Assembly: GCF_019891175.1 (NCBI RefSeq)
Contig: NZ_CP072600.1
Location: 682,001 to 746,000, forward strand
DNA from: Leptothermofonsia sichuanensis E412
GTDB taxonomy: Bacteria; Cyanobacteriota; Cyanobacteriia; Leptolyngbyales; Leptolyngbyaceae
DNA: 64,000 nucleotides
Direction of reading: 5' to 3'
Every line of letters starts with the position of its first letter. The first letter of the stretch is position 1. Under the pieces are notes generated by a model. The model searched no databases and was not told the DNA's origin. It saw only the letters and a program-made list of their open reading frames with translations. Position numbers and translations under genes: made by a program. Shown piece after piece: positions 1-64,000 of this stretch.

Positions 1-369
1 AAACTGGAAATCCTGGAAGTGCTGCGCTCAACCTTATGCGATCCAGCGGCTGAAGCAAAGGCGGCTGAAGCGGGAACCGCCGCCGCCCAACCGCTTCAGC
101 CAGAACCGTCTCCCGATGTGCTTCATCCGGTGCGGGAATGGTTGGATCAGATGGATATTCACGATCCTAAAGTTGCCCGCTTTCTTTGCAAGTTGATCCC
201 TGCCCAATGCCCATTTGAACGAGACATCAACCTTTTTGGACGCAAGGTGGCTCATATTCCTCCCCTGTGCAAGCTCAATCCCCTGTACGAACAGCTGGTT
301 AGCTTACGCTTTCGTGCCCTCTCTTACCTGGCAGATGACTGTGGAGAGGACGTTTCACCCTATTGTTAG
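1..369 (+). CDS. Mo-dependent nitrogenase C-terminal family protein (5' end outside window)
   Basis: The reading frame is open from the first base, so the true start probably lies upstream; a GTG at 19 is the first possible start inside the window. The N-terminal part is Ala/Glu/Pro-rich and low in complexity. The last ~80 residues carry the conserved block of the cyanobacterial Mo-dependent nitrogenase C-terminal family, with Cys-rich segments such as FLCKLIPAQCPFERDI and IPPLCKLNPLYEQL, ending in GEDVSPYC. The family is widespread in cyanobacteria, including ones that do not fix nitrogen, and its biochemical role is not established. No nif gene is visible nearby, so a role in nitrogen fixation should not be assumed. 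Confidence 0.85.
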   Translation, partial: KLEILEVLRSTLCDPAAEAKAAEAGTAAAQPLQPEPSPDVLHPVREWLDQMDIHDPKVARFLCKLIPAQCPFERDINLFGRKVAHIPPLCKLNPLYEQLVSLRFRALSYLADDCGEDVSPYC

Positions 370-380
370 AAATGAGGTTT

Positions 381-424
381 GAATAACCTGTAGAACTAAC
401 CACGAAGACACAAAGGGCACAAAG
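381..424 (-). repeat. Dispersed repeat, CACAAAG family copy 1
   Basis: The segment AATAACCTGTAGAACTAACC followed by ACGAAGACACAAAGGGCACAAAG recurs, in either orientation and with changes, at 12369-12411, 14154-14198 and 40376-40404. A weak partial match lies near 4862-4884. All copies are in spacers. This is a dispersed non-coding repeat of unknown function. Confidence 0.6.
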
Positions 425-580
425 CCAGTTCCTGGTGCTTTATGACCTCCAGGCAGGCTTCGCCAATCGGTCTTACAGTGATTTTCAGAGGAATCAGCCA
501 CATTGTCTGGGCGTTGGGTAACAGGTACCGGGTGTGGCGAAATCAATTAATAACTGCTACAAAAATTAATAACTGCTACA

Positions 581-646
581 AAGCCTATTCGAAAACTTCC
601 TCAGTCTGGGTTTGGGCTTTGACAGGTTGGGCTTTCGGATGGGCTT
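581..646. repeat. 66-bp MITE-like element, family A copy 1
   Basis: It begins AAGCCTATTCGAAAAC and ends CTTTCGGATGGGCTT, an imperfect terminal inverted repeat of about 15 bp (12 matches). The same element, in opposite orientation and with a perfect 15-bp inverted repeat, is at 40304-40370. A partial copy is at 12288-12330. No coding capacity. Confidence 0.7.
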
Positions 647-728
647 TTGGTTCTGTTTCAGCAAAGTATCTTCATATCAATTTACATTCCTCAGGGCATT
701 ATTGTCAGGGCGCGCCTTCCTCCGCCAC

Positions 729-822
729 TATAACTTTGTCAGGGAATTGTTTGTAGTGCTTGCTTCAGCAAGCCAACTGAAGTTGGCACTACAAACTAAA
801 GATTGTTGGCTGACACGGTATA
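729..822. repeat. 94-bp MITE-like element, family B copy 1
   Basis: It is nearly identical to 19218-19310. The ends form a terminal inverted repeat (TATA-ACTTTGTCAG against CTGACACGGTATA). The core has two adjacent hairpins (CTTGCTTCAGCAAG and CCAACTGAAGTTGG) closed by TAGTGC/GCACTA. Positions 789-822 also encode the last 10 codons and the stop of the CPBP protease on the minus strand, so the element supplies that gene's 3' end. Confidence 0.8.
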
Positions 823-1667
823 AATGGAAGCCCTGCCATTCCCCAGATAGCTGCCGCCGTTGCCAGCAACAGGATCAGCCCCATTCCACCTGCCAGGGGT
901 TTTCCAGATAAGCCGGTCATCCATTCTGGATTGCGTCCGGTATAGGCCAAGATTTGAGCCGTATCCAGGCTTGCTATACCCCATATCCAGCCTGCATGTA
1001 ATCCAATAGCTAAACCCAGGTTGCCGCTGTCAACCCACCGGGCCAGCACCAGCACCATTCCCATTAACCACAACCCTGGTAGCTGGGGAACGGCTTCTTT
1101 CCCTTCCCAGACCAGATGCAGGACTGCAAAGATGAAACTGGAACCTGTGGCTGCCAGCCAGAGAGGAGAAGACGTCTGGAGTTGATTAAGCAGGAATCCA
1201 CGAAACACCAGTTCTTCAATCAGGCTGACCAGTAGCCCCACCAGCAGTGGAATTGGCAGGGCTGTTAGCAACCGCTGCCAGCCCTGTTCCGGCCAGCTCA
1301 CCCAGCCCAGGACCCCCTCCAGCGCGACTAACACCCCAACGCCAAAAGCCCCAAGGAATAGACCAGGGATGACCGAGAGGAGAGTGGACGATTCCCAGCC
1401 CAACCCATAGGTTGAAAAGGTTGTTCCTTGCAATGCTGCGATCGCCCACAAAAGGAAGGGAGCCAGCAGGTAGAGGGACAGAACCAGCGGCAGTTTTTGC
1501 TCAACGGTTAAAGGGCTGGGAGGACGCCATTGGAGCACCATCGCCAGGGGAATGGCAACTGGCAACCAGAACAGGACCCAGGCAGTAAAAAAGATGGCAA
1601 TTGTGGCGATCGCAGATTGATGCGCCAGATACGCGGTTAGCCAGCTCAGAAATTCAGAAGTGTCCAT
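789..1667 (-). CDS. CPBP family intramembrane glutamic endopeptidase
   Basis: A 292-residue polytopic membrane protein. The CPBP (CAAX protease/bacteriocin-processing) signature is present: EELVFRG at residues 151-157, followed by conserved His in VLHLVW (about 184) and GLHAGW (about 224). These are the expected catalytic glutamates and histidines. Several hydrophobic segments surround them, the first at residues 12-45. Family members cleave or process proteins within the membrane; the substrate is unknown. The ATG at 1667 is chosen; an in-frame GTG at 1700 would add 11 residues, and neither has a clear ribosome site. The C-terminal tail IPCQPTIFSL is encoded by a dispersed repeat, so the original C-terminus may have been replaced. 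Confidence 0.88.
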   Translation of the reverse strand: MDTSEFLSWLTAYLAHQSAIATIAIFFTAWVLFWLPVAIPLAMVLQWRPPSPLTVEQKLPLVLSLYLLAPFLLWAIAALQGTTFSTYGLGWESSTLLSVIPGLFLGAFGVGVLVALEGVLGWVSWPEQGWQRLLTALPIPLLVGLLVSLIEELVFRGFLLNQLQTSSPLWLAATGSSFIFAVLHLVWEGKEAVPQLPGLWLMGMVLVLARWVDSGNLGLAIGLHAGWIWGIASLDTAQILAYTGRNPEWMTGLSGKPLAGGMGLILLLATAAAIWGMAGLPFIPCQPTIFSL

Positions 1668-2062
1668 AAATTCGGTTGGATACAGTCCAGTAATCTGCAC
1701 TGGCTCAACGCTGGGCAGCGATGAGTTTTAGCGATACGTTGATGATTCAACCGGGCTTTAACCTTAGCCCTGGCATGATTCTCACATATAAGAGAGCTTA
1801 TACCGATTAAACAAAGGATGAGTCTGATACCCGATTGAATGCTTTGCGCTGTAGGGCGTCTACAATCTAGATCGGAAACCCGAAATCGAAAATGGCATTA
1901 CTTTCAGGTTTGAACCCATCCAGAAAAACCACACAACAGGCAATATTACTCACATTACCCCATAAGTTTTAGATTTTCATGGGAAGATTGCTTGCAATCA
2001 GCAGGATCTTTTAGACAAAACTTAAAAATGATTTCCTCAAACACCCCGATTCACGGATTTCC
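1668..2062. other. Spacer without recognised feature
   Basis: About 395 bases between two minus-strand genes. No RNA gene, repeat or convincing short frame was recognised. It should hold the promoter of the CPBP gene, but no box could be assigned with confidence. Confidence 0.5.
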
Positions 2063-2470
2063 TTACTCATTTTTGGCATAGGAACCGTTACTTTCCCCTT
2101 TCCCTGAATCAAGTTGAATCAGATGAATGTGTTTGTAACCCAGCTTAATTTCAAACTCGTCTCCAGGCTTCAAGCCCATTGCCTGAGTATAAGCTGCTCC
2201 AATGACTATCTGCCCATTTTTATGGACACTAACGCGATAGGTTGGTTCACGCCCCCGGCCATCTTTTGCCCCTTCAGGGCTGAGTGGAATCCCCCTCGCG
2301 GCTAATACCGCATCATAAAAATCTGTGAGATTGACACGAGTCTGGTTATTTTTTGTAACAGTATAGTAGCCACAACGCTTGGCTGTTTCACGACGTGGCA
2401 AATGGGAAAGTTCCTTAACTTTTTGGAGCAGCGCTTTTCCTGTCAATGGTGTCGTGGCGGTATCACTCAT
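2063..2470 (-). CDS. AbrB-like transcriptional regulator (cyAbrB family)
   Basis: A 135-residue protein that matches the cyanobacterial cyAbrB family along its length: GKALLQKVKELSHLPRRETA near the N-terminus, then YYTVTKNNQTRVNLTDFYDA, and a C-terminal AbrB-type swapped-hairpin region (YRVSVHKNGQIVIGAAYTQ, then KPGDEFEIKLGYKHIHL). cyAbrB proteins are DNA-binding regulators of carbon and nitrogen metabolism and other genes in cyanobacteria, and act as oligomers. Unlike Bacillus AbrB, the DNA-binding region is C-terminal. It was not possible to decide between the cyAbrB1 and cyAbrB2 paralogues. The ATG at 2470 fits the family length. The gene is transcribed alone. Confidence 0.92.
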   Translation of the reverse strand: MSDTATTPLTGKALLQKVKELSHLPRRETAKRCGYYTVTKNNQTRVNLTDFYDAVLAARGIPLSPEGAKDGRGREPTYRVSVHKNGQIVIGAAYTQAMGLKPGDEFEIKLGYKHIHLIQLDSGKGESNGSYAKNE

Positions 2471-2767
2471 CTTGATAACCTGAGAGTTCCAGGGAATGGG
2501 GGGCGATGAACAAATTTTAGGGGCGTCATCCTACATAATAAAAAATATATCCTTTAATCCCTCTGGTTTGACAATAATTTTTTATAGCAATTTCTTTCTG
2601 GTTTTTAAGTATTTACCTGGGGCACTCTTTCGCTTCCTCTCAGGTTTCTGTCCCTACTCTCTTTCAGCATCGATGGAGCAGAAATCTGCTGAAACAAATA
2701 ACGTGGTTGCGTTATATCCGGGCTGGTTGCGCTTAGACTAGAAATATGAATCTAACTGATATTGAGA

Positions 2768-3841
2768 ATGCAAGTTTGCTTCAAAATTATTCGTCAAGAA
2801 CAATCTGCTCCTCCAAAAGTTCAAACCTATTTTCTAGATGTTGACCCCAGTTCTACAATCCTGGACTGTTTAAACCGAATCAAGTGGGAGCAGGATGGAA
2901 CCTTAGCATTCCGTAAAAATTGTCGAAATACAATTTGCGGTAGCTGTTCGATGCGAATTAATGGGCGTTCGGCATTAGCTTGCAAAGAAAACATAAGAGG
3001 GGAACTGGAACGGTTGAAACAAATTTCCTCAAACATGTTGGCGATTGCAGAGTCTGCTCCATCAGGTTTAGATGCCCCCCCGGAAATTATGCTGGCACCC
3101 ATGGGCAACCTGCCGGTGATCAAAGATCTGATAGTGGACATGCAGAGGTTTTGGGCAAACCTCCAGACAATCGATCCCTACGTCAGCACGGCGGGGCGAC
3201 AGATGCCTGAACGGGAGTTTTTGCAGACCCCAGAGGAACGGGCACGCCTGAACCAGTCAGGCAACTGCATCCTCTGCGGAGCCTGCTATTCCGAATGCAA
3301 CGCCTGTGAGGTAGATTCCAGTTTTGTCGGACCCCATGCTCTGGCAAAAGCCTATCGCCTGGTTGCAGACTCCCGGGACCAGCAAACAGAGGAACGCTTG
3401 GAGAAATACAATCGTGGCACTGAAGGGGTCTGGGGCTGTACTCGCTGCTATTATTGCAATGCGGTATGCCCGATGGGAGTAGCCCCCCTCGACCAGATTG
3501 GCAAAATCAAAGAAGCCATTCTGGATCGCAAGAATGCCCAGACCAATCGTTCGATTCGTCACCGCAAAGTCCTGATTGATCTGGTCAAACAGGGGGGGTG
3601 GATTGATGAGCGTCGATTTGGTTTACAGGTGGTGGGCAATTCCTTTCGTGACCTCAAAGGATTGTTGAGTCTCGGTCCATTGGGGCTGAGGATGGTGACA
3701 AGAGGTAAGTTTCCCCTCCACTTTGAGAAATCTGAGGGAACCGATACGGTGCGATCGCTGATTGAAACCGTCCAGACCCTTGACCCTGCGCAGCAAGTTG
3801 AAGATACAACAACAGACACTCCTGAACCTGTAGGTGGCTAA
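2768..3841 (+). CDS. sdhB: Succinate dehydrogenase/fumarate reductase iron-sulfur subunit
   Basis: A 357-residue iron-sulfur protein. The N-terminal ferredoxin domain has the [2Fe-2S] cysteines C52, C57, C60 and C72 (CRNTICGSC...C). The C-terminal helical domain carries [11 protein letters not shown] (167-180) and [14 protein letters not shown] (224-236), the ligands for [4Fe-4S] and [3Fe-4S] clusters. In cyanobacteria SdhB passes electrons from succinate to the plastoquinone pool in the thylakoid membrane. The C-terminal ~100 residues, after the last cluster motif, are longer than in proteobacterial SdhB. The ATG at 2768 is preferred to a TTG two codons upstream. The stop is 2 nt before a high-light-inducible gene, suggesting cotranscription. 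The flavoprotein SdhA is not in the window. Confidence 0.93.
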
Positions 3842-3843
3842 TT

Positions 3844-4026
3844 ATGAGTTCTGAAACTCCTCCCAAACCATCCATAGACCCTGTAAATCAGCCAGAACCT
3901 GCCTTTGGTTGGACTCCCTATGCCGAGCAGATTAACGGGCGTTTTGCCATGATTGGGTTTATCGCTCTGCTGATTCTGGAATTCTTTACCCGGCAGGATT
4001 TGATCACCTGGCTGGGGTTGCGATAG
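3844..4026 (+). CDS. hli: High-light-inducible protein (chlorophyll a/b-binding family)
   Basis: A 60-residue single-helix protein. The chlorophyll-binding signature ExxNGRxAMIGF is at residues 28-39 (E28, N31, R33), followed by a hydrophobic helix. HLIPs sit in the thylakoid membrane and bind chlorophyll and carotenoid as dimers. They protect photosystem assembly intermediates and quench excess energy. The N-terminus is Pro-rich and soluble. It starts 2 nt after sdhB and probably shares its mRNA, which is unusual since hli genes are commonly monocistronic or next to photosystem or ferrochelatase genes. Confidence 0.95.
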
Positions 4027-4074
4027 CAGAAAGCCAGGAGTCAGTGGGGAGAAACAGATTTACGCCGAGGTCTA

Positions 4075-4539
4075 CTAGCTGGATGGATTCGTCTTAGTTT
4101 TGATCTGGGCAGCCATTGTTTCCAAGGTTTTTTTTTCGCGCTTCAGTTTTTCTTCCATTTCCTGAACCTGTTCACGACGGGCTTCCAGTTCCAAAGACCG
4201 TCGATTCAGTTCCTGGCTCTGGAGAGTCAGGGACTGCCGCCACTGCTCCGCCCGTTCAGTTTCCTGCTGCAAGAAGGCAGGTGTGATACCACTAACCAGA
4301 AACTTTTGGACAATCTCTAATACCCAGTTCTTGGCATCTTTGACCGTCAATACCTGGCGAGTATTGGAAAGCTCCACTAAAACAAGTAATCCTTCGCTGA
4401 AATTATTGGCTTCTGTAGAGAGGACAATTTCTTCTTCTGTCACAACAGTCCAGGCGTTTTCAGATTTTTGGCCGGCAAGCAGAAGAAACCCTGCTTTGCC
4501 TAAAAATCCCTTTTTCTGCACCTGTGCCAGATATTGCAT
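4075..4539 (-). CDS. Conserved cyanobacterial protein with C-terminal coiled coil, unknown function
   Basis: A 154-residue protein with no recognised domain. The first ~95 residues look like a compact alpha/beta domain with alternating hydrophobic strands (GKAGFLLLAG, WTVVTEEEIVLS, SEGLLVLVEL). The last ~60 residues are a charged coiled coil rich in Glu, Gln, Arg and Lys. There is no signal peptide or membrane segment. The ATG at 4539 is the only good start. It is convergent with sdhB-hli and nothing nearby suggests a role. Codon use and composition look genuine. Confidence 0.75.
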   Translation of the reverse strand: MQYLAQVQKKGFLGKAGFLLLAGQKSENAWTVVTEEEIVLSTEANNFSEGLLVLVELSNTRQVLTVKDAKNWVLEIVQKFLVSGITPAFLQQETERAEQWRQSLTLQSQELNRRSLELEARREQVQEMEEKLKREKKTLETMAAQIKTKTNPSS

Positions 4540-4963
4540 TAACTTAATCTCTCTAACCCTGGGGTCATCTTTTAAGAATAACCATATACCCCTCTCACTC
4601 AGGCTTCAAGGGGGATCTGGCTGATTTGCCAATAAATTTATGCGTCCGGGTGCCATCTTTACTGGATTCCTACCAGATTTTTATCAGAGGACGCTTTAAA
4701 AGTCTATCTGTTTATTCAGTTTTTGCCCTCTACTTCTTCCAAAGTCTATCCGAATAGAGCAATCCCATCTGAGTTATACTACCAACTTAAATAGAGAATC
4801 AAGCAGGTCCCCGATTGAACAGGAACATCGACGAATACTGCCCTGCCGGCGCGAACTCAATGTTCTCTGTGTCTCTGTGGTTAATTTCCAGGTTTTGCGT
4901 TGATTGCATCCACGAGCCGGATCTCAACGAGAGATTGGAGATTCTGTCCACCAGATTGCCTGA
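4540..4963. other. Spacer without recognised gene
   Basis: About 424 bases between two minus-strand genes. A short plus-strand frame at 4815-5000 has no support. The stretch near 4862-4884 (CTGTGTCTCTGTGGTTAATT) loosely resembles the CACAAAG dispersed repeat family. No RNA gene was recognised. Confidence 0.45.
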
Positions 4964-5635
4964 CTATGGCACTGAACTGAAAAGGCGGGCATACAGGTAA
5001 GCAATCAGCTCAGAGATGACGGTTCTTGTTCCTGCACTGGAAGTCCACCATCGTTGGGGGTCATATTCTGGATCTGGGGTAGGAATAATGCCAACCTTGA
5101 TGGTGGATTCGAATGTTTTCCGATACAGTAACCAGCTACGACGCGCATGAGGACCCTGAGTCCACAGGTTGATGCTGCGAATGTCGGGACGATCGCGGTC
5201 AAGCCACTGTTTAACAGCGATCGCCGCCGCATTGGTGCGGTCTCTGGTCACCCGGTTAGCGGGAACTGCAACCAGTTTTTCCTGTTCCAATCCTAGAGCA
5301 ACCAGGGTTGCCGCCGATATTTCAGCATAGGTTTTATACTTTGCCAGGTAAAAACCCACAGGCAGCCGTCCTCCAGTCGTAATCAGCAACTTATAGGGCT
5401 GGGAACGAAACTCGGTCATTGCCGCCTTCAAACTTTCGTCCTGCAACCAGCCTTCAACGACCAGGGCATCTGCCTGAACTGGGGCATTCACTGCCAGAAA
5501 TGGGTAAAGGTTGAAAAAGATTCCAGTCATCACCAATACCAAGCTAAATAGAACAACTAACCATCCCTGAGCCGTCAACACCCACCGCTGACGACGACAG
5601 AGAAGCTGGATGGAAGGGCGGGGTGATCCGGGCAT
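4964..5635 (-). CDS. YdcF/SanA/ElyC-type DUF218 protein, membrane-anchored
   Basis: A 223-residue protein with a single N-terminal membrane helix (about residues 23-46) followed by a periplasm-facing Rossmann-like DUF218 domain. Family marks are ADALVVEGW (about 56), an acidic catalytic-site-like region, LLITTGG (about 83), and RTNAAAIAVKQWL preceded by TRDRT. DUF218 proteins such as SanA and ElyC affect envelope integrity or peptidoglycan in E. coli; the enzymatic reaction is unsettled. The usual 'GGG' and 'EE..T..NA' motifs are modified here (VEGW, TRDRTNAAA). A second member is at 51561-52283. Monocistronic by position. Confidence 0.82.
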   Translation of the reverse strand: MPGSPRPSIQLLCRRQRWVLTAQGWLVVLFSLVLVMTGIFFNLYPFLAVNAPVQADALVVEGWLQDESLKAAMTEFRSQPYKLLITTGGRLPVGFYLAKYKTYAEISAATLVALGLEQEKLVAVPANRVTRDRTNAAAIAVKQWLDRDRPDIRSINLWTQGPHARRSWLLYRKTFESTIKVGIIPTPDPEYDPQRWWTSSAGTRTVISELIAYLYARLFSSVP

Positions 5636-5788
5636 GAACGATGGAAATTGGGATGGCGGATGATTTTATGGCATTAAGACCAGGATAATGCGCCTGAATT
5701 CCCCTTGCGGAGGAATTGCGTTAATTTACTGAGGAGGTAGTATTAATTGTCTACCTAGAATGGAGCAAGTAGCGCCTATCTTAAAAGG

Positions 5789-6196
5789 ATGCAGTATTTC
5801 AAGCTTTTAATCACTGTTAGCCTACTGGCTCTCGGTCTGAACCATTTCAATCAATTTTCCCGGGCAGGCAACCAGGGGTTTGTTCCAGTTCCCATGCCCC
5901 TGGAGGCAGCTCAAAACCCTGGTAAGGTGCTGATCTACGGGCTGTCGGCCCAGGAATGTAATCGACGATACGGACCTGCGGTTCAGCAAATTGTCAACCA
6001 ACTGGAAAGCCGTAAAATTCCTTACCAGGTGACTCTATCTATTCACTACAGCCCCGCCAGTGCCCAGACAAATTTTGCTCAACTGGAGCAGGCGACAAAC
6101 GGGGATATGCCCATGGTCTTTGTCAACGGTAAAGTGAAGGTCAAACCCACGGGCGAAGAAATCGCCGCGGAGTATCGTAAGATGACCGGCAGGTAA
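5789..6196 (+). CDS. Small exported protein with thioredoxin/glutaredoxin-like C-terminal half, unknown function
   Basis: A 135-residue protein. Residues 1-27 form a signal-peptide-like hydrophobic start (ITVSLLALGL). The rest begins with a strand (KVLIYGLSAQECNRRYGP), then an amphipathic helix, a second strand (IPYQVTLSIHY), and a C-terminal MVFVNGKVKVKPTGEEIAAEY, which resembles the cis-Pro strand and last helix of glutaredoxin-like folds. A CxxC motif is lacking; a single Cys is present near residue 53, so a standard disulfide reductase role is doubtful. AAAAGG directly precedes the ATG. The fold assignment is inference. Confidence 0.65.
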   Translation: MQYFKLLITVSLLALGLNHFNQFSRAGNQGFVPVPMPLEAAQNPGKVLIYGLSAQECNRRYGPAVQQIVNQLESRKIPYQVTLSIHYSPASAQTNFAQLEQATNGDMPMVFVNGKVKVKPTGEEIAAEYRKMTGR

Positions 6197-6245
6197 GGTC
6201 AGTGAGAAAACTATTTCTCTTCTCTCTTTTCCCCCTCCTCTGAAT

Positions 6246-7757
6246 TCACCCCAGAAATAACTTATAGGCTGGGTTCTCGCTTTCATCCCAATAGCGGTAG
6301 CCCAGGTTTTCCAGAAATGACTGCCATTCCTGCATCTCATGGGGTGGCACCTGCATTCCAACCACAATTCGCCCAAAGTCTGATCCATTGTTGCGGTAGT
6401 GGAACAGGCTGATGTTCCAGTCAGGACTCATATGGCTGACAAACTGCATTAAGGCACCAGGGCGTTCAGGAAACTCAAATCGGTAAAGCAGTTCATTGTG
6501 CGCCAGGGGCGATCGCCCACCCACCATATGCCGGAGATGCAGTTTGGTCAGTTCATCATCGGTCAGGTCAATCGTTTTAAAGCCGCAGGCTTCAAAGTTT
6601 GCCGCCATGTTTGCCGCATCCGCCCGGTTTTCAATCTGGACTCCTACAAAAATATGGGCTTCTTGCTCATCGGCAATCCGATAGTTGAACTCAGTCAAAC
6701 TCCGTTTGCCAATACACTCACAAAATCGGCGCAAACTGCCTGGCTCTTCAGGAATCGTGACGGCAAAAATAGCCTCCCGCTGTTCTCCCAACTCTGCCCG
6801 TTCTGCCACAAAGCGGAGGCGATCAAAGTTCATGTTAGCACCGCAGGCAACCGCAATCAGCGTCTGCCCTTCAATCTGCGCCCGCTCGACATATGCCTTT
6901 GCCCCCGCGATCGCCAGTGCACCCGCAGGTTCCAGAATTGAGCGGGTGTCCTCAAACACATCTTTAATCGCGGCACAGGTGGCATCGGTATCCACCAGGA
7001 TAATGTCATCTACATACTGCTGACAGAGCCAGAACGTCTCTTCCCCAACCTCCCGCACCGCTACCCCATCGGCAAATAAACCAACCTGGGGCAGACGCAC
7101 CCGTTTTCCGGCTTTCAGCGAGCGATACATGGCATCGGCATCGACCGGCTCGACCCCAATAATTTTGATTTCGGGACGAATTCGCTTGACGTATGCCCCA
7201 ATCCCGGAAATTAACCCTCCCCCCCCGATCGCCACAAAAATGGCATGAATGGGTTGCTGATACTGGCGCAGAATTTCCATCCCAATGGTGCCCTGACCGG
7301 CAATTACATCCGGGTCATCAAAAGGATGGATAAAGGTCATCCCCTTTTCCGCTTCCAGTTGGCGGGCATAGGCATAGGCGTCATCGTAGGTATCTCCATG
7401 CAGGATGACTTCTCCACCGCGGGCGCGCACCGCATTTATCTTCACCTGGGGGGTGGTCACCGGCATCACAATGATGGCGCGAGTACCAAGCTGGCGGGCA
7501 CCGAGAGCAACCCCCTGGGCATGGTTGCCCGCTGACGCCGCAATCACCCCCTGGGCAAGCTGCTCAGGGGGCAGCTTTGCCATTTTGTTGTACGCTCCCC
7601 GCAGCTTAAACGAGAAGACCGATTGCATGTCTTCCCGCTTCAGCAAGAGTTTATTGTGCAACCGGGCAGACAGGTTAGGAGCCAGTTCCAGGGGGGTTTC
7701 CTGGGCAACATCATACACACGCGCTGTCAGAATCAGTTGCAGGTAGTCACAAAACAT
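6246..7757 (-). CDS. ilvA: Threonine ammonia-lyase, biosynthetic (threonine dehydratase)
   Basis: A 503-residue PLP enzyme that deaminates threonine to 2-oxobutyrate, the first step of isoleucine synthesis. The PLP lysine is in SFKLRGA (K51). The glycine loop is AIGGGGLISGIG, and ASAGNHAQGVA is the substrate loop. The C-terminus carries two ACT-like regulatory domains (starting near EAIFAVTIPEEPGSL and LLYRFEFPERPGAL), as in isoleucine-inhibited enzymes. The ATG at 7757 gives the usual family length. An in-frame ATG at 7871, preceded by AAAAGGAG, would add 38 residues made of repeated FLKLGFLK-like units. It divides from the DAHP synthase gene across a short region. Confidence 0.93.
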   Translation of the reverse strand: MFCDYLQLILTARVYDVAQETPLELAPNLSARLHNKLLLKREDMQSVFSFKLRGAYNKMAKLPPEQLAQGVIAASAGNHAQGVALGARQLGTRAIIVMPVTTPQVKINAVRARGGEVILHGDTYDDAYAYARQLEAEKGMTFIHPFDDPDVIAGQGTIGMEILRQYQQPIHAIFVAIGGGGLISGIGAYVKRIRPEIKIIGVEPVDADAMYRSLKAGKRVRLPQVGLFADGVAVREVGEETFWLCQQYVDDIILVDTDATCAAIKDVFEDTRSILEPAGALAIAGAKAYVERAQIEGQTLIAVACGANMNFDRLRFVAERAELGEQREAIFAVTIPEEPGSLRRFCECIGKRSLTEFNYRIADEQEAHIFVGVQIENRADAANMAANFEACGFKTIDLTDDELTKLHLRHMVGGRSPLAHNELLYRFEFPERPGALMQFVSHMSPDWNISLFHYRNNGSDFGRIVVGMQVPPHEMQEWQSFLENLGYRYWDESENPAYKLFLG

Positions 7758-7940
7758 GGTGGGGGAGAAGCAGCAAAATAGCGGTGGGGATCCAATTCTA
7801 CGCTGAATTAGTTTCAGGAATCCCAGTTTCAGGAATTGCGATTTCAGAAAACAAAGTTGCAAGAACTTCATCGCTCCTTTTCATAGAAGACGATTGAACC
7901 TGTTAAGCTGCTAAAGGAAAGACTGGGGTTTATTTATCGA

Positions 7941-9026
7941 ATGCTTACTAATCTCATGCGCAAGACCTATGACCTGCACGTTGTTGAAACCCGTCCCCTG
8001 CTGAACCCCGCATTTATTCATAGTGAGTTACCAATCACAGAAGCGGCAGCATCTCTGGTGGGTGAAACCCGCGATCGCATTCGTGACATTTTGCAGGGTA
8101 AAGACCGGCGCTTGCTGGTGATCGTGGGTCCATGTTCGATTCACGATGTCGATGCTGCGCGTGAGTATGGCGAAAAGCTTTCCCAACTGCGTCTCGAGCT
8201 GGCAGAACAGCTTGAAATTGTGATGCGGGTCTACTTTGAAAAACCCCGCACAACCATTGGCTGGAAGGGATTAATCAATGATCCCCACCTGGATGGCAGC
8301 TACGACATCAATACAGGGCTACGGGTTGCCCGTAAATTGCTGCTGGATCTGGCTCACATGGGTTTGCCTGCCGCAACTGAACTGCTGGATCCGATTATCC
8401 CGCAATATATAGCTGACGTGATTTCCTGGACAGCCATTGGTGCCCGCACCACAGAAAGTCAGACCCACCGGGAAATGGCATCCGGTCTTTCAATGCCCGT
8501 TGGGTTCAAGAACGGCACAGATGGTAGTCTGCACGCCGCAGTCAATGCCATGTTGGCCGCCAGTCGGCCCCACCATTTTCTGGGCATTAACACCCACGGA
8601 TTAGCCAGCATTGTAACGACCACGGGCAATCCTGATGGTCACATCGTCCTGCGGGGAGGCAAGAGTGGCCCCAACTATGATCAGTCCAGTGTGGAAAAAG
8701 CCGCTCAGGAACTGGCTCGCCATAAACTAAACCCGCGAATGATGATTGATTGCAGTCATGATAATGCCAACAAGGACCACACTCGCCAACCAGTCGCCCT
8801 CCAGAACATTGCAAACCAGGTTAAAGCAGGCTCTTCCTACATTATGGGGGTCATGATTGAGAGTCATCTGGTTGCCGGAAACCAACCCATTCCGAAGGAT
8901 CTTTCCCAACTGGTTTATGGGCAGAGCATTACGGATGCCTGCGTTGATCTGCCCACGACCGCCGACATGTTAAGAAGTCTGGCAACTGCCGTTAGCAAGA
9001 GCCGGTTTCAGATGACAGGAGTTTAG
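7941..9026 (+). CDS. aroG: 3-deoxy-7-phosphoheptulonate synthase, class I (AroF/G/H type)
   Basis: A 361-residue enzyme that condenses phosphoenolpyruvate and erythrose 4-phosphate, the entry to the shikimate pathway. Class I signatures are clear: LVIVGPCSIHD, VYFEKPRTTIGWKGLINDP, the metal Cys in VGPCS, GFKNGTDG, and the GINTHGLASIVTTTGNPDGH block. The length fits the E. coli AroG type, which is usually feedback-inhibited by an aromatic amino acid; which one cannot be told from sequence. ATG 7941 is used; an ATG five codons later is an alternative. It is divergent from ilvA and followed by a strong hairpin. Confidence 0.95.
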   Translation: MLTNLMRKTYDLHVVETRPLLNPAFIHSELPITEAAASLVGETRDRIRDILQGKDRRLLVIVGPCSIHDVDAAREYGEKLSQLRLELAEQLEIVMRVYFEKPRTTIGWKGLINDPHLDGSYDINTGLRVARKLLLDLAHMGLPAATELLDPIIPQYIADVISWTAIGARTTESQTHREMASGLSMPVGFKNGTDGSLHAAVNAMLAASRPHHFLGINTHGLASIVTTTGNPDGHIVLRGGKSGPNYDQSSVEKAAQELARHKLNPRMMIDCSHDNANKDHTRQPVALQNIANQVKAGSSYIMGVMIESHLVAGNQPIPKDLSQLVYGQSITDACVDLPTTADMLRSLATAVSKSRFQMTGV

Positions 9027-9077
9027 GTGATTTAGAAAACCAGGATGTTGCTGAATAGCGGTATATAGCCCTTTTCA

Positions 9078-9129
9078 GGGGGGTGAGGTACAGTGAGGGT
9101 ACTCCGCCTCTTACTGTACCTCACCCCCC
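9078..9129 (+). terminator. Strong hairpin after DAHP synthase gene
   Basis: GGGGGGTGAGGTACAGT (9078-9094) pairs perfectly with ACTGTACCTCACCCCCC (9113-9129), a 17-bp stem. A further GAGG/CCTC pairing sits across a two-base bulge. There is no T-tract behind it, so it may be an mRNA-stabilising or factor-dependent end rather than a classical terminator. Confidence 0.6.
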
Positions 9130-9134
9130 CCCGT

Positions 9135-9190
9135 ACCTCACTCAATTGAGAAAACCCTATAAACCTCACTCAATTGAGAAAACCCTATAA
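9135..9190. repeat. Two tandem 28-bp repeats
   Basis: The 28-bp unit beginning ACCTCACTCAATTGAG and ending AACCCTATAA occurs twice without a break (9135-9162 and 9163-9190) with no differences. CTCAATTGAG is itself a 10-bp palindrome. The unit's start (ACCTCAC) resembles the right arm of the preceding hairpin. Confidence 0.85.
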
Positions 9191-9218
9191 ATTGAAGCCC
9201 TCAATAACGCAAAGTGCG

Positions 9219-9316
9219 ATAATCTTCAGATGCCCGGTGTCTGGCAAGGTTAGCCAGTCAATTCGATTGAAGTCCGCGAGACACCGGAGATCTTAGCTTC
9301 CAAGTTGCACATGGCG
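9219..9316. repeat. Diverged repeat, copy 1 of 2, at the 3' end of a minus-strand gene
   Basis: This stretch aligns with 11106-11214 at roughly two thirds identity by eye. Shared blocks include CCGGTGTCTGG/CCGGTATCTGG and GTCAATTCGATTGAA/GTCAATTCGACTGGAA. In both places it lies directly downstream of the stop codon of a small minus-strand gene and outside any recognised gene. Confidence 0.5.
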
Positions 9317-9667
9317 TTAATAGGGCCGCTGAAGCAACCACTCAAACTCTGACTGAAGGGACGACAGGTCCGCCAGGCGGGAAACCAGGAGATTGTGGTT
9401 TCCCGCATCTGCCAATCGTCGCTTCCAGTGGCAAATGCTGTCGGTGTTGTTGAGCCAGAACCCAATGACTGTATTCACCGCCTGATCAAGATCCCAGCCC
9501 TGTTCAGGCGCTACTGTTTCAACATTTTCAAGTAATGCGTCTAACGTACACTGGTAAGAAGCCAGGTAGGTTACTCCTGTGGGAGGCTTTTGGGGCAACA
9601 CGGCCTGCTGGTAATTGAAGAAATGTAGCACTGGCGACACACCTAGAATTTCAAATGTATATGCCAT
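9317..9667 (-). CDS. Conserved hypothetical protein, 116 aa
   Basis: A soluble 116-residue protein with no family recognised. It starts MAYTFEILGVSPVLHFFNYQ and continues through helical segments (LDALLENVETVAPEQGWDLDQAVNTVIGFWL) and a Trp/Arg-rich C-terminal part. There is no signal peptide, membrane segment or metal motif. The ATG at 9667 is preceded by AGACGTTGC, not a strong ribosome site. It diverges from the sugar kinase gene at 9786. Protein-like composition and lack of overlap support a real gene, but function is unknown. Confidence 0.6.
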   Translation of the reverse strand: MAYTFEILGVSPVLHFFNYQQAVLPQKPPTGVTYLASYQCTLDALLENVETVAPEQGWDLDQAVNTVIGFWLNNTDSICHWKRRLADAGNHNLLVSRLADLSSLQSEFEWLLQRPY

Positions 9668-9785
9668 GCAACGTCTCCGAACTCGCTTCTGTTTTTGGGT
9701 TTGAGTATTGAATTTTATTGAATCAGTTTGAAAATTGCTCGACTTCGTAAAACACTGTTAAGCAGTTTGACGGAGTCACTGCTAA

Positions 9786-11060
9786 ATGAGCCTCTTTATC
9801 GGTATAGACTTTGGCACCTCTGGGGCACGCATAGCTGTTATTGATGCCCAGGCTCAGTTGTTAACGCAGGTGAGCTATCCCTTTGGAAAACCGACGGACT
9901 GGATATCAACCTGGCAGGCGGGTCTGTTTACGCTGCTTGGGGAGATACCAGCAGAGTTACGCCGAGACGTGGGGGCGATCGCGATCAACGGCACTTCTTC
10001 CACAGTGCTGCTGTGCGACATCAGGGGAAATCCAATCGCCCCTCCCTTGCTCTACAATGATGCCTCTGCCGCAACCGAACTGGAGACATTACGCCAGTTT
10101 TTTGCCCGGCAGCCTGATGGCAGTGCCCCCTGTAAAGATACGGTGTTGAGTGCCACATCCAGCCTGGTCAAGTTGCTCTGGTGGAAACGGCAACCGTTCT
10201 TTTCCCAGGCAAAATACCTGTTGCATCAGGCAGACTGGTTGGGATTTCTACTCCACGGCCAGTTGGGAATCAGCGATTATCACAACAGTTTGAAACTGGG
10301 ATATGACGTGAAACAACTGGCGTATCCAGCCTGGATGGAACCATTGGGAATTTTGCCCCTGTTGCCGGAGGTCAAGGAGCCAGGCAGGGTAATTGCTCCG
10401 ATCAAAGTAGAAATCGCGCTCCAGTTTGGATTCCCCCAGACCTGCCAGATCTGTGCTGGAACCACTGATAGCATCGCTGCTTTTCTGGCCAGTGGAGCCA
10501 GTTCTCCCGGTGAAGCAGTCACTTCTCTGGGGTCCACCTTAGTGCTCAAACTATTGAGCACCAGGGCTGTTGAGAACAACGCCTATGGTATTTACAGTCA
10601 TCGACTGGGCAATCTCTGGCTGGTGGGTGGGGCGTCCAATACAGGAGGGGCTGTGCTGCAACAGTTTTTTACAGCCGCCGAACTGGAATCATTGAGCGCC
10701 CAAATTCCTGTTGAGCAAGAAAGCCCATTGGACTACTATCCCCTACTCCAACCCGGCGATCGCTTTCCAGTCAACGATCCGCATCTGTCTCCCAGGTTGC
10801 TTCCCCGTCCTGAAGATCCGGTGCAATTTCTCCACGGATTGCTGGAAAGTATGGCAAGAATTGAAGCCAGGGGGTATCGGTTACTCCAGGAGTTGGGTGC
10901 CTCTCCCATGATTCACGTCTATACAGCGGGTGGGGGGGCAAAAAACACCGCCTGGACAGCCATTCGCTCTCGCCACCTGGGAGTGCCTGTCACTCCATCT
11001 CCTCACACAGAGGCAGCCTATGGCACAGCCTTACTGGCACTCAACGGAATCCCAAAGTGA
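9786..11060 (+). CDS. FGGY-family carbohydrate kinase, D-ribulokinase-like
   Basis: A 424-residue sugar kinase of the ASKHA fold. The N-terminal phosphate-1 loop is GIDFGTSGARIAVID (about 5-19), INGTSSTVLLCD follows, and the C-terminal domain has GTTDSIAAFLASGA, GGASNTGGAVLQQFF and YTAGGGAKNTAW. It is shorter than typical xylulokinases (about 480-500 residues). It resembles the cyanobacterial/plant XK-1 group, whose Synechococcus and Arabidopsis members were reported to phosphorylate D-ribulose. D-ribulose is therefore the most likely substrate, by family inference. The ATG at 9786 has weak upstream AG-rich sequence. The gene stands alone. Confidence 0.85.
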   Translation: MSLFIGIDFGTSGARIAVIDAQAQLLTQVSYPFGKPTDWISTWQAGLFTLLGEIPAELRRDVGAIAINGTSSTVLLCDIRGNPIAPPLLYNDASAATELETLRQFFARQPDGSAPCKDTVLSATSSLVKLLWWKRQPFFSQAKYLLHQADWLGFLLHGQLGISDYHNSLKLGYDVKQLAYPAWMEPLGILPLLPEVKEPGRVIAPIKVEIALQFGFPQTCQICAGTTDSIAAFLASGASSPGEAVTSLGSTLVLKLLSTRAVENNAYGIYSHRLGNLWLVGGASNTGGAVLQQFFTAAELESLSAQIPVEQESPLDYYPLLQPGDRFPVNDPHLSPRLLPRPEDPVQFLHGLLESMARIEARGYRLLQELGASPMIHVYTAGGGAKNTAWTAIRSRHLGVPVTPSPHTEAAYGTALLALNGIPK

Positions 11061-11105
11061 CCCAAACTAAATCCAAACTAAATAATGAATGACGGGATAT
11101 TTCGA

Positions 11106-11214
11106 CAATCCCCAGATCCCCGGTATCTGGGAGGAGGATGCGGTCAATTCGACTGGAATCAAGGAAACATGGGGGATCGAGGCTTTCAGGTTGCATAGGA
11201 CATCGATGGCTCCC
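11106..11214. repeat. Diverged repeat, copy 2 of 2
   Basis: The partner of the stretch at 9219-9316, in the same orientation and again directly downstream of the stop of a small minus-strand gene. On the minus strand it encodes a short open stretch (CNLKASIPHVSLIPVELT) resembling that of the other copy (CNLEAKISGVSRTSIELT). The conservation may therefore once have been coding, or the repeat may have a 3'-UTR role. Confidence 0.5.
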
Positions 11215-11442
11215 TTAAATGGTGCCCTGTGCCGCTTCTAACCAGTCCAGCACGCGATTCAACTGATCTAAGGTCACCAGCCCGTATTGCCAGAGCACGA
11301 TCGGCAGCAGATTCAACGATTGCTCCGGTTGCTGGCGACTGAGCCGACCCAATAGTTTTTGGGCAGTTGAGATCTCAGCCGCAGGAATGCCAATGTCTTC
11401 TTGCAGAAAGTGAAATAGCTTAATCAGCAGAGTCATTTCCAT
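11215..11442 (-). CDS. DUF2949 family small protein
   Basis: A 75-residue helical protein that matches the cyanobacterial DUF2949 family: LIKLFHFLQEDIGIPAAEI at the N-terminus, and the hallmark LLPIVLWQYGLVTLDQL followed by LDWLE near the C-terminus. The function of the family is unknown. The ATG at 11442 is chosen over a TTG one codon upstream. Genes on both sides are unrelated. Confidence 0.8.
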   Translation of the reverse strand: MEMTLLIKLFHFLQEDIGIPAAEISTAQKLLGRLSRQQPEQSLNLLPIVLWQYGLVTLDQLNRVLDWLEAAQGTI

Positions 11443-11974
11443 CAAGAATCTTAAAGCACAACACGCTTAATGTAACGTTTTATGTAAACTTTTGCAACGT
11501 ATTCTCAGAATTTCTGAATTCAACCTGATAAAGTCTCCGAAATGCTTTCACCGCCGTTGTTTGAGATTCGCTCCTGAGGCTAAAAAGAGTAAACACCTGT
11601 CCCAACGCGGTATTGATCGTCATGATCCCTCAAAGTTAGAGATCACAACATTTTCAGACGTTGAACCGGGCTTGATTACATGGGTTCAGGACTTCAGCAA
11701 TTTGAGCAAAAATACTCACCAATCTCTTGACCAAGTAAAAATACTTAACGTAGAATGGAAACGAAATGTTAAGCAGTTTGTATCAGCAAGTGCTCGTCAC
11801 GCTTGTTAGAGCATCCTGAGGTGAGTTTGAACGATGGAATGTTTCAATCAGTGCCTCCCAATGTCCCTAACTTTGTTGGCGATCGCGATTGGTTGAACCA
11901 TTTCTAAACCTGTGCCCCTGAGCCTGCCCGTTATATGACGGAGCAGGCTGTTTCTAGATAAAAAACTTTTAATT
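11443..11974. other. Spacer, possible decayed coding remnants
   Basis: About 530 bases. A plus-strand frame at 11492-11809 lacks a ribosome site and reads as non-protein. A 22-codon frame at 11839-11907 (MFQSVPPNVPNFVGDRDWL) is protein-like and is followed out of frame by another protein-like run up to 11960. That could be a remnant of a larger gene, but it is too short to assign. A short hairpin (GCCTGC/GCAGGC) lies near 11929-11952. Confidence 0.35.
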
Positions 11975-12265
11975 ATGACTCAAACTCTGGATTCGCTTCC
12001 CTCTGACTTTTCCCGCGCAGTACTCTGTTGCTACGTCAACAGTTCCTCACGAATTCAGATTGTCCGCATTACGGATGTGGCAAGCTGGTACTTTGAACGA
12101 GTTGTTTTTCCAGGTCAGCGTCTTTTATTTGAAGCCCCGACAGAAGCCCATTTAGAGATCCATTCCAATGCGATCGCCAGTGCTATTCTGGCAGACACCA
12201 TCCCCTGTCAACGCTTACAGGTCCAGGAACAGGCGCAGGATCCGATGGAGGGAGTCAAAAGTTAA
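11975..12265 (+). CDS. DUF1830 domain-containing protein
   Basis: A 96-residue soluble protein carrying the cyanobacterial DUF1830 pattern: CCYVNSSSRIQIVRITDVASWYFERVVFPGQRLLFEAP, then AHLEIHSN and DTIPCQRLQV. No function is known for the family. The ATG at 11975 follows an A/T-rich leader. The flanks are repeats, so it is probably transcribed alone. Confidence 0.88.
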   Translation: MTQTLDSLPSDFSRAVLCCYVNSSSRIQIVRITDVASWYFERVVFPGQRLLFEAPTEAHLEIHSNAIASAILADTIPCQRLQVQEQAQDPMEGVKS

Positions 12266-12287
12266 ACGTACTATCACAACGTACTAT

Positions 12288-12330
12288 CACAAAGCTCAAA
12301 CTCAGACTGAGAAAGTTTTGGTATAGACTT
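12288..12330. repeat. Partial family A MITE-like element, copy 3
   Basis: The segment ATCACAAAGCTCAAACTCAG through GAAAGTTTTGGTATAGACTT corresponds to the right two thirds of the element at 40304-40370. The left inverted repeat is missing or decayed. Confidence 0.55.
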
Positions 12331-12368
12331 TAAGATCCACCCAGAGGGCATAGGGCACCAGAAACTTA

Positions 12369-12411
12369 CTTTGTGTCCTTCGTGCCTTCGTGGTTATCTC
12401 TACAGGTTATT
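12369..12411 (+). repeat. Dispersed repeat, CACAAAG family copy 2
   Basis: CTTTGTGTCCTTCGTGCCTT followed by CGTGGTTATCTCTACAGGTTATT is the reverse complement of the 381-424 copy with a few changes. It lies just after the partial family A element; the same pairing of the two families occurs at 40304-40404. Confidence 0.6.
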
Positions 12412-12424
12412 AAATTCTTGATCT

Positions 12425-12655
12425 TTAGCTGAACATAGCCTTAAGTTTCAAGCTGGTTGGCAGGTTGGTTCGAGAAGCGAAGGCCAACGCGCTTAGTTTG
12501 TTTTGAGGAGAAGGCGTTCGCTGAGTCTGAGGTTCAGTCCAGCGAGTACCCCCGCCCACTCTGCGTCCTGGCACTCCCTTTCTGGTTGCGATCGCAGGTT
12601 CAGCGATAGCGATCATCAACGTGATAATTGATAGGAAAATCGTGATTTGACGCAT
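12425..12655 (-). CDS. Small exported protein, possibly truncated
   Basis: A 76-residue frame with a convincing signal peptide (ITIFLSIITLMIAIAEPAIA, cleavage likely after AIA). It is followed by TRKGVPGRRVGGGTRW, a motif commonly found just after the signal peptide of larger exported cyanobacterial proteins. After about residue 45 the sequence reads into what looks like a spacer repeat (GGAGAAGGCGTTCGCTGAG on the plus strand). It may therefore be the surviving 5' end of a longer gene. Function unknown. Confidence 0.4.
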   Translation of the reverse strand: MRQITIFLSIITLMIAIAEPAIATRKGVPGRRVGGGTRWTEPQTQRTPSPQNKLSALAFASRTNLPTSLKLKAMFS

Positions 12656-12914
12656 ATATAGTGGATAGATGCATGATAAGTCCAGGATGTCAAAAAAGAG
12701 CCTGCCCAGACTAGCGTTAAATCACTTAATTCACTTTCCGGAAAACTGAGGTTGTGTAGGGGAATTTGAGTTCAACCCGTAGATATACGGGATTGATTTT
12801 ACAAGACGGAATCGATCTCAGGAGATAAATCTACCCTGAATCCATCCGTTAGTAAGCTCAGTTGTTATCCTGAAAAGAAGTTGCTTCCAGCGTTTGCTCT
12901 TCCGATTCAGACCC

Positions 12915-14120
12915 ATGACTCAACAACCTGCTCGTATTTGTATTCTGGGTGGAGGCTTTGGCGGTCTCTACACTGCTCTGCGGTTAAGCCAGTTGCCCTG
13001 GACTAACCAGCAGAAGCCTGAGATTGTTCTGGTTGATCGCAGCGATCGCTTTCTCTTTGCGCCTCTTCTGTATGAATTGATGACGGGTGAGTTGCAGGCA
13101 TGGGAAATTGCACCTCCCTTTGAAGAACTTCTGGCGGGAACTGGCGTGCGCTTCTATCAAAGCGAAGTCACAGGGATTGACCTGCAAAAGCGGCAGGTCC
13201 AGTTTCAAACCGGACTGGAACTCTCCTACGACCGACTGGTATTGAGTCTGGGAGGAGAAACGCCTCTAGATCGAGTACCGGGAGGAGCAGAACATGCCCT
13301 GCCGTTTCGCACCATTGCCGACGCTTATCGTCTGGAGGAACGCCTGCGCGTTCTAGAAGAATCTAATGTTGATCGGATTCGGGTGGCGATCGTTGGTGGT
13401 GGCTACTCCGGGGTAGAACTTGCCTGCAAACTCGCCGACCGACTGAAGGAACGGGGGCGGATTCGTCTGGTTGAAAAGGCCGATCAGATCCTTGGCACCT
13501 CAACCGACTTTAACCGGGAAGCCGCTACCCAGGCCCTGGAGGAAAAAGGAATCTGGATTGATCTGGAAACAACCGTTGAGGCCATCACTTCCGATACCCT
13601 TACCCTTACCTACAAAGGCTCCGCCGATACTATCCCGGTTGAAATTGTCCTGTGGACTGTCGGAACGCGCGTGACCGACGTGATTGCTACTTTACCCCTG
13701 AAAAAAAGTCCGGCAGGGCGAATTGCAGTTACTCCCACCCTACAGGCCGTTGATCAACCGGAAGTGGTTGCGCTGGGTGATCTGGCAGATTGCAAAGATG
13801 CCGAGGGGCAACAGGTCCCCATGACCGCCCAGGTAGCCATTCAGCAGGCTGAATACGCGGGCTGGAACATCTGGGCATCCCTGACTGATCGCCCTCTGTT
13901 GCCTTTCCGTTATTATCATTTGGGAGAAATGATGACTCTGGGAACCGCCAATGCCACCCTGACGGCTCTGGGGCTGAAGCTGAATGGACCTTTTGCCCAT
14001 GTATTCCGTCGTCTGGCTTACCTCTACCGGATGCCAACCCTGGAACACCAGCTACGTGTAGGAATGGGCTGGATTACCCGCCCATTCCTGGATGCTATGG
14101 CAAAGGTGGAAAATCTGTAA
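12915..14120 (+). CDS. ndbB: Type II NAD(P)H dehydrogenase / demethylphylloquinone reductase-like
   Basis: A 401-residue flavoprotein. The FAD-binding ILGGGFGGLYTAL (about 10-22) and the NAD(P)H-binding AIVGGGYSGVELA (about 158-170) mark two Rossmann folds. The C-terminal part (HLGEMMTLGTANATLTALGL, then YRMPTLEHQLRVGMGWI) fits the NdbB/plant NDC1 branch of NDH-2. That branch is reported to reduce the demethylphylloquinone precursor in vitamin K1 synthesis. Assignment to NdbB rather than NdbA/NdbC is inference. The ATG at 12915 is preferred over a TTG at 12894. No membrane helix is present beyond an amphipathic C-terminus. Confidence 0.82.
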   Translation: MTQQPARICILGGGFGGLYTALRLSQLPWTNQQKPEIVLVDRSDRFLFAPLLYELMTGELQAWEIAPPFEELLAGTGVRFYQSEVTGIDLQKRQVQFQTGLELSYDRLVLSLGGETPLDRVPGGAEHALPFRTIADAYRLEERLRVLEESNVDRIRVAIVGGGYSGVELACKLADRLKERGRIRLVEKADQILGTSTDFNREAATQALEEKGIWIDLETTVEAITSDTLTLTYKGSADTIPVEIVLWTVGTRVTDVIATLPLKKSPAGRIAVTPTLQAVDQPEVVALGDLADCKDAEGQQVPMTAQVAIQQAEYAGWNIWASLTDRPLLPFRYYHLGEMMTLGTANATLTALGLKLNGPFAHVFRRLAYLYRMPTLEHQLRVGMGWITRPFLDAMAKVENL

Positions 14121-14426
14121 CATCCCTGTGCCTGAATCAGCCCTTTAAGGATTTAATAACCTCCTGAACTGACCACAAAGCCACACAGGACACAAAGCAA
14201 CTTTCTGAAGTTACGCTATCCCCAGTGGAAATTTGGATCCTGGCTTCTGGTTAGAGGGAGTCACCCTCCAGGTTTGGGAACACTTGATCGAAGCACACGA
14301 AACAACTGGCTTCCTTCAGAGGATGATTTTGCTAGACAGATTGACTGTTCATCATGAGGCAATCTCTGCTATATGGAGCCTGTTGAAGTGTGCCAGGGGG
14401 CAGTTACCGTGTTCGAGGATTAGACC
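14121..14426. other. Spacer with dispersed repeat
   Basis: It contains a CACAAAG-family copy (14154-14198). A possible short frame at 14233-14448 overlaps the start of the pentapeptide gene and has no support. The pentapeptide gene's promoter should lie here. Confidence 0.45.
14154..14198 (-). repeat. Dispersed repeat, CACAAAG family copy 3
   Basis: AATAACCTCCTGAACTGACC followed by ACAAAGCCACACAGGACACAAAG; same orientation as the 381-424 copy, with substitutions. Confidence 0.55.
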
Positions 14427-15272
14427 ATGCGTGCGAGTGAACTCCTGAAGCGTTATGCCGCAGGAGAGCGAGACTTTAGCCAGGTAAGCCTGTGGGGAGT
14501 AAACCTGAGCAGAGCAAACCTGAAGGGAATTAACCTGGCTCAGGCAGATCTGCGGGGAGCTAATCTGCGCGGAATTGTTTTAAGACAGGCCTGCCTGGAG
14601 GGTGCCAATTTAGCTGAAGCTGATTTAACCAACGCACACTTAACCGGGGCAATTTTGGCGGGTGCCCACTTAGAGGGAGCAAACCTGACTGAGGCAAACC
14701 TGGCCAGTGCAGATCTGCGCCAGGCACTTCTGCCCCAGGCCATTTTGAACAAGGCTAACCTGAATGGAGCCAACCTAAGCTGCGCCGATCTTAACAATGC
14801 TCACCTGTGGGGTGCCAACCTCTGTAATGCAAAACTACTGGACATTAATTTGAGAAGTGCGAACTTGCGGGGTGCCTATCTTTGCCAGGCAGTTTTGAGT
14901 GGAGAACTGGGAGAAGCGAACCTGAGTGGCGCAAACCTGAGCTGGACTGTATTGTCCGGCACAAATTTAAAGGAAGCCATTCTGACTGAAGCAGAGTTAA
15001 ATAGTGCAAATCTTGCCGGAGCCGCTCTTTGTCATGCCAAACTGCGGGGAGCCGATTTGCGGGGAGCCGACCTGAGCAATGCCGATTTGAGTGACACAAA
15101 TCTGAGTGAGGCAAATCTGGCAATGGCAAAACTGGCAGGCACTATTTTCGACGGCGCAATTCTCAGCGGAGTTGACCTGCGGGGTGCTAATTTGAGCGAA
15201 ACGAACTTGAAGGGGGTCAACCTGTTGGGGGCAAACCTGCGGGGGGCCATTTTACCCAAAGGCTTTGAGTAG
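14427..15272 (+). CDS. Pentapeptide repeat protein
   Basis: A 281-residue protein made almost entirely of A(D/N)LxX pentapeptides (ANLSGANLSW, ADLRGADLSNADLSDTNL and so on), which form a right-handed quadrilateral beta-helix of roughly 12 coils. The first ~18 residues (MRASELLKRYAAGERDF) are the N-terminal cap typical of cyanobacterial members. There is no signal peptide or membrane segment, so it is probably cytosolic. The register is disturbed around residues 155-160 (VLSGELGEANLSG). Functions of such proteins are mostly unknown. The ATG follows a weak ribosome site (GAGGATTAGACC). Confidence 0.92.
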   Translation: MRASELLKRYAAGERDFSQVSLWGVNLSRANLKGINLAQADLRGANLRGIVLRQACLEGANLAEADLTNAHLTGAILAGAHLEGANLTEANLASADLRQALLPQAILNKANLNGANLSCADLNNAHLWGANLCNAKLLDINLRSANLRGAYLCQAVLSGELGEANLSGANLSWTVLSGTNLKEAILTEAELNSANLAGAALCHAKLRGADLRGADLSNADLSDTNLSEANLAMAKLAGTIFDGAILSGVDLRGANLSETNLKGVNLLGANLRGAILPKGFE

Positions 15273-15523
15273 TCCACAGAGCACACAGAGCCATTCCTTC
15301 GCCCCCGGTGTGAAAGTGCAGGTGCCCCTAACGCCCAAAAATTGCGGTTAACCCATCTGACAACCGCTGTAAGTGCGGGCACCGGGAAAGGTTAATGCTG
15401 GCATTGAGGCATGTATGACCAGTCTTTCAGCGGAATTTTGACCAAATAGTTTATACGCAAACAATCTTGTGTTAAATTAGTTTATGTACAGAATGTACTA
15501 GCTAAAAAATTGAGGAGGACACT

Positions 15524-15760
15524 GTGAGCGAACCTGTAATTTTCGATACGAAGCCTGTTGTGATGGATCTGGAACCGGGCAGTTATTACTGGTGCAGTTG
15601 TGGTCAGTCGGCTAATCAGCCCTTCTGTGATGGTTCTCACAAAGGTACAGGTTTTACACCATTGAAGTTCGAGATTGCAGAAACGAAAACCGTTGCGCTT
15701 TGCAACTGCAAACACACGGGTAATACGCCTTTCTGCGATGGTTCTCACAGCAAACTCTAA
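15524..15760 (+). CDS. CDGSH iron-sulfur domain protein (two CDGSH motifs)
   Basis: A 78-residue protein with two mitoNEET-type motifs in tandem. The first is C24-x-C26...C35-DGS-H39; the second is C60-x-C62...C71-DGS-H75. Each set provides three Cys and one His for a [2Fe-2S] cluster, so two clusters are expected within one chain, as in MiNT/CISD3-type proteins. Such proteins take part in redox sensing or cluster transfer. The GTG start is supported by GAGGAGG 8 nt upstream. It is followed 43 nt later by a pirin gene and then a glutathionyl-hydroquinone reductase, suggesting a redox-stress unit. Confidence 0.93.
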   Translation: MSEPVIFDTKPVVMDLEPGSYYWCSCGQSANQPFCDGSHKGTGFTPLKFEIAETKTVALCNCKHTGNTPFCDGSHSKL

Positions 15761-15803
15761 CAACCGTGCTGTAAGCCAGTGATTTATCAATGGAGGATTT
15801 TCT

Positions 15804-16502
15804 ATGATTACTATCCGCAGATCAGACGAACGGGGACAGGCGGATCATGGCTGGCTGAATTCTTATCATTCTTTTTCATTCGCAAATTACTACGATCCTG
15901 AGCACATGGGATTCCGTAGCTTGCGAGTCATCAATGAAGATCGGATCGCGGCTGGGACAGGATTTCCCACCCATCCCCATCGGGATATGGAAATCATTAC
16001 CTACGTGGTTTCTGGCGCTGTGGCTCACCGGGATAGTCTGGGCAACACGGAGACAATTGGAGCCAGCGGCATCCAGAAATTCTCTGCCGGAACCGGGATT
16101 GCCCATAGTGAGTTCAATCCTTCCAGCACAGAACCTCTGCATCTCCTGCAAATCTGGATTTTGCCCAATCAGCAGGGGTTGCGCCCAGGCTATGAACAAA
16201 AAACGTTTCCCCCAGAAACTAAACAGGGACAGTGGCGCAAACTGGCAAGCCGGGATGCATCCGATGGTTCTGTGAAAATTAACCAGGACGCTGAATTATA
16301 TGCCACCATTCTGCGATCGGGTGAACAGCAAGGTTATACATTGCAGCCGGGTCGTTATGCCTGGGTGCAGGTGGTTAAAGGGGAAATCAGCCTCAATGGC
16401 AACGCCCTGTATCCCGGTGACGGAGCCGCTATTCGTGAAGAAATGGATCTAACGCTGGAAGCCACAAGCGATGCTGAGATTTTACTGTTTGATCTGGCTT
16501 GA
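15804..16502 (+). CDS. Pirin family protein (YhhW-like bicupin)
   Basis: A 232-residue bicupin. The N-terminal cupin has the pirin metal-site pattern HPHRDMEIITYVVSGAVAHRDSLGN, with the later His in GIAHSEFNPS. The C-terminal cupin (AWVQVVKGEISLNGNALYPGDGAAI) lacks obvious metal ligands. Similarity to E. coli YhhW, which has quercetinase activity in vitro, is clear; the natural substrate is unknown. The start ATG at 15804 has GGAGG 9 nt upstream. It probably belongs to one transcript with the CDGSH gene and is followed by a 15-bp perfect hairpin. Confidence 0.92.
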   Translation: MITIRRSDERGQADHGWLNSYHSFSFANYYDPEHMGFRSLRVINEDRIAAGTGFPTHPHRDMEIITYVVSGAVAHRDSLGNTETIGASGIQKFSAGTGIAHSEFNPSSTEPLHLLQIWILPNQQGLRPGYEQKTFPPETKQGQWRKLASRDASDGSVKINQDAELYATILRSGEQQGYTLQPGRYAWVQVVKGEISLNGNALYPGDGAAIREEMDLTLEATSDAEILLFDLA

Positions 16503-16545
16503 GCGATCGCCTGATCTGGTTTGAGCGATCGCCTTCTGATCCGGA

Positions 16546-16582
16546 TTGTGAGCAGGAATTCCGCTGAAATTCCTGCTCACAA
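16546..16582 (+). terminator. Perfect 15-bp hairpin between pirin and hydroquinone reductase genes
   Basis: TTGTGAGCAGGAATT (16546-16560) pairs with AATTCCTGCTCACAA (16568-16582) around a 7-base loop. No T-tract follows. Just upstream is a doubled GAGCGATCGCCT stretch (two HIP1 sites). It may end the pirin transcript or act as an intercistronic stabiliser. Confidence 0.5.
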
Positions 16583-16622
16583 AGTCCCTGAGTACTCACT
16601 ACTGAACGACCTGGAGATAATC

Positions 16623-17600
16623 ATGGCACTCGGAATGCTTGTTAATGGAAAATGGACCACTGAATGGAACGAGCAAGACCCTGAAGGTCGGTTTAATCGT
16701 ACACCAACCAGGTTCCGCGATCGCATTACCGCTGATGGATCCAGCGGCTTTAAGGCAGAGGCAGGTAGATATCACCTCTATGTTTCGTTAGCCTGTCCCT
16801 GGGCGCATCGTACCTTAATCATGCGCAGGCTGAAAGGATTAGAAACGGCGATCGGTGTGTCGATTGTGGATCCGGTATTGAGTGACCGGGGCTGGTTTTT
16901 CTCGGAAGCACCGGGTGCCATTCCCGATTCCGTGAATGGCACGCAATATTTGCAAGAGATTTATCTAAAAGCAAAATCAGACTACACCGGGCGCGTAACG
17001 GTGCCTGTGTTGTGGGACAACCAAACAAAGACCATTGTCAATAACGAGTCTCGGGAAATCATTCGTATGTTTGATACCGAGTTTAATGGAATTGCGAAGA
17101 ATGATATTGATCTCTATCCCAAACCATTGCAGGCACAGGTTGAAGCAACGATTGAAGCCATTTACACACCGATTAATAATGGGGTTTACCGTTCTGGTTT
17201 TGCGACTTCCCAGGCAGCCTATGAAGAGGCGGTGACTGAATTATTTCAGAACCTTGACTATTGGGAAGAGGTGTTGGGGAAACAACGCTACCTGTGCGGC
17301 GATCAGCTCACGGAAGCTGATATCTGTATGTTCACGACCTTATTCCGGTTTGATTCGGTGTATCATGGACACTTCAAATGCAACCTGAGGCGAATTGCAG
17401 ATTATCCCAACCTGTGGAACTACCTGAAAGATATCTACCAGTTTCCCGGTATCCAGGAAACCTGCGATTTAGACCACATCAAACGGCACTACTACATGAG
17501 CCAGACAGCCATTAACCCAAATCAGATTGTCCCCATAGGACCCATTATTGATTTCGAGGCAGCCCATGATCGCGATCGATTTGCACCCGTAATGCTGTAG
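16623..17600 (+). CDS. Glutathionyl-hydroquinone reductase (Xi-class glutathione S-transferase)
   Basis: A 325-residue enzyme that reduces glutathionyl-(hydro)quinones using glutathione. The Xi-class catalytic motif is present: LACPWAHRTL with Cys58. The thioredoxin-like region is followed by the GST helical domain, including NNESREIIRMF (glutathione site) and CGDQLTEADICMF. The length fits YqjG/ECM4 proteins. The ATG at 16623 with GGAG 8 nt upstream is chosen; the longer open frame back to 16521 runs through the hairpin and is unlikely. Context with CDGSH and pirin genes suggests a quinone/oxidative-stress response. Confidence 0.92.
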   Translation: MALGMLVNGKWTTEWNEQDPEGRFNRTPTRFRDRITADGSSGFKAEAGRYHLYVSLACPWAHRTLIMRRLKGLETAIGVSIVDPVLSDRGWFFSEAPGAIPDSVNGTQYLQEIYLKAKSDYTGRVTVPVLWDNQTKTIVNNESREIIRMFDTEFNGIAKNDIDLYPKPLQAQVEATIEAIYTPINNGVYRSGFATSQAAYEEAVTELFQNLDYWEEVLGKQRYLCGDQLTEADICMFTTLFRFDSVYHGHFKCNLRRIADYPNLWNYLKDIYQFPGIQETCDLDHIKRHYYMSQTAINPNQIVPIGPIIDFEAAHDRDRFAPVML

Positions 17601-17814
17601 CGAAAGTGATGTAGCGAATCATTTTTTGTGGTGCGCTCAAACAACAGGCGTCCCGTGCGGGTCAAGTTGAGACGGCGGCATGATGGAGAAAAATAAGGGT
17701 AAGGAATAGACCTGCTCCATCAAAATCTTAAAAGAGTTCATACCTGACCAGAAACTCGATGCGTCTTCTGGTTCAATTGTTTTCGGATAAATCCGTTGTC
17801 GGAATTACGCTTAA

Positions 17815-19134
<1,320 letters not shown>

Positions 19135-19217
19135 AAAAGGACTACATAGCAGGGGAGAGAGAACAGGAAGCGGAGAAGTTGTTAGTTGTTGGCTGTGATT
19201 CCCTCGTTCTAAGCTTC

Positions 19218-19310
19218 TATACTTTGTCAGGGAATTGTTTGTAGTGCTTGCTTCAGCAAGCCAACTGAAGTTGGCACTATAAGCTAAGGATTGTTGGCTG
19301 ACACGGTATA
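19218..19310. repeat. 93-bp MITE-like element, family B copy 2
   Basis: It runs from TATACTTTGTCAG to CTGACACGGTATA, a 13-bp terminal inverted repeat with two mismatches. The interior has two adjacent hairpins closed by TAGTGC/GCACTA. It differs from the copy at 729-822 at only a few positions. Confidence 0.8.
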
Positions 19311-19338
19311 GCGTATGTGATTGGCGCACTTACACTCG

Positions 19339-19360
19339 TTGCCAGGCTCCCGCCTGGCAA
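19339..19360. repeat. Hairpin repeat GCCAGGC/GCCTGGC
   Basis: TTGCCAGGC and GCCTGGCAA form a 9-bp stem with a TCCC loop. A second imperfect hairpin (GAAAGCT/AGCTTCC) follows at about 19371-19386. This type of GC-rich hairpin is a common spacer repeat in cyanobacteria. Confidence 0.5.
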
Positions 19361-19393
19361 TGCCGGAGAGAAAGCTCTAGCTTCCTCTTTCCA

Positions 19394-19604
19394 CTAGTTC
19401 TCAACGGCACCTAAAGCCTTCAATGTTGCTTTTTGAGCATCTGTCAGCCCTCTCACATCCGTAATCTTCATCCCCTCATAGGGTCTTTTAGCAATCAGGG
19501 TTTTGATGCAATGACCTGCTTTTGAGATCCCAAAGTTTAATGGTTTCGTCTTGCAGATCCGCTGGCTAAAAGTTGACCGTTCGGACTGTAGGCAACTGAC
19601 CAGA
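19394..19604 (-). pseudogene. Remnant of the C-terminal end of a WD40 repeat protein
   Basis: Read on the minus strand, the segment encodes WSVAYSPNGQLLASGSA, then after a one-base shift ETIKLWDLK. After a second one-base shift it gives GHCIKTLIAKRPYEGMKITD and GLTDAQKATLKALGAVEN before a TAG at 19394-19396. This is the last WD40 blade plus the characteristic C-terminal tail of large cyanobacterial WD40/NB-ARC proteins. Two frameshifts and loss of everything upstream make it a pseudogene. The upstream break lies within a few bases of the element starting at 19610. Confidence 0.82.
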
Positions 19605-19609
19605 TCTAG

Positions 19610-19716
19610 CTAGTAGAGTAAACACTTAATTTTGCAACATGAAGGCTTTGGAATGGTCAAGTTTTGCTATCGCTCTATCCAACCTACGTTGCAGAACTTT
19701 TAATTTGCTCTACTAG
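19610..19716. repeat. 107-bp element with terminal inverted repeats (family C)
   Basis: CTAGTAGAGTAAA at the left and TTTGCTCTACTAG at the right form terminal inverted repeats. A further inner match GTTGC/GCAAC gives about 29 bp of imperfect pairing. There is no coding capacity. It adjoins the WD40 pseudogene, and CTAG just outside the left end (19606-19609) could be a target duplication. Confidence 0.65.
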
Positions 19717-19884
19717 TTTCAACCATACTGTTCTACGATGAACAGCTCTTGCGAAAGCAATCACCGATGGGTGTGATGGTTGCCTGAAAACATGGGATAA
19801 CTTGATTATCTGGACTATAATCGGCAATTTGCCTTGTTCGGGCAATATCTGCAATTCAATATCTGCTTCTACTATTTATTTCCT

Positions 19885-20109
19885 ATGTCTAAGGATTTTA
19901 TTCTAGGCGATCGCGTGCGGGTGATTTCCCTCCCACCTTTTGTGAAAACAGCCGATCCCATGCCAATGCTGCGGCCCTCTACCGTGATCACCCTGGGAGA
20001 GGAGGGGATCGTGGTAGATCGCAAACCAGGTGGTTACTGGAGTGTACGATTCGCCAGCGGCACCTACTTAATGGAAAGCGAGTACCTGGAAATCAATCAA
20101 ACCCTTTAG
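19885..20109 (+). CDS. sipA: Regulatory protein SipA (NblS-interacting)
   Basis: A 74-residue beta-rich protein of the SipA/DUF3148 family. The conserved sequence DFILGDRVRVISLPPFVKTA, then PMPMLRP and GEEGIVVDRKPGGYWSVRFA, is present along the whole length. In Synechococcus SipA binds the sensor kinase NblS (the high-light/nutrient stress kinase) and modulates its activity. The ATG at 19885 gives the family length; a start at 19834 would add an unusual 17-residue extension. NblS and its regulators are not in the window. Confidence 0.92.
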   Translation: MSKDFILGDRVRVISLPPFVKTADPMPMLRPSTVITLGEEGIVVDRKPGGYWSVRFASGTYLMESEYLEINQTL

Positions 20110-20228
20110 TGTACCCGCGATCGCGTCACTTAGCATACTTTTTTGTCTAATTCAAGATCTTTTTCAGGTATTGTTATCGGAAAAACATAATGCGGGTAGA
20201 CTAGCTATGCCATTTCTGGGGGATAGGT

Positions 20229-23200
20229 ATGTCTGCAGGGAATTCCTTAAGTACAGCCACACTCATCAATCTCAACACGACGGTTCAAACCTTCCCAGAT
20301 ACCGTTACCGCCACTGAGAATGACTACTACCGCTTCACCCTGAGCAACCGCAGTAGCTTTAACCTGTCCCTCACAGGCCTGTCTGCCGATGCCGACGTTG
20401 CCCTGCTAGATAGTGCCGGCAACCCACTTACCATCAATGGCATTCAGCAGCGGTCCGCCAATTCCGGTACTTTTTCAGAATCCATTAACACCGTTCTGGA
20501 AGCCGGAACCTACTTCATCCATGTTTTTCCCGGTGCTTCCACCACCAGCGCTGACTACAGCCTGAATACGGTGATCAGCAATAACCTGTTTACCGATATT
20601 CTCTGGCGCAACTATGCCAGTGGCCAAAATGCCGTCTGGTTCTTGAATGGCACAACGTTCGAGGGGGCTACCTTCATTCAGCCTGTGACCGATTTGAACT
20701 ACGGGATTGCCGCCACGGTGGACTTCAATGGCGATGGAGAAACCGATATTCTCTGGCGCAATAACCTGGCAGGAGTCACGGGATTCTGGCTAATGAACGG
20801 GCTGTCCCTCAGTTCGGTGGCGATTATCAGTCCATCGTTGGGGCAGGACTGGCAGGTTTATGCCGCTGGGGACTTTAACCAGGATGGTCAGATTGACTTG
20901 CTCTGGCGGAATAACGTCAGCGGTGAAGCAGGCTTCTGGTTATTGAATGGCACTACCCTGAGTTCTGCCGTAGCTCTCGGTCCCACCCTGTCTCTGGACT
21001 GGCAAATTCAGGGAGTCGCAGACTTCAATGGAGATGGCAGGCTGGATATCTTCTGGCGTAACTTCGTCAACGGGCAAAACGGGGTGTGGTTTATGAACGG
21101 CACCAGCCTGCTTTCGGTAGGGGTGCCTCTAGCCGTTGGTAGTCCAGACTGGCGAGTGTCTGGCTTTGGCGACTTTAACCGCGATGGCAAGCCCGATATT
21201 CTCTGGCGCAACTATGCCAGTGGTGAGAATGCTATCTGGCTGATGAATGGGCTTTCGATTAGTTCAGTCGCCGTCCTGCCCTCGCTGGCTACCGACTGGC
21301 GATCGACTGTGCCCTTCATTAGAACTGGGGAACCCACACCAATTGACCTGGCTGGCAATTCCCTCCCAGATGCGTTCAACATCGGTAGCAACCTGACTGG
21401 CAGTGCCACCTATCGAGACGCTGTTGGTGGCTCAGACCCGAATGACTACTATCGCTTCAGCCTGGGCACAGGCAGTAACGTAAATCTGTCACTGACTGGA
21501 TTAAATGCCAATTTGGATCTGCAACTCCTGGATATTAACGGAGATCTGATCCTGACCTCTAATCAGGACGCTACCACCTCAGAATCTATTATTGCCACAC
21601 TGCCAGCCGGCACCTACTATGCTCGTGTCTATCCAGCCGGTAGCAATAGCGGCACCTATGCCCTGAATGTATCCGTCAATAATCTACCTGTACTTGCGAC
21701 CAACAATCCCCTGTCCGTGACCGAAGGGGAAGCCTCGAACCTGACGGGAACGATTTTACGGGTCACCGATAATGACAACACAGCGGCTCAGTTGACCTAC
21801 ACCCTGGGAACCCTGCCACAGAGGGGCGTGTTGCTGTTTAACGGAACCACCCTGGTTTCCGGGGCAACCTTCACCCAGGCAGATATCGACAATGGTACCC
21901 GCCTCCGCTACCAGCACGACGGCAGCGAAACGCTCACAGATAGCTTTACATTCACCGTCACGGATGGCGTCGGGGGCAATCTGGGCAGTAATACCTTCAA
22001 CATTGCCATTACGCCTGCCAATGATCCGCCAGTGTTTACGGTGCCCTCAGCAACCCAGGCCGCCGATCAGGATGCAAACCTGGCCATCACTGGTATCAGT
22101 ATTGCTGACCCTGACGCTGGTGATGGGCTGATCTCAGTCACACTCTCAGCCGCCAATGGGGTACTGACCCTGGGCTTCACAACAGGTTTAGCCTTCTCCC
22201 AGGGGACCGGGGTGCAGAACTCTAGCATGATCTTCAGCGGCACGCTGGCAGCGGTTAACAATGCCCTCAGCAGTTTGATTTATCGAAGCAACAGTACATT
22301 CCGGGGCGTCGATGTGATCAACCTGAGCGTGACCGACAACGGCAATACCGGGGAGGGAGGTCCCCTCTCCGACACCGCCACAATCGCGGTTGCCGTTTCC
22401 CCAATTAACCAGGCACCGATTATTTCCCTGCCTCCCACCCCGACTGGCAATGAAGATACCAATGTGTTCATCTCCGGTATCAGCATCACTGATATTGATG
22501 GCTTTGGTGGCAATGTCACCGTCAGTCTGTCAGCGGTCAATGGGGTGCTGACGCTCAACTCCACCTCTGGGTTGACCCTGCTCAACGGCAGCGGCACACA
22601 GGATCGGACGATGGTCTTCAGGGGACCCCTGGCGCTGGTGAATGCTGCCCTGAATAACCTGGTGTATCTGGGCAACCAGGACTTCAACGGCACGGACTTT
22701 ATCACGATCAGCGTCAATGACAGCCTGAGTCCGGGTACTGGTGGGATTCCTCTGTCAGATACCAAGACCCTGGCAATCACGGTCAATCCTGTGAATGATG
22801 CACCGGTTTTGACAGTACCCGCCACTCAAACCGCTAACGAAAATACCAACCTGCGGATTACGGGAGTCCGTGTCAGTGATGTGGATGCGGGAAATGGCAG
22901 CCTGATTGTCAGTCTAACCGCAGGCAATGGCACCCTGTCCCTGGGCACCACCACAGGGCTTTCCTTCTCCACTGGCAACGGCAACCAGAATACCAGCATG
23001 GTCTTCAGTGGCACCCTGGCAGCGATTAATAATGCACTTGCCACCCTGACCTATCGGGGCAACTCAAACTTTAATGGCACAGATACCGTGAATATCAGTG
23101 TCAATGACAATGGAAACACAGGTGCTGGTATTGCTTTAAGCGATAGTGCCGCGATCGCCATCAATGTTCTGGGAATTAACAGTGCGCCTGTGATTACAGT

Positions 23201-26200
23201 ACCGCTGGCTCCCTCTACCAATGCAGGAGTGAATCTGGCGATCACTGGTGTCAGCGTTAATGACCCGGATGCGGGTGCGGGTACCCTGCTTGTAACCATA
23301 GCGGCTCAAAACGGTGTGCTCTCCATTCCGACCGAAAACCTGACGTTTTTCCAGGGTGATGGTACCCTCGACAGCCGGATTACCTTTGAAGGCACGCTGG
23401 CAGCAATCAACACGGCTCTGGGTGCCCTCGTCTACCGCAGCAATCCTGGCTTTACAGGATTTGAAACCATCACCATTAGTGTCAATGACCAGGGCAACAC
23501 GGGAATTGGTACTCCCCTGTCTGACACCAGGACCTTGTTTGTAAATGTCGGAGGGGCTGTCAACATTCCTCCCACCGCCAACCCTGATACCTATACCATC
23601 AACCGTAACGGCATCCTCAATGTTTCCGGTACAGGAGTATTGGGGAATGACATTGACCCGGATAGCCCATCCCTCAATGCCATCCTGGTTAACCTGCCAG
23701 CCCAGGGGTTCCTTTCCCTCAGTCCAACCGGCTCCTTTACCTATACCCCCAATCCTGGTTTCAGCGGTATCGACACGTTTACTTACCGGGCAAGTGACGG
23801 GATTGCCACTTCCAATCTGGCAACGGTCACGATCAATGTCACGGTGCCTGCTAACAATCCCCCGATCGCCAGCCCAGACATCTTCAGCCTGAATGAAGAC
23901 ACCACCCGCACAGGCAACGTTTTAGCCAATGATACGGATGCAGAAGATGGCATTCCCCAAACGGCTCAACTGATCAGTGGACCCAGTAATGCAGCGAACT
24001 TCACGCTGAACAGCGATGGCAGCTTCACCTATACGCCGATCGCCAACTATAACGGCATTGACCTGTTTACCTACATTGCCCGGGACTCCGCCGGAGCGGC
24101 TTCCAACACAGCAACCGTTACCCTCTCGATCATTCCGGTGAACGACCTGCCCGTCGCCGCCAACGACACCTACACCCTCTCCGCTGGCACTACCCTGAGT
24201 AACGTCAACGTCCTGGACAACGACACCGATATTGAAGATATCCGTCCCGGCACCGCACAACTGGTGAGTGGACCCGGTGGTGCCCTCAGCTTCGTCCTCA
24301 ACAGCGATGGTAGCTTCACCTATGTGCCCAATCCAGGGGTCACCACCGATAGCTTTACCTACATTGCCCGCGACTCGGAAGGCGGAGCATCCAATCCAGC
24401 AACAGTCTTCCTCACCATCACGGCAGCCCCCAACACCCCGCCCGTCGCCGTCAACGATATCATCCCTGCCTTTGATGAGGATACCTCCACCAGCGGCAAT
24501 GTCCTGGACAACGACACCGACCTGGAAGATACTCGTCCCCAGACGGCTCAACTGGTGAGCGGACCCAGCAATGCCGCTACCTTCGTTCTTAACCCCAACG
24601 GGACCTTCACCTATACGCCGATCGCCAACTTCAACGGCACCGACAGCTTCACCTACATTGCCCGAGACTCCGCCGGAGCGGCTTCCAACACTGCCACGGT
24701 CTTTCTTTCGATCATTCCGGTAAACGACCTGCCCGTCGCGGTCAACGACACCTACACCCTCTCCGCTGGCACCACCCTGAGTAACGTCAACGTCCTGGAC
24801 AACGACACCGATATTGAAGATATTCGTCCCGGTACCGCACAACTGGTGAGTGGACCCGGTGGTGCCCTCAGCTTCATCCTCAACAGCGATGGTAGCTTCA
24901 CCTATGTGCCCAATCCAGGGGTCACCGCCGATAGCTTTACCTACATTGCCCGCGACTCGGAAGGCGGAGCATCCAATCCAGCAACAGTCTTCCTCACCAT
25001 CACGGCAGCCCCCAACACCCCGCCCGTCGCCGTCAACGATATCATCCCTGCCTTTGATGAGGATACCTCCACCAGCGGCAATGTCCTGGACAACGACACC
25101 GACCTGGAAGATACTCGTCCCCAGACGGCTCAACTGGTGAGCGGACCCAGCAATGCCGCTACCTTCGTTCTTAACCCCAACGGGACCTTCACCTATACGC
25201 CGATCGCCAACTTCAACGGCACCGACAGCTTCACCTACATTGCCCGGGACTCCGCCGGAGCGGCTTCCAACACCGCCACGGTCTTTCTTTCGATCATTCC
25301 GGTAAACGACCTGCCCGTCGCGGTCAACGACACCTACACCCTCTCCGCTGGCACTACCCTGAGTAACGTCAACGTCCTGGACAACGACACCGATATTGAA
25401 GATATTCGTCCCGGTACCGCACAACTGGTGAGTGGACCCGGTGGTGCCCTCAGCTTCATCCTTAACAGCGATGGTAGCTTCACCTATGTGCCCAATCCAG
25501 GGGTCACCACCGATAGCTTTACCTACATTGCCCGCGACTCGGAAGGCGGGGCATCCAATCCAGCAACAGTCTTCCTCACCATCACGGCTCCCAATACCCC
25601 ACCCGTTGCAGTGGATGATATCATCCCTGCCTTTGATGAGGATACTTCCACCAGCGGCAATGTTCTGGACAACGACACCGACCTGGAAGATACCCGTCCC
25701 CAGACGGCTCAACTGGTGAGTGGACCCAGCAATGCCGCTACCTTCGTTCTTAACCCCAACGGGACCTTCACCTATACGCCGATCGCCAACTTCAACGGCA
25801 CCGACAGCTTCACCTACATTGCCCGGGACTCCGCTGGAGCAGCCTCCAACACTGCCACGGTCTTTCTTTCGATCATTCCGGTCAATGATCCACCGATCGC
25901 TAATCCAGATGGAATTTACCGGGCTGCCACCAATACGCCGCTCACAGTGCAGGCAAACGTTGGCGTACTGCAAAACGACATTGATGTTGACGGTCCCGTC
26001 CTGAATGCCGTGGCAGGGGTCAGCACCACAGCCAATGGAGGCACGGTGACCCTGAATGCCGATGGCTCTTTTGTTTACAATCCAGCTCCTGGCTTTAATG
26101 GCATTGACACCTTCACCTACCAGGCAACCGACACCCTCCTGACCTCGAACATTGCCACGGTTACGCTCAGTGTGTCCCCCAACGCTGCTCCAATCGCCAC

Positions 26201-29200
26201 CAATGACAGTAATCCCCTCTACCGCACCGCTCCCAGTGTTCCCCTGACCATCACTTCAGTCAATTCAGTGTTGCAAAATGACCTGGATGAAGATGGTCCT
26301 CCCCCCCTCAGTGCTGTGGCAGGGGTCAGCACCACGGCCAGTGGAGGCACGGTGACCTTGAATGCGGATGGTTCCTTTATCTACACGCCAGTTCCTGGTT
26401 TCACAGGTCCCACGGACACCTTCACCTATCAGGCAACGGATGGGCTGGCCATCTCAAATCTGGCAACTGTAACCATTTCTGTGGCACCCAACAATCCTCC
26501 TGTAGCGGTGAATGATAATAGCCCGCTTTACCGCACCAGTCCCGGCATTCCCCTCACGGTTTCTGTCCTCAACAGCGTTCTGAACAATGATTCTGATGGC
26601 GGGGATGGTCCCTTCTTACAGGCAGTTACGGCGGTTACGACGACAGCGAACGGGGGCACTGTCACTCTGAATGCCGATGGTTCCTTTATCTACACCCCGG
26701 CGGCAGGCTTTAGCGGTCCCACGGACACCTTTACTTACCAGGTCACCGATGGGATTGACGTTTCTGCCCCAGCAACCGTGACGTTGACCGTTGCACCCAA
26801 TACTCCACCCGTAGCCCAGAATGACACGGGTTACCGGGCGATCGCCAACTCACCGCTGACGGTGGGACTGGTGGATGGCGTCTTAAACAACGACTCCGAT
26901 GGGGGAGATGGTCCCTTCTTGCAGGCAGTAGCAGGGGTCAGCACCACGGCCAGCGGTGGTACCGTCACCCTGAACGCGGATGGTTCCTTTATCTATAATC
27001 CCGCTCCTGGCTTTACCAACGCAAACGACACCTTCACTTACCAGGCAACCGACGGCATTGATCTGTCCAACCTGGCCACCGTTACCATCAGTGTGTTTAC
27101 CAACACCCCCCCAACAGCGGTGAATGACAGCTACAGCACCACAGCCAATCGCCCCCTGAACGTGGATGCACCGGGTGTCCTTGCCAACGACAGCGATGCC
27201 GAAAATCCAATCACGGCAATTTTAGAAACCCTACCCGGAAACGGCACCATCACCTTCAGAAACGATGGCTCCTTTGATTACCTGCCCAACCCTGGCTTTA
27301 CGGGCACTGATTTCTTCACCTATCGGGCAAATGATGGGTTTGTGAATTCCGGGCTGGCAACTGTCAGTATTACGGTGAGTGCCAATGTCGCCCCGGTTGC
27401 CAATCCCGATAACTACAGTGTCAATCTCAATAACGTGCTGTCGGTACCCTTTGCGTTTGGCACTACCACTGTCGCCGGAGTACTCAGCAACGATGTGGAC
27501 AACGACCCCCTCACAGCCAGTCTGGTGACAGGTCCCAGCCGGGGTAATCTCCTGTTTAACGCCGATGGTTCCTTCATCTATACCCCAACCGTTACCGTCG
27601 GGGGTACGGATACCTTTGTCTACCGTGCCAGCGATGGGCAACTCACCTCCGATGCTACCGTGACCATCACAATCCGGGATAGCAGTACACCCCCCACAGC
27701 AAATGGGAATACGTTCAGTGTGTCGGCAAACAACACCCTGACAGTGTCAGTTGCCGAGAGTATCCTCAACAATGACACCGATCCGGATGGCGATCGCCTG
27801 ACCGCCCGGATTACCGCCCAACCCATCAACGGTAGCGTCAGCCTTAACCCGGATGGCTCCTTCGTCTACACCCCCAATGCCAACTTTGCCAACATCGACA
27901 CCTTTACCTATGTGGCAAACGATGGGGTGAGCGACTCCAACCCGGCGATCGTCACCATCACGGTGGGAGCCGTGAACAGTCCACCCGTGGTCAGTGTACC
28001 GGGGGGGCAGGCAACCTTCCGCAACACCGAACTGATTATTCCATCGCTCCAGATCAGTGATCCCGATGCTGGCAATAATCCGGTTCGGGTAACTCTGACT
28101 GCCAATAACGGTAGCCTCACCCTCAGCACTACTACCGGGTTAACCGTGATTGATGCTGATGGCGACAGCAATGTTGAGATTGAAGGTAGTATCGTCAACA
28201 TCAACGCTGCCCTGAATAACCTCAGGTATCGCCCCAATGAAGAATTTACCGGAACGGATGCTATTCAAATCGTCGTGGATGACCTGGGGAATACCAGCAT
28301 TACAGGCGAACCTCAAACTGGCAGTGGCGTCATTGTCGTCAATGTGGACTCTGGTGCCTTCCTGCTGAAAGATATCAACCAGAATATTAATGAGTCTGAA
28401 ACCGGAACGCTGTCTTCCTCGCCCACAAATCTGACGGCGATCGGTGGGAATCTCTACTTTGCAGCCAATGACGGCTTTAACGGAGTGGAACTGTGGAAGA
28501 GTGACGGGACGGCAGCAGGCACATTCCTGGTTGCCGATATTAACCCCAGCCCCGGTGGCAACTCCACACCGGCAAACTTTACATCCGTGGGTAATACACT
28601 CTTCTTCACCGCCAACAATGGCACCCTGGGAACCGAACTCTGGAAGATTGATGAGGTGAGCGGCACCCCGGTTCTGGTCAGAAATATTCGCCCCGGAGCA
28701 CCCGGTTCCAATCCTGGAAACCTGGTCAACTTTAACAACACCCTCTTCTTCCGCGCCGACGACGGGACGGGGCTTGCCCTCTGGAAGAGTGATGGTACTT
28801 TTGCTGGCACAGTCAAAGTGGGAACAGGCTTCACCCAACCCGGTGCCCTGACTGTAGTCGGGAACACCCTTTACTTCACGACAAGCAACGGTAACCAGCT
28901 CTGGAAAACAGATGGCACGGATGCAGGTACTGTCCAGGTCAGGAATTTGGGCGCAGGGGGAAATGCGACCAGCCTGACCGCCATTGGCAACACTCTGTTC
29001 TTCACCGCAAACAACAGTGGCACGAATGAAGTGTGGCGCAGCGATGGCACCACAGCCGGTACCACCCCGCTTTCCCAACTGAACCCTGGCTTAACCATTA
29101 CCAATCCCAATAATCTGGTCAATTTTGGTAGCGATCTCTACTTCCTCGCTCGCAATGGAAGCACCTTTGGGCTTTACCGAAGCACAGCCGCCGGAACCGT

Positions 29201-29594
29201 TTCTCTGGTACAGAGCCTGCCCTCCGCTGGACAACCCCCTGCTAACCTGACGGTTGTAGGAAGTACGCTCTTCTTTACCGTAGACGTGGGCAGTGCCGGC
29301 ACACCGGATATCCAACTCTGGAAGAGCAATGGCACAACGGCTGAACTGGTGAGAGATATCAATCCGCTGGGGAATGCAAACCCGGCATCCCTGACCAATG
29401 TCAACGGCTTCCTGTACTTCACAGCGAATGATGGGGCAACACGGGTCTGGCGCAGTGATGGCACAGAAGCTGGCACCACGCCAGTCAGCGGTGCCTTTAC
29501 TGGCGCAGTTCCCAGCCAGCTTACGGCTGTTGGAAACCGTCTCTACTTCACGGCAGATACCGTGGCTACAGGAACAGAGCTGTGGATCGTTTAA
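20229..29594 (+). CDS. Giant extracellular-type repeat protein (PPC, FG-GAP-like, cadherin/Ig-like, ELWxxDGT repeats)
   Basis: A 3121-residue acidic, Ser/Thr/Asn-rich protein without visible cysteine or classical signal peptide. Approximate order: a pre-peptidase C-terminal (PPC) beta domain (1-115); five FG-GAP/VCBS-like repeats with DFNGDGETDILW-type calcium loops (120-365); a second PPC (375-480); one cadherin_3-like module (TQADIDNGTRLRYQHDGSET); four NEDT-type modules (600-1110); about fifteen Ig-like VLxNDxD modules (1110-2580); one more NEDT-type module; and a C-terminal ELWKSDGTAAGT domain (2710-3121). This is the make-up of a secreted or cell-surface adhesin or matrix protein; the ligand is unknown. 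Export through the ABC system at 40427 is inferred. It contains an internal tandem array at 24129-25871 and has a shorter relative at 32468. Confidence 0.9.
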   Translation: MSAGNSLSTATLINLNTTVQTFPDTVTATENDYYRFTLSNRSSFNLSLTGLSADADVALLDSAGNPLTINGIQQRSANSGTFSESINTVLEAGTYFIHVFPGASTTSADYSLNTVISNNLFTDILWRNYASGQNAVWFLNGTTFEGATFIQPVTDLNYGIAATVDFNGDGETDILWRNNLAGVTGFWLMNGLSLSSVAIISPSLGQDWQVYAAGDFNQDGQIDLLWRNNVSGEAGFWLLNGTTLSSAVALGPTLSLDWQIQGVADFNGDGRLDIFWRNFVNGQNGVWFMNGTSLLSVGVPLAVGSPDWRVSGFGDFNRDGKPDILWRNYASGENAIWLMNGLSISSVAVLPSLATDWRSTVPFIRTGEPTPIDLAGNSLPDAFNIGSNLTGSATYRDAVGGSDPNDYYRFSLGTGSNVNLSLTGLNANLDLQLLDINGDLILTSNQDATTSESIIATLPAGTYYARVYPAGSNSGTYALNVSVNNLPVLATNNPLSVTEGEASNLTGTILRVTDNDNTAAQLTYTLGTLPQRGVLLFNGTTLVSGATFTQADIDNGTRLRYQHDGSETLTDSFTFTVTDGVGGNLGSNTFNIAITPANDPPVFTVPSATQAADQDANLAITGISIADPDAGDGLISVTLSAANGVLTLGFTTGLAFSQGTGVQNSSMIFSGTLAAVNNALSSLIYRSNSTFRGVDVINLSVTDNGNTGEGGPLSDTATIAVAVSPINQAPIISLPPTPTGNEDTNVFISGISITDIDGFGGNVTVSLSAVNGVLTLNSTSGLTLLNGSGTQDRTMVFRGPLALVNAALNNLVYLGNQDFNGTDFITISVNDSLSPGTGGIPLSDTKTLAITVNPVNDAPVLTVPATQTANENTNLRITGVRVSDVDAGNGSLIVSLTAGNGTLSLGTTTGLSFSTGNGNQNTSMVFSGTLAAINNALATLTYRGNSNFNGTDTVNISVNDNGNTGAGIALSDSAAIAINVLGINSAPVITVPLAPSTNAGVNLAITGVSVNDPDAGAGTLLVTIAAQNGVLSIPTENLTFFQGDGTLDSRITFEGTLAAINTALGALVYRSNPGFTGFETITISVNDQGNTGIGTPLSDTRTLFVNVGGAVNIPPTANPDTYTINRNGILNVSGTGVLGNDIDPDSPSLNAILVNLPAQGFLSLSPTGSFTYTPNPGFSGIDTFTYRASDGIATSNLATVTINVTVPANNPPIASPDIFSLNEDTTRTGNVLANDTDAEDGIPQTAQLISGPSNAANFTLNSDGSFTYTPIANYNGIDLFTYIARDSAGAASNTATVTLSIIPVNDLPVAANDTYTLSAGTTLSNVNVLDNDTDIEDIRPGTAQLVSGPGGALSFVLNSDGSFTYVPNPGVTTDSFTYIARDSEGGASNPATVFLTITAAPNTPPVAVNDIIPAFDEDTSTSGNVLDNDTDLEDTRPQTAQLVSGPSNAATFVLNPNGTFTYTPIANFNGTDSFTYIARDSAGAASNTATVFLSIIPVNDLPVAVNDTYTLSAGTTLSNVNVLDNDTDIEDIRPGTAQLVSGPGGALSFILNSDGSFTYVPNPGVTADSFTYIARDSEGGASNPATVFLTITAAPNTPPVAVNDIIPAFDEDTSTSGNVLDNDTDLEDTRPQTAQLVSGPSNAATFVLNPNGTFTYTPIANFNGTDSFTYIARDSAGAASNTATVFLSIIPVNDLPVAVNDTYTLSAGTTLSNVNVLDNDTDIEDIRPGTAQLVSGPGGALSFILNSDGSFTYVPNPGVTTDSFTYIARDSEGGASNPATVFLTITAPNTPPVAVDDIIPAFDEDTSTSGNVLDNDTDLEDTRPQTAQLVSGPSNAATFVLNPNGTFTYTPIANFNGTDSFTYIARDSAGAASNTATVFLSIIPVNDPPIANPDGIYRAATNTPLTVQANVGVLQNDIDVDGPVLNAVAGVSTTANGGTVTLNADGSFVYNPAPGFNGIDTFTYQATDTLLTSNIATVTLSVSPNAAPIATNDSNPLYRTAPSVPLTITSVNSVLQNDLDEDGPPPLSAVAGVSTTASGGTVTLNADGSFIYTPVPGFTGPTDTFTYQATDGLAISNLATVTISVAPNNPPVAVNDNSPLYRTSPGIPLTVSVLNSVLNNDSDGGDGPFLQAVTAVTTTANGGTVTLNADGSFIYTPAAGFSGPTDTFTYQVTDGIDVSAPATVTLTVAPNTPPVAQNDTGYRAIANSPLTVGLVDGVLNNDSDGGDGPFLQAVAGVSTTASGGTVTLNADGSFIYNPAPGFTNANDTFTYQATDGIDLSNLATVTISVFTNTPPTAVNDSYSTTANRPLNVDAPGVLANDSDAENPITAILETLPGNGTITFRNDGSFDYLPNPGFTGTDFFTYRANDGFVNSGLATVSITVSANVAPVANPDNYSVNLNNVLSVPFAFGTTTVAGVLSNDVDNDPLTASLVTGPSRGNLLFNADGSFIYTPTVTVGGTDTFVYRASDGQLTSDATVTITIRDSSTPPTANGNTFSVSANNTLTVSVAESILNNDTDPDGDRLTARITAQPINGSVSLNPDGSFVYTPNANFANIDTFTYVANDGVSDSNPAIVTITVGAVNSPPVVSVPGGQATFRNTELIIPSLQISDPDAGNNPVRVTLTANNGSLTLSTTTGLTVIDADGDSNVEIEGSIVNINAALNNLRYRPNEEFTGTDAIQIVVDDLGNTSITGEPQTGSGVIVVNVDSGAFLLKDINQNINESETGTLSSSPTNLTAIGGNLYFAANDGFNGVELWKSDGTAAGTFLVADINPSPGGNSTPANFTSVGNTLFFTANNGTLGTELWKIDEVSGTPVLVRNIRPGAPGSNPGNLVNFNNTLFFRADDGTGLALWKSDGTFAGTVKVGTGFTQPGALTVVGNTLYFTTSNGNQLWKTDGTDAGTVQVRNLGAGGNATSLTAIGNTLFFTANNSGTNEVWRSDGTTAGTTPLSQLNPGLTITNPNNLVNFGSDLYFLARNGSTFGLYRSTAAGTVSLVQSLPSAGQPPANLTVVGSTLFFTVDVGSAGTPDIQLWKSNGTTAELVRDINPLGNANPASLTNVNGFLYFTANDGATRVWRSDGTEAGTTPVSGAFTGAVPSQLTAVGNRLYFTADTVATGTELWIV
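24129..25871 (+). repeat. Three tandem ~582-bp repeats inside the giant gene
   Basis: Units start at 24129, 24711 and 25293 (582, 582 and 579 bp). Units 1 and 2 differ at only about a dozen positions by eye. Unit 3 drops one codon and has a few more changes near its second half. Each unit encodes two Ig-like VLDNDTD modules of about 97 residues. The near identity contrasts with the diverged modules either side and points to recent duplication or gene conversion. Confidence 0.92.
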
Positions 29595-29704
29595 TTCTCC
29601 CAGGATGGGGAACTGGCTGGACAAGCACTCGTGTCTCTGTGTCTATCGACTGGCTGAAGTGATTCAATAGGATTAGTTTCAGCCATTGCCTTGCGGGTGA
29701 AAAC

Positions 29705-31090
29705 ATGACCATTCAACCTGAATTGCCTGAGTCTGGCGAACCTGTGCCTGACGCGGAAACCCGTCCAGCAGGGATACCTCCAACCGTAGGGACGTCCCCC
29801 CCGCCTTCGAGAGGAGATGGACTGTCTGGCAACGGTTCTCCATCTCAGGTTGCCCCTTCCCAGACAGGTCAATCTCAAGTCGGGCAATCCCAGGTAGCTC
29901 AATCTGTGTCCGCAATCGCCCCCCTCCCCCCCCTCAATCCTGCCCCCTACCGATCCCCCTCCGGACGCTCTGATCTCTCCGCTCCATCCCGGCGGTTGTA
30001 TGCATTTGGAGTCATCCTGGGGGCGATCGCCCTGATGCTATTGGGATGGATCATCAACATTCCCCTGATTGGGCTGGTGGGGTCAGCCATTGCTCTGTTT
30101 ATCTCCATCCATCTCCTCTGGACTCCCCTGGGGCAATTTTTAGTCCGGTGGGCAGCCGAACCAGAGTCTGCCATTCTGGTTGCCAGCCTGACAGGAATCC
30201 TTGCCCTGATTGGCTTATTCAACTTCCTGGGGTTCAATCGCCTCCTGGCAGCCCGATTTGGTACCCTCAACTGGGACGCGGTGGGGGCGCTGGGAGAAGT
30301 GTTTGGAGCACTGGGTCAAATTTTGATTGCAATTCTGGCGGTCTACATTGCCTGGCGCCAGTATGTAATTGAAAAAGACCTGACCACCCAGCAAAACATC
30401 ATTACGCAACAGCAGACCATTGACAGCTACTTCCAGGGAATTTCGGAACTGGTACTGGATGAGGAAGGATTATTAGAAGATTGGCCCCAGGAACGGGCGA
30501 TCGCGGAAGGACGGACAGCCGCGATTCTGGGCAGTATTGATGCGGGTGGCAAAGCCAAGGTGATTCGCTTTCTCAGTTGTGCCCGACTGCTGACTCCCCT
30601 GCGCCGGGATCAACGACTGGGGCGGGCGATTCTGGATGGCACAGGAGGTTACCAGGAAGACCGGCTGCATGGAGTACGGGTGATTGACCTGGGGGTGATG
30701 CTGGCTGGTGCAGACCTGGCAGGAACTGACCTGCGCTGGACCGATCTGAGTGAAATTAATCTGATTCGTGCTAACCTGAGCGGCTGTGACCTGGTCAAAA
30801 CTAACTTCTCCCGCACGATTCTTGCCTATGCCAGCCTGCGGGGGGCAGACTTGCAGGGTGCCCGCTTTTTCTACGGCAAAGCAGAAGATGCATCCCCCCG
30901 CAGCCGCACTGAACCCCCCAACTACCGCACCGGGGCCTATACGGGAGCCGTGGTTGAGTATGCTGATTTCACGGGAGCAGAAGAGATGTCCCCCGCCCAA
31001 CGCTACTATTGCTGTGCCTGGGGTGGCTCGAAGACAAGAAGCACAATTCCCGGTGGCTGTGAGGGGATTCCCAATAAGTTGGGAGAATAG
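29705..31090 (+). CDS. Membrane-anchored pentapeptide repeat protein
   Basis: A 461-residue protein. Residues 1-95 are Pro/Gln/Ser-rich and probably disordered, with repeated GQSQV units. Membrane helices occur at about 99-140, 160-180 and 195-220 (LYAFGVILGAIALMLLGWII, ILVASLTGILALIGLFNFLG, ILIAILAVYIAW). A soluble domain with a short helical linker (EKDLTTQQNIITQQQTID) leads to pentapeptide repeats (ADLAGTDLRWTDLSEINLIR). The C-terminus ends in a Cys-containing YYCCAW segment. Family function is unknown. The gene lies between the two giant genes and upstream of a glycosyltransferase; a mobile-type repeat separates them. Confidence 0.85.
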   Translation: MTIQPELPESGEPVPDAETRPAGIPPTVGTSPPPSRGDGLSGNGSPSQVAPSQTGQSQVGQSQVAQSVSAIAPLPPLNPAPYRSPSGRSDLSAPSRRLYAFGVILGAIALMLLGWIINIPLIGLVGSAIALFISIHLLWTPLGQFLVRWAAEPESAILVASLTGILALIGLFNFLGFNRLLAARFGTLNWDAVGALGEVFGALGQILIAILAVYIAWRQYVIEKDLTTQQNIITQQQTIDSYFQGISELVLDEEGLLEDWPQERAIAEGRTAAILGSIDAGGKAKVIRFLSCARLLTPLRRDQRLGRAILDGTGGYQEDRLHGVRVIDLGVMLAGADLAGTDLRWTDLSEINLIRANLSGCDLVKTNFSRTILAYASLRGADLQGARFFYGKAEDASPRSRTEPPNYRTGAYTGAVVEYADFTGAEEMSPAQRYYCCAWGGSKTRSTIPGGCEGIPNKLGE

Positions 31091-31119
31091 AAAGTCTGGA
31101 TTTTGGATTTTGGATTAGA

Positions 31120-31217
31120 CTATAGCGCTTTTGAATCCAGTAAGGTACGTCCATAGCTGAGAACCTTCGAGTCAAACAGATGAGACGTGTCCCTCACCCA
31201 GAAAGAAAACGCTATAG
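31120..31217. repeat. 98-bp element with terminal inverted repeats (family D)
   Basis: CTATAGCGCTTTT at the left and GAAAACGCTATAG at the right form terminal inverted repeats with a one-base offset. The interior is non-coding. It fills nearly all of the gap between the pentapeptide gene and the glycosyltransferase gene. Just upstream is a GGATTTTGGATTTTGGATTA short repeat. Confidence 0.6.
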
Positions 31218-31255
31218 AGTCCATGTCAGCGTCTTGATGCGGGTTTTAGTAGATC

Positions 31256-32260
31256 ATGGTGCCCAAGTATTCATTGATTATCCCGATTTTGGATGAAGAG
31301 TCTACGATTTTTGAGTTGTACCGCCGCATCAGCCCTGTGATGGACCACTTAGATGGTCTGGTGGAGTTGATTCTGGTAAATGACGGTAGCCGCGATCGCT
31401 CCCTTGACCTGATCCGTGATCTGCATGAAAAAGATCCACGGGTTTGCTACCTCAGTTTTGCCCGCAACTTTGGCCATCAAATTGCCGTCACTGCCGGACT
31501 CAATTTCGCCCGGGGACAGGCCGTGGTCATTTTAGATGCGGACCTGCAAGATCCGCCGGAACTGATTCCTGAACTGGTTCGGCAGTGGCAGCAGGGATAT
31601 GAAGTGGTTTACGCTCAGCGCACCCAGCGCCGGCAGGAAGGATGGTTTAAGCGCTGCACCGCCTACGTGTTTTACCGCCTGCTGCGTCAACTGGCAGATG
31701 TAGACATTCCCACGGATACTGGCGACTTTTGCCTCATGGATCGGCGGGTGGTGGATGTGCTCAACGCCATGCCAGAACGAAATCGGTATCTGCGGGGTCT
31801 GCGATCGTGGATTGGCTTTCGTCAGACCGCTGTTCCTTTTGAGCGTGACCCCCGTTTTGCCGGTGAAGTCAAGTACACGTTCCATAAATCCCTGGGGCTG
31901 GCCATTAATGGGCTGGTGTCCTTCTCCAAGATCCCGCTCAGGTTCTCAACCTACCTGGGATTGTTTGCAGCCGTGGTCGCTGTCATCATGGCAGTGCTTG
32001 TTGTTTACTGGCGGGTGTTCTATCCCAAGTCACCCCTGACAGGATATGCCATCATCGCCGTCGCTATTTTCTTTCTGGGTGCGGTACAACTGTTCAGCAT
32101 TGGCATTCTGGGAGAGTACATTGGGCGGATTTACGAAGAGGTGAAAAATCGCCCCCTCTACACCCTGGCAGAAGTGGCTGGCTTTACAGATTCAGCCGCA
32201 GTTCAGCCTTCTCCCCGTTCAAAACCTACGCCCTCTGGCAACCGCGATCGCCTCTGCTAA
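31256..32260 (+). CDS. Family 2 glycosyltransferase, GtrB/dolichol-phosphate-mannose-synthase type
   Basis: A 334-residue membrane-associated glycosyltransferase. The GT-A domain (1-220) has [23 protein letters not shown], the DxD-type motif [11 protein letters not shown], and [13 protein letters not shown]. Two C-terminal membrane helices follow (about 232-257 and 268-292), then a short tail with [17 protein letters not shown]. Members transfer a sugar from a nucleotide donor to undecaprenyl or similar lipid phosphate for modification of surface polysaccharide or protein. The ATG at 31256 is used. Its position between the two giant surface-protein genes is suggestive, but no functional link is proved. 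Confidence 0.9.
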
Positions 32261-32410
32261 ATGAGCCTTGGATCGCATCCGAGTTCTGCCTTGAAGAATT
32301 GGTACAGCAGGGGATAGGGAGAGAAAGATGACGGATCAGGCGATGAGTTTTCTCATTTATCCTGACCTGGAGGGTTAACCCTATATTTGAGCACAACAGA
32401 TATTTGACGG

Positions 32411-32445
32411 GCGATCGCCCCCTCCATCCAGCCAGGGGCGATCGC
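32411..32445. terminator. HIP1-containing hairpin between convergent genes
   Basis: GCGATCGCCCC (32411-32421) pairs with GGGGCGATCGC (32435-32445), an 11-bp GC-rich stem formed from two HIP1 octamers. It lies between the stops of the glycosyltransferase gene and the convergent giant gene and could serve both strands. Confidence 0.5.
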
Positions 32446-32467
32446 CAAGTTTCTTCAGGAGTTCCTG

Positions 32468-35400
32468 TTAGGGGTACGTGAAGAAGATGGTGACAAACTC
32501 CGTCGGCAGAGTTCCGCCCGGTCCACCATCGGAGATGCTGACCTGGAAGGTATCGCTGGAACCGCCGCCTGTGGAGCGGTAGGTTACCCTGCCAGCGTCA
32601 ATATCTGCCTGGGTAAAGGTCTGGCCAGTAATCAACCCGACCCCATTCAGTTGCAGTTGCCCAAAGGTAGGATTGGGGGCTGCCACCAGGGTATAGACCA
32701 GTTGCGCCGGAGTGTTGTCCACATCCGTAACCTGAAGCACACCTGAGCTAATTTCCGTAACCGATACCACATCACCCGGCACCTCGATAAAGGGGTTGGG
32801 GGTCAGTAACACCGGCGGATCATTGACAGGGGCAACGTTAATCTCAAAGATCCGGGTCAGCGAGTTGGCACCATCGCTCACGGTATAGAAGAAGGAGTCC
32901 CTATTGTTCGGAGTTTCGCTACCGTTGTGCTGGTAAGAGATCAGCCCTGTATTGATATCGGACTGGGTAAAGGTCTGACCGTTTGTCAACACCGTCCCAC
33001 CACGAGTCAGGGTGCCAAAGAGCGGTTGAGCTACCAGGGTATAAGTAAGTGGCTGGCTCTCTGGATCAGAGGTTTGCAGAACGGACTGAGTAATCGTCGT
33101 AATTGCACCCTCTGAAGTATTCAGGGGACCATTCGAGACAATGATTGGGGGATCATCCACAGGGATGACGCTGATATTGAAGGCTGTTGCCCCAATATTC
33201 CCACCCGCTCCATCACTTACGGTGAAGGTAAAGCTGTCAGTCGTTGTCTCGCTGCCGTTATGGCGGTAAGTCACCCGGTTCTGGTTGATGTCCTGCTGGG
33301 TAAAGCTTTGACCAATGGACAGGTTACTCCCATTCAACCGCACGGCACCGCTGGATGGCAGGTTGATCAACGTGTACCGCAGTTGGGGCGGGGTATTGTC
33401 TGGGTCAGTCACCAGCAGCAGTGTGCTGCTAATGGTCCCAGCAAATCCTTCCGTCACCGTCAGAGGCTGACGCACGGCTAACACAGGAATGTCATTAATT
33501 GGATTCACCGTGATGTTAAAGACTGCTGTGGTCGGTTGTGCACCACCATCATTGACCGTAAAGGTGAAACTATCGTTGATGGTTTCGCTACCGTTATGGA
33601 AGTAACGAATCAGGTTGGAATTGACATCCTGCTGGGTAAAGGTGCTACCGACCCCAAGCGTGGTGCCGCTTCGGACCAATACTCCGTTGTTCACAGCCGC
33701 ATCAATGGTGTAAACAATTTCGGCAGCAGTGTTGTCCACATCCGTCGTTCTCAACAAGCCGTTGCTAATCACCTGACTTGCCCCCTCATTCAGGGTCAGA
33801 GGACTGTTGGTGACGAGAACAGGTGGGTCGTTAACGGGGGTAACATCGATATCCAGCGTGCGAATCACAGGTATACCCGTGGCTGCCCCGGTAAAGCCAT
33901 TGTCGTTGACACTGACGGTTAATCGATCCGGTCCAAAGTAGTTGAGGTTGCCCCGGTAGACCAGGCTGGCAAGGGCCGTGGTGATCGCATTGATTGTGCC
34001 CTCATAGGTAGCGCTCTGGCTACCATTGGCACCCGCAATGGTGGTCAGTCCAGACGTATTCATGGTCAGCGTTCCGTTGTTGACCGACAGGGTCAACCGC
34101 ACCGGATTGGGTCCCGAATCCACATCCGTCACTACAATAGCCCGTCCACCTGTAAAGATCAGATTGGTGTCTTCTGCCACAGGGACTGGTCCAGTTGGGA
34201 AAGCCAGGAAAGTCGGTGGGTCGTTGACTGGGGTAACGTTGATACTCAGGGTGCGGGTATCCGTGAGGGCACCGCCGATGCCCGTGTTGCCCAGGTCATT
34301 CACGGTCACAATTGCTTCATCCGGTCCAAAGTAGTCCAGGTTGCCCTGATAGGTGAGGGTGTTAAGGGCAGCATTGACCGCATTCTGGGCACCTGTAATC
34401 GTCAGCAGGGAGGTGCCAGCACCTGTAACGGTGGTCGTTCCAGGGGTGGCGTTGAGTGTTCCCTGGAGCACCGAGACGGTCACCTGAATGTTTGATGTGC
34501 CTGCATCCACATCCGTCACCGAAATACCAGACAGAAGGATGGGAGTATCCTCTGCTCCTGTGATGGTGCTATTCACCAGCGTCAGAACAGGGGCATCGTT
34601 GACCGCATTGATATTGACCGTGAGCGTCTGCGTTGTGCTGAGTGCTCCACCTGCACCCGTATTACCCTGATCATTGACCGTCACCACAATCCGGTCTTCG
34701 CCGTTGATGTTGGGCTTGCCCTGGTAATTCAGGCTGCTCAATGCCGCATTTAGGTTCGTCAGGTTTCCAGTCAGAGTAACGCTATTACTGTTGTTACCTG
34801 TAATGGCAACCCCTGGAATCGTACTGAAACTGAGATTGCCACCCGTCAGTGCTCCACTGGGACCCAGAGCTGTCAGGGTAACCCGCAGATTGCCACTGCC
34901 CGCATCGACATCGTTGATGCTGATCCCCGGAATCCCCAGTACCGTATCTTCATCGACAAACTGGGTGCCGGGCAGGGTCAGGGTAGGTGCATCGTTGACT
35001 GCCGTGACGTTAATCGTGAAGGTCTGGAAGGGGGAGGTATCCACGCCACCATTTTCTGTTCCGCCACTGTCCCGCAACCGGACAGTCACAACAGCAATCC
35101 CATTCGCATCCTGTGCCAGCGCGTAGCTGAGAGTGCCGTTGGGTGCAATTGTTGGTTGTCCAGTGATGGTAAACAGGGATGGATTGTTGTTGGAAACAAG
35201 GAAGTTGACTGTCTGATCGGATTCATTCGGTGGCAGCGGTGTGGAGGGTCCAGGACTGATGTTGGTCGCCCACAGAACCGATTGGGGAGGTGAATCCTCA
35301 GCAATGGTGATATTGGTTCCAGGTGTAAAGCTGGGGGCATCGTTGACGGGATTGACCGTAATCGTGAACGTGTAGTCACTGGAGGTATCCACGCCACCAA

Positions 35401-38400
35401 ACTGGGTGCCGCCACTATCCTGGAGTCTGACAGTCACCGTTGCCGTACCAAAGGCATTTGCCGCTGGAGTATAGGTGAGTGCGCCTGTGGTCGGGTTGAC
35501 AGTGGGCTGTCCTGCTGTGGTGAATAAGTCAGGATTGGAGTTGCTGACAATAAAGCTGAGGGTCTGGTTAGACTCATTGGCTGGACCGGTAGACAGATTG
35601 GTTGCCCAACCCGCAACGGTTTGGGGACCCGAATCTTCGTTCACCACCTGATTGGGACCGCCAGTGAAAGATGGCGCATCATTGACGGAACGCACTGTAA
35701 CAGGGATGGTGCGGGTAATGCTCTGGGGTCCGGGTGCCCCCGTTGCCCCCTGGTCATTGATGGTAATAGTGATGGTGTCCGTACCAAAGTAGTCAGGGTT
35801 GCCCTGATAGGTCAGGTTTGACAAGACGCCCCGGATGCTGTTGATCGTGCCCTCAATCGTCAGACTGCTGGCTCCATTGGCTCCGTTGATGAAGGAGACG
35901 CCTGCGATCGATGCCAGACTGAGGGTGCCATTGAGGGCAGACAGGGTGGCTCTGACCGGGCTACCACCCGCATCGATATCGGTGGTGTCGATGGTGGTCA
36001 GCACCAGAGGAGTGTCCTCATTCACAATTTGCGGACCAGGTACTGTCAGCGTCGGTGCATCATTGACCGCCGCCACTGTGATGTTGATGGTGCCCTGGGA
36101 GGTATCTGTACCGTCATTGGCGGAAACCACCAGTGCGTCTGGACCGTTGAAGTTGGCGTTGGGGGTATAGACCAGATTGTTCAGCGCAGTGTTGAGCGCC
36201 GCCAGGGAGCCGGTCACTGTCACATTGTTGGAGTTGTTGTTGGTGACTCCGGCACCAGAGTTGACCGTAATAATCCCGTTGGCAACGGAAAGCTGCACGG
36301 TAATTGGATTGTCATTTTCAGGATCACTGACACTGATGCGGGTGCCATTGCCAAAGGTCAGCAGGGTATCCTCATTCACAACCTGGGCACCGGGGAGGGT
36401 CAGTACCGGGGCATCGTTGACCGGAATCACATTGATATTGAAGGTGGTCGTCGTCGTGCTCAGTAACCCATCAGAGGCGGTAAAGGTGAAGCGATCGCTC
36501 GTCGTCTCACTCCCATCATGCTGGTAAGACAACTGACCACTGGTAATGGCAGCTTGGGTAAAAGTCTGCCCTGTTGTCAGGGGCGTACTACCCAACAGCA
36601 GGGTGCCACGGATCGGCAAGGCACCCAGCGTATAGCGGACCGGATTGGGACCATCCGGGTCAGTCACCAGAAGCGCTGTACTGGCTATGGTAGAAGACGT
36701 TCCTTCTGATAGGGTAAGCCCAGTGTTGAGGGAAACTGTTGGTGGATCGTTGACGGGTGTAATTGAAATATTGAAGGTATTGGGACCCAGGGGGGCCGGG
36801 ATGACTCCATCGGTAATAGTGAAGGTAAAGCTATCAAATACCGATTCACTTCCGTTGTGAGAATACTGGAGTAATCCACTATCAATATCGGCTTGCGTGA
36901 AGCTGGTTACGGGCGTAGTTGCCAGCAGTAAGGTGCCGTTTGCAGGCGCAGAAACTACCGAGTAAACCAGGGAAGCGGGTGGCGGGCCATCATTATCGGT
37001 GATCCGTAACACGCTGCTGGTAATCAGGAATGAGTCGCCTTCTGCCAGGGTGGCACCACTGTTGCTGACCAGTACGGGTGCATCATTAACAGGGATAACG
37101 TTGATACTGAAGGTTGCTGGTGCCAGAACAGTAGTGCCGTCAGAAGCGATGAAACTGAAGCTGTCCGATAGAATTTCACTTCCGTTATGCCGGTAGGTAA
37201 TGCGGCTGGGCACCTGATCCAGGTCATTCTGGGTAAAAGTTTGCCCAATCGTCATGGCTGTCCCAAAGCGGTTCAGGCTGCCGTTGGTGGGCAGGCTCTG
37301 GAGGGTATACACCAGTTGGGGTGGGGCATTGTCCTGATCGGTCAGTTGTAACAGCGTGTTGGTAATCTCAGCCGTCGTGCCTTCACTCAAGGTCAAGCCA
37401 GTATTAGTTGCCAGCACTGGCGGGAAGTTTGCCCGATTAATTGTGATGTTAAAGACGGCAGGATCCAGGCTGGCGGTAGGGACAATATTGACGCCATCTG
37501 TAATTCTGAAGGTGAAACTATCGCTGTTGGTATTACTGCCATCGTGGTCGTAGGAAACTCTGCCGTTATTGATATCCGCCTGGGTAAAGGTGTTTGTGGC
37601 TGTTCCGTCCCGATAGAGGGTTCCTCGCGTTGGACCTGTTACAACGGTGTAAACAATCTGGTCGGGCAGCGTCAGAAACTCAGCATCTGTCGCACTGAGC
37701 AGGGTGGAGAAAATATTGCCTGTCCCATCCTGACCAACCGTTAGCCCCAGATTGGTGGTCAAAACTGGAGGATCGTTAAACGGAATGACATTAATGCTGA
37801 AGGTGGTCTGCGGTGGAGTTAAGAATCCTCCCGCTCCATCGGTAACCGTAAAGACAAAGCTATCACTTGTGGTTTCACTGCCGTTATGGTTGTAGCGCAG
37901 TTGAGTGCCACTATTGAGGTTGGCTTGAGTGAAGGTACTACCGGCAGTCAGGGTCGTCCCATTCAACACTAAGGAGCCGTTGGTCGGTAGACTGTTCAGG
38001 CTATAGACCACCTGAGCAGGGGGCTGTTCAACATCGGTAACCAGCAGGATGGCACTGGTCAGCAGCGCACCTTCCCCTTCTGTCAGAGTCAAGCCCTGAT
38101 TGCTGACCAGGAATGGCGGGTCGTTGACTGGGATGATATTGATCGTGAAGGGCGTATTACCAATGATGCCGCCAGCTCCATCAGAAACATTGAACGTGAA
38201 GTTGTCCACCAGGGTTTCTGAGCCGTCATGGGTATAGGACAATCTGTTCGCATTGATATCTGCTTGGGTAAAGGTGCTGCCTGCAATAATGGCGGTTCCA
38301 CCTAGGCTTAACCCCCCGCGATTTGGCGGGTTAACCAGGGTGTAGGTGAGCTGGTTGGGGGGATTATTCTCATCCGTCACAAGCAGGAGGCTGCTACTGA

Positions 38401-40015
38401 TAGTCTGTGCCTCGCCCTCATTCAGCGTCAGATTATTCTTGGTTGCCAGGACTGGCAGGTTGTTGACGTTAAAGCTCAACTCGTAGAAGCTATTCTCCCC
38501 GACAGCTTTCTGGAAAACTCGAATAAAGTAGGTGCCCGGATTGAGATTTGCTGTAATGCTTTCTGGGGAACCACCCGGGTTGAGCGATTCGAGGGGAACT
38601 CCGCTGGCGATCGCAACGACCCCGTTAGCATTAAGAATCTGAACATCCAGGTCACCGGAAAGATTTCCACCGTTTAGCCCGGTCAGGGAAAGCTCGATAG
38701 TCGTTGGACTGCTCAGGAAAAAGCGATAGTAATCCTGTGGATCGTTTCCAGTTGGGGAGGTGCCAATAAAGTCTGTATAGCGTCCATTGCCATTCAAAGT
38801 CCCGATCGCAAAAGGACTGGTAATGGTATTACCAGCCAGATCAATCCGATTCACAGGTAAATACCGGACAAATGGTGCGGTTGGCCGCCAGTTTAAATCT
38901 CCCAGCGTTGTCAGGGGGGCTGAACCGGCAAAGGTCGTCCCGTTCAGGAACCAGACCACATTCTCCCCTGTCACCACATTGCGGAAGAGAAGGTCAGGTT
39001 TCCCATCCAGGTTAAAGTCACCCGTCCCAAACAGTTGGAAGTTCAAGTCTGGTAAGGCAGGCAGGTCAACAACGGTTTGGATGCGGGTGGTGCCATTCAT
39101 CAGCCAGATTATGTTCCCACCACCACCACCGACATACTCACGGAAGACGATGTCCACATTACCGTCGTTATTGAAATCCGCAGTCCCCTGAATCCGGAAG
39201 TTGGGATTGGGCAGGGGGTCAAGAAAGACGGCTGAGCCACTAAAGGCTGGTCCATTCATGAACCAGACTGCATTGTCACCAGTGGCATAGTTCCGCCAGA
39301 GAATGTCGTTGCTGCCATTGTTGTTAAAATCGCCTACTCCACCAATCTGCCAGTTTTGGTCAGCCAGCCTGGGCAGCAACACGGCTGAAACAAGCAATGC
39401 CCCATCCATAATCCAGATCGCATTGTCACCGCTGACCCGGTTCCGGAAGATGACATCACTGTCGCCATCTCCATCCATGTCCCCAACGGCTTGAACCACC
39501 CAATCCGGGGAAGGTAAGGCGGTGGTGAGGGTAAAGGATGCTAGCGTTGTGCCTTCCATGAACCAGATACCATTGTCGCCGGAGGCATAATTCCGCCAGA
39601 AAATATCTGAGCGAGCATTGTCGTTGGCTGCCACACTGAGGAGATAGCTGGTGCTGGGGGTCGTATTGAGTGGGTCCAGCGGATCGGTAGCTGGACCTGG
39701 AAAAACATGAATGTAGTAAGTTCCAGCGCTCAGAACGGTGCTAAATGCTTCGGGCAGAGTGCCTGTATTGGTTGATCGGAGACTGACCCCATCTGCGTCA
39801 GTAACAACGGCTCCGGCAGTGTTTAAGATTTCAACATTGGCATCTGCGCTCAATCCCGATAGCAGAAGCGTAACAGTGCTACTCCTGGCGAGCGTGAAAC
39901 GATAGTAGTCACTAGAATCTAGAACACCATTCTGGACGCCTATAAATTCCTGAAAAGTTTGCGCACTGGCGATCGGACGGATTATTTGTGCAGTGGCTAG
40001 AGTGTTATCAGACAT
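32468..40015 (-). CDS. Giant extracellular-type repeat protein (PPC, FG-GAP-like, cadherin_3/NEDT repeats)
   Basis: A 2515-residue protein, a relative of the one at 20229. Approximate order: PPC domain (1-135); five FG-GAP-like repeats (140-385, DFNLDGKPDLLF type); second PPC (395-525); then 17 tandem modules of about 115 residues. Modules 1-6 and 14-17 are of the cadherin_3/CSPG type (TLNEG...TFTQADIN...YxHDGSET...DSFTF). Modules 7-13 are of the NEDT type (NEDTPL...TDIDAG...GTLSL). Nearly all are joined by PVNDPPVL-type linkers. The chain ends inside the last module (TIFFTYP) with no C-terminal cap and no ELWxxDGT or RTX region. No cysteine or signal peptide seen. ATG 40015 is chosen over GTG 40018. 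Likely secreted or surface-bound. Confidence 0.9.
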   Translation of the reverse strand: MSDNTLATAQIIRPIASAQTFQEFIGVQNGVLDSSDYYRFTLARSSTVTLLLSGLSADANVEILNTAGAVVTDADGVSLRSTNTGTLPEAFSTVLSAGTYYIHVFPGPATDPLDPLNTTPSTSYLLSVAANDNARSDIFWRNYASGDNGIWFMEGTTLASFTLTTALPSPDWVVQAVGDMDGDGDSDVIFRNRVSGDNAIWIMDGALLVSAVLLPRLADQNWQIGGVGDFNNNGSNDILWRNYATGDNAVWFMNGPAFSGSAVFLDPLPNPNFRIQGTADFNNDGNVDIVFREYVGGGGGNIIWLMNGTTRIQTVVDLPALPDLNFQLFGTGDFNLDGKPDLLFRNVVTGENVVWFLNGTTFAGSAPLTTLGDLNWRPTAPFVRYLPVNRIDLAGNTITSPFAIGTLNGNGRYTDFIGTSPTGNDPQDYYRFFLSSPTTIELSLTGLNGGNLSGDLDVQILNANGVVAIASGVPLESLNPGGSPESITANLNPGTYFIRVFQKAVGENSFYELSFNVNNLPVLATKNNLTLNEGEAQTISSSLLLVTDENNPPNQLTYTLVNPPNRGGLSLGGTAIIAGSTFTQADINANRLSYTHDGSETLVDNFTFNVSDGAGGIIGNTPFTINIIPVNDPPFLVSNQGLTLTEGEGALLTSAILLVTDVEQPPAQVVYSLNSLPTNGSLVLNGTTLTAGSTFTQANLNSGTQLRYNHNGSETTSDSFVFTVTDGAGGFLTPPQTTFSINVIPFNDPPVLTTNLGLTVGQDGTGNIFSTLLSATDAEFLTLPDQIVYTVVTGPTRGTLYRDGTATNTFTQADINNGRVSYDHDGSNTNSDSFTFRITDGVNIVPTASLDPAVFNITINRANFPPVLATNTGLTLSEGTTAEITNTLLQLTDQDNAPPQLVYTLQSLPTNGSLNRFGTAMTIGQTFTQNDLDQVPSRITYRHNGSEILSDSFSFIASDGTTVLAPATFSINVIPVNDAPVLVSNSGATLAEGDSFLITSSVLRITDNDGPPPASLVYSVVSAPANGTLLLATTPVTSFTQADIDSGLLQYSHNGSESVFDSFTFTITDGVIPAPLGPNTFNISITPVNDPPTVSLNTGLTLSEGTSSTIASTALLVTDPDGPNPVRYTLGALPIRGTLLLGSTPLTTGQTFTQAAITSGQLSYQHDGSETTSDRFTFTASDGLLSTTTTTFNINVIPVNDAPVLTLPGAQVVNEDTLLTFGNGTRISVSDPENDNPITVQLSVANGIITVNSGAGVTNNNSNNVTVTGSLAALNTALNNLVYTPNANFNGPDALVVSANDGTDTSQGTINITVAAVNDAPTLTVPGPQIVNEDTPLVLTTIDTTDIDAGGSPVRATLSALNGTLSLASIAGVSFINGANGASSLTIEGTINSIRGVLSNLTYQGNPDYFGTDTITITINDQGATGAPGPQSITRTIPVTVRSVNDAPSFTGGPNQVVNEDSGPQTVAGWATNLSTGPANESNQTLSFIVSNSNPDLFTTAGQPTVNPTTGALTYTPAANAFGTATVTVRLQDSGGTQFGGVDTSSDYTFTITVNPVNDAPSFTPGTNITIAEDSPPQSVLWATNISPGPSTPLPPNESDQTVNFLVSNNNPSLFTITGQPTIAPNGTLSYALAQDANGIAVVTVRLRDSGGTENGGVDTSPFQTFTINVTAVNDAPTLTLPGTQFVDEDTVLGIPGISINDVDAGSGNLRVTLTALGPSGALTGGNLSFSTIPGVAITGNNSNSVTLTGNLTNLNAALSSLNYQGKPNINGEDRIVVTVNDQGNTGAGGALSTTQTLTVNINAVNDAPVLTLVNSTITGAEDTPILLSGISVTDVDAGTSNIQVTVSVLQGTLNATPGTTTVTGAGTSLLTITGAQNAVNAALNTLTYQGNLDYFGPDEAIVTVNDLGNTGIGGALTDTRTLSINVTPVNDPPTFLAFPTGPVPVAEDTNLIFTGGRAIVVTDVDSGPNPVRLTLSVNNGTLTMNTSGLTTIAGANGSQSATYEGTINAITTALASLVYRGNLNYFGPDRLTVSVNDNGFTGAATGIPVIRTLDIDVTPVNDPPVLVTNSPLTLNEGASQVISNGLLRTTDVDNTAAEIVYTIDAAVNNGVLVRSGTTLGVGSTFTQQDVNSNLIRYFHNGSETINDSFTFTVNDGGAQPTTAVFNITVNPINDIPVLAVRQPLTVTEGFAGTISSTLLLVTDPDNTPPQLRYTLINLPSSGAVRLNGSNLSIGQSFTQQDINQNRVTYRHNGSETTTDSFTFTVSDGAGGNIGATAFNISVIPVDDPPIIVSNGPLNTSEGAITTITQSVLQTSDPESQPLTYTLVAQPLFGTLTRGGTVLTNGQTFTQSDINTGLISYQHNGSETPNNRDSFFYTVSDGANSLTRIFEINVAPVNDPPVLLTPNPFIEVPGDVVSVTEISSGVLQVTDVDNTPAQLVYTLVAAPNPTFGQLQLNGVGLITGQTFTQADIDAGRVTYRSTGGGSSDTFQVSISDGGPGGTLPTEFVTIFFTYP

Positions 40016-40303
40016 CACTATGACCCCAACAATGGCTCTGCTATGATGCCCTCTGAGTCCGCAACACTTAACAAAATTCTTAGAACTTTACAAAAAAAGA
40101 TTCTAAACCTGGCAAAGATGTACGGGTTTTCACGGAGTTTTTCGCGGTCGTATTGATTGGATGATGGGTCTTAAACAGTCAGTCATTGACTCACTGATGA
40201 ACTTCACCCAGAAACTGGTGATTGAGAAGTTGGTAGCCAGCGCAGATTGTCAAAAATAATGCGCCAGTTTTGGCTTCAAACACAAAGGCACAGAGCACAC
40301 TAG

Positions 40304-40370
40304 AAGCCTATCCGAAAAGCCCCAATAGACAAAGCTCAAATCCAGACTGAGGAAGTTTTCGGATAGGCTT
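40304..40370. repeat. 67-bp MITE-like element, family A copy 2
   Basis: AAGCCTATCCGAAAA (40304-40318) and TTTTCGGATAGGCTT (40356-40370) form a perfect 15-bp terminal inverted repeat. The 37-bp interior (AATAGACAAAGCTCAAATCC and following) matches the other copies. It is the best-preserved member in the window. Confidence 0.8.
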
Positions 40371-40375
40371 TAAGA

Positions 40376-40404
40376 AACTTTGTGTCCCTTCGTGCCTTTG
40401 TGGT
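40376..40404 (+). repeat. Dispersed repeat, CACAAAG family copy 4
   Basis: AACTTTGTGTCCCTTCGTGC followed by CTTTGTGGT, 5 nt after a family A element, as also seen near 12369. Confidence 0.55.
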
Positions 40405-40426
40405 AAAAATTTTTTGCCCTAATGTA

Positions 40427-43000
40427 CTAGACCGATGCCTGCTGCCGCTGATAGAGCGACCAGTACAATCCCTTGCTTTGCAGCAGTTCGGTATGGGTGC
40501 CTTTCTCAACCAGAACGCCTTTTTCAAGCACCACAATCAGATCGGCTCGCTTGAGGGGTGCAAATCGGTGGGCAATCAGGAAAACGGTACGGTTCTGGGA
40601 AACCCGTTGCAGATTTTGGAGCACCTGTTGTTCAGTTTCAGCATCCAGGGCACTCGTCGCCTCATCCAGAATCAGAATGGGTGCCTTAGAAAGGAAAAGG
40701 CGCGACAGGGCCAGGCGCTGACGCTGCCCCCCTGAAAGGGCCGTACCCCGCTCACCCACGCTGGTTTCGTAGCCGTGGGGAAGCTCACTGATAAAGTCGT
40801 GAGCTACTGCCAGACGAGCCGCTTCAATGACCTGTTCAGCACTGATATCGGGATTACCGAGACTGATGTTTTCAATGACAGAGCCGTTGAAGATAAAGTC
40901 CTCTTGCAGAACAACGCTGATTTGCTGGCGAAGAGACACCAGATCGGCAGTTTTCACATCAAAGCCATCAATCAATATGCGTCCAGACTCGACCGGGTAA
41001 AGACGTTGAAGCAGTTTGGAAAGCGTGCTCTTGCCGGAACCACTGCGGCCAACGACCCCAACCAGCATGCCCGGTTCAACACTGAAGGATATACCCCTCA
41101 GAACAGGCTCCTGGGTGGGATGGTAACGGAAGAAAACCTGGTCGAAGGTGACCTGCCCCTTCAGGGGTGGCAGAACCAGTCCTGAACCAGCTTCAGCTTC
41201 AGGGGCTGTATTGAGGATGTCACCAATCCGATCGACGGAGAGAAGAACCTGTTGAAGATTCTGCCAGAGCTGCACCAGGCGCAGCAGAGGGCCTGTCATT
41301 CTACCGGATAGCATCTGGAAGGCAACGAGTTGACCAATGGTGAGTTTCTGTTCAATCACCAGGGTTGCCCCAACCCAGAGAACGATTAAGTAGGAAAGAT
41401 TGGTGAGGAAGTCTGCGATGTTGCTACTGATGTTCTGGGTCGTGGAGGCTTTGAAACCCGTGCGAATAAAGCGGGCAAACAGACCTTCCCAGCGATCGCG
41501 GGCTGCTCGCTCCGCTGTATGCGCTTTTACTGCCTGAATTCCAGTCACGGTTTCCACCAGGAACGATTGACTGTCAGCACTCCGGTTAAAGGTTTCGTTC
41601 AACCAGTTGCGCAGAATAGGGGTGGCGGTCAGGGTGAGGATGGCAAACAGAGGAATGACTGCCAGGGCTGCCAGCGTCAGGATGCCACTGTAGTAAATCA
41701 TGATGGCCAGGTAAACCACCGCAAAGATGGCATCCAGGACAACCGTGAGGGCAGTCCCGGTGAGAAATTGGCGAATATTTTCCAGTTCCTGTACGCGGGC
41801 AACAGTATCCCCCACCCGACGTTGCTCAAAATAGGACAGGGGTAGCCGCATCAGGTGCCGGAAAAGTTGGGCAGATAGACTCAGATCCAGCCGCCGGGCA
41901 GTGTGGGTAAAGATAAACAGACGCAGAATGCCCAACAACCCTTCAAAGAAAGCAACTCCCAGGAGCGCGATCGCCATGACATGCAGAGTAGGCATACTTC
42001 CCTGCACCATCACCTTGTCAATCACAACCTGGGTAATGACAGGAGTTGCCAGCCCCAAAATTTGCAGGGTAAAGGATGCCAGCAATACTTCTGAAAGAAG
42101 CTTGCGATACTTCATTACTGCGGGCAAAAACCAGGCAAGACTGAACCGTTCCTGCTTCTGGATTGCCTCTACCAGCCAGAGTTGACCATTCCAGGCAGGT
42201 TCTGCGATCGCCCTGGGTACACTCTCACAGGTTCGGGCAGGGTTGAGTGGATCACTGAGAATCAAGCGATCGCCTTTGACGGCATAGACCAGCACCCAGT
42301 GAAACGGTGCCGAACCCCGGTCTGATGAACCGGCAGACACCCCATTCCCATCCCCTATGTCCCGCCATTGCATCAGGGCTGGCAGGGGCACCTGACGTAA
42401 ATCATTCCAGGTGGTTTCTATCCGTCGCAGATGAAAACCCAGCTTCTCTGCCGCCTCCATCACATCAGGAGGTTGCTGACTCCGCACCTGGCGCTGTACC
42501 CACTCCATTTGGGCCGGGTTTTGCAGGTGGCTGGCAGCCATTGTCAAACAGGCGGCGGCTGTATTGACCCCAGGAACAAAAGGGAAATCGGTAATAGGTT
42601 GGCGGGTAGTTGCCGTCTGGGGCTGGTAACGTCCTCGCTGAGTTGCCCAGTATTGCTCAAGATCGGGAGTGGCGATCGCCCTCCAGATGTCTGATTTCCA
42701 GATAGCAACCACCACGTCTTTATCCGCCGCTCTCGCTTTCCATAAACCTGGCAGTTCCAAACAATCCCCCAGCCAATCCCCCTGCTTCAGGATGATCGAC
42801 GCCCCCTCCTCCGGTATCAGGCGCACCTTACCTGCCAGCACCAGTATCTGATGACCAGGCATATCCGTAGACCAGAGGGTTTCTCCCAGGCTATAGCGAC
42901 GAGTTTCAGCCGCCTGCTTGAACTGAACCTGCTGGTCAGAGTTAAGCAAGCTGAGGGGAGGGGCATCCCAGGGTAAATTGACAAGCTCGTTAGCAATCAT
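40427..43000 (-). CDS. Type I secretion-type ABC exporter with cNMP-like and degenerate C39 domains
   Basis: An 857-residue half-transporter with a fused ATPase. Residues 25-115 resemble a cyclic-nucleotide-binding fold (SLGETLWSTDMPGHQILVLA). A C39-like domain follows (135-275): at its active site NTAAACLTM stands where D-C-G-x-x-C-L is expected, so the catalytic Cys is replaced by Thr, while HWVLVYAV and LSDP are kept. Six membrane helices follow (290-570), then the nucleotide-binding domain with GRSGSGKST, ALSGGQRQRLALSR and ILILDEATSALD. The dead C39 domain is as in HlyB, which exports substrates without leader cleavage. A parvulin gene lies 75 nt upstream in the same direction. The giant proteins nearby are plausible substrates. 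No HlyD adaptor is seen. Confidence 0.92.
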   Translation of the reverse strand: MIANELVNLPWDAPPLSLLNSDQQVQFKQAAETRRYSLGETLWSTDMPGHQILVLAGKVRLIPEEGASIILKQGDWLGDCLELPGLWKARAADKDVVVAIWKSDIWRAIATPDLEQYWATQRGRYQPQTATTRQPITDFPFVPGVNTAAACLTMAASHLQNPAQMEWVQRQVRSQQPPDVMEAAEKLGFHLRRIETTWNDLRQVPLPALMQWRDIGDGNGVSAGSSDRGSAPFHWVLVYAVKGDRLILSDPLNPARTCESVPRAIAEPAWNGQLWLVEAIQKQERFSLAWFLPAVMKYRKLLSEVLLASFTLQILGLATPVITQVVIDKVMVQGSMPTLHVMAIALLGVAFFEGLLGILRLFIFTHTARRLDLSLSAQLFRHLMRLPLSYFEQRRVGDTVARVQELENIRQFLTGTALTVVLDAIFAVVYLAIMIYYSGILTLAALAVIPLFAILTLTATPILRNWLNETFNRSADSQSFLVETVTGIQAVKAHTAERAARDRWEGLFARFIRTGFKASTTQNISSNIADFLTNLSYLIVLWVGATLVIEQKLTIGQLVAFQMLSGRMTGPLLRLVQLWQNLQQVLLSVDRIGDILNTAPEAEAGSGLVLPPLKGQVTFDQVFFRYHPTQEPVLRGISFSVEPGMLVGVVGRSGSGKSTLSKLLQRLYPVESGRILIDGFDVKTADLVSLRQQISVVLQEDFIFNGSVIENISLGNPDISAEQVIEAARLAVAHDFISELPHGYETSVGERGTALSGGQRQRLALSRLFLSKAPILILDEATSALDAETEQQVLQNLQRVSQNRTVFLIAHRFAPLKRADLIVVLEKGVLVEKGTHTELLQSKGLYWSLYQRQQASV

Positions 43001-43075
43001 TGAACCACCTGAAAAAGCGTGGGGCTAGAACCGAAACAATCAACCATCCATAAAGCGAACACCGACATCGAAACC

Positions 43076-43846
43076 TTATTCAGTAACCTGTAACTTAACC
43101 GTCATGGTCTGAATTTTTTCTGCTATCCAGCGTTCAAACAACTCGTTTTGCATGGCCTGACGCAACTGAGCATCTTCCAGTGTGGCAGGAATAAACTGTT
43201 CAACCCGAAAAATTGCCCAATGTTTTTCAACTTCCACGGGTCCCACCAATTCACCCGGATTGGCCGCATCGATTGCTGCCCTCAAGCTATCGGGTAGCGT
43301 CCCCCGACTCACCGGACCCATCATGCCGTTTGCTACTTTTTCATCTGCAACCGAATACTCCCGCGCCAGTTGTTCAAAGTTTGCCCCCTCTGTAATCTGG
43401 CTGTATAGTTCATCCGCCATATCTTTGCTGGGAACAACAATCCGAGAAAGTACAACCCGGTCAAAAAACAGTTTCCGCTCAATAAAATGTTCCTGTAAGC
43501 GGCTTTCAGCCACAACCGCCTTCAACTTTTCCATTTTGAAGCTGTTAGAAATCTGACTGTGAAACTGCTCGTAGTTAATGCCATTGCGGGTTAACCATTC
43601 CTGAAAAACCTGGGCATCTGTTAAATTTTGTTTCAGACGAAAATCGACAACTGCCTGCTCAACCATCGCCGGGCTGATGTCCAGATCCTGCCTTGTCGCC
43701 AATTCATTCTCCAGAACGTACTGCTTCAAAATATCTCCAATAAAAGGCTGGAGCTTGCCTGCTGACTGCAAGTATCGCAAACATTGCCGCAGAGAAAGAG
43801 GCTGGTCATTAACAATTAGCAGGGCTTTTGAGTCTTGTGATTCCAT
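43076..43846 (-). CDS. Parvulin-type peptidylprolyl isomerase (SurA/PpiC-like)
   Basis: A 256-residue protein. The N-terminal ~130 residues are helical and SurA-like (FIGDILKQYVLENELATRQ). A rotamase domain follows (about 131-225): VVLSRIVVPSKDMADELYSQ, then GANFEQLAREYS, GMMGPVSRGTLPD and GPVEVEKHWAIFRVEQF. No signal peptide or lipobox is present, so it appears cytosolic. In cyanobacteria this family is commonly encoded beside HlyB-type exporters, and a role in keeping or preparing secretion substrates is inferred. It precedes the ABC exporter gene by 75 nt and probably shares its transcript. Confidence 0.88.
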   Translation of the reverse strand: MESQDSKALLIVNDQPLSLRQCLRYLQSAGKLQPFIGDILKQYVLENELATRQDLDISPAMVEQAVVDFRLKQNLTDAQVFQEWLTRNGINYEQFHSQISNSFKMEKLKAVVAESRLQEHFIERKLFFDRVVLSRIVVPSKDMADELYSQITEGANFEQLAREYSVADEKVANGMMGPVSRGTLPDSLRAAIDAANPGELVGPVEVEKHWAIFRVEQFIPATLEDAQLRQAMQNELFERWIAEKIQTMTVKLQVTE

Positions 43847-44283
43847 GAAGTACCCAGTATTTAGAGAACAAAAGTCTATTGTGATCTTGCCTAAATCTAT
43901 TTCCGGCTTTTCATTAGATTTTATGCAAGCTTCACTTGTAAATTCGTGTAAGTCCGTATAAATTCACGTATCTCAACGGTGGTTGGGGGAATATACGGGT
44001 CCCCCGTTTTCTGTCCCCTTCTACATCTGATACCTTCGATAAAGTCTTACCCTTATCGATCACCTTTCACCTGCTGCATTCCTGACGCTCACCGCATTCC
44101 CTACACCCGCTTCATAGTAATCCCAAACCTGACCTTAAAATTGCAGACTACCCAATATCGCTCACCCAAATCGGAAATAGATCTAAACTCCGACAGGAAA
44201 ACCGGGTTTTGTGGCATGATCACAGAGTAACCAAAGAGTGAATGTTAAAGACGCTCGCATAGCAATTGAAGGAAACTTGGTTT
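43847..44283. other. Divergent promoter spacer
   Basis: 437 bases between the parvulin gene (minus) and the peroxiredoxin gene (plus). A short plus-strand frame (43979-44230) has no support. AAGGAA 10-15 nt before the ATG at 44284 is the peroxiredoxin ribosome site. No RNA gene recognised. Confidence 0.45.
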
Positions 44284-44919
44284 ATGGCTCTCCAATTAGG
44301 TGACGTGGTACCAAACTTTACCCAGCAAACCAGCGAAGGGGAAATCAACTTTTACGACTGGGCTGGTGACAGTTGGGTTGTCCTTTTCTCCCACCCGGCA
44401 GATTATACTCCCGTCTGCACTACGGAATTAGGCGAAGTTGCAAAGCTTAAGCCTGAGTTTGAAAAGCGTAACACAAAAGTAATTGCGCTCAGTGTTGACG
44501 ATGCCGAATCCCACAAGGGTTGGATTGGAGACATCAACGAAACCCAAAATACAACGGTCAATTACCCCATCATTGCCGATGCCGACAAATCGGTGTCCAA
44601 TCTTTACGGCATGATCCACCCCAATGCCAACGCAAAGGTAACTGTGCGTACTGTGTTCGTCATTGACCCTGAGAAAAAGTTGCGGCTGACCATCACCTAC
44701 CCCCCCAGCACCGGGCGGAATTTTGAAGAAATCCTGCGGGTCATTGATTCCCTCCAACTGACCGATAACTACGGAGTTGCCACTCCAGTCAACTGGAAAG
44801 ATGGGGATGATGTGGTGGTGGTGCCGTCCATCTCCACCGAAGAAGCCAGGCAGAAGTTCCCCAAAGGGGTCACCGAAGTCAAGTCCTACCTGCGCATGAC
44901 ACCTCAACCGAACAAGTAA
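44284..44919 (+). CDS. 1-Cys peroxiredoxin (Prx6 type)
   Basis: A 211-residue thiol peroxidase that reduces hydrogen peroxide and organic peroxides. The active site is HPADYTPVCTTELG with the peroxidatic Cys45 and Thr42. A resolving Cys is missing from the C-terminal half, and the length and long C-terminal arm (VPSISTEEARQKFPKGVTEV) fit the Prx6/1-Cys group. Start ATG 44284 with AAGGAA upstream. It is followed by a hairpin-rich repeat that may end the transcript. Confidence 0.95.
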   Translation: MALQLGDVVPNFTQQTSEGEINFYDWAGDSWVVLFSHPADYTPVCTTELGEVAKLKPEFEKRNTKVIALSVDDAESHKGWIGDINETQNTTVNYPIIADADKSVSNLYGMIHPNANAKVTVRTVFVIDPEKKLRLTITYPPSTGRNFEEILRVIDSLQLTDNYGVATPVNWKDGDDVVVVPSISTEEARQKFPKGVTEVKSYLRMTPQPNK

Positions 44920-45332
44920 AAATTTCCTGGAGAAAATAGAGTAACCCCTGTCTGAATGGAATTGACAGCAGGTTAAAGCTCTGACCTATCTTCTCAGGCT
45001 CTGCCTGGAAACATTCTCTGAGAGGCTCTGCCGCCTGTAAAGTTCTAGAGGCAGAGCCTTTAATGCCATTCCAGGGCTGATCTCTGGAACCCAATGAACG
45101 GGTGGGCTTTATCTGAACAATTTACCTTTGCTCAGCCCTGCAACCTGTCCATGACCAGCCCGATTTACAGATAAAACAGGATAGTGAGGCATACTGATTA
45201 CCTGAAATCGTTGCCTGCCGACTTTCCATTCACACCCCAGCCATTCATACCCCAACAATTCTATGGCCAGAGTTGAGACTTACGGATATTGGGCGAGAAT
45301 TCTAAACAGGATGTATTCAGGTAGTTTTTAGA
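44920..45332. other. Spacer with AGGCTCTGCC hairpin repeat
   Basis: It contains a structured repeat at 44990-45082. The remaining ~250 bases before the cysteine synthase gene show no gene; its promoter should be within the last 100 bases. Confidence 0.5.
44990..45082. repeat. Structured spacer repeat with AGGCTCTGCC units
   Basis: AGGCTCTGCC occurs at 44996-45005 and 45023-45032; the second pairs with GGCAGAGCCT at 45050-45059, followed by TTTAA. A second small hairpin (TTCCAG/CTGGAA) lies near 45067-45088. The arrangement resembles GC-rich dispersed repeats of cyanobacterial spacers and could terminate the peroxiredoxin transcript. Confidence 0.55.
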
Positions 45333-46307
45333 ATGGATATTAAGCATGGATTTGTCGGCACCGTAGGTAACACCCCACTGATCCGGCTCAACAGCTTTAG
45401 CGACGAAACAGGATGCGAAATCCTGGGTAAAGCCGAATTTCTGAATCCCGGTGGTTCTGTGAAGGACCGGGCAGCCCTGTTCATCATTCAAGATGCGGAG
45501 GAAAAGGGGCTACTGAAACCCGGAGGCACTGTGGTGGAAGGTACGGCTGGCAACACCGGCATTGGACTGGCCCATATCTGCAATGCCAAAGGCTATAAGT
45601 GCCTGATTATCATCCCAGAAACCCAATCTCAGGAAAAAATGGACTTGCTACGAACCCTGGGGGCAGAGGTACGTCCGGTTCCGGCGGTTCCTTACCGGGA
45701 TCCCAATAACTACGTCAAACTTTCTGGCAGACTTGCTGCCGAAATGGAAAATGCAATTTGGGCAAATCAGTTTGACAATCTGGCAAATCGGGATGCCCAC
45801 TATAAGACAACAGGACCTGAGATTTGGTCCCAGACGGATGGCAGGATTGATGCCTGGGTCACCTCAACCGGGACTGGCGGAACCTATGCTGGGGTTGCTA
45901 TCTTCCTCAAGGAACAGAACCCAGATATTCGGTGTGTTGTGGCCGATCCAATGGGCAGTGGACTGTATAGCTATGTTAAGACGGGAGAAATCACGACTGA
46001 AGGTAGTTCGATTACAGAGGGTATTGGTAACAGTAGAGTGACCGCCAATATGGCGGAAGCTCCCGCAGATGATGCGATTCGAGTGGATGACGCCGAGGCT
46101 GTTAGAGTGGTCTATCAACTGCTGGAGAGAGATGGCTTGTTTGTAGGTGGTTCGTCAGGAATTAACGTGGGTGCAGCGGTTGCTCTGGCAAAACAACTGG
46201 GGCCGGGGCACAGGATTGTAACCATTCTCTGTGATAGCGGCAGTCGCTACCAATCGAAGCTGTTCAATCGGGAATGGCTGGCAGGAAAAGGGTTATTGCC
46301 AGGGTAA
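45333..46307 (+). CDS. cysK: Cysteine synthase (O-acetylserine sulfhydrylase family)
   Basis: A 324-residue PLP enzyme of the OASS/cystathionine beta-synthase family. The PLP lysine is in NPGGSVKDRAA (K44). The phosphate loop is STGTGGTYAG and the C-terminal active-site block is VGGSSGINVGAA. The asparagine loop reads EGTAGNTGIGLA instead of the EPTSGNTGI usual in CysK, a variant found in the group related to fungal and cyanobacterial 'CysK2-like' enzymes. OASS activity is likely but not certain. A recognisable ribosome site is missing before the ATG at 45333. Confidence 0.88.
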   Translation: MDIKHGFVGTVGNTPLIRLNSFSDETGCEILGKAEFLNPGGSVKDRAALFIIQDAEEKGLLKPGGTVVEGTAGNTGIGLAHICNAKGYKCLIIIPETQSQEKMDLLRTLGAEVRPVPAVPYRDPNNYVKLSGRLAAEMENAIWANQFDNLANRDAHYKTTGPEIWSQTDGRIDAWVTSTGTGGTYAGVAIFLKEQNPDIRCVVADPMGSGLYSYVKTGEITTEGSSITEGIGNSRVTANMAEAPADDAIRVDDAEAVRVVYQLLERDGLFVGGSSGINVGAAVALAKQLGPGHRIVTILCDSGSRYQSKLFNREWLAGKGLLPG

Positions 46308-46418
46308 GCGGACGTTTAAGTGGCAACAACGGAACAGGACACATTAGCAAGGGATACTCCATTATCCTGTTGCTCTTCTCCGCCCGAAATCTGGTGCAGG
46401 CATCTGGCATTTGCCACC

Positions 46419-46943
46419 CTACTTCAAATCGAGTAAGCCCGCTTCTTTCAATTTGGGGTTGAATCGAGGTTCATCCTGCAATCCCCGTGCCCTCAGCAAT
46501 TCCAGAATTTCCGCTTCAACCCGACGGGCAACCTGTTTCAAAACCTTTGTCTGGGTCAAGTCATCGATCGCCGCCGCATAGCGGCTTTGCTCATCAGCAC
46601 TCATCATTACCCGGACATCAATGGGCTGGTTCCATTTTGTGTCCTCGGAGTCATTACCCGACGGCAAAGAACTGTTCTCTGCAATCCATTCATCTCGGAT
46701 AGATTCCAGAATCGTGCGGCTGGGGCGATCAATTGTCTTTACCTTTACCCAAAAACACAGCTGCGGCTGACGGACCAGGTGCTGTTTCAAACTGAGAAAA
46801 ACATCCCGGGAATAGCCAATGTATTGCAGCACCCGGTTTTGGTCAAATACGGCATAAACTCCCACTTTCCCCTGGAACTGCTCTGGCAGTTGTCCCCTGG
46901 AGTCGATGTAAGGAACGAAGTCCAGACTTGCAAGAGAAGTCAT
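46419..46943 (-). CDS. GIY-YIG nuclease-fold protein
   Basis: A 174-residue protein with a GIY-YIG core at residues 26-110: GKVGVYAVFDQNRVLQYIGYSRDVFLSLKQHL, with GVY and YIG. The expected catalytic Arg is represented in the helix after YIG (SRDVF), and a Glu is available in ESIRDEWIAEN. A C-terminal helical extension follows. Cyanobacterial members of this type have unknown targets and may not be active nucleases. The ATG at 46943 is chosen because the preceding gene's stop is at 46946; the two are almost contiguous and presumably cotranscribed. Confidence 0.82.
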   Translation of the reverse strand: MTSLASLDFVPYIDSRGQLPEQFQGKVGVYAVFDQNRVLQYIGYSRDVFLSLKQHLVRQPQLCFWVKVKTIDRPSRTILESIRDEWIAENSSLPSGNDSEDTKWNQPIDVRVMMSADEQSRYAAAIDDLTQTKVLKQVARRVEAEILELLRARGLQDEPRFNPKLKEAGLLDLK

Positions 46944-46945
46944 CC

Positions 46946-47269
46946 TCAACCCACCTTCCGATAAACAGCACACAGCCTGCTGGGTTTAAAAACTTTAGCC
47001 TTAAACATAAAGTTAGGCGGCACATTAATGATGGCGTGAGCCGTGGAGGCATAGTACTGTTCAAACTCGGCAGGCATTCCCTTAGGGGTTGACTGGCTAT
47101 AGGGAACGGGTTGAAACAGCAGTCCGGTAAATTCAACCTGAGGACATTGCAACTGTTCAGCTACCTGGCTGAGAAACGTCTCACCTTTCAAGAGTTCAAA
47201 CAGCGTTTCCCTGGCTTCGGGATCCAGCGTAAAACTCCCATCAAAATCATCAATAATCCTGAGGCTCAT
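46946..47269 (-). CDS. Conserved hypothetical protein, 107 aa, in operon with GIY-YIG gene
   Basis: A 107-residue soluble protein, not recognised. It begins MSLRIIDDFDGSFTLDPEAR, has a helical middle (ETLFELLKGETFLSQVAEQL) and a basic C-terminus (KAKVFKPSRLCAVYRKVG). Its stop codon at 46946 is 2 nt before the start of the GIY-YIG gene, so the pair is probably an operon. The ATG at 47269 is the natural start. Confidence 0.7.
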   Translation of the reverse strand: MSLRIIDDFDGSFTLDPEARETLFELLKGETFLSQVAEQLQCPQVEFTGLLFQPVPYSQSTPKGMPAEFEQYYASTAHAIINVPPNFMFKAKVFKPSRLCAVYRKVG

Positions 47270-47407
47270 GGAAAAGCAGTGAAGGATAGAAAAATAGGAT
47301 AGCTATTTAAGGATCGTAACCCGTTCTGGCGATCGCTTTTTAGGGATAAAAGGCTACTGCTTCGAAAGAGCGTCTTCCATGGGGCTTGCTTCAGTGAAGA
47401 TTAGGTA

Positions 47408-48961
47408 ATGTCGAAAACTGAGCGGAAAGATAACGATAGTATGGAATTGCTTTCAAGTCACTATAAAAAGTCTATGTTGCTGAGAGCCGCTGAAGATCGC
47501 TGGAACTCCCTGGTATTGCTGACTACCCGTCTGACTCTAACAGCATTGGTTACGGTCTCTTCTCAGGTTGCCTACTATGCTCCAGGGCTTGCCCAATCCT
47601 CTGCTCGCCTGTCTGCAAGCCCTTCAAGCACCAATACTCCTCCAGCCGCTTCAGCCGATGCTTATATTTTGGGACCCGGCGATCGGGTTCGGGTCGAGGT
47701 TTTCAAAGTGGCCGAATTGAGTGGTGATAATCAAGTTTTGGTGGATGGGACTGTCACCCTGCCGCGGATTGGAGCCATCTCAGTGCAAGGACTGACCTTA
47801 AAGGAAGCCGCTGAGGCGATCTCCAGTCGATATGCAAGCATCCTCAAATATCCAATTGTTAACCTCGCTTTGCTCACACCCCGTCCAGTCCAGGTGGGTA
47901 TTTTAGGAGAAGTCAATCGTCCCGGAGCTTACACCCTATCAGGGGGAGAAACGGGGGGACTGCCAACGGTCACACGGGCACTCCAGCAGGCAGGGGGTAT
48001 TACCCAGATGGCAGACCTCCGTAGCATAGAGATCCGGCGTCCCAGACAGTCAGGAGAACAAGTGATTAAGGTCAACCTGTGGGATTTTCTGCAGGCTGGA
48101 AACGCCAGCCAGGACATCCCCTTAAGAGCTGGCGATTCTATCTTTGTTCCCACCATCAACACCACAAATCTGGCTGAATCCATTCAAATTGCATCTGCCA
48201 ACTTCAGCGCCGATAGGAGTCAGGCACTGAACATCGCTGTAGTTGGCGAAGTATATCGTCCGGGTCCCCATACCGTCACCGCTTCCGCCAGAACAGGTGC
48301 CGCCGGGGAAACAGGTCAGGCAGGCGGAACAGGCGGCATCGAAACTCCACCAACGATCACCCGTGCCATCCAGATTGCCGGAGGAATTAAGCCTCAAGCC
48401 AATATTCGCCAGATTCAGGTTCGCCGTCTGGCGAAAAATGGATCGGAACAAACCATATCGATTGACCTCTGGAAGCTTTTGAAGGAGGGAGATGTCAGTC
48501 AGGATCTGTTCCTGCAAGATAGAGATACGATTGTGGTACCGACAGCGACTGAAATTTCCCCTACAGAATCGATTCAGGTGGCTGCCGCCAGTTTTTCTCC
48601 CGATAGTATTCGCGTCAACATCGTGGGTGAAGTCAAAAATCCTGGACTGGTGCGGATTCCACCCAACACCCCTCTCAATCAGGCCGTCCTCACAGCCGGA
48701 GGTTTTACAATACGGGCACGTAAAAGTTCTGTTGATTTGATTCGGCTCAACCCCAATGGCACGATTACAAAACGTAAAATTGCTATCAACTTTGATAATG
48801 AACTGAATGAAAAGACCAACCCACCGCTTTATAACGATGACATTGTAATTGTGAATCGATCTGGATTAACAACATTTTCGGATAACTTGAGTTCCATTTT
48901 GACCCCGATCAATGGCTTCTTGTCAATATTTAGCATCTTCAGACTCTTGACCGGACAATAA
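47408..48961 (+). CDS. Polysaccharide export protein, Wza-like (PES/SLBB domains)
   Basis: A 517-residue exported protein. A basic N-terminus is followed by a hydrophobic signal-like segment (about 31-60). The polysaccharide export domain starts at YILGPGDRVRVEVFKVAEL (about 86). Three SLBB-type segments follow (QVGILGEVNRPGAYTL, NIAVVGEVYRPGPHTV, RVNIVGEVKNPGLVRI). Wza-type proteins form the outer-membrane channel for extracellular polysaccharide. There is no clear lipobox Cys. A C-terminal hydrophobic helix (SSILTPINGFLSIFSIF) may span the outer membrane. The next gene on the strand is the Wzc-like kinase, as in many EPS loci. Confidence 0.92.
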   Translation: MSKTERKDNDSMELLSSHYKKSMLLRAAEDRWNSLVLLTTRLTLTALVTVSSQVAYYAPGLAQSSARLSASPSSTNTPPAASADAYILGPGDRVRVEVFKVAELSGDNQVLVDGTVTLPRIGAISVQGLTLKEAAEAISSRYASILKYPIVNLALLTPRPVQVGILGEVNRPGAYTLSGGETGGLPTVTRALQQAGGITQMADLRSIEIRRPRQSGEQVIKVNLWDFLQAGNASQDIPLRAGDSIFVPTINTTNLAESIQIASANFSADRSQALNIAVVGEVYRPGPHTVTASARTGAAGETGQAGGTGGIETPPTITRAIQIAGGIKPQANIRQIQVRRLAKNGSEQTISIDLWKLLKEGDVSQDLFLQDRDTIVVPTATEISPTESIQVAAASFSPDSIRVNIVGEVKNPGLVRIPPNTPLNQAVLTAGGFTIRARKSSVDLIRLNPNGTITKRKIAINFDNELNEKTNPPLYNDDIVIVNRSGLTTFSDNLSSILTPINGFLSIFSIFRLLTGQ

Positions 48962-49252
48962 TTTTCCTCTTAAAGTAAGAATAAGCAACTTGACGGGTGG
49001 CATATACTGATGGATAACGGGGAACGTAGAAAGTATTTCAAAAAGATATATGTCAGGAAGATAAGGAATATACGAATCAGGGCGATTGATTGAACAGGGC
49101 TGAAGGTATCCCAAAAAGAGAAGGTATTCCCCCAAAGAATTTGTGGCAGGGGTGCATCAAACCAGGATTTAAATTGCATGATGGATACAAGGACGTTACC
49201 GTCATGGTAAAAATTTTCTCTCTTTTCCATCTAGTAGTGAATGTAGCCTAAT

Positions 49253-51529
49253 ATGCAGAGTGAACAGCATTATCCGGTGCCCCCCAGCATTGACGGCAAA
49301 CGTTTCCAGTGGTTGCCATCCGTCAATTCAGCTTCCCCTAAAGATGATGACGAGGGCGGGCTTAACCTTGGTCAGGTATTTGCAGCCCTACGGCGCAAGC
49401 TGCCAATCATTGCTGGGGTCACGGTTGTTGTCACCTCTGCGGCAATGCTGAAAGCTATTAACAGCACACCCATTTATCAATCCGGGTTTGAGATTTTGAC
49501 CAAGCCTGTTACTGTTGAAGGTCAGGTGATTTCGTCCGTACCCCAAACTTTGAGTAACCGGGAACAGCAACAACACAGTGGGCAGGTCGATCAAACAACG
49601 CTCAAAGTCTTGAAGAGTCCTAAGATATTGTCTCCAATTGTTGACGAGTTGAAGGTCAAGTATCCGGATATCACCTATGACGAATTGCTGGTCAATCTGG
49701 TGCTTACTCCAGTCCCATCCAGTGAGATTTTAACGGTTACCTATCAGAGCAAGAACCCTGAGAAGGTAAAGGCGGTTTTAACGCAAGTGTCAGAGGCATA
49801 CCTGGCCTATAGCCTGGAAGAGCGCCTGGCAGATGTGCGACAGGGTATCGAATTTGTGGATGCCCAGCTCCCTCAACTCCAGAAGCGCGTGAATGGAATT
49901 CAGGATCAACTCCAGGCTTTTCGACAGAAATATAACCTGATTGATCCAGAATCCACCAGTAAGCAATTGGCCGATCAAACCAACTCCGTGGGGCAGCAGC
50001 GGCTTGAAACTCAACTCAAGTTAAATGAAGCGCGTGCACTCTACCTCGATCTGACCCGACAGCTTGCACAACTATCAAATGAATCAGCCGCTTCGTCAGC
50101 ATTGAGTGAAAGTTCTCGCTACCAATCGCTACTGAATCAAATTTTGAGTGTTGAGAGCGAGATTGCAAAAGAGTCAACACTGTATCGGGAAGATACGCCA
50201 AATGTCCAGATTTTACGAGATCAAAAAGAGAATCTTTTACCGTTGCTGACCCGGGAAGGGCAGCGGGCACAACAGCAGGTTAGCAGTAGAATCCGCGAGT
50301 TAGAAACTCGCAACGCCATCCTGGCTCAATCGGAGGCAATGCTCAATCAGCAGGTCAAGCAACTATCGGTGGTTTCGCGCCAGTATGCAGATATTCAGCA
50401 AGATCTGAAAATCGCAACGGAAAACCTGAATCAGTTTTTAACCAAACGGGAAGCCCTGCGGATCGACGCTGGACAGCGGAAAACTCCCTGGCAGATCCTG
50501 ACTGCTCCTTCTGCTCCATTTCCCTCCGCTGCCAACGTCAAACGAACCACAATGCTGGGGGCTATTTTTGGGCTTTTGCTTGGTGTGGGGGTTGCGCTTT
50601 TACTGGATAAGTTGAGTAGTGTTTTCCATAGCCCTGAGGATATTAAGGATGCTAGTAAACTCCCCATCCTGGGTGTAATTCCCTATAACCCTGACCTGGA
50701 AGAGGTTCACCAGCTCAGTATGGTTGAAAAGGTGACCTCCATTGCCGATATTGTTGGGTTCATGCAACAGATGCGGCAGAAATTTAGTTTTTCTGGCGGC
50801 TCGCAGTCTGGACAGTATACAACATCTCCCTTCTTAGAGGCATTTCGATCGCTTTACACCAATATCCGCCTGCTCAGTTCTGACACCCAGATTCGATCGC
50901 TGGCAATCAGTTCCTCTTCCCCCGGCGAAGGCAAATCGACCATTTCAGTTCATCTGGCACTGGCGGCGGCGGCTCTAGGGCAAAAGGTTTTATTAGTGGA
51001 CACAGACTTGCGCCTGCCTCAACTCCACAATCGCCTGGGCCTGACCAACAGTTACGGACTGAGCAACCTGATTGCTTCTGATCTGGAATTTGAACGACTC
51101 ATCCAGCAGTCACCGATTGAGAATAACCTGTTTGTGCTCACGGCTGGTCAGGTTCCCCCAGATCCAACCAAGTTGCTCTCATCTCAGAAGATGCAGAACT
51201 TGATGGAGCAGTTCAAACAAACCTTTGATCTGGTTCTCTACGATATGCCGCCATTGTTGGGGTTAGCCGACGCGAAACTGATTGCGTCTAAAGCCGATGG
51301 AATTGCGATGGTTGTGGCTTTGGGCAAAACAAAGAGTGCTTCCTTAACTCAAGCATTGGAAAGCATTAAATTATTTCAAGTGACTATTCTGGGAATCGTT
51401 GCCAATGGATCCAGAGATCAGGTCATGCCTTTTCCAGAGTCTTACCATCGTTACTATGTCGCTGAGTCGGTTGAGCCAGCCCTTGACCGGAAAGCAGCCC
51501 CTTTAGGAGTAAAACCGTTCGATGATTAA
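49253..51529 (+). CDS. Wzc-like polysaccharide copolymerase with BY-kinase domain
   Basis: A 758-residue inner-membrane protein. The Wzz domain begins at residue ~25 (NLGQVFAALRRKLPIIAGVTVVVTSAA, first membrane helix). A long periplasmic coiled coil (180-400) and a second membrane helix (about 440-460, TMLGAIFGLLLGVGVALLL) follow. The cytoplasmic tyrosine autokinase domain (530-740) has Walker A SSSPGEGKSTIS, Walker A' VLLVDTDLRLP and Walker B LVLYDMPPLLG. The C-terminal tyrosine cluster is small (ESYHRYYVAES). Such kinases control chain length and export of surface polysaccharide with Wza. Confidence 0.93.
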   Translation: MQSEQHYPVPPSIDGKRFQWLPSVNSASPKDDDEGGLNLGQVFAALRRKLPIIAGVTVVVTSAAMLKAINSTPIYQSGFEILTKPVTVEGQVISSVPQTLSNREQQQHSGQVDQTTLKVLKSPKILSPIVDELKVKYPDITYDELLVNLVLTPVPSSEILTVTYQSKNPEKVKAVLTQVSEAYLAYSLEERLADVRQGIEFVDAQLPQLQKRVNGIQDQLQAFRQKYNLIDPESTSKQLADQTNSVGQQRLETQLKLNEARALYLDLTRQLAQLSNESAASSALSESSRYQSLLNQILSVESEIAKESTLYREDTPNVQILRDQKENLLPLLTREGQRAQQQVSSRIRELETRNAILAQSEAMLNQQVKQLSVVSRQYADIQQDLKIATENLNQFLTKREALRIDAGQRKTPWQILTAPSAPFPSAANVKRTTMLGAIFGLLLGVGVALLLDKLSSVFHSPEDIKDASKLPILGVIPYNPDLEEVHQLSMVEKVTSIADIVGFMQQMRQKFSFSGGSQSGQYTTSPFLEAFRSLYTNIRLLSSDTQIRSLAISSSSPGEGKSTISVHLALAAAALGQKVLLVDTDLRLPQLHNRLGLTNSYGLSNLIASDLEFERLIQQSPIENNLFVLTAGQVPPDPTKLLSSQKMQNLMEQFKQTFDLVLYDMPPLLGLADAKLIASKADGIAMVVALGKTKSASLTQALESIKLFQVTILGIVANGSRDQVMPFPESYHRYYVAESVEPALDRKAAPLGVKPFDD

Positions 51530-51560
51530 CCTTTTATTTTCGGTGTGAGACTGGTCAGAC

Positions 51561-52283
51561 GTGCCTGTTATTGAATTTTTGATCCTGCTGACAGTACTTG
51601 GAATAGCTTGGTTGATCAGCCCCCGTCGATGGCGGCGACGGGTTATTCAGCCTGTGCTCATCGGCGCTTTAATCTATGGCGTTGCGACCTCACCCCTGGG
51701 GGTCAATCTGGCCTTAACTGGTTTAACATTTTCGCTACCACAAGACTCAGGGGGTGCTGTCGATGCGATCGTTGTTTTGGGGCGGGGCGAGGATCTGAGA
51801 TATCGACGGGTTGAACTGGCTAAACAACTCTGGCAGGAGGGGCGTGCTTCCCAGATATTTATCAGCGGCATGTTAGATGCCCAACCAATCGTTGAAATCT
51901 TGAAGGAAGTTGGAGTTCCAGGACAGATACTGAAGGGCGAAAGTTGTTCACAGACTACAGAAGAAAATGCCCTCTATACCTCAGCTATTTTACGTCCGCA
52001 GGGTGTCCAGAAGATTCTTCTAATCACTGATTCGGCACACATGCTGCGCTCCTTTTTGCTATTTCGGGGTTTCGAGTTTATCGTTTTACCCTACTCCAGC
52101 CCGATGCCCCCGCAGTGGAGTTCTCAGCAGCAAATGATATTTATTGTGCGCGAATACCTGGCTTTAGCTAAATACGCTTTTACCGGACAGTTTAAGCAGC
52201 GACCAGATTCCGGCATTAAAAAAACAGATCCAGAAATTTTTGAAAAATTTTCTGCCTGGAATTGCAGGATAGAAAAGGCATAA
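51561..52283 (+). CDS. YdcF/ElyC-type DUF218 protein
   Basis: A 240-residue protein with an N-terminal hydrophobic helix (IEFLILLTVLGIAWLI) and a probable second one (about 30-55). The DUF218 domain follows: VDAIVVLGRGEDLRYRRVEL, QIFISGMLDAQ, SCSQTTEENALYTSAIL with the conserved acidic TEENA motif, and ILLITDSAHMLRSFLLF. This is closer to the family consensus than the member at 4964. It follows the Wzc-like gene by 31 nt and is probably part of the exopolysaccharide unit. The start is a GTG at 51561 without a clear ribosome site. Confidence 0.85.
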   Translation: MPVIEFLILLTVLGIAWLISPRRWRRRVIQPVLIGALIYGVATSPLGVNLALTGLTFSLPQDSGGAVDAIVVLGRGEDLRYRRVELAKQLWQEGRASQIFISGMLDAQPIVEILKEVGVPGQILKGESCSQTTEENALYTSAILRPQGVQKILLITDSAHMLRSFLLFRGFEFIVLPYSSPMPPQWSSQQQMIFIVREYLALAKYAFTGQFKQRPDSGIKKTDPEIFEKFSAWNCRIEKA

Positions 52284-52649
52284 TCAAACACCCTGGAATT
52301 GAATAAACTAGTTATTTTTTCTGAATTTCACGTAAACTTTTAAGGTAACAGATTTAAAATCAGGATTTTTTCCTTTATAAGAAAGGGGGAAATTTCCCTT
52401 TCTGGCTACAGGTTTTCAGGATGGATCTACTTTGTTTTTTACAGGGAGGTACTTTGAAGCCTTTTGTCTGGTGAAGGGTTCGCTCTGCTCAGGTTCCCTT
52501 AAAACGGCGTTGTTTGATTTCTGAAGCCTCTTCCATGTTCAGTATTTGTGTCCGGCCTCGGAAAATCTCCAGTCTTTGGTTGGGCAGGGTTGCTAACACA
52601 TTGATGAGGGCTTGAGTGTTTTTTGCTTTCAACCAATCTGTCAGTCATT
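52284..52649. other. Spacer between EPS unit and kinase gene
   Basis: 366 bases. It contains a protein-like minus-strand short frame (52489-52632, listed separately). Otherwise A/T-rich and without recognised signals. Confidence 0.45.
52489..52632 (-). other. Possible short gene or gene remnant, 47 codons
   Basis: The minus-strand frame reads LKAKNTQALINVLATLPNQR and continues EIFRGRTQILNMEEASEIKQRRFKGT before a TGA at 52489-52491. The composition is strongly protein-like, with an amphipathic helix. The start would be TTG 52632 or CTG 52644, with no clear ribosome site. It may be the 3' remnant of a lost gene. It lies divergent to the kinase gene. Confidence 0.3.
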
Positions 52650-54401
52650 ATGAGTACCTTTCCAGACTTTTCCGATTATCACTACTGTATTGAAAAGGAA
52701 CTGGGGCACAATCGGGCAGGCGGTCGAGTGACCTATCTGGCAGCAGATACCCGCACAACACAGCCGGTGGTAATCAAACAGTTTCAATTTGCCAAAACAG
52801 GTTCAAGCTGGTCAGATTATGAGGCTTACGATCGCGAAATCCAGTTACTCAAAGATCTCAACCATCCGGGAATTCCGCGCTATCTCGATAGCTTTCATAC
52901 CTCAGATGGGTTTTGTATGGTTCAGGAATATAAGTCTGCAATACCTTTATCAGAGTCTCGTAGCTTCAATCCGGACAATATCAAAGAAATTGCGATCGCG
53001 ACGTTAGAAATCTTAGTCTATTTGCAAAATCGGATTCCCCCGGTCATCCATCGCGATATCAAACCCGCCAATATCCTGGTAAATGAAGCAGGCAATGTGT
53101 ATCTGGTGGATTTTGGGTTTGCCCACATTGGAGAAGGCGAAGTGGGTGTGAGCAGTGTAGTCAAAGGAACTCTGGGCTTTATGCCGCCAGAGCAACTGTT
53201 CAACCGTCAGCTCACCGAAGCGTCTGATCTCTATGGTTTGGGCATGACCTTAATTTGCCTCCTGACTGGCACCAAGGCAGATCGAATTGGGGATCTGGTA
53301 GATATTAGCTATCGGGTTAGCTTCAAACATCTGGTTCCCAAGTTGAATGCTCATTGGGTCAACTGGTTGGAGAAGATGGTAGAACCACGTCTGAAGGACC
53401 GTTTTCCTGATGCACTCACAGCCTTAGCGGCGGTACCGGCATCCCCCCTGCGTCCGCCAGAAGCACAGTTTAGCCAGTCCAATGTTGAGTTGAGAGCCGC
53501 TCGACGGGGTGAACGCTTAACCCATCGGGTTGTGATTACCAACCCGATTCCAGAAACGACCCTGGAGGGTACCTGGGAAATTGCTCCCCATCCGCAGGAT
53601 CCACCCGCCGAACTTTTTCAATGGATTTCCGTGGAACCGACATCGTTTACAGATAATCAGGTTGACTGTCAAATTACCGTGGATACCCACAAGCTGATGG
53701 CAGGCAAAACCTATCATCGCAAGCTTTTGTTGCACACCAATACTCTGGCAAAGACCTATTCTCTGAATCTACTCATTCAAACCGCTCCTGTTCCGGTTGA
53801 TGCCACTCAGTTGCCCTACGGCATTCTGTCCCTGTTAGGCTTGTTTTCCTTTGGCATTAGCTGGATGGTTGCCTGGATGGTGCTGGTCGCAGGTGCTGTG
53901 GCTGAATCTTCGGGAATGGCAGGGTTTGGTGCCGTTGTGGGAGGAGGAATCGGGCTGGAACTGGCTGCCTGGTTAATGCGCTCTTCGGGGTGGCGAGTGG
54001 GATCTACCGCCAGCACCCTGGCGGCTCTTGCTGTTGGGGCAATCGCTTTAATGCGGGTGCTGGAAGGCTCGATCTCAGCCACCGGGTCTGTCGTCGTTGT
54101 GGGGGCAGTGATTGGGATGATTGGAGGAGCGATCGCTGGAATTGCGATTGGTACAGTTGTAGAAAAATTAACGGCTCAAGGGCAACCGAAAGGGCTAGCA
54201 ATGGGATCTGCCCTTTTGATCAGTACCCTGGGAACCAGTCTGGGCATAGGGTTAACAGCAACGTTCACCCATCCCCTCATTCTTACGCTTTTAACAGTCA
54301 GTAGCCTGATCCTGTTTGCGACCATAGCCAATCTACAATTACGGCGGATGCAACTGCTTTTTTCTCACAACAAATCAGAACGTTTTTTGATCAAACCATA
54401 A
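52650..54401 (+). CDS. Membrane Ser/Thr protein kinase with Ig-like and multi-helix C-terminal region
   Basis: A 583-residue protein. The Hanks-type kinase domain spans about 10-265: VVIKQF with Lys43, the catalytic loop VIHRDIKPANILVNEAG, VDFGFAH in place of the usual DFGxA, and GFMPPEQL. A beta-rich region follows (about 275-385; GERLTHRVVITNPIP, GTWEIAP) that looks like a single Ig-like domain. The last ~190 residues are Gly/Ala-rich hydrophobic segments forming about five membrane helices. Substrates are unknown. The ATG at 52650 is preferred to a TTG at 52623. A hairpin-bearing mobile-type repeat follows the stop. Confidence 0.9.
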   Translation: MSTFPDFSDYHYCIEKELGHNRAGGRVTYLAADTRTTQPVVIKQFQFAKTGSSWSDYEAYDREIQLLKDLNHPGIPRYLDSFHTSDGFCMVQEYKSAIPLSESRSFNPDNIKEIAIATLEILVYLQNRIPPVIHRDIKPANILVNEAGNVYLVDFGFAHIGEGEVGVSSVVKGTLGFMPPEQLFNRQLTEASDLYGLGMTLICLLTGTKADRIGDLVDISYRVSFKHLVPKLNAHWVNWLEKMVEPRLKDRFPDALTALAAVPASPLRPPEAQFSQSNVELRAARRGERLTHRVVITNPIPETTLEGTWEIAPHPQDPPAELFQWISVEPTSFTDNQVDCQITVDTHKLMAGKTYHRKLLLHTNTLAKTYSLNLLIQTAPVPVDATQLPYGILSLLGLFSFGISWMVAWMVLVAGAVAESSGMAGFGAVVGGGIGLELAAWLMRSSGWRVGSTASTLAALAVGAIALMRVLEGSISATGSVVVVGAVIGMIGGAIAGIAIGTVVEKLTAQGQPKGLAMGSALLISTLGTSLGIGLTATFTHPLILTLLTVSSLILFATIANLQLRRMQLLFSHNKSERFLIKP

Positions 54402-54497
54402 TTGAGTGGCACTGAATTAAGCCAGATACGATCGCTCAGATCTCCAACTTCTTCGAGAAGTTGGAGATCTTTAAACTCTTACATCAGTGCCATTCAA
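54402..54497. repeat. 96-bp MITE-like element with central hairpin (family E copy 1)
   Basis: TTGAGTGGCACTGA (54402-54415) and TCAGTGCCATTCAA (54484-54497) form a 14-bp terminal inverted repeat with one mismatch. Inside, AGATCTCCAACTTCT (54438-54452) and AGAAGTTGGAGATCT (54456-54470) form a perfect 15-bp hairpin with a 3-base loop, followed by TTTAAACTCTT. The right half recurs at 61950-62009. The left end overlaps the TAA of the kinase gene's end region, so it may act as its terminator. Confidence 0.8.
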
Positions 54498-54556
54498 CGA
54501 TAATTGAAGCTTATCCAAAAATTTTTTGGGTTGATGGCCGGGCTGTCCCCCAACTT

Positions 54557-56029
54557 TTATGAATTGACAGGCTCCCTGAGGCGATCGCCTTTTACCTTAA
54601 TCAACATATTTCCCAAATTCAACATCGGGTAGTTCGGCTCTGCAATCTGTGTAGGAGATGAAACAATGGAACCCTGAGCTTTCAGTTTTGCCAGTTCCGC
54701 TTTCACACCGCCCCCCGCGACATACCTGGCAGAATATTTTAAGCTTAAGGGATCTTCCAGCAATCCCTCAGGGAGGATTGCCAGACCAGCAGAGCTTACC
54801 TGATAGACCTTATGAAACTGGCGGTACTCACCACTACAGAACAGATAGTCCCAATCGCGGCGTTTTTGAATCAGGGCATAAAGGCTGGATGCGGTGATGT
54901 AAGTAAAGAAGTTTGCCAAGGGATTGCGTTTCTCAATTGCTCGAACGTCAGCCTGGGAGAAATCGATCTGCCAGGTCCGCTGCCCATCTGGAAAAACCAC
55001 TTCCAGTTGATAAATCACCTGCCATTGGCAGTGGCTGGCAAACAACGTCTGGAGATTTTCCTGAATAAACTCAGAAAATGCAACACTCATTTCCTGGAAA
55101 ATAACCTGGTGCATCTGAGCGACATTCTCATTGGCTGGATTGGCATCCCTTAAAGCACTTCCCACATTCACCGGTGAAAACTCAATCTGGTCGCGATCGT
55201 CCTCAACCATCCTCGCGTACTCGCACCCCCCTACCTCCAGGTGATAGGTTCCCTGATCCAGAGTGAACGTATCTCCCGGATCGAGGACATAAATGCGATC
55301 GTGAATTTCCGGTAAGACTTGAGCCACATCATGACAAAACCGTTCACGGGTGACCGGAAAAACCACCTGATTTTGCCACGCCGCTTCATTGATATACTTC
55401 CAGCCCTGAGCACCGGGGGCAATCGCCTCAGGGCTAATCAGTTGAATCAGTCGCAGCAGTTCACCATAGAGGGCAAAGGGAAAGGAAATACTTTGATTCA
55501 GTTGATATTTGACTTCCAGACTGATATGCCAGGTACTGAGTAAGAAATCAATCTGGGGAAAGTGGGATTGCACCGTTCGAATAGTAGGTGGAGCAAAATA
55601 GGTATCAACCGTATTCCAAAAAACGCCCGAAGGATCAGCAAACACCATACCAAACTCTGGCACACGAATCTCTGATCGCGTCGGCATCAGAATGGTAGAA
55701 CCAATTTTGACCTTCTGAAAGTCGTTTAAGGCGTAGACATTCCGATAGCCCAATTCCTGTAAGGTGGATTTGATCAGGGGATCAGGGGGAATGAGAACAT
55801 CGACATGTTTTGGAAGATAGGCAAGCGATCGCAGATCAAAGTGATCCAGATGTTGATGGGAAATCACCAGAAAGTCAAACTCTGGCAACCGTTCTGGAAA
55901 CACTTCTCGCTTAGGACAGGTTTCGTTTAAACCTTCACAAAAGGGGTCCCATAACACAGGGTCCATTAACACTCTGGCATCTTGAGTCTCTACCAATAGA
56001 GAAGCATGCCCGATCATGTGAATTTTCAT
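54557..56029 (-). CDS. Metallo-beta-lactamase-fold protein, last gene of a five-gene run
   Basis: A 490-residue protein. The first ~270 residues are a metallo-beta-lactamase fold: MKIHMIGHASLLVET, then the metal motif SHQHLDH (H58, H60, D62, H63), and VLIP, FLLSTW and APGAQGW further on. The C-terminal ~220 residues are a separate region (FQEMSVAFSEFIQENLQTLF, then WQVIYQLEVVFPDGQ and FCSGEYRQFHKVYQV) resembling the tail of UlaG/CMAH-like proteins, which is inference. The start is 10 nt downstream of the previous gene's stop on the minus strand. The reaction is unknown; the neighbours suggest a modification or biosynthetic pathway. Confidence 0.8.
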   Translation of the reverse strand: MKIHMIGHASLLVETQDARVLMDPVLWDPFCEGLNETCPKREVFPERLPEFDFLVISHQHLDHFDLRSLAYLPKHVDVLIPPDPLIKSTLQELGYRNVYALNDFQKVKIGSTILMPTRSEIRVPEFGMVFADPSGVFWNTVDTYFAPPTIRTVQSHFPQIDFLLSTWHISLEVKYQLNQSISFPFALYGELLRLIQLISPEAIAPGAQGWKYINEAAWQNQVVFPVTRERFCHDVAQVLPEIHDRIYVLDPGDTFTLDQGTYHLEVGGCEYARMVEDDRDQIEFSPVNVGSALRDANPANENVAQMHQVIFQEMSVAFSEFIQENLQTLFASHCQWQVIYQLEVVFPDGQRTWQIDFSQADVRAIEKRNPLANFFTYITASSLYALIQKRRDWDYLFCSGEYRQFHKVYQVSSAGLAILPEGLLEDPLSLKYSARYVAGGGVKAELAKLKAQGSIVSSPTQIAEPNYPMLNLGNMLIKVKGDRLREPVNS

Positions 56030-56039
56030 AGTCCAAAAA

Positions 56040-57833
56040 TCACTTCAAATAAGGAGGGAGAGCAAATTTAGCAATATATTCAGAATGATCTCGACAACGG
56101 TAACGGGGATGGCATTCGTTCATGTCCGTCTTCCAGTTCAACTCCCGCTTTGTCGCATCACAGGATTGGGCGAGCGCCAGGGCAATCAGTGCCGTAGAAA
56201 TCATTTGATAGGTATCCAGATAGAGCGAGATGCCATGCAGTTGTCCTGCAATGGTGCGAATTTGTTTCTGACTACTTTGGGAACGGTTAAAGAATTCGTT
56301 CAATACCGCAGCCTGCGAGTGTTCAGGAGCGGTTTCACTGGCTTTCAAACTGGAGTAAAAGGGAATTGCCGGTGTCTTCTGAGGAGGATAGTTGAGCAAT
56401 TCCATTAAGCGTAACTGCACAGCCCGAATGGTGCGATCGCTCACCCCTAAAGCTCCCAGGGTCAAAATCCCCAGGGCGGTTGAGAGGGCAACATCATACT
56501 TTCCAAAGGAATAATCTGAATTCAGGCTTGCCATCACCTCATTCAGCAGGCGATCGCGCAGTGGAGCAGCCTGTCCATCTTTCCGAATCGCTTCCGCCAG
56601 TACCCAATCCACCAGATAGGGATTGGCAAAATATAGCCCACTCCGTTGTTCAAACCCATCAATTAAATACTCAATCGGAGTTTTCTCAATCAATCCCACT
56701 TCTCGCCGTAACCAGCGCACCAGACAGGTGGTTGCATAATCTGACTGGCACCAGTGACGGCAGCTATCATCGACTACCATCCTGCCAGGTTCCTCTGCCT
56801 CCGACCAGCGTTGAGGGTAGTAGCCACCCTGCCCGTCAGCAAACTGTTCCAGTGCTTCAACGGATGCGGGTTCATGCAATCCCAGCAACACCAGGGCTGA
56901 ATCGGTAGCGGTGATCAGACAATGACTGTGGAATGCCCACAATTCCCCCTGCCGTTGACCCAGTAGATGGGATTGGAGTTGCTGTTGGGCAGCAACCAGT
57001 TCTGGGGGCGCGTCTCCCTCCTGCAAAGCCTGATTCAACGACCGCAGGACAAACCCTAAGGGCACCAGATCTCCGTAGGGAAAAGGTTTTTCGGGGGCTG
57101 GCGGCTGGCAGGTCATACTCAGCGATTTCTGACAGGCAGTTACTGCCAACTTTGCCAGTCCTGTAAAGCATCGCTGCTTCGACCACGCGACCCGCACCTG
57201 GGATGCCTGTAACAAACCAGATTCGATAAACGCATCAATGTTGCCGTGCCGGAAGAAGAAAATGTTGCAGTGGGCTGTGCGACTGAAATGGGACAGAATA
57301 CCTGCATGGATGTGGATGGGTAATCGATTCTGGAACCGTGCCAGGTAGTAGTCTTCCTTCTCCTCTCCACCCAGGAATTTTACCCCCACTGCCTGGAGTA
57401 ACTCGTAATGGTCAAAGCAGGGTTCTTGCTCGAAGATTGCCTGGGCCTGGCCACAGTCCCCTTCTAAGCGCAGATGCAATAGAACAGGGGGAAAGGGCTG
57501 TTCCTCTGCTAACCCTAAACAATCCGCTGCATCAACAGGCACCAGGGACAGACGTTGAGAGTAGCGATTTGCCAGGGAGGCTGGGGTGCGATCGCCATCC
57601 CAGATCTCCCCCGACTCGGCTTCTACCAGCTTCAACCCATTCTGAGCGGCTAAAAACCGTCCCTGGCTTGTCAGCACCACATGGCTATAGGGTTCCAGGG
57701 GTGTCTCTGGCGGCAGATGGTACATTGCCCGAATCGTATTGGCATCGGTCAGTTGACCGATCGCCGACAGGTTGAACAGAACCATCCATTCCAGGGATTC
57801 TGGTAGCAATCTCAGAATTTCAGAAACGAGCAT
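56040..57833 (-). CDS. Large protein of unrecognised family, possible alpha-toroid C-terminal half
   Basis: A 597-residue soluble protein, not recognised. The N-terminal ~250 residues are alpha/beta with several Cys and His (for example HIHAGILSHFSRTAHCNIFF). The C-terminal half is helical with repeats (HCLITATDSALVLLGL, then DGQGGYYPQRW, HWCQSDYATTCLVRWL and LSTALGILTLGALG). It recalls the alpha/alpha-barrel of terpene cyclases and protein prenyltransferases, but no DxDD motif is present; this likeness is inference only. Its start overlaps the stop of the preceding gene by one base (TAATG), so translation is probably coupled. Confidence 0.7.
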   Translation of the reverse strand: MLVSEILRLLPESLEWMVLFNLSAIGQLTDANTIRAMYHLPPETPLEPYSHVVLTSQGRFLAAQNGLKLVEAESGEIWDGDRTPASLANRYSQRLSLVPVDAADCLGLAEEQPFPPVLLHLRLEGDCGQAQAIFEQEPCFDHYELLQAVGVKFLGGEEKEDYYLARFQNRLPIHIHAGILSHFSRTAHCNIFFFRHGNIDAFIESGLLQASQVRVAWSKQRCFTGLAKLAVTACQKSLSMTCQPPAPEKPFPYGDLVPLGFVLRSLNQALQEGDAPPELVAAQQQLQSHLLGQRQGELWAFHSHCLITATDSALVLLGLHEPASVEALEQFADGQGGYYPQRWSEAEEPGRMVVDDSCRHWCQSDYATTCLVRWLRREVGLIEKTPIEYLIDGFEQRSGLYFANPYLVDWVLAEAIRKDGQAAPLRDRLLNEVMASLNSDYSFGKYDVALSTALGILTLGALGVSDRTIRAVQLRLMELLNYPPQKTPAIPFYSSLKASETAPEHSQAAVLNEFFNRSQSSQKQIRTIAGQLHGISLYLDTYQMISTALIALALAQSCDATKRELNWKTDMNECHPRYRCRDHSEYIAKFALPPYLK

Positions 57834-58942
57834 TATTCACCTTTGATTAAGCTACGACTGACATACAAATAAGCCTTGGCTTCCTTCACTTTCGACTCCT
57901 GATACACCAGCTTAATGTGGTGCAAGCCTTTGAAAATGACCCACTCATAGGCGGAACCCAACAACCCGGAAAGTTTACTGATATTTGCGGGCCACAAATC
58001 CGGGTTCATTCGCCTGCGGAGATAACCAGGGTATTGCAATAGTGCTTGATGTTTCTGTGGCAAACAGAAACCCTGCAACACCAGAAAGTCCAGAAACTGA
58101 ATCCAGCGGGGTTCAAATTTTGGTTGCTTTCTTAAATAACATTCCAGCCCAATTTTTGGCAGAACGCGATCGCTGATATCAATATCCAGGTCAATGCGAT
58201 CGACTCGATTAGATAGATCATTCAGTAATGTCTGGAGCGCATCCCCATCTCCCTGCCAACCGATACAACTGAGATACGGCACAATCGCAGCAGGTGCAAT
58301 ATCCCGGATACAAAGCCGCACCCCATCCCACTGACGTGCCAGCATTAAACCAATCTGGAATACATAAGCCTGCTCAGGAAGATGCTCAAAGCAGCGCATC
58401 AGATTAGTTTTGAGTGATTCCGATACGGGTTGCCCCAGTAACAAAACTAACGCTTGCTGCCACACCCAGGCATGGGGATGGTTCTCTTCAACCGCTGGAG
58501 CAGCAAACAGAGGGGAAGGTCCAAAAAAAGCGCTGGGCACCGGAATGGATTTGGCATTGGGTTCGGCAACATCAAACTCTAACCAGACATTCTGCACCTT
58601 CTCATAAAGGGGAGAAATCTCACTCTCCCAGTTCGTACTAAACTCCCGGATGCACTGCCACACCGGATGATCAAAGAGTTCTTCAGGTAAATCAATTCCA
58701 TAGGCATTGGCAGCCAGAACCCGTCGTCCCGCTTCAGAGGCATCAGCACAAACTAGAAAATCTGCGTTGGCTTCCGGTTGCCCTAAGCGGCATTCAAATC
58801 CAAAAAAGGTGGTGACCGCGCTGGGTAGTACCTGACCGAGCGGCAAAATCCGCGCCCACTGCTCCTCACTGATGAGGGCGATCGGGATATTTGCCTGCAT
58901 CAACCTCAGATAATCCGTTAGAGAGTCTGTTGCCATGACCAT
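57833..58942 (-). CDS. Protein of unrecognised family, second gene of the oxygenase run
   Basis: A 369-residue soluble protein, not recognised. It has a helical N-terminus (TDSLTDYLRLMQANIPIALI), a Pro-rich central linker (PNAKSIPVPSAFFGPSPLFA) and a well-ordered C-terminal half with VRLCIRDIAPAAIVPYLSCI, then RIDLDIDISDRVLPKIGLEC and WIQFLDFLVLQGFCLPQKHQ. The strand-helix pattern suggests a repeated alpha/beta fold. ATG 58942 is used; an ATG two codons later is possible. It overlaps the next gene by one base and follows the oxygenase gene by 47 nt. Confidence 0.7.
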   Translation of the reverse strand: MVMATDSLTDYLRLMQANIPIALISEEQWARILPLGQVLPSAVTTFFGFECRLGQPEANADFLVCADASEAGRRVLAANAYGIDLPEELFDHPVWQCIREFSTNWESEISPLYEKVQNVWLEFDVAEPNAKSIPVPSAFFGPSPLFAAPAVEENHPHAWVWQQALVLLLGQPVSESLKTNLMRCFEHLPEQAYVFQIGLMLARQWDGVRLCIRDIAPAAIVPYLSCIGWQGDGDALQTLLNDLSNRVDRIDLDIDISDRVLPKIGLECYLRKQPKFEPRWIQFLDFLVLQGFCLPQKHQALLQYPGYLRRRMNPDLWPANISKLSGLLGSAYEWVIFKGLHHIKLVYQESKVKEAKAYLYVSRSLIKGE

Positions 58943-58989
58943 AGTTTGTGCCGCACTACAGAAACCAATGTAAATGCAGTATTCCCCTA

Positions 58990-59610
58990 TTACTCAACTA
59001 AATCTTGACGACTGGAAGATTTGATCTCAAACTCAGGCACTTTAATAAGGTACTCCTCTGGTAAGTTGTACTGCTCACAGATCAAACTCATCCGAGCATG
59101 ACCCGTTTGGACAGGGGTGACAGAATGTAGAACCCAGCCTAAAAAGTGTACTAGCGTATTCGTTTCTGGCTCAACATGCCAGACAGACTTATCTTCCTGC
59201 AAAATTAGCTGTCCGCCCTGTAAGTCATTTGGGACGCAGATATATAACACACTCACTAAGCGAGGAGTTACCCACTCCATAAAATAGGAAGACAGGCTGC
59301 AATCAACATGTTCTTCTATACACGAATTTCCCTCTAACACCAGAGGATTTAGATAAAAGGCATTACATACTGGCATTAGCGCTTTTTCTAAGTATGGCTT
59401 GAAGTAAGGAAAATTCTGTTCAACCTGGCTGATACCAGAGCGTTTGAAAACAACAGAAAAGCCTTTTGTTGAAACAAACCGATCGCTAAGCTGACTCGTT
59501 CCTAAATATGGGCTTTCAAGGATTTCCTCCTTTAATGCCTGAAGTTCTTCCAGTGATAGAAAGTTTGGCTTTCTGGTATAACACTTTTTAGTACTGTTTG
59601 AGTTAGCCAT
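58990..59610 (-). CDS. 2-oxoglutarate/Fe(II)-dependent oxygenase, prolyl-4-hydroxylase-like
   Basis: A 206-residue enzyme with the double-stranded beta-helix facial triad. HVD gives H101 and D103, H162 is in LGWVLHSVTPV, and R173 in HARMSLI binds the 2-oxoglutarate carboxylate. QGGQLILQED and NTLVHF are typical of the P4Hc group. Such enzymes hydroxylate peptides or small molecules. Within this run it is the most clearly assignable enzyme and presumably hydroxylates the pathway's substrate. The ATG at 59610 is used; upstream lies a 337-bp gap with short frames. Confidence 0.85.
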   Translation of the reverse strand: MANSNSTKKCYTRKPNFLSLEELQALKEEILESPYLGTSQLSDRFVSTKGFSVVFKRSGISQVEQNFPYFKPYLEKALMPVCNAFYLNPLVLEGNSCIEEHVDCSLSSYFMEWVTPRLVSVLYICVPNDLQGGQLILQEDKSVWHVEPETNTLVHFLGWVLHSVTPVQTGHARMSLICEQYNLPEEYLIKVPEFEIKSSSRQDLVE

Positions 59611-59947
59611 CGTTAAAGAGTTACTTTTTATTAGCGAAATGCCGTTCGAGGTTCTCTAATTCCCAGGAATTCCACAATAGCCATTGCCTGAATATATCCC
59701 TCAGAAAACCTCTGGAGAAATGTAAGATCTGTTGGATAGACGGCTGGATCTTCTGGATCCTGGCAAAGGTAAAAAGTCCGGGCTTCTTGATATCAACCCA
59801 TTGCAAATGAATAAAACGTCTGCCGATGATCCCTACTTTGTTAATTTAAAGGCTTACACTTTTTGGGATCAGTTTCAAAACCAATTAAGCAGCAATCTTC
59901 CTGATCAAACAGCAGAAAGCAAAAAGATCAAGCTCCTCCAAGCTCTT
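59611..59947. other. Gap between oxygenase and second MBL gene with short reading frames
   Basis: On the minus strand (the direction of the locus) a 61-codon frame runs 59621-59806 from a TTG (MQWVDIKKPGLFTFARIQKI). A 17-codon frame, MAIVEFLGIREPRTAFR, starts at 59682. On the plus strand, a frame starting at ATG 59807 (MNKTSADDPYFVNLKAYTFW) looks equally protein-like but runs antisense into the MBL gene. None has a good ribosome site. A short precursor or leader peptide is possible but unproved. Confidence 0.4.
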
Positions 59948-61414
59948 CTAATTCGTAACCCAATTACCGGGCTTCAGGCTCCATTCTCCACTTCTCTGGA
60001 TAAGATATCCATCTCCAATCGTCCAGGGAACCACTTGAGTAGAAGCACCCAGCGCTTGCAGGGCAGCCTCAACCTGGGGAATCAAGGTCCTATCCCCCAC
60101 ACCGGGTTGTCCTACTTCTGCCCAACTATCCGCATAGGGAAGGCAGGCTTTGGCTCCAACAATAGCGCACAACCCGGCGACCCCCTGGGGTCCTAACAAG
60201 GCAACATAGGCTCCTTCTGGTTTGTTGGTGACGGAGAAAATGCGAGGATTGCTCAGTAAGTTGGCAACGATATCAATTCCCCAGGCGGATAGATCGGTAC
60301 CAATGGAATTGTAGGAAAGCGGTTGGAAATTGCTGATCACGAGGTCAATAGAACCAAACTGCTGCTTGACATACTCCGCCACTTCCAGCATAGAACCCAT
60401 CGGGTCTTGACCGGAGTCAATCAGTAGCCAGGACTTGTAGTATTCAGTATTCAGGAGATAGGTGTTTCCCCAATTTCTCAGATCTGGATGAACAGGTTCG
60501 TTGAATTCTGGAACCAGGGGCTGCTCCCCATAAAAGGGAAGCACATGCACATCGATATCTCCCACTCGAATTGGATCAGCATACCAATCCACCGCAATCA
60601 CATTGGTAAAGCCCAAATCCTGCAGCCGATCAGCCATATCCTCACACATGATCGATGCCCGTGGCACTTTGGGGACGAAGATGGGGATGTCCGGTGGAAA
60701 CATCATCAGGGTGGGATAGTGCCAGTGATCATAGTGGGGATGGGAAATTAAAATACCATCGACCAATCCTTCAAGCTGCGATCGCGTAATATCTGTCTTC
60801 AACTCTGGAATTCCATAATTGGAATGGAGATGGGGGTCAACCAGAATCCCAGTGGTTTTGGTGCGATAGAGTAATGCTGCGTGTTGTAATCGGTAAACTC
60901 CAGGTGCATCTGGATGAATACCTGGGTGAGCGGGCGGTTGCTCTTTGACAATGCTGCATTGAATCCACTGATTCAACAATTGAACCATCGGTTCATCAAG
61001 CTGCTGGCAGATTTGCTCATAGGTCAGGTTCGATTGCCCACATAAGTGAAGCAATTGGTGAATCTTTGGCAAGATTTCCTTATCCTGAATAACCTGTACT
61101 CCACTTTTATTCAGAAAATCAGGGAAACGCGCATTGTTATACGCGATACATAGCAGCGGATTTTGTTGCGGAAATAGAACGCGCTCTTTAAGGCTAAAGG
61201 TCTCTTCAATATGACTTGAGCCAATATTGAACAGTTTTTCAGAAATAGCAGGGTATCTTTCTACAGCTTGATTAATAGACTGTGCCAAATTTTGGCATTC
61301 AACAAAATGGTTAAGAATTTGCTGAATAAATGGTTGAATAGCAATACAAATTTGATCATTGGCATTTACGGGACGAAGTTGTGCTCCTCGACAAAAGGAG
61401 ATGAAATTAGCCAT
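59948..61414 (-). CDS. Metallo-beta-lactamase-fold protein with N-terminal extension
   Basis: A 488-residue protein. Residues 1-165 are a helical extension ending in a small winged-helix-like stretch (LTYEQICQQLDEPMVQLLNQ). From 172 a metallo-beta-lactamase fold follows: YRLQHAALLYRTKTTGILVD, the metal motif SHPHYDH (H225, H227, D229, H230), FVPKVPRASIM, VHVLPFYGEQP and the later acidic ligand in LLIDSGQD. The C-terminal ~120 residues are Gly/Ala-rich. It is quite different from the MBL protein at 54557, so the two are not recent duplicates. It is probably the first gene of the locus. The substrate is unknown. Confidence 0.8.
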   Translation of the reverse strand: MANFISFCRGAQLRPVNANDQICIAIQPFIQQILNHFVECQNLAQSINQAVERYPAISEKLFNIGSSHIEETFSLKERVLFPQQNPLLCIAYNNARFPDFLNKSGVQVIQDKEILPKIHQLLHLCGQSNLTYEQICQQLDEPMVQLLNQWIQCSIVKEQPPAHPGIHPDAPGVYRLQHAALLYRTKTTGILVDPHLHSNYGIPELKTDITRSQLEGLVDGILISHPHYDHWHYPTLMMFPPDIPIFVPKVPRASIMCEDMADRLQDLGFTNVIAVDWYADPIRVGDIDVHVLPFYGEQPLVPEFNEPVHPDLRNWGNTYLLNTEYYKSWLLIDSGQDPMGSMLEVAEYVKQQFGSIDLVISNFQPLSYNSIGTDLSAWGIDIVANLLSNPRIFSVTNKPEGAYVALLGPQGVAGLCAIVGAKACLPYADSWAEVGQPGVGDRTLIPQVEAALQALGASTQVVPWTIGDGYLIQRSGEWSLKPGNWVTN

Positions 61415-61525
61415 AGGGGGAAACCAGTGAAGGGGCTGAACAAGAGGAACAGGAGGGGATTCAAGCTTTGCCAGCCTCTCTAACCACGTATAGCAGTCCT
61501 AAATCAGTTGTGAGAGTGAGAGGCT

Positions 61526-61562
61526 TTGTGAGAAAAGATTTCTGGGGAATCCTTTCTCACAA
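61526..61562. repeat. Imperfect long hairpin
   Basis: TTGTGAGAAAAGATTTC pairs with GAATCCTTTCTCACAA with a bulge, around a short TGGG loop. It lies about 110 bases upstream of the MBL gene start. It could be a regulatory structure or another spacer repeat. Confidence 0.5.
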
Positions 61563-61605
61563 TCCAGATAGGATCGCTATATATCGATGGAATAACGTAA
61601 AACGA

Positions 61606-61791
61606 ATGGCAAAGTTTTTTATTTATCTCACCGTAATTCTTGTGGATGTTGTGGTTTTGGAGACTGGGGTAAATACTGAATTTGCTCGTCAGACGGCGGA
61701 GACAGCTCGTGGATATCCTTACAAACATCGAACTTCTAGAACGCCGGTACAGAAATCGGATTTCTTCTCTCGGATACCCGGGTTTCGTTGA
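61606..61791 (+). CDS. Possible small membrane or exported protein, 61 aa
   Basis: The ATG at 61606 opens a frame whose first ~22 residues (MAKFFIYLTVILVDVVVLET) look like a signal anchor. The rest is basic and runs into a mobile-type repeat (61732-61844), so the C-terminus is encoded by the repeat. No ribosome site beyond AAAACGA. It could be the surviving start of a truncated gene. Weak call. Confidence 0.25.
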   Translation: MAKFFIYLTVILVDVVVLETGVNTEFARQTAETARGYPYKHRTSRTPVQKSDFFSRIPGFR

Positions 61792-61844
61792 ATTTCTCAT
61801 CAGAAATCCGATTTCTTGGGATTCTGAACCGATGCTCTAGAAGC
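61732..61844. repeat. 113-bp element with terminal inverted repeats
   Basis: ACTTCTAGAACGCCGGTACA at the left matches the complement of the right end (AGAACCGATGCTCTAGAAGC region) over about 20 bp. Inside, CAGAAATCGGATTTCTT and CAGAAATCCGATTTCTT are near-identical, each partly palindromic. AGAAA(C/T)CGG-type repeats are frequent in cyanobacterial spacers. Confidence 0.6.
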
Positions 61845-61949
61845 TGCTATCAGTCTCAAGCAAAAAACTGCTTCCAGGGGAGAATACAGATCCCAGCAGC
61901 CAGACTTAAGTTCCTGTCCTCTGGAGGACACATTCCTTCCAGGTTCTTC

Positions 61950-62009
61950 AGATCTCCAACTTCTTCCAGAAGTTGGAGATCTTTAAGCCCTTATGTCAGT
62001 GCCATTCAA
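61950..62009. repeat. Family E element, right half (copy 2)
   Basis: It carries the same hairpin (AGATCTCCAACTTCT/AGAAGTTGGAGATCT, loop TCC), a TTTAAG stretch and the right inverted repeat TCAGTGCCATTCAA as the element at 54402-54497. The left inverted repeat is absent. It lies just downstream of the cyclase gene's stop, where the hairpin could terminate it. Confidence 0.7.
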
Positions 62010-62021
62010 ATTAGACCCCGA

Positions 62022-63533
62022 TTATTTCTCGCTAAATGCCCAAACGCCATTCCAGTTTTCAGGTACTCCCCATTCCTTTAATATTTCGACTCGTTCTAAA
62101 TAGAGTTTGGCAGTCTTATCGGTTGGATTGACGGCGAGGACTTTTTCAAAGGAAGCCGTTGCCCCTGCCAGATCTCCAGCACGATAGCCCTCTAATCCCT
62201 GTTCAAAGTCGGGTTGGGTTTGCAATTTGAGCGATCGCACCGCTTCCACTTCAGCATCCAGAATTTCGTAGACCGCGATCGGTTCATTGCGTCCCTTGAC
62301 GATCGCCCGGTCCAGAAAGCGGATTTGATAATCTTCAGGATGACTGAGGTGTTCGAATGCCTGATCAGACAACAGGAGCGACACCCCATAGAACTTGGTC
62401 AATCCTTCCAGGCGAGCCGTTAAGTTTACGTTGTCCGAGAACGCATCTCCCTGCATTCGATTGACTTCTCCCACCATCCCCAGCATCATGTGGCCCACAT
62501 GAACGCCAATACCGACATGAATAGGAATCAATCCCTCCTGTTGTCGTTCCTGGTTGTAATCCTCAACTGCCCTGAACATGGCAATTCCGGCGGCGATCGC
62601 ATCATCTGCCCCTTCTGGAAAGACTGCCATCATGCCATCGCCCAGGAATTTTACAATCAAGCCATGATTATTGCGAATCTCAGGGCTGACCCGTTTCAGG
62701 TAAGCATTGACAAAAGCAAAGTTTTCCTTTGGAGTCATCGTTTCCGACAGCGTGGTGAAAGAGCGAATATCCGAAAACATGACTGCCATAACTTTGCTGA
62801 CATGGTCACCCAACTGCACATCCGTAATGCTCTTTTTCCGGAGAAATCGCAGGTATTCATTTGGGACAAAGCGACTGTAGGCACCCAAAAGCTCTTCCAA
62901 CTTCTGGTTCGTTTCCATCATTTCTTTTTCCCGCGCTTTCACCGTCTTCACCATGTGGGTGAAAACTCGCGCCAACTGACCTAATTCATCACTGCGCTGA
63001 GCAACTTCCGCCAGCTTATCGGGCTGAAAAGCATCCCGTTCCACATCAGAGGCCGCTGTTGTGACTTTGCCAACCTGCTCAATGTATGCCGCCTGCCGCA
63101 GGATTTCAGCTTTAAACAGGGCTTCCGCTTCCTGGCGCTTTAAGAAGTTGACATAGGCTTTGGAGTGGTAACGAATCCGGGCAATTAATTCTTTGGCATC
63201 CGGTAACTTAACCAGATAGTCATTTGCTCCCAATTCAAATGCCTTCGCCTTGATGATGGGATCTTCCTTACTCGACAGCACAATCAGCGGGGTATAGCAG
63301 GTGGGCGTATCTTTTGATCTGAAAAACTCTACCAGCAGCAGCCCTTCCATCTGGGGCATCACCAGATCCTGCAAAATCACGGTTGGCTGACAGTTGGCAG
63401 CCGCTTTTAATGCCTGAGTGGGGTCAGCACAATAATGAAAAGCGATGTCTTTTTCCGGTGCCAGCATCCGCCGAATCGCTTCCGCAATCATGGATTGATC
63501 GTCAATCAGTAGAACCGTAATTTGCTCGTCCAT
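62022..63533 (-). CDS. Response regulator with adenylate/guanylate cyclase domain and TPR-like tail
   Basis: A 503-residue signalling protein. It has a receiver domain (1-125) with phosphoacceptor D56 in VILQDLVMPQMEG and the conserved Lys in LSSKED. A coiled-coil linker (130-225) with a HAMP-like DELGQLARVFTHMV follows. The class III cyclase domain (245-425) has VMFSDIRSFTTLSETM and VKFLGDGMMAVFP (the two metal Asp), and QGDAFSDNVNLTARLEGLTK. A short TPR-like helical tail follows (GYRAGDLAGATASFEKVLAVN). Nucleotide specificity could not be settled from the sequence. It is 19 nt downstream of the cheB-like gene, so output is probably coupled to a chemotaxis-like system. Confidence 0.92.
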   Translation of the reverse strand: MDEQITVLLIDDQSMIAEAIRRMLAPEKDIAFHYCADPTQALKAAANCQPTVILQDLVMPQMEGLLLVEFFRSKDTPTCYTPLIVLSSKEDPIIKAKAFELGANDYLVKLPDAKELIARIRYHSKAYVNFLKRQEAEALFKAEILRQAAYIEQVGKVTTAASDVERDAFQPDKLAEVAQRSDELGQLARVFTHMVKTVKAREKEMMETNQKLEELLGAYSRFVPNEYLRFLRKKSITDVQLGDHVSKVMAVMFSDIRSFTTLSETMTPKENFAFVNAYLKRVSPEIRNNHGLIVKFLGDGMMAVFPEGADDAIAAGIAMFRAVEDYNQERQQEGLIPIHVGIGVHVGHMMLGMVGEVNRMQGDAFSDNVNLTARLEGLTKFYGVSLLLSDQAFEHLSHPEDYQIRFLDRAIVKGRNEPIAVYEILDAEVEAVRSLKLQTQPDFEQGLEGYRAGDLAGATASFEKVLAVNPTDKTAKLYLERVEILKEWGVPENWNGVWAFSEK

Positions 63534-63552
63534 GAGGTGATTGGGTTAAGAA

Positions 63553-64000
63553 TTAACGTTTCGATTTGAGTGCCTGCACCAGAACTGTGGCGATCGCATC
63601 CGGTGACAACACCTCCACCGCCGCATTCAGTTCCACCGCCGCTCTGGGCATGCCGTAGACTACACAACTCTCTTTATCCTGCGCAATGGTGTGCCAGCCC
63701 CTTGCGCGCAGGGCACTCAAGCCTTCAGCTCCATCACGCCCCATCCCGGTTAGCAAAACGGCAGTACCTCGTCTGGTCCAGTGTTCAGCCAGGCTTTTGA
63801 AGAATACATCCACCGAGGGGCGGTAGGGGTAGTCGATGGGATCCGTGGTATAGCCCAGGGTCAGATCCGATCTGACATACAGGTGATCATTGGTTCCTGC
63901 CACCAGAATCGTTCCCGGTTCCAGCGCGTCACCAGCTCTGGCAACCCGGACGGGCAGAGCAACTTGTTGATTCAGCCAGGACACCAAACCCGCAGAAAAT
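63553..64000 (-). CDS. cheB: CheB-type protein-glutamate methylesterase (5' end outside window)
   Basis: The C-terminal part of a CheB methylesterase domain, open through the window end. [20 protein letters not shown] contains the catalytic Asp and [20 protein letters not shown] is the family's conserved block. [15 protein letters not shown] and [14 protein letters not shown] also fit. CheB demethylates chemoreceptor glutamates. The catalytic Ser and His and any receiver domain lie outside. It precedes the cyclase response regulator by 19 nt in the same direction, so a chemotaxis-like operon probably extends to the right. Confidence 0.93.

Follow-up and report, generated by a model that had tools for sequence, protein, structure and literature searches.

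What might five neighboring genes accomplish together when the two largest novelties among their products, proteins of 597 and 369 residues, match no recognized family? The genes lie within a window of 64,000 nucleotides from the cyanobacterium Leptothermofonsia sichuanensis E412 (NZ_CP072600.1, positions 682,001 to 746,000), and an earlier note, made from the letters of the window, had suggested a biosynthetic or peptide-modification pathway. Our analysis suggests that the genes form the finishing half of a pathway acting on a small ribosome-made peptide, in which a terpene-like group is probably attached to the terminal tryptophan and the peptide is oxidized. Positions are those of the window unless given as genome positions.

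Organization and Conservation of the Locus

All five genes are on the minus strand: P5 (59948–61414, 488 aa), P4 (58990–59610, 206 aa), P3 (57833–58942, 369 aa), P2 (56040–57833, 597 aa), and P1 (54557–56029, 490 aa). The ORF coordinates agree with the gene positions proposed earlier, and the other details described there also hold: the tight spacing of the last four genes (47 nt between P4 and P3, a 1-nt overlap of P3 and P2, and 10 nt between P2 and P1), the MBL motifs SHQHLDH in P1 and SHPHYDH in P5, and the oxygenase residues H101, D103, H162, and R173, invariant in 9/9 aligned sequences. P5 and P4 are 337 nt apart, and the gap holds what is left of an FkbM-type methyltransferase domain, interrupted by in-frame stops (59670–59885, minus strand), to which the FkbM–2OG relative of P4 from locus L035 aligns at 36% over 72 aa, crossing two stops (tblastn, E 1e-12). 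At L014 and L035, the FkbM domain and the P4 oxygenase form a fusion, and the domain is present in 2 of the 12 P4-bearing loci. We considered whether a palindrome that flanks the locus marks the end of a mobile element; it is a dispersed repeat with at least 43 exact places and uninformative on the locus. No Nif11 or NHLP precursor was found within the 64-kb window, the best match having an E-value of 0.33.

Because P2, P3, and P5 retain ~43 to 70% identity to relatives in other cyanobacterial families and keep their gene order, the locus is not a chance assembly; homologues were found in conserved order and not scattered. Most homologues sit beside RiPP precursors and LanM, with the gene order kept, which supports a peptide-modification pathway. 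Across 24 distinct P2 loci, several of them on short contigs unable to display the whole neighborhood, P3 was close by in 21 and LanM in 17, and P2 and P3 were separate ORFs in all 21 loci having both. Nine of 291 sampled cyanobacterial genomes carry P2, and all nine also carry P3 and a LanM above the cut-off (Fisher's test, 4.6e-12 and 7.7e-10, respectively). The pairwise identities of P2 and P3 correlated with a Spearman coefficient of 0.85 (15 loci; pairs not independent). Weak P2 matches in genomes G175 and G067 were absent from the family-profile search and were dropped. Other partners occur as well: in L036, from a Bacteroidota MAG, P2 adjoins a UbiA prenyltransferase and no P3 was detected. 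The genomes behind L033 and L036, both MAGs, yielded no P3, and at L033 no prenyltransferase was recognized among three ORFs run against Pfam. Conversely, at the P3-family loci L075 and L079, the neighbor of P3 is a class II cyclase whose motif is canonical (DLDDTA and DADTT, respectively).

Predicted Folds of P3 and P2

The statement that the 597- and 369-residue proteins match no family was correct at the level of sequence and failed at the level of fold. Neither has a Pfam or NCBIfam match, sequence profiles gave no PDB match at a credible E-value, and a PADLOC search returned nothing usable for either. The AlphaFold model of P3 (pLDDT 90.9, pTM 0.90), compared with CymD bound to L-Trp and with MpnD, gave Z 16.1 (VIA), with an rmsd of 4.0 over 294 residues, and Foldseek matched it to AnaPT at 1.4e-5. 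All 50 of the VIA matches listed were aromatic or amino acid prenyltransferases of the ABBA fold, the closest folds being largely Trp/indole enzymes, and the strand and helix order of the model itself gives a barrel of beta-beta-alpha-alpha repeats, as defines ABBA enzymes. Seven residues (E122, R203, R209, K/R263, K344, K356, and Y358), candidates for the diphosphate-binding basic and tyrosine residues and the catalytic acid of the ABBA barrel, are kept in 25/25 sequences of the family; when 16 members were scanned against Pfam, no prenyltransferase family was among the matches. We thus predict from the model that P3 is an ABBA-fold prenyltransferase, with the C-terminal Trp of the precursor as its predicted substrate.

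The model of P2 (pLDDT 87.1, pTM 0.88) consists of an N-terminal domain (residues 1–206) and a toroid (residues 207–560), the latter bearing out the earlier suspicion of an alpha-toroid protein: it has the alpha–alpha toroid fold of class II terpene cyclases, with Z 26.6 to 8paj_B (VIA; rmsd 3.4, 303 aligned residues) and Z 25.3 to MstE (6sbc). Among its best 24 VIA rows, 23 were named squalene-hopene-type or other class II cyclases, at Z 19.7 to 26.6, and one an unnamed Actinoplanes protein; other toroids scored lower, at Z ~18. The general-acid motif D-x-D-[DT] was found in 0/17 aligned relatives, and the relaxed D-x-D-[DTS] is absent from 15 of them, the other two having an isolated D-x-D-S at position 547 or 558. 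Comparison by hhalign with two single canonical cyclases and with an alignment of 20 squalene-hopene cyclases showed no credible similarity. As P2 lacks both DxDD and profile similarity to squalene-hopene cyclases, it may not cyclize. A set of residues, T308, D311, S312, H360–Q363, D365, D440, and D447, does not vary among the 17 aligned relatives, one of which is the UbiA-linked protein, and in the model T308–S312 would take the DxDD position, as read from the order of the inner helices and not from superposition. P2 probably cyclizes a prenyl chain in the way of MstE-like cyclases, and would do so with an acid other than DxDD.

Oxygenases and MBL-Fold Proteins

The earlier note spoke of two MBL enzymes, and both proteins do have the MBL fold; at least one of them, P5, is CmlA-like and more probably an oxygenase than a hydrolase. 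P5 matched CmlA (4jo0) at E 1.6e-10 (phmmer) and its family profile did so at E 1.4e-13, the HxHxDH motif aligning to that of CmlA and E297 to the Glu of CmlA's LPFLGE. The MBL ligands and the downstream Glu that characterize CmlA-type proteins are thus both present. The alignment to CmlA spans residues 170–298 only and the match to 8a90 starts at residue 122, and P5 differs from these enzymes in its unmatched first 120–170 residues and in its RiPP context, while sharing with them the MBL fold, HxHxDH, and the following Glu. Judged from its sequence, P5 is a CmlA-like MBL-fold protein and a probable diiron peptide hydroxylase. To our knowledge, the known CmlA and 8a90 diiron monooxygenases act in NRPS pathways, and no case of a CmlA-like diiron enzyme acting on a ribosomal peptide was found in the literature searched; the context of P5 suggests that CmlA-type oxygenation extends beyond NRPS pathways.

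P4 is, by its matches to Pfam 2OG-FeII_Oxy_3 (3.1e-6) and to PKHD-type hydroxylases in PDB (3.5e-5 to 1.8e-4), a 2OG-Fe(II) oxygenase resembling PiuC/YbiX. A strong PADLOC 2OG match of P4 carries a CRISPR-associated label, which we left unused. P1 is the second MBL-fold protein, a putative hydroxylase or hydrolase with a distant match to the non-heme diiron monooxygenase 8a90 (phmmer, E 4.5e-7) besides Pfam Lactamase_B_3 (6.8e-9); its residues H58, H60, D62, H63, and E120 are invariant in 8/8 sequences.

A Probable Second Half-Cluster and Its LanM

The five genes of the locus are real but probably make up only half of a cluster. The other half would be a group of five genes that lies on this contig at a distance of ~94 kb (genome 837242–844321); they encode a LanM, two Nif11-leader precursors ending in KIKW (one at genome 841194–841544), a JmjC-type protein, and a LanJ-like dehydrogenase. 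The LanM, the only one in the genome, and the two leader-bearing precursors are the constituents of a class II lanthipeptide system, and together the two half-clusters amount to the gene complement found undivided at L025 and L032. In the LanM tree, this LanM falls inside a clade of 15 sequences, all from P2-bearing genomes (SH-aLRT 100) and none from a control locus; four P2-linked LanMs (L028, L031, L034, and L084) lie outside it. Detachment of a LanM of this clade was seen in one more genome, G043. The MDR dehydrogenase of the second half matched the LtnJ-type (LanJ) dehydrogenase of the Lactococcus plasmid pMRC01 (33.3%, E 2e-50), whose gene comes after that of a DUF4135 (LanM-type) protein, a LanM also being close by. 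The present system differs from that of LtnJ in its Cys-free cores, such that reduction would outweigh ring formation.

Precursors and the C-Terminal Tryptophan

A C-terminal Trp was found in 33 of the 37 precursors at P2-linked loci and in none of the 35 at LanM loci without P2; by locus, the counts are 16/16 and 0/13. The former figure combines 26/29 of the first set, including the two of the window genome, with 7/8 of an Azospirillum locus found afterwards. The C-terminal Trp tracks the P2/P3 loci over two leader families and four phyla. The four exceptions are L026_19652, with an odd N-terminus, L021_6658, L035_14984, with a weak leader match, and an overlapping ORF in L084. The search used leader profiles derived from the leaders at P2 loci; no precursor came from 11 of the 23 control stretches, and none was found in the P2-set stretches L014, L016, L022, L030, and L070. 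The edge-truncated precursor L013_17658 was excluded from the Trp counts, and L024, L033, L036, and L037 from the precursor count.

Two assignments affect the control figure. The loci L053–L055, which have a P3 relative and no P2, were kept as controls, as the contrast is between P2-linked loci and others; removing their four precursors leaves 0/31. The stretch L071, which continues the L026 contig, starts with the LanM of that cluster and then holds two further LanMs and nine NHLP precursors. It ran in the P2 set, where the script tally was 26/38, and its nine precursors were counted as control because the two further LanMs each group with one of the LanMs of L061, a stretch of genome without P2 (support 100 each); with the nine counted as P2-linked, the contrast becomes 33/46 versus 0/26. 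Among P3 relatives without P2, a C-terminal Trp occurs in 1/8 precursors at L072–L079 and 0/4 at L053–L055. Both precursor cores of the window genome are Cys-free and so provide no thioether rings, and 25 of 29 cores at P2-linked loci are likewise Cys-free.

Proposed Pathway and Alternatives

In the reading that we consider likely, a RiPP cluster has been split and the locus is its tailoring half, which prenylates, perhaps cyclizes, and hydroxylates the peptide at its C-terminal Trp. In the proposed order of events, LanM would dehydrate Ser/Thr of the Cys-free, hydrophobic core and the LanJ-like enzyme would convert the dehydro residues to D-Ala/D-Abu. P3 would then prenylate the C-terminal Trp at its indole, and P2 would bind the prenylated end and probably cyclize the chain in the MstE-like manner, the acid being other than DxDD. 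P5, P4, the JmjC protein, and perhaps P1 would hydroxylate the peptide or the terpenoid, and the leader would be removed at the GG site.

The function of P2 is where another reading comes closest to this pathway: P2 could have the terpene-cyclase fold without catalyzing cyclization and serve P3 by chaperoning or carrying the prenyl-peptide, in which case the C-terminal Trp of the product would bear a linear prenyl chain. The missing DxDD, the lack of sequence similarity to canonical cyclases, and the extra N-terminal domain of ~206 residues without assignment would all suit such a role, but the residues invariant across the 17 relatives fit an active site, and canonical-motif cyclases adjoin P3 at L075 and L079; we regard a noncatalytic P2 as rather unlikely. 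The Trp itself could be no more than a tag, recognized for instance by LanM or during export, with P3 and P2 acting on another residue or making a small-molecule terpenoid. Precursors at P2-free P3 loci are mostly non-Trp, and the P3 family as such therefore has no need of a C-terminal Trp, while the P2–UbiA neighborhood of L036 suggests that a role in small-molecule pathways is open to relatives of P2. Against this stand the association of the Trp with P2/P3 over two leader families and four phyla, its absence at P2-free LanM loci, and the closest folds of P3, largely Trp/indole enzymes, which together make the tag improbable in our view.

The split of the cluster also raises the question of decay, as the stop-containing FkbM remnant and the ~94 kb separating the locus from LanM and the precursors could mark a nonfunctional leftover of cluster break-up. 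The five ORFs of the locus and the five genes of the second half are, however, uninterrupted and of the same length as their relatives, P1–P5 keep their family-invariant residues, FkbM is present in so few P4 loci that it is no essential part, and the LanM of G043 is detached likewise within the same clade. Decay is in our judgment very improbable. Building on the tailoring-half reading, we suggest more tentatively, and with somewhat less than even confidence, a terpenoid-anchored, D-amino-acid-rich class of peptides from at least four phyla, in which two proteins, one of DxDD-free fold, would carry out prenylation and cyclization on the C-terminal Trp of Cys-free, dehydrated and reduced peptides, followed by CmlA-like and 2OG/JmjC decoration.

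Relation to Known Systems

No cluster of this make-up had come to mind in the earlier note, but NctPC offers a precedent for the kind of chemistry. As far as a 2026 review describes it (PMC13290415), NctPC joins an ABBA prenyltransferase and an MstE-like cyclase in one fused protein; Hubrich et al. 2024 reportedly described the NctPC/ChrPC RiPPs with a polycyclic isoprenoid, which for NctPC is placed on Trp. The description there matches ours in an ABBA prenyltransferase with low similarity to cyanobactin enzymes, an MstE-like cyclase, and a peptide Trp, and the window genome has the corresponding ABBA prenyltransferase, class II cyclase fold, and Trp precursors, the last ~94 kb away. Compared by description, NctPC is fused, whereas here the proteins are separate and P2 lacks DxDD and carries an additional N-terminal domain; the precursor Trp here is C-terminal, and the set includes LanM, a LanJ-like enzyme, and several oxygenases. 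The P2/P3 system would thus be a new version of the NctPC kind, with separate enzymes, no DxDD, a C-terminal Trp, several oxygenases, and a spread over four phyla.

MppC, as described by Wakeel et al. 2025 (PMC12715784), is likewise ABBA-type and LanM-linked, with a Nif11-like leader and a prenylated Trp indole; by that description, its core is lanthionine-ringed and the residue is Trp82, whereas here most cores lack Cys and the Trp stands at the end, and the accessible text mentions no cyclase partner. PalQ shares the selectivity for the C-terminal Trp of a RiPP but belongs to the isoprenoid-synthase superfamily and not to ABBA, the available portion of the source mentioning no cyclase or LanM (PMC10853753). 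MstE and the squalene-hopene-type class II cyclases have their fold in common with residues 207–560 of P2, which differs from them in the absence of DxDD and profile similarity and in the extra N-terminal domain; a terpene-cyclase fold without the acid motif poses a mechanistic question.

Terpene-tipped RiPPs are a very recently discovered kind, and the version here is unusual and unannotated. The C-terminal Trp provides a substrate rule open to testing, and the P2/P3 pair a specific hook for genome mining. The RefSeq record of Pseudanabaena galeata pPg_03 lists P2 as "hypothetical protein" and its P3, a fusion with a 2OG domain, as "2OG-Fe(II) oxygenase"; routine annotation can therefore miss the prenylation part.

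The Five Genes and Their Predicted Folds

The earlier note had described five minus-strand ORFs in the window, with their spacing and motifs, and all of these were borne out by the sequence. The genes encode a CmlA-like MBL protein (P5, 59948-61414), a 2OG oxygenase (P4, 58990-59610), a protein with a predicted ABBA prenyltransferase fold (P3, 57833-58942), one with a predicted terpene-cyclase fold (P2, 56040-57833), and a second MBL protein (P1, 54557-56029), and only the MBL and 2OG parts receive Pfam or NCBIfam assignments. P5 aligns with CmlA at the HxHxDH ligands and also at the Glu that comes after them, and P4 retains the residues that bind iron and 2OG. A stop-ridden remnant of an FkbM methyltransferase domain lies at 59670-59885; in L014 and L035, two of the loci compared, this domain and P4 form one fused protein.

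The P3 model (16 sequences, pLDDT 90.9) matches ABBA-fold indole/aromatic prenyltransferases, with a best Z score of 16.1, reached with both MpnD and L-Trp-bound CymD, and a best Foldseek E value of 1.4e-5. In the P2 model (17 sequences, pLDDT 87.1), the match is to class II terpene cyclases and covers residues 207-560, with Z scores up to 26.6 (MstE 25.3; other toroids approximately 18) and a best Foldseek E value of 3.6e-7. For both predicted structures, a fold in common with known enzymes is no proof of function. The DxDD motif is absent from P2, and its invariant T308-x-x-D311-S312 would sit at the DxDD position of the L075 and L079 cyclases, as read from the order of the inner helices in the model. 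In those two loci, P3 relatives without P2 adjoin monodomain cyclases (L075 8154-9179 and L079 11740-12822; motifs DLDDTA / DADTT). These would give the prenyltransferase family of P3 a second type of cyclase partner.

Distribution and Gene Neighborhood of P2

Searching 291 sampled cyanobacterial genomes with P2 gave eight strong relatives beyond the window (51-57% identity). None of them came from those members of the same genus or family that were examined, making the distribution patchy. Two further weak matches were dropped, as the family profile did not recover them and gave the same nine genomes. With a named-genome scan (18 loci) and a plasmid scan added, and with four of the eight relatives, whose contigs recur in the named-genome scan (L012/L026, L013/L029, L015/L030, L019/L032), and the Pseudanabaena galeata plasmid pPg_03 (same locus as L017) each counted once, the distinct P2 loci total 24 including the window: 19 in Cyanobacteriota, two in Chloroflexota, and one each in Acidobacteriota (Terracidiphilus gabretensis), Bacteroidota, and Pseudomonadota (Azospirillum sp. 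B510). The plasmid pPg_03 (L086) carries the whole cluster next to an IS1380 transposase, a location consistent with the patchy distribution.

P3 and P2 share a stretch in 21 of the 24 loci, separated by a LanM (lanthipeptide synthetase) gene in L034. P3 was not found in the genomes (MAGs) of L033 and L036, and in the third exception, L037, the P2 match covered no more than its first 104 residues and lay close to a contig end. LanM lies within the P2 stretch in 17/24 loci, and L037 has a fragment of it. In two further cases, the window and genome G043, it is encoded elsewhere in the genome. P5 is found in 14 loci (in L027 as a fragment at a contig end), P4 in 12, and P1 in nine (in L017 with its first residues alone inside the stretch). 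The same-strand order P5-P4-P3-P2 is seen in 11 loci including the window (in L020, P5 and P4 are separated by one gene), and P1 directly follows P2 in the window, L020, and L035. An MDR dehydrogenase, a JmjC_2 protein, parts of an NHLM-type exporter, a TIGR03896 protein, and DUF7005 also recur as neighbors, and in several loci the C terminus of P3 carries a fused 2OG domain.

The best plasmid matches of the MDR outside these clusters include the Lactococcus pMRC01 dehydrogenase (33.3%, 2e-50), general MDRs among the matches listed being far weaker (about 1e-6 to 1e-18). In the plasmid-match neighborhood examined, that of pMRC01, the gene comes after a DUF4135 (LanM-type) protein with LanM nearby. 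The match and its LanM context suggest a LanJ role, the reduction of dehydro residues.

At L036 10001-12650, from a Bacteroidota MAG, P2 (36% identity) adjoins a UbiA prenyltransferase; going by this locus, P2 may also act in a small-molecule meroterpenoid pathway.

The Probable Detached Half of the Cluster

No precursor was found inside the 64-kb window. The E412 genome has a single LanM (genome 837242-840523), approximately 94 kb away, with two Nif11-leader precursors with C-terminal KIKW (840646-841077 and 841194-841544), a JmjC_2 protein (841862-843130), and an MDR (843197-844321). Together with P5 to P1, these make up the gene set present in one piece in L025 and L032.

In a LanM tree of 46 rows, a quick tree with some long rows, the detached LanM falls inside a clade (SH-aLRT 100) of 15 rows, every one from a P2-bearing genome: 12 near P2, the LanM following the L026 cluster (L071_3), that of the window genome, and the detached LanM of G043. 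The remaining 31 rows, including the LanMs of all 23 control stretches (LanM loci without P2), lie outside. So do the P2-linked LanMs of L028, L031, L034, and L084, whose loci have NHLP-type precursors, which points to more than one recruitment of LanM or to its exchange. G043 is a second cyanobacterial genome with P2/P3 and LanM on separate contigs (L070 and L016), its LanM belonging to the same clade; leader profiles found no precursor in either stretch.

C-Terminal Tryptophan of the Precursors

At both P2-linked loci and LanM loci that lack P2, precursors were listed with leader-only profiles for Nif11 and NHLP. A C-terminal Trp ends 26 of the 29 precursors at P2-linked loci, including the window genome's two, vs. 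none of the 35 at LanM loci lacking P2. Of these 35, the 23 control stretches supply 26 and L071 nine, the latter being open to counting on the P2-linked side as well. The three exceptions are L026_19652 (odd N terminus, PKAK end), L021_6658 (KKFM end), and L035_14984 (weak leader match, SSLV end). The profiles derive from P2-locus leaders and may be biased to close relatives, but control precursors still score down to 5e-27 (L061) and 1e-28 (L071). Counted per locus rather than per paralogue, with the shared ancestry of the loci left in, the figures are 16/16 vs. 0/13, and the Azospirillum locus, found later, has the Trp in seven of eight precursors. As P3 relatives without P2 (L072-L079) do not follow the rule (1/8 precursors), it belongs to the P2/P3 set. 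Cores are Cys-free in 25/29 precursors at P2-linked loci.

Two single cases were noted: a relative of P3 that stands with a tryptophan halogenase and with a precursor of weak score ending in SSCSQW (L076 9470-15270), and a 66-aa ORF upstream of P5 (L012 4254-4454) whose leader-like end VSDENLEKVSG is followed only by VGTFTR.

Relation to Known Systems

A 2026 review (PMC13290415), which cites Hubrich et al. 2024, describes NctPC as a fusion of an ABBA prenyltransferase and an MstE-like cyclase, which transfers geranylgeranyl onto Trp and cyclizes it; MppC is an ABBA lanthipeptide prenyltransferase with Nif11-leader substrates (PMC12715784). The general kind is thus already known. Whereas NctPC is fused, the prenyltransferase and cyclase folds are here two genes. 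In the literature searched, we found no earlier description of the arrangement as two genes, the cyclase fold lacking DxDD, the rule of a C-terminal Trp, or the oxygenase set; some of the clusters may already appear in Hubrich et al. 2024 or in supplementary mining tables, which lay outside that search.

Other Features of the Window

A 33-bp near-perfect palindrome stands on either side of the five genes (54438-54470 and 61950-61982). Its 43 exact places across the genome among the matches listed indicate a dispersed REP-like or terminator-like repeat. Farther away, 20229-43846 encodes two giant proteins with repeats, of 3121 and 2516 aa. The same region holds a PpiC-like protein and an ABC transporter, one part of which is probably cyclic-nucleotide-binding and C39-like; by their sequences, all four are probably a type I secretion set.
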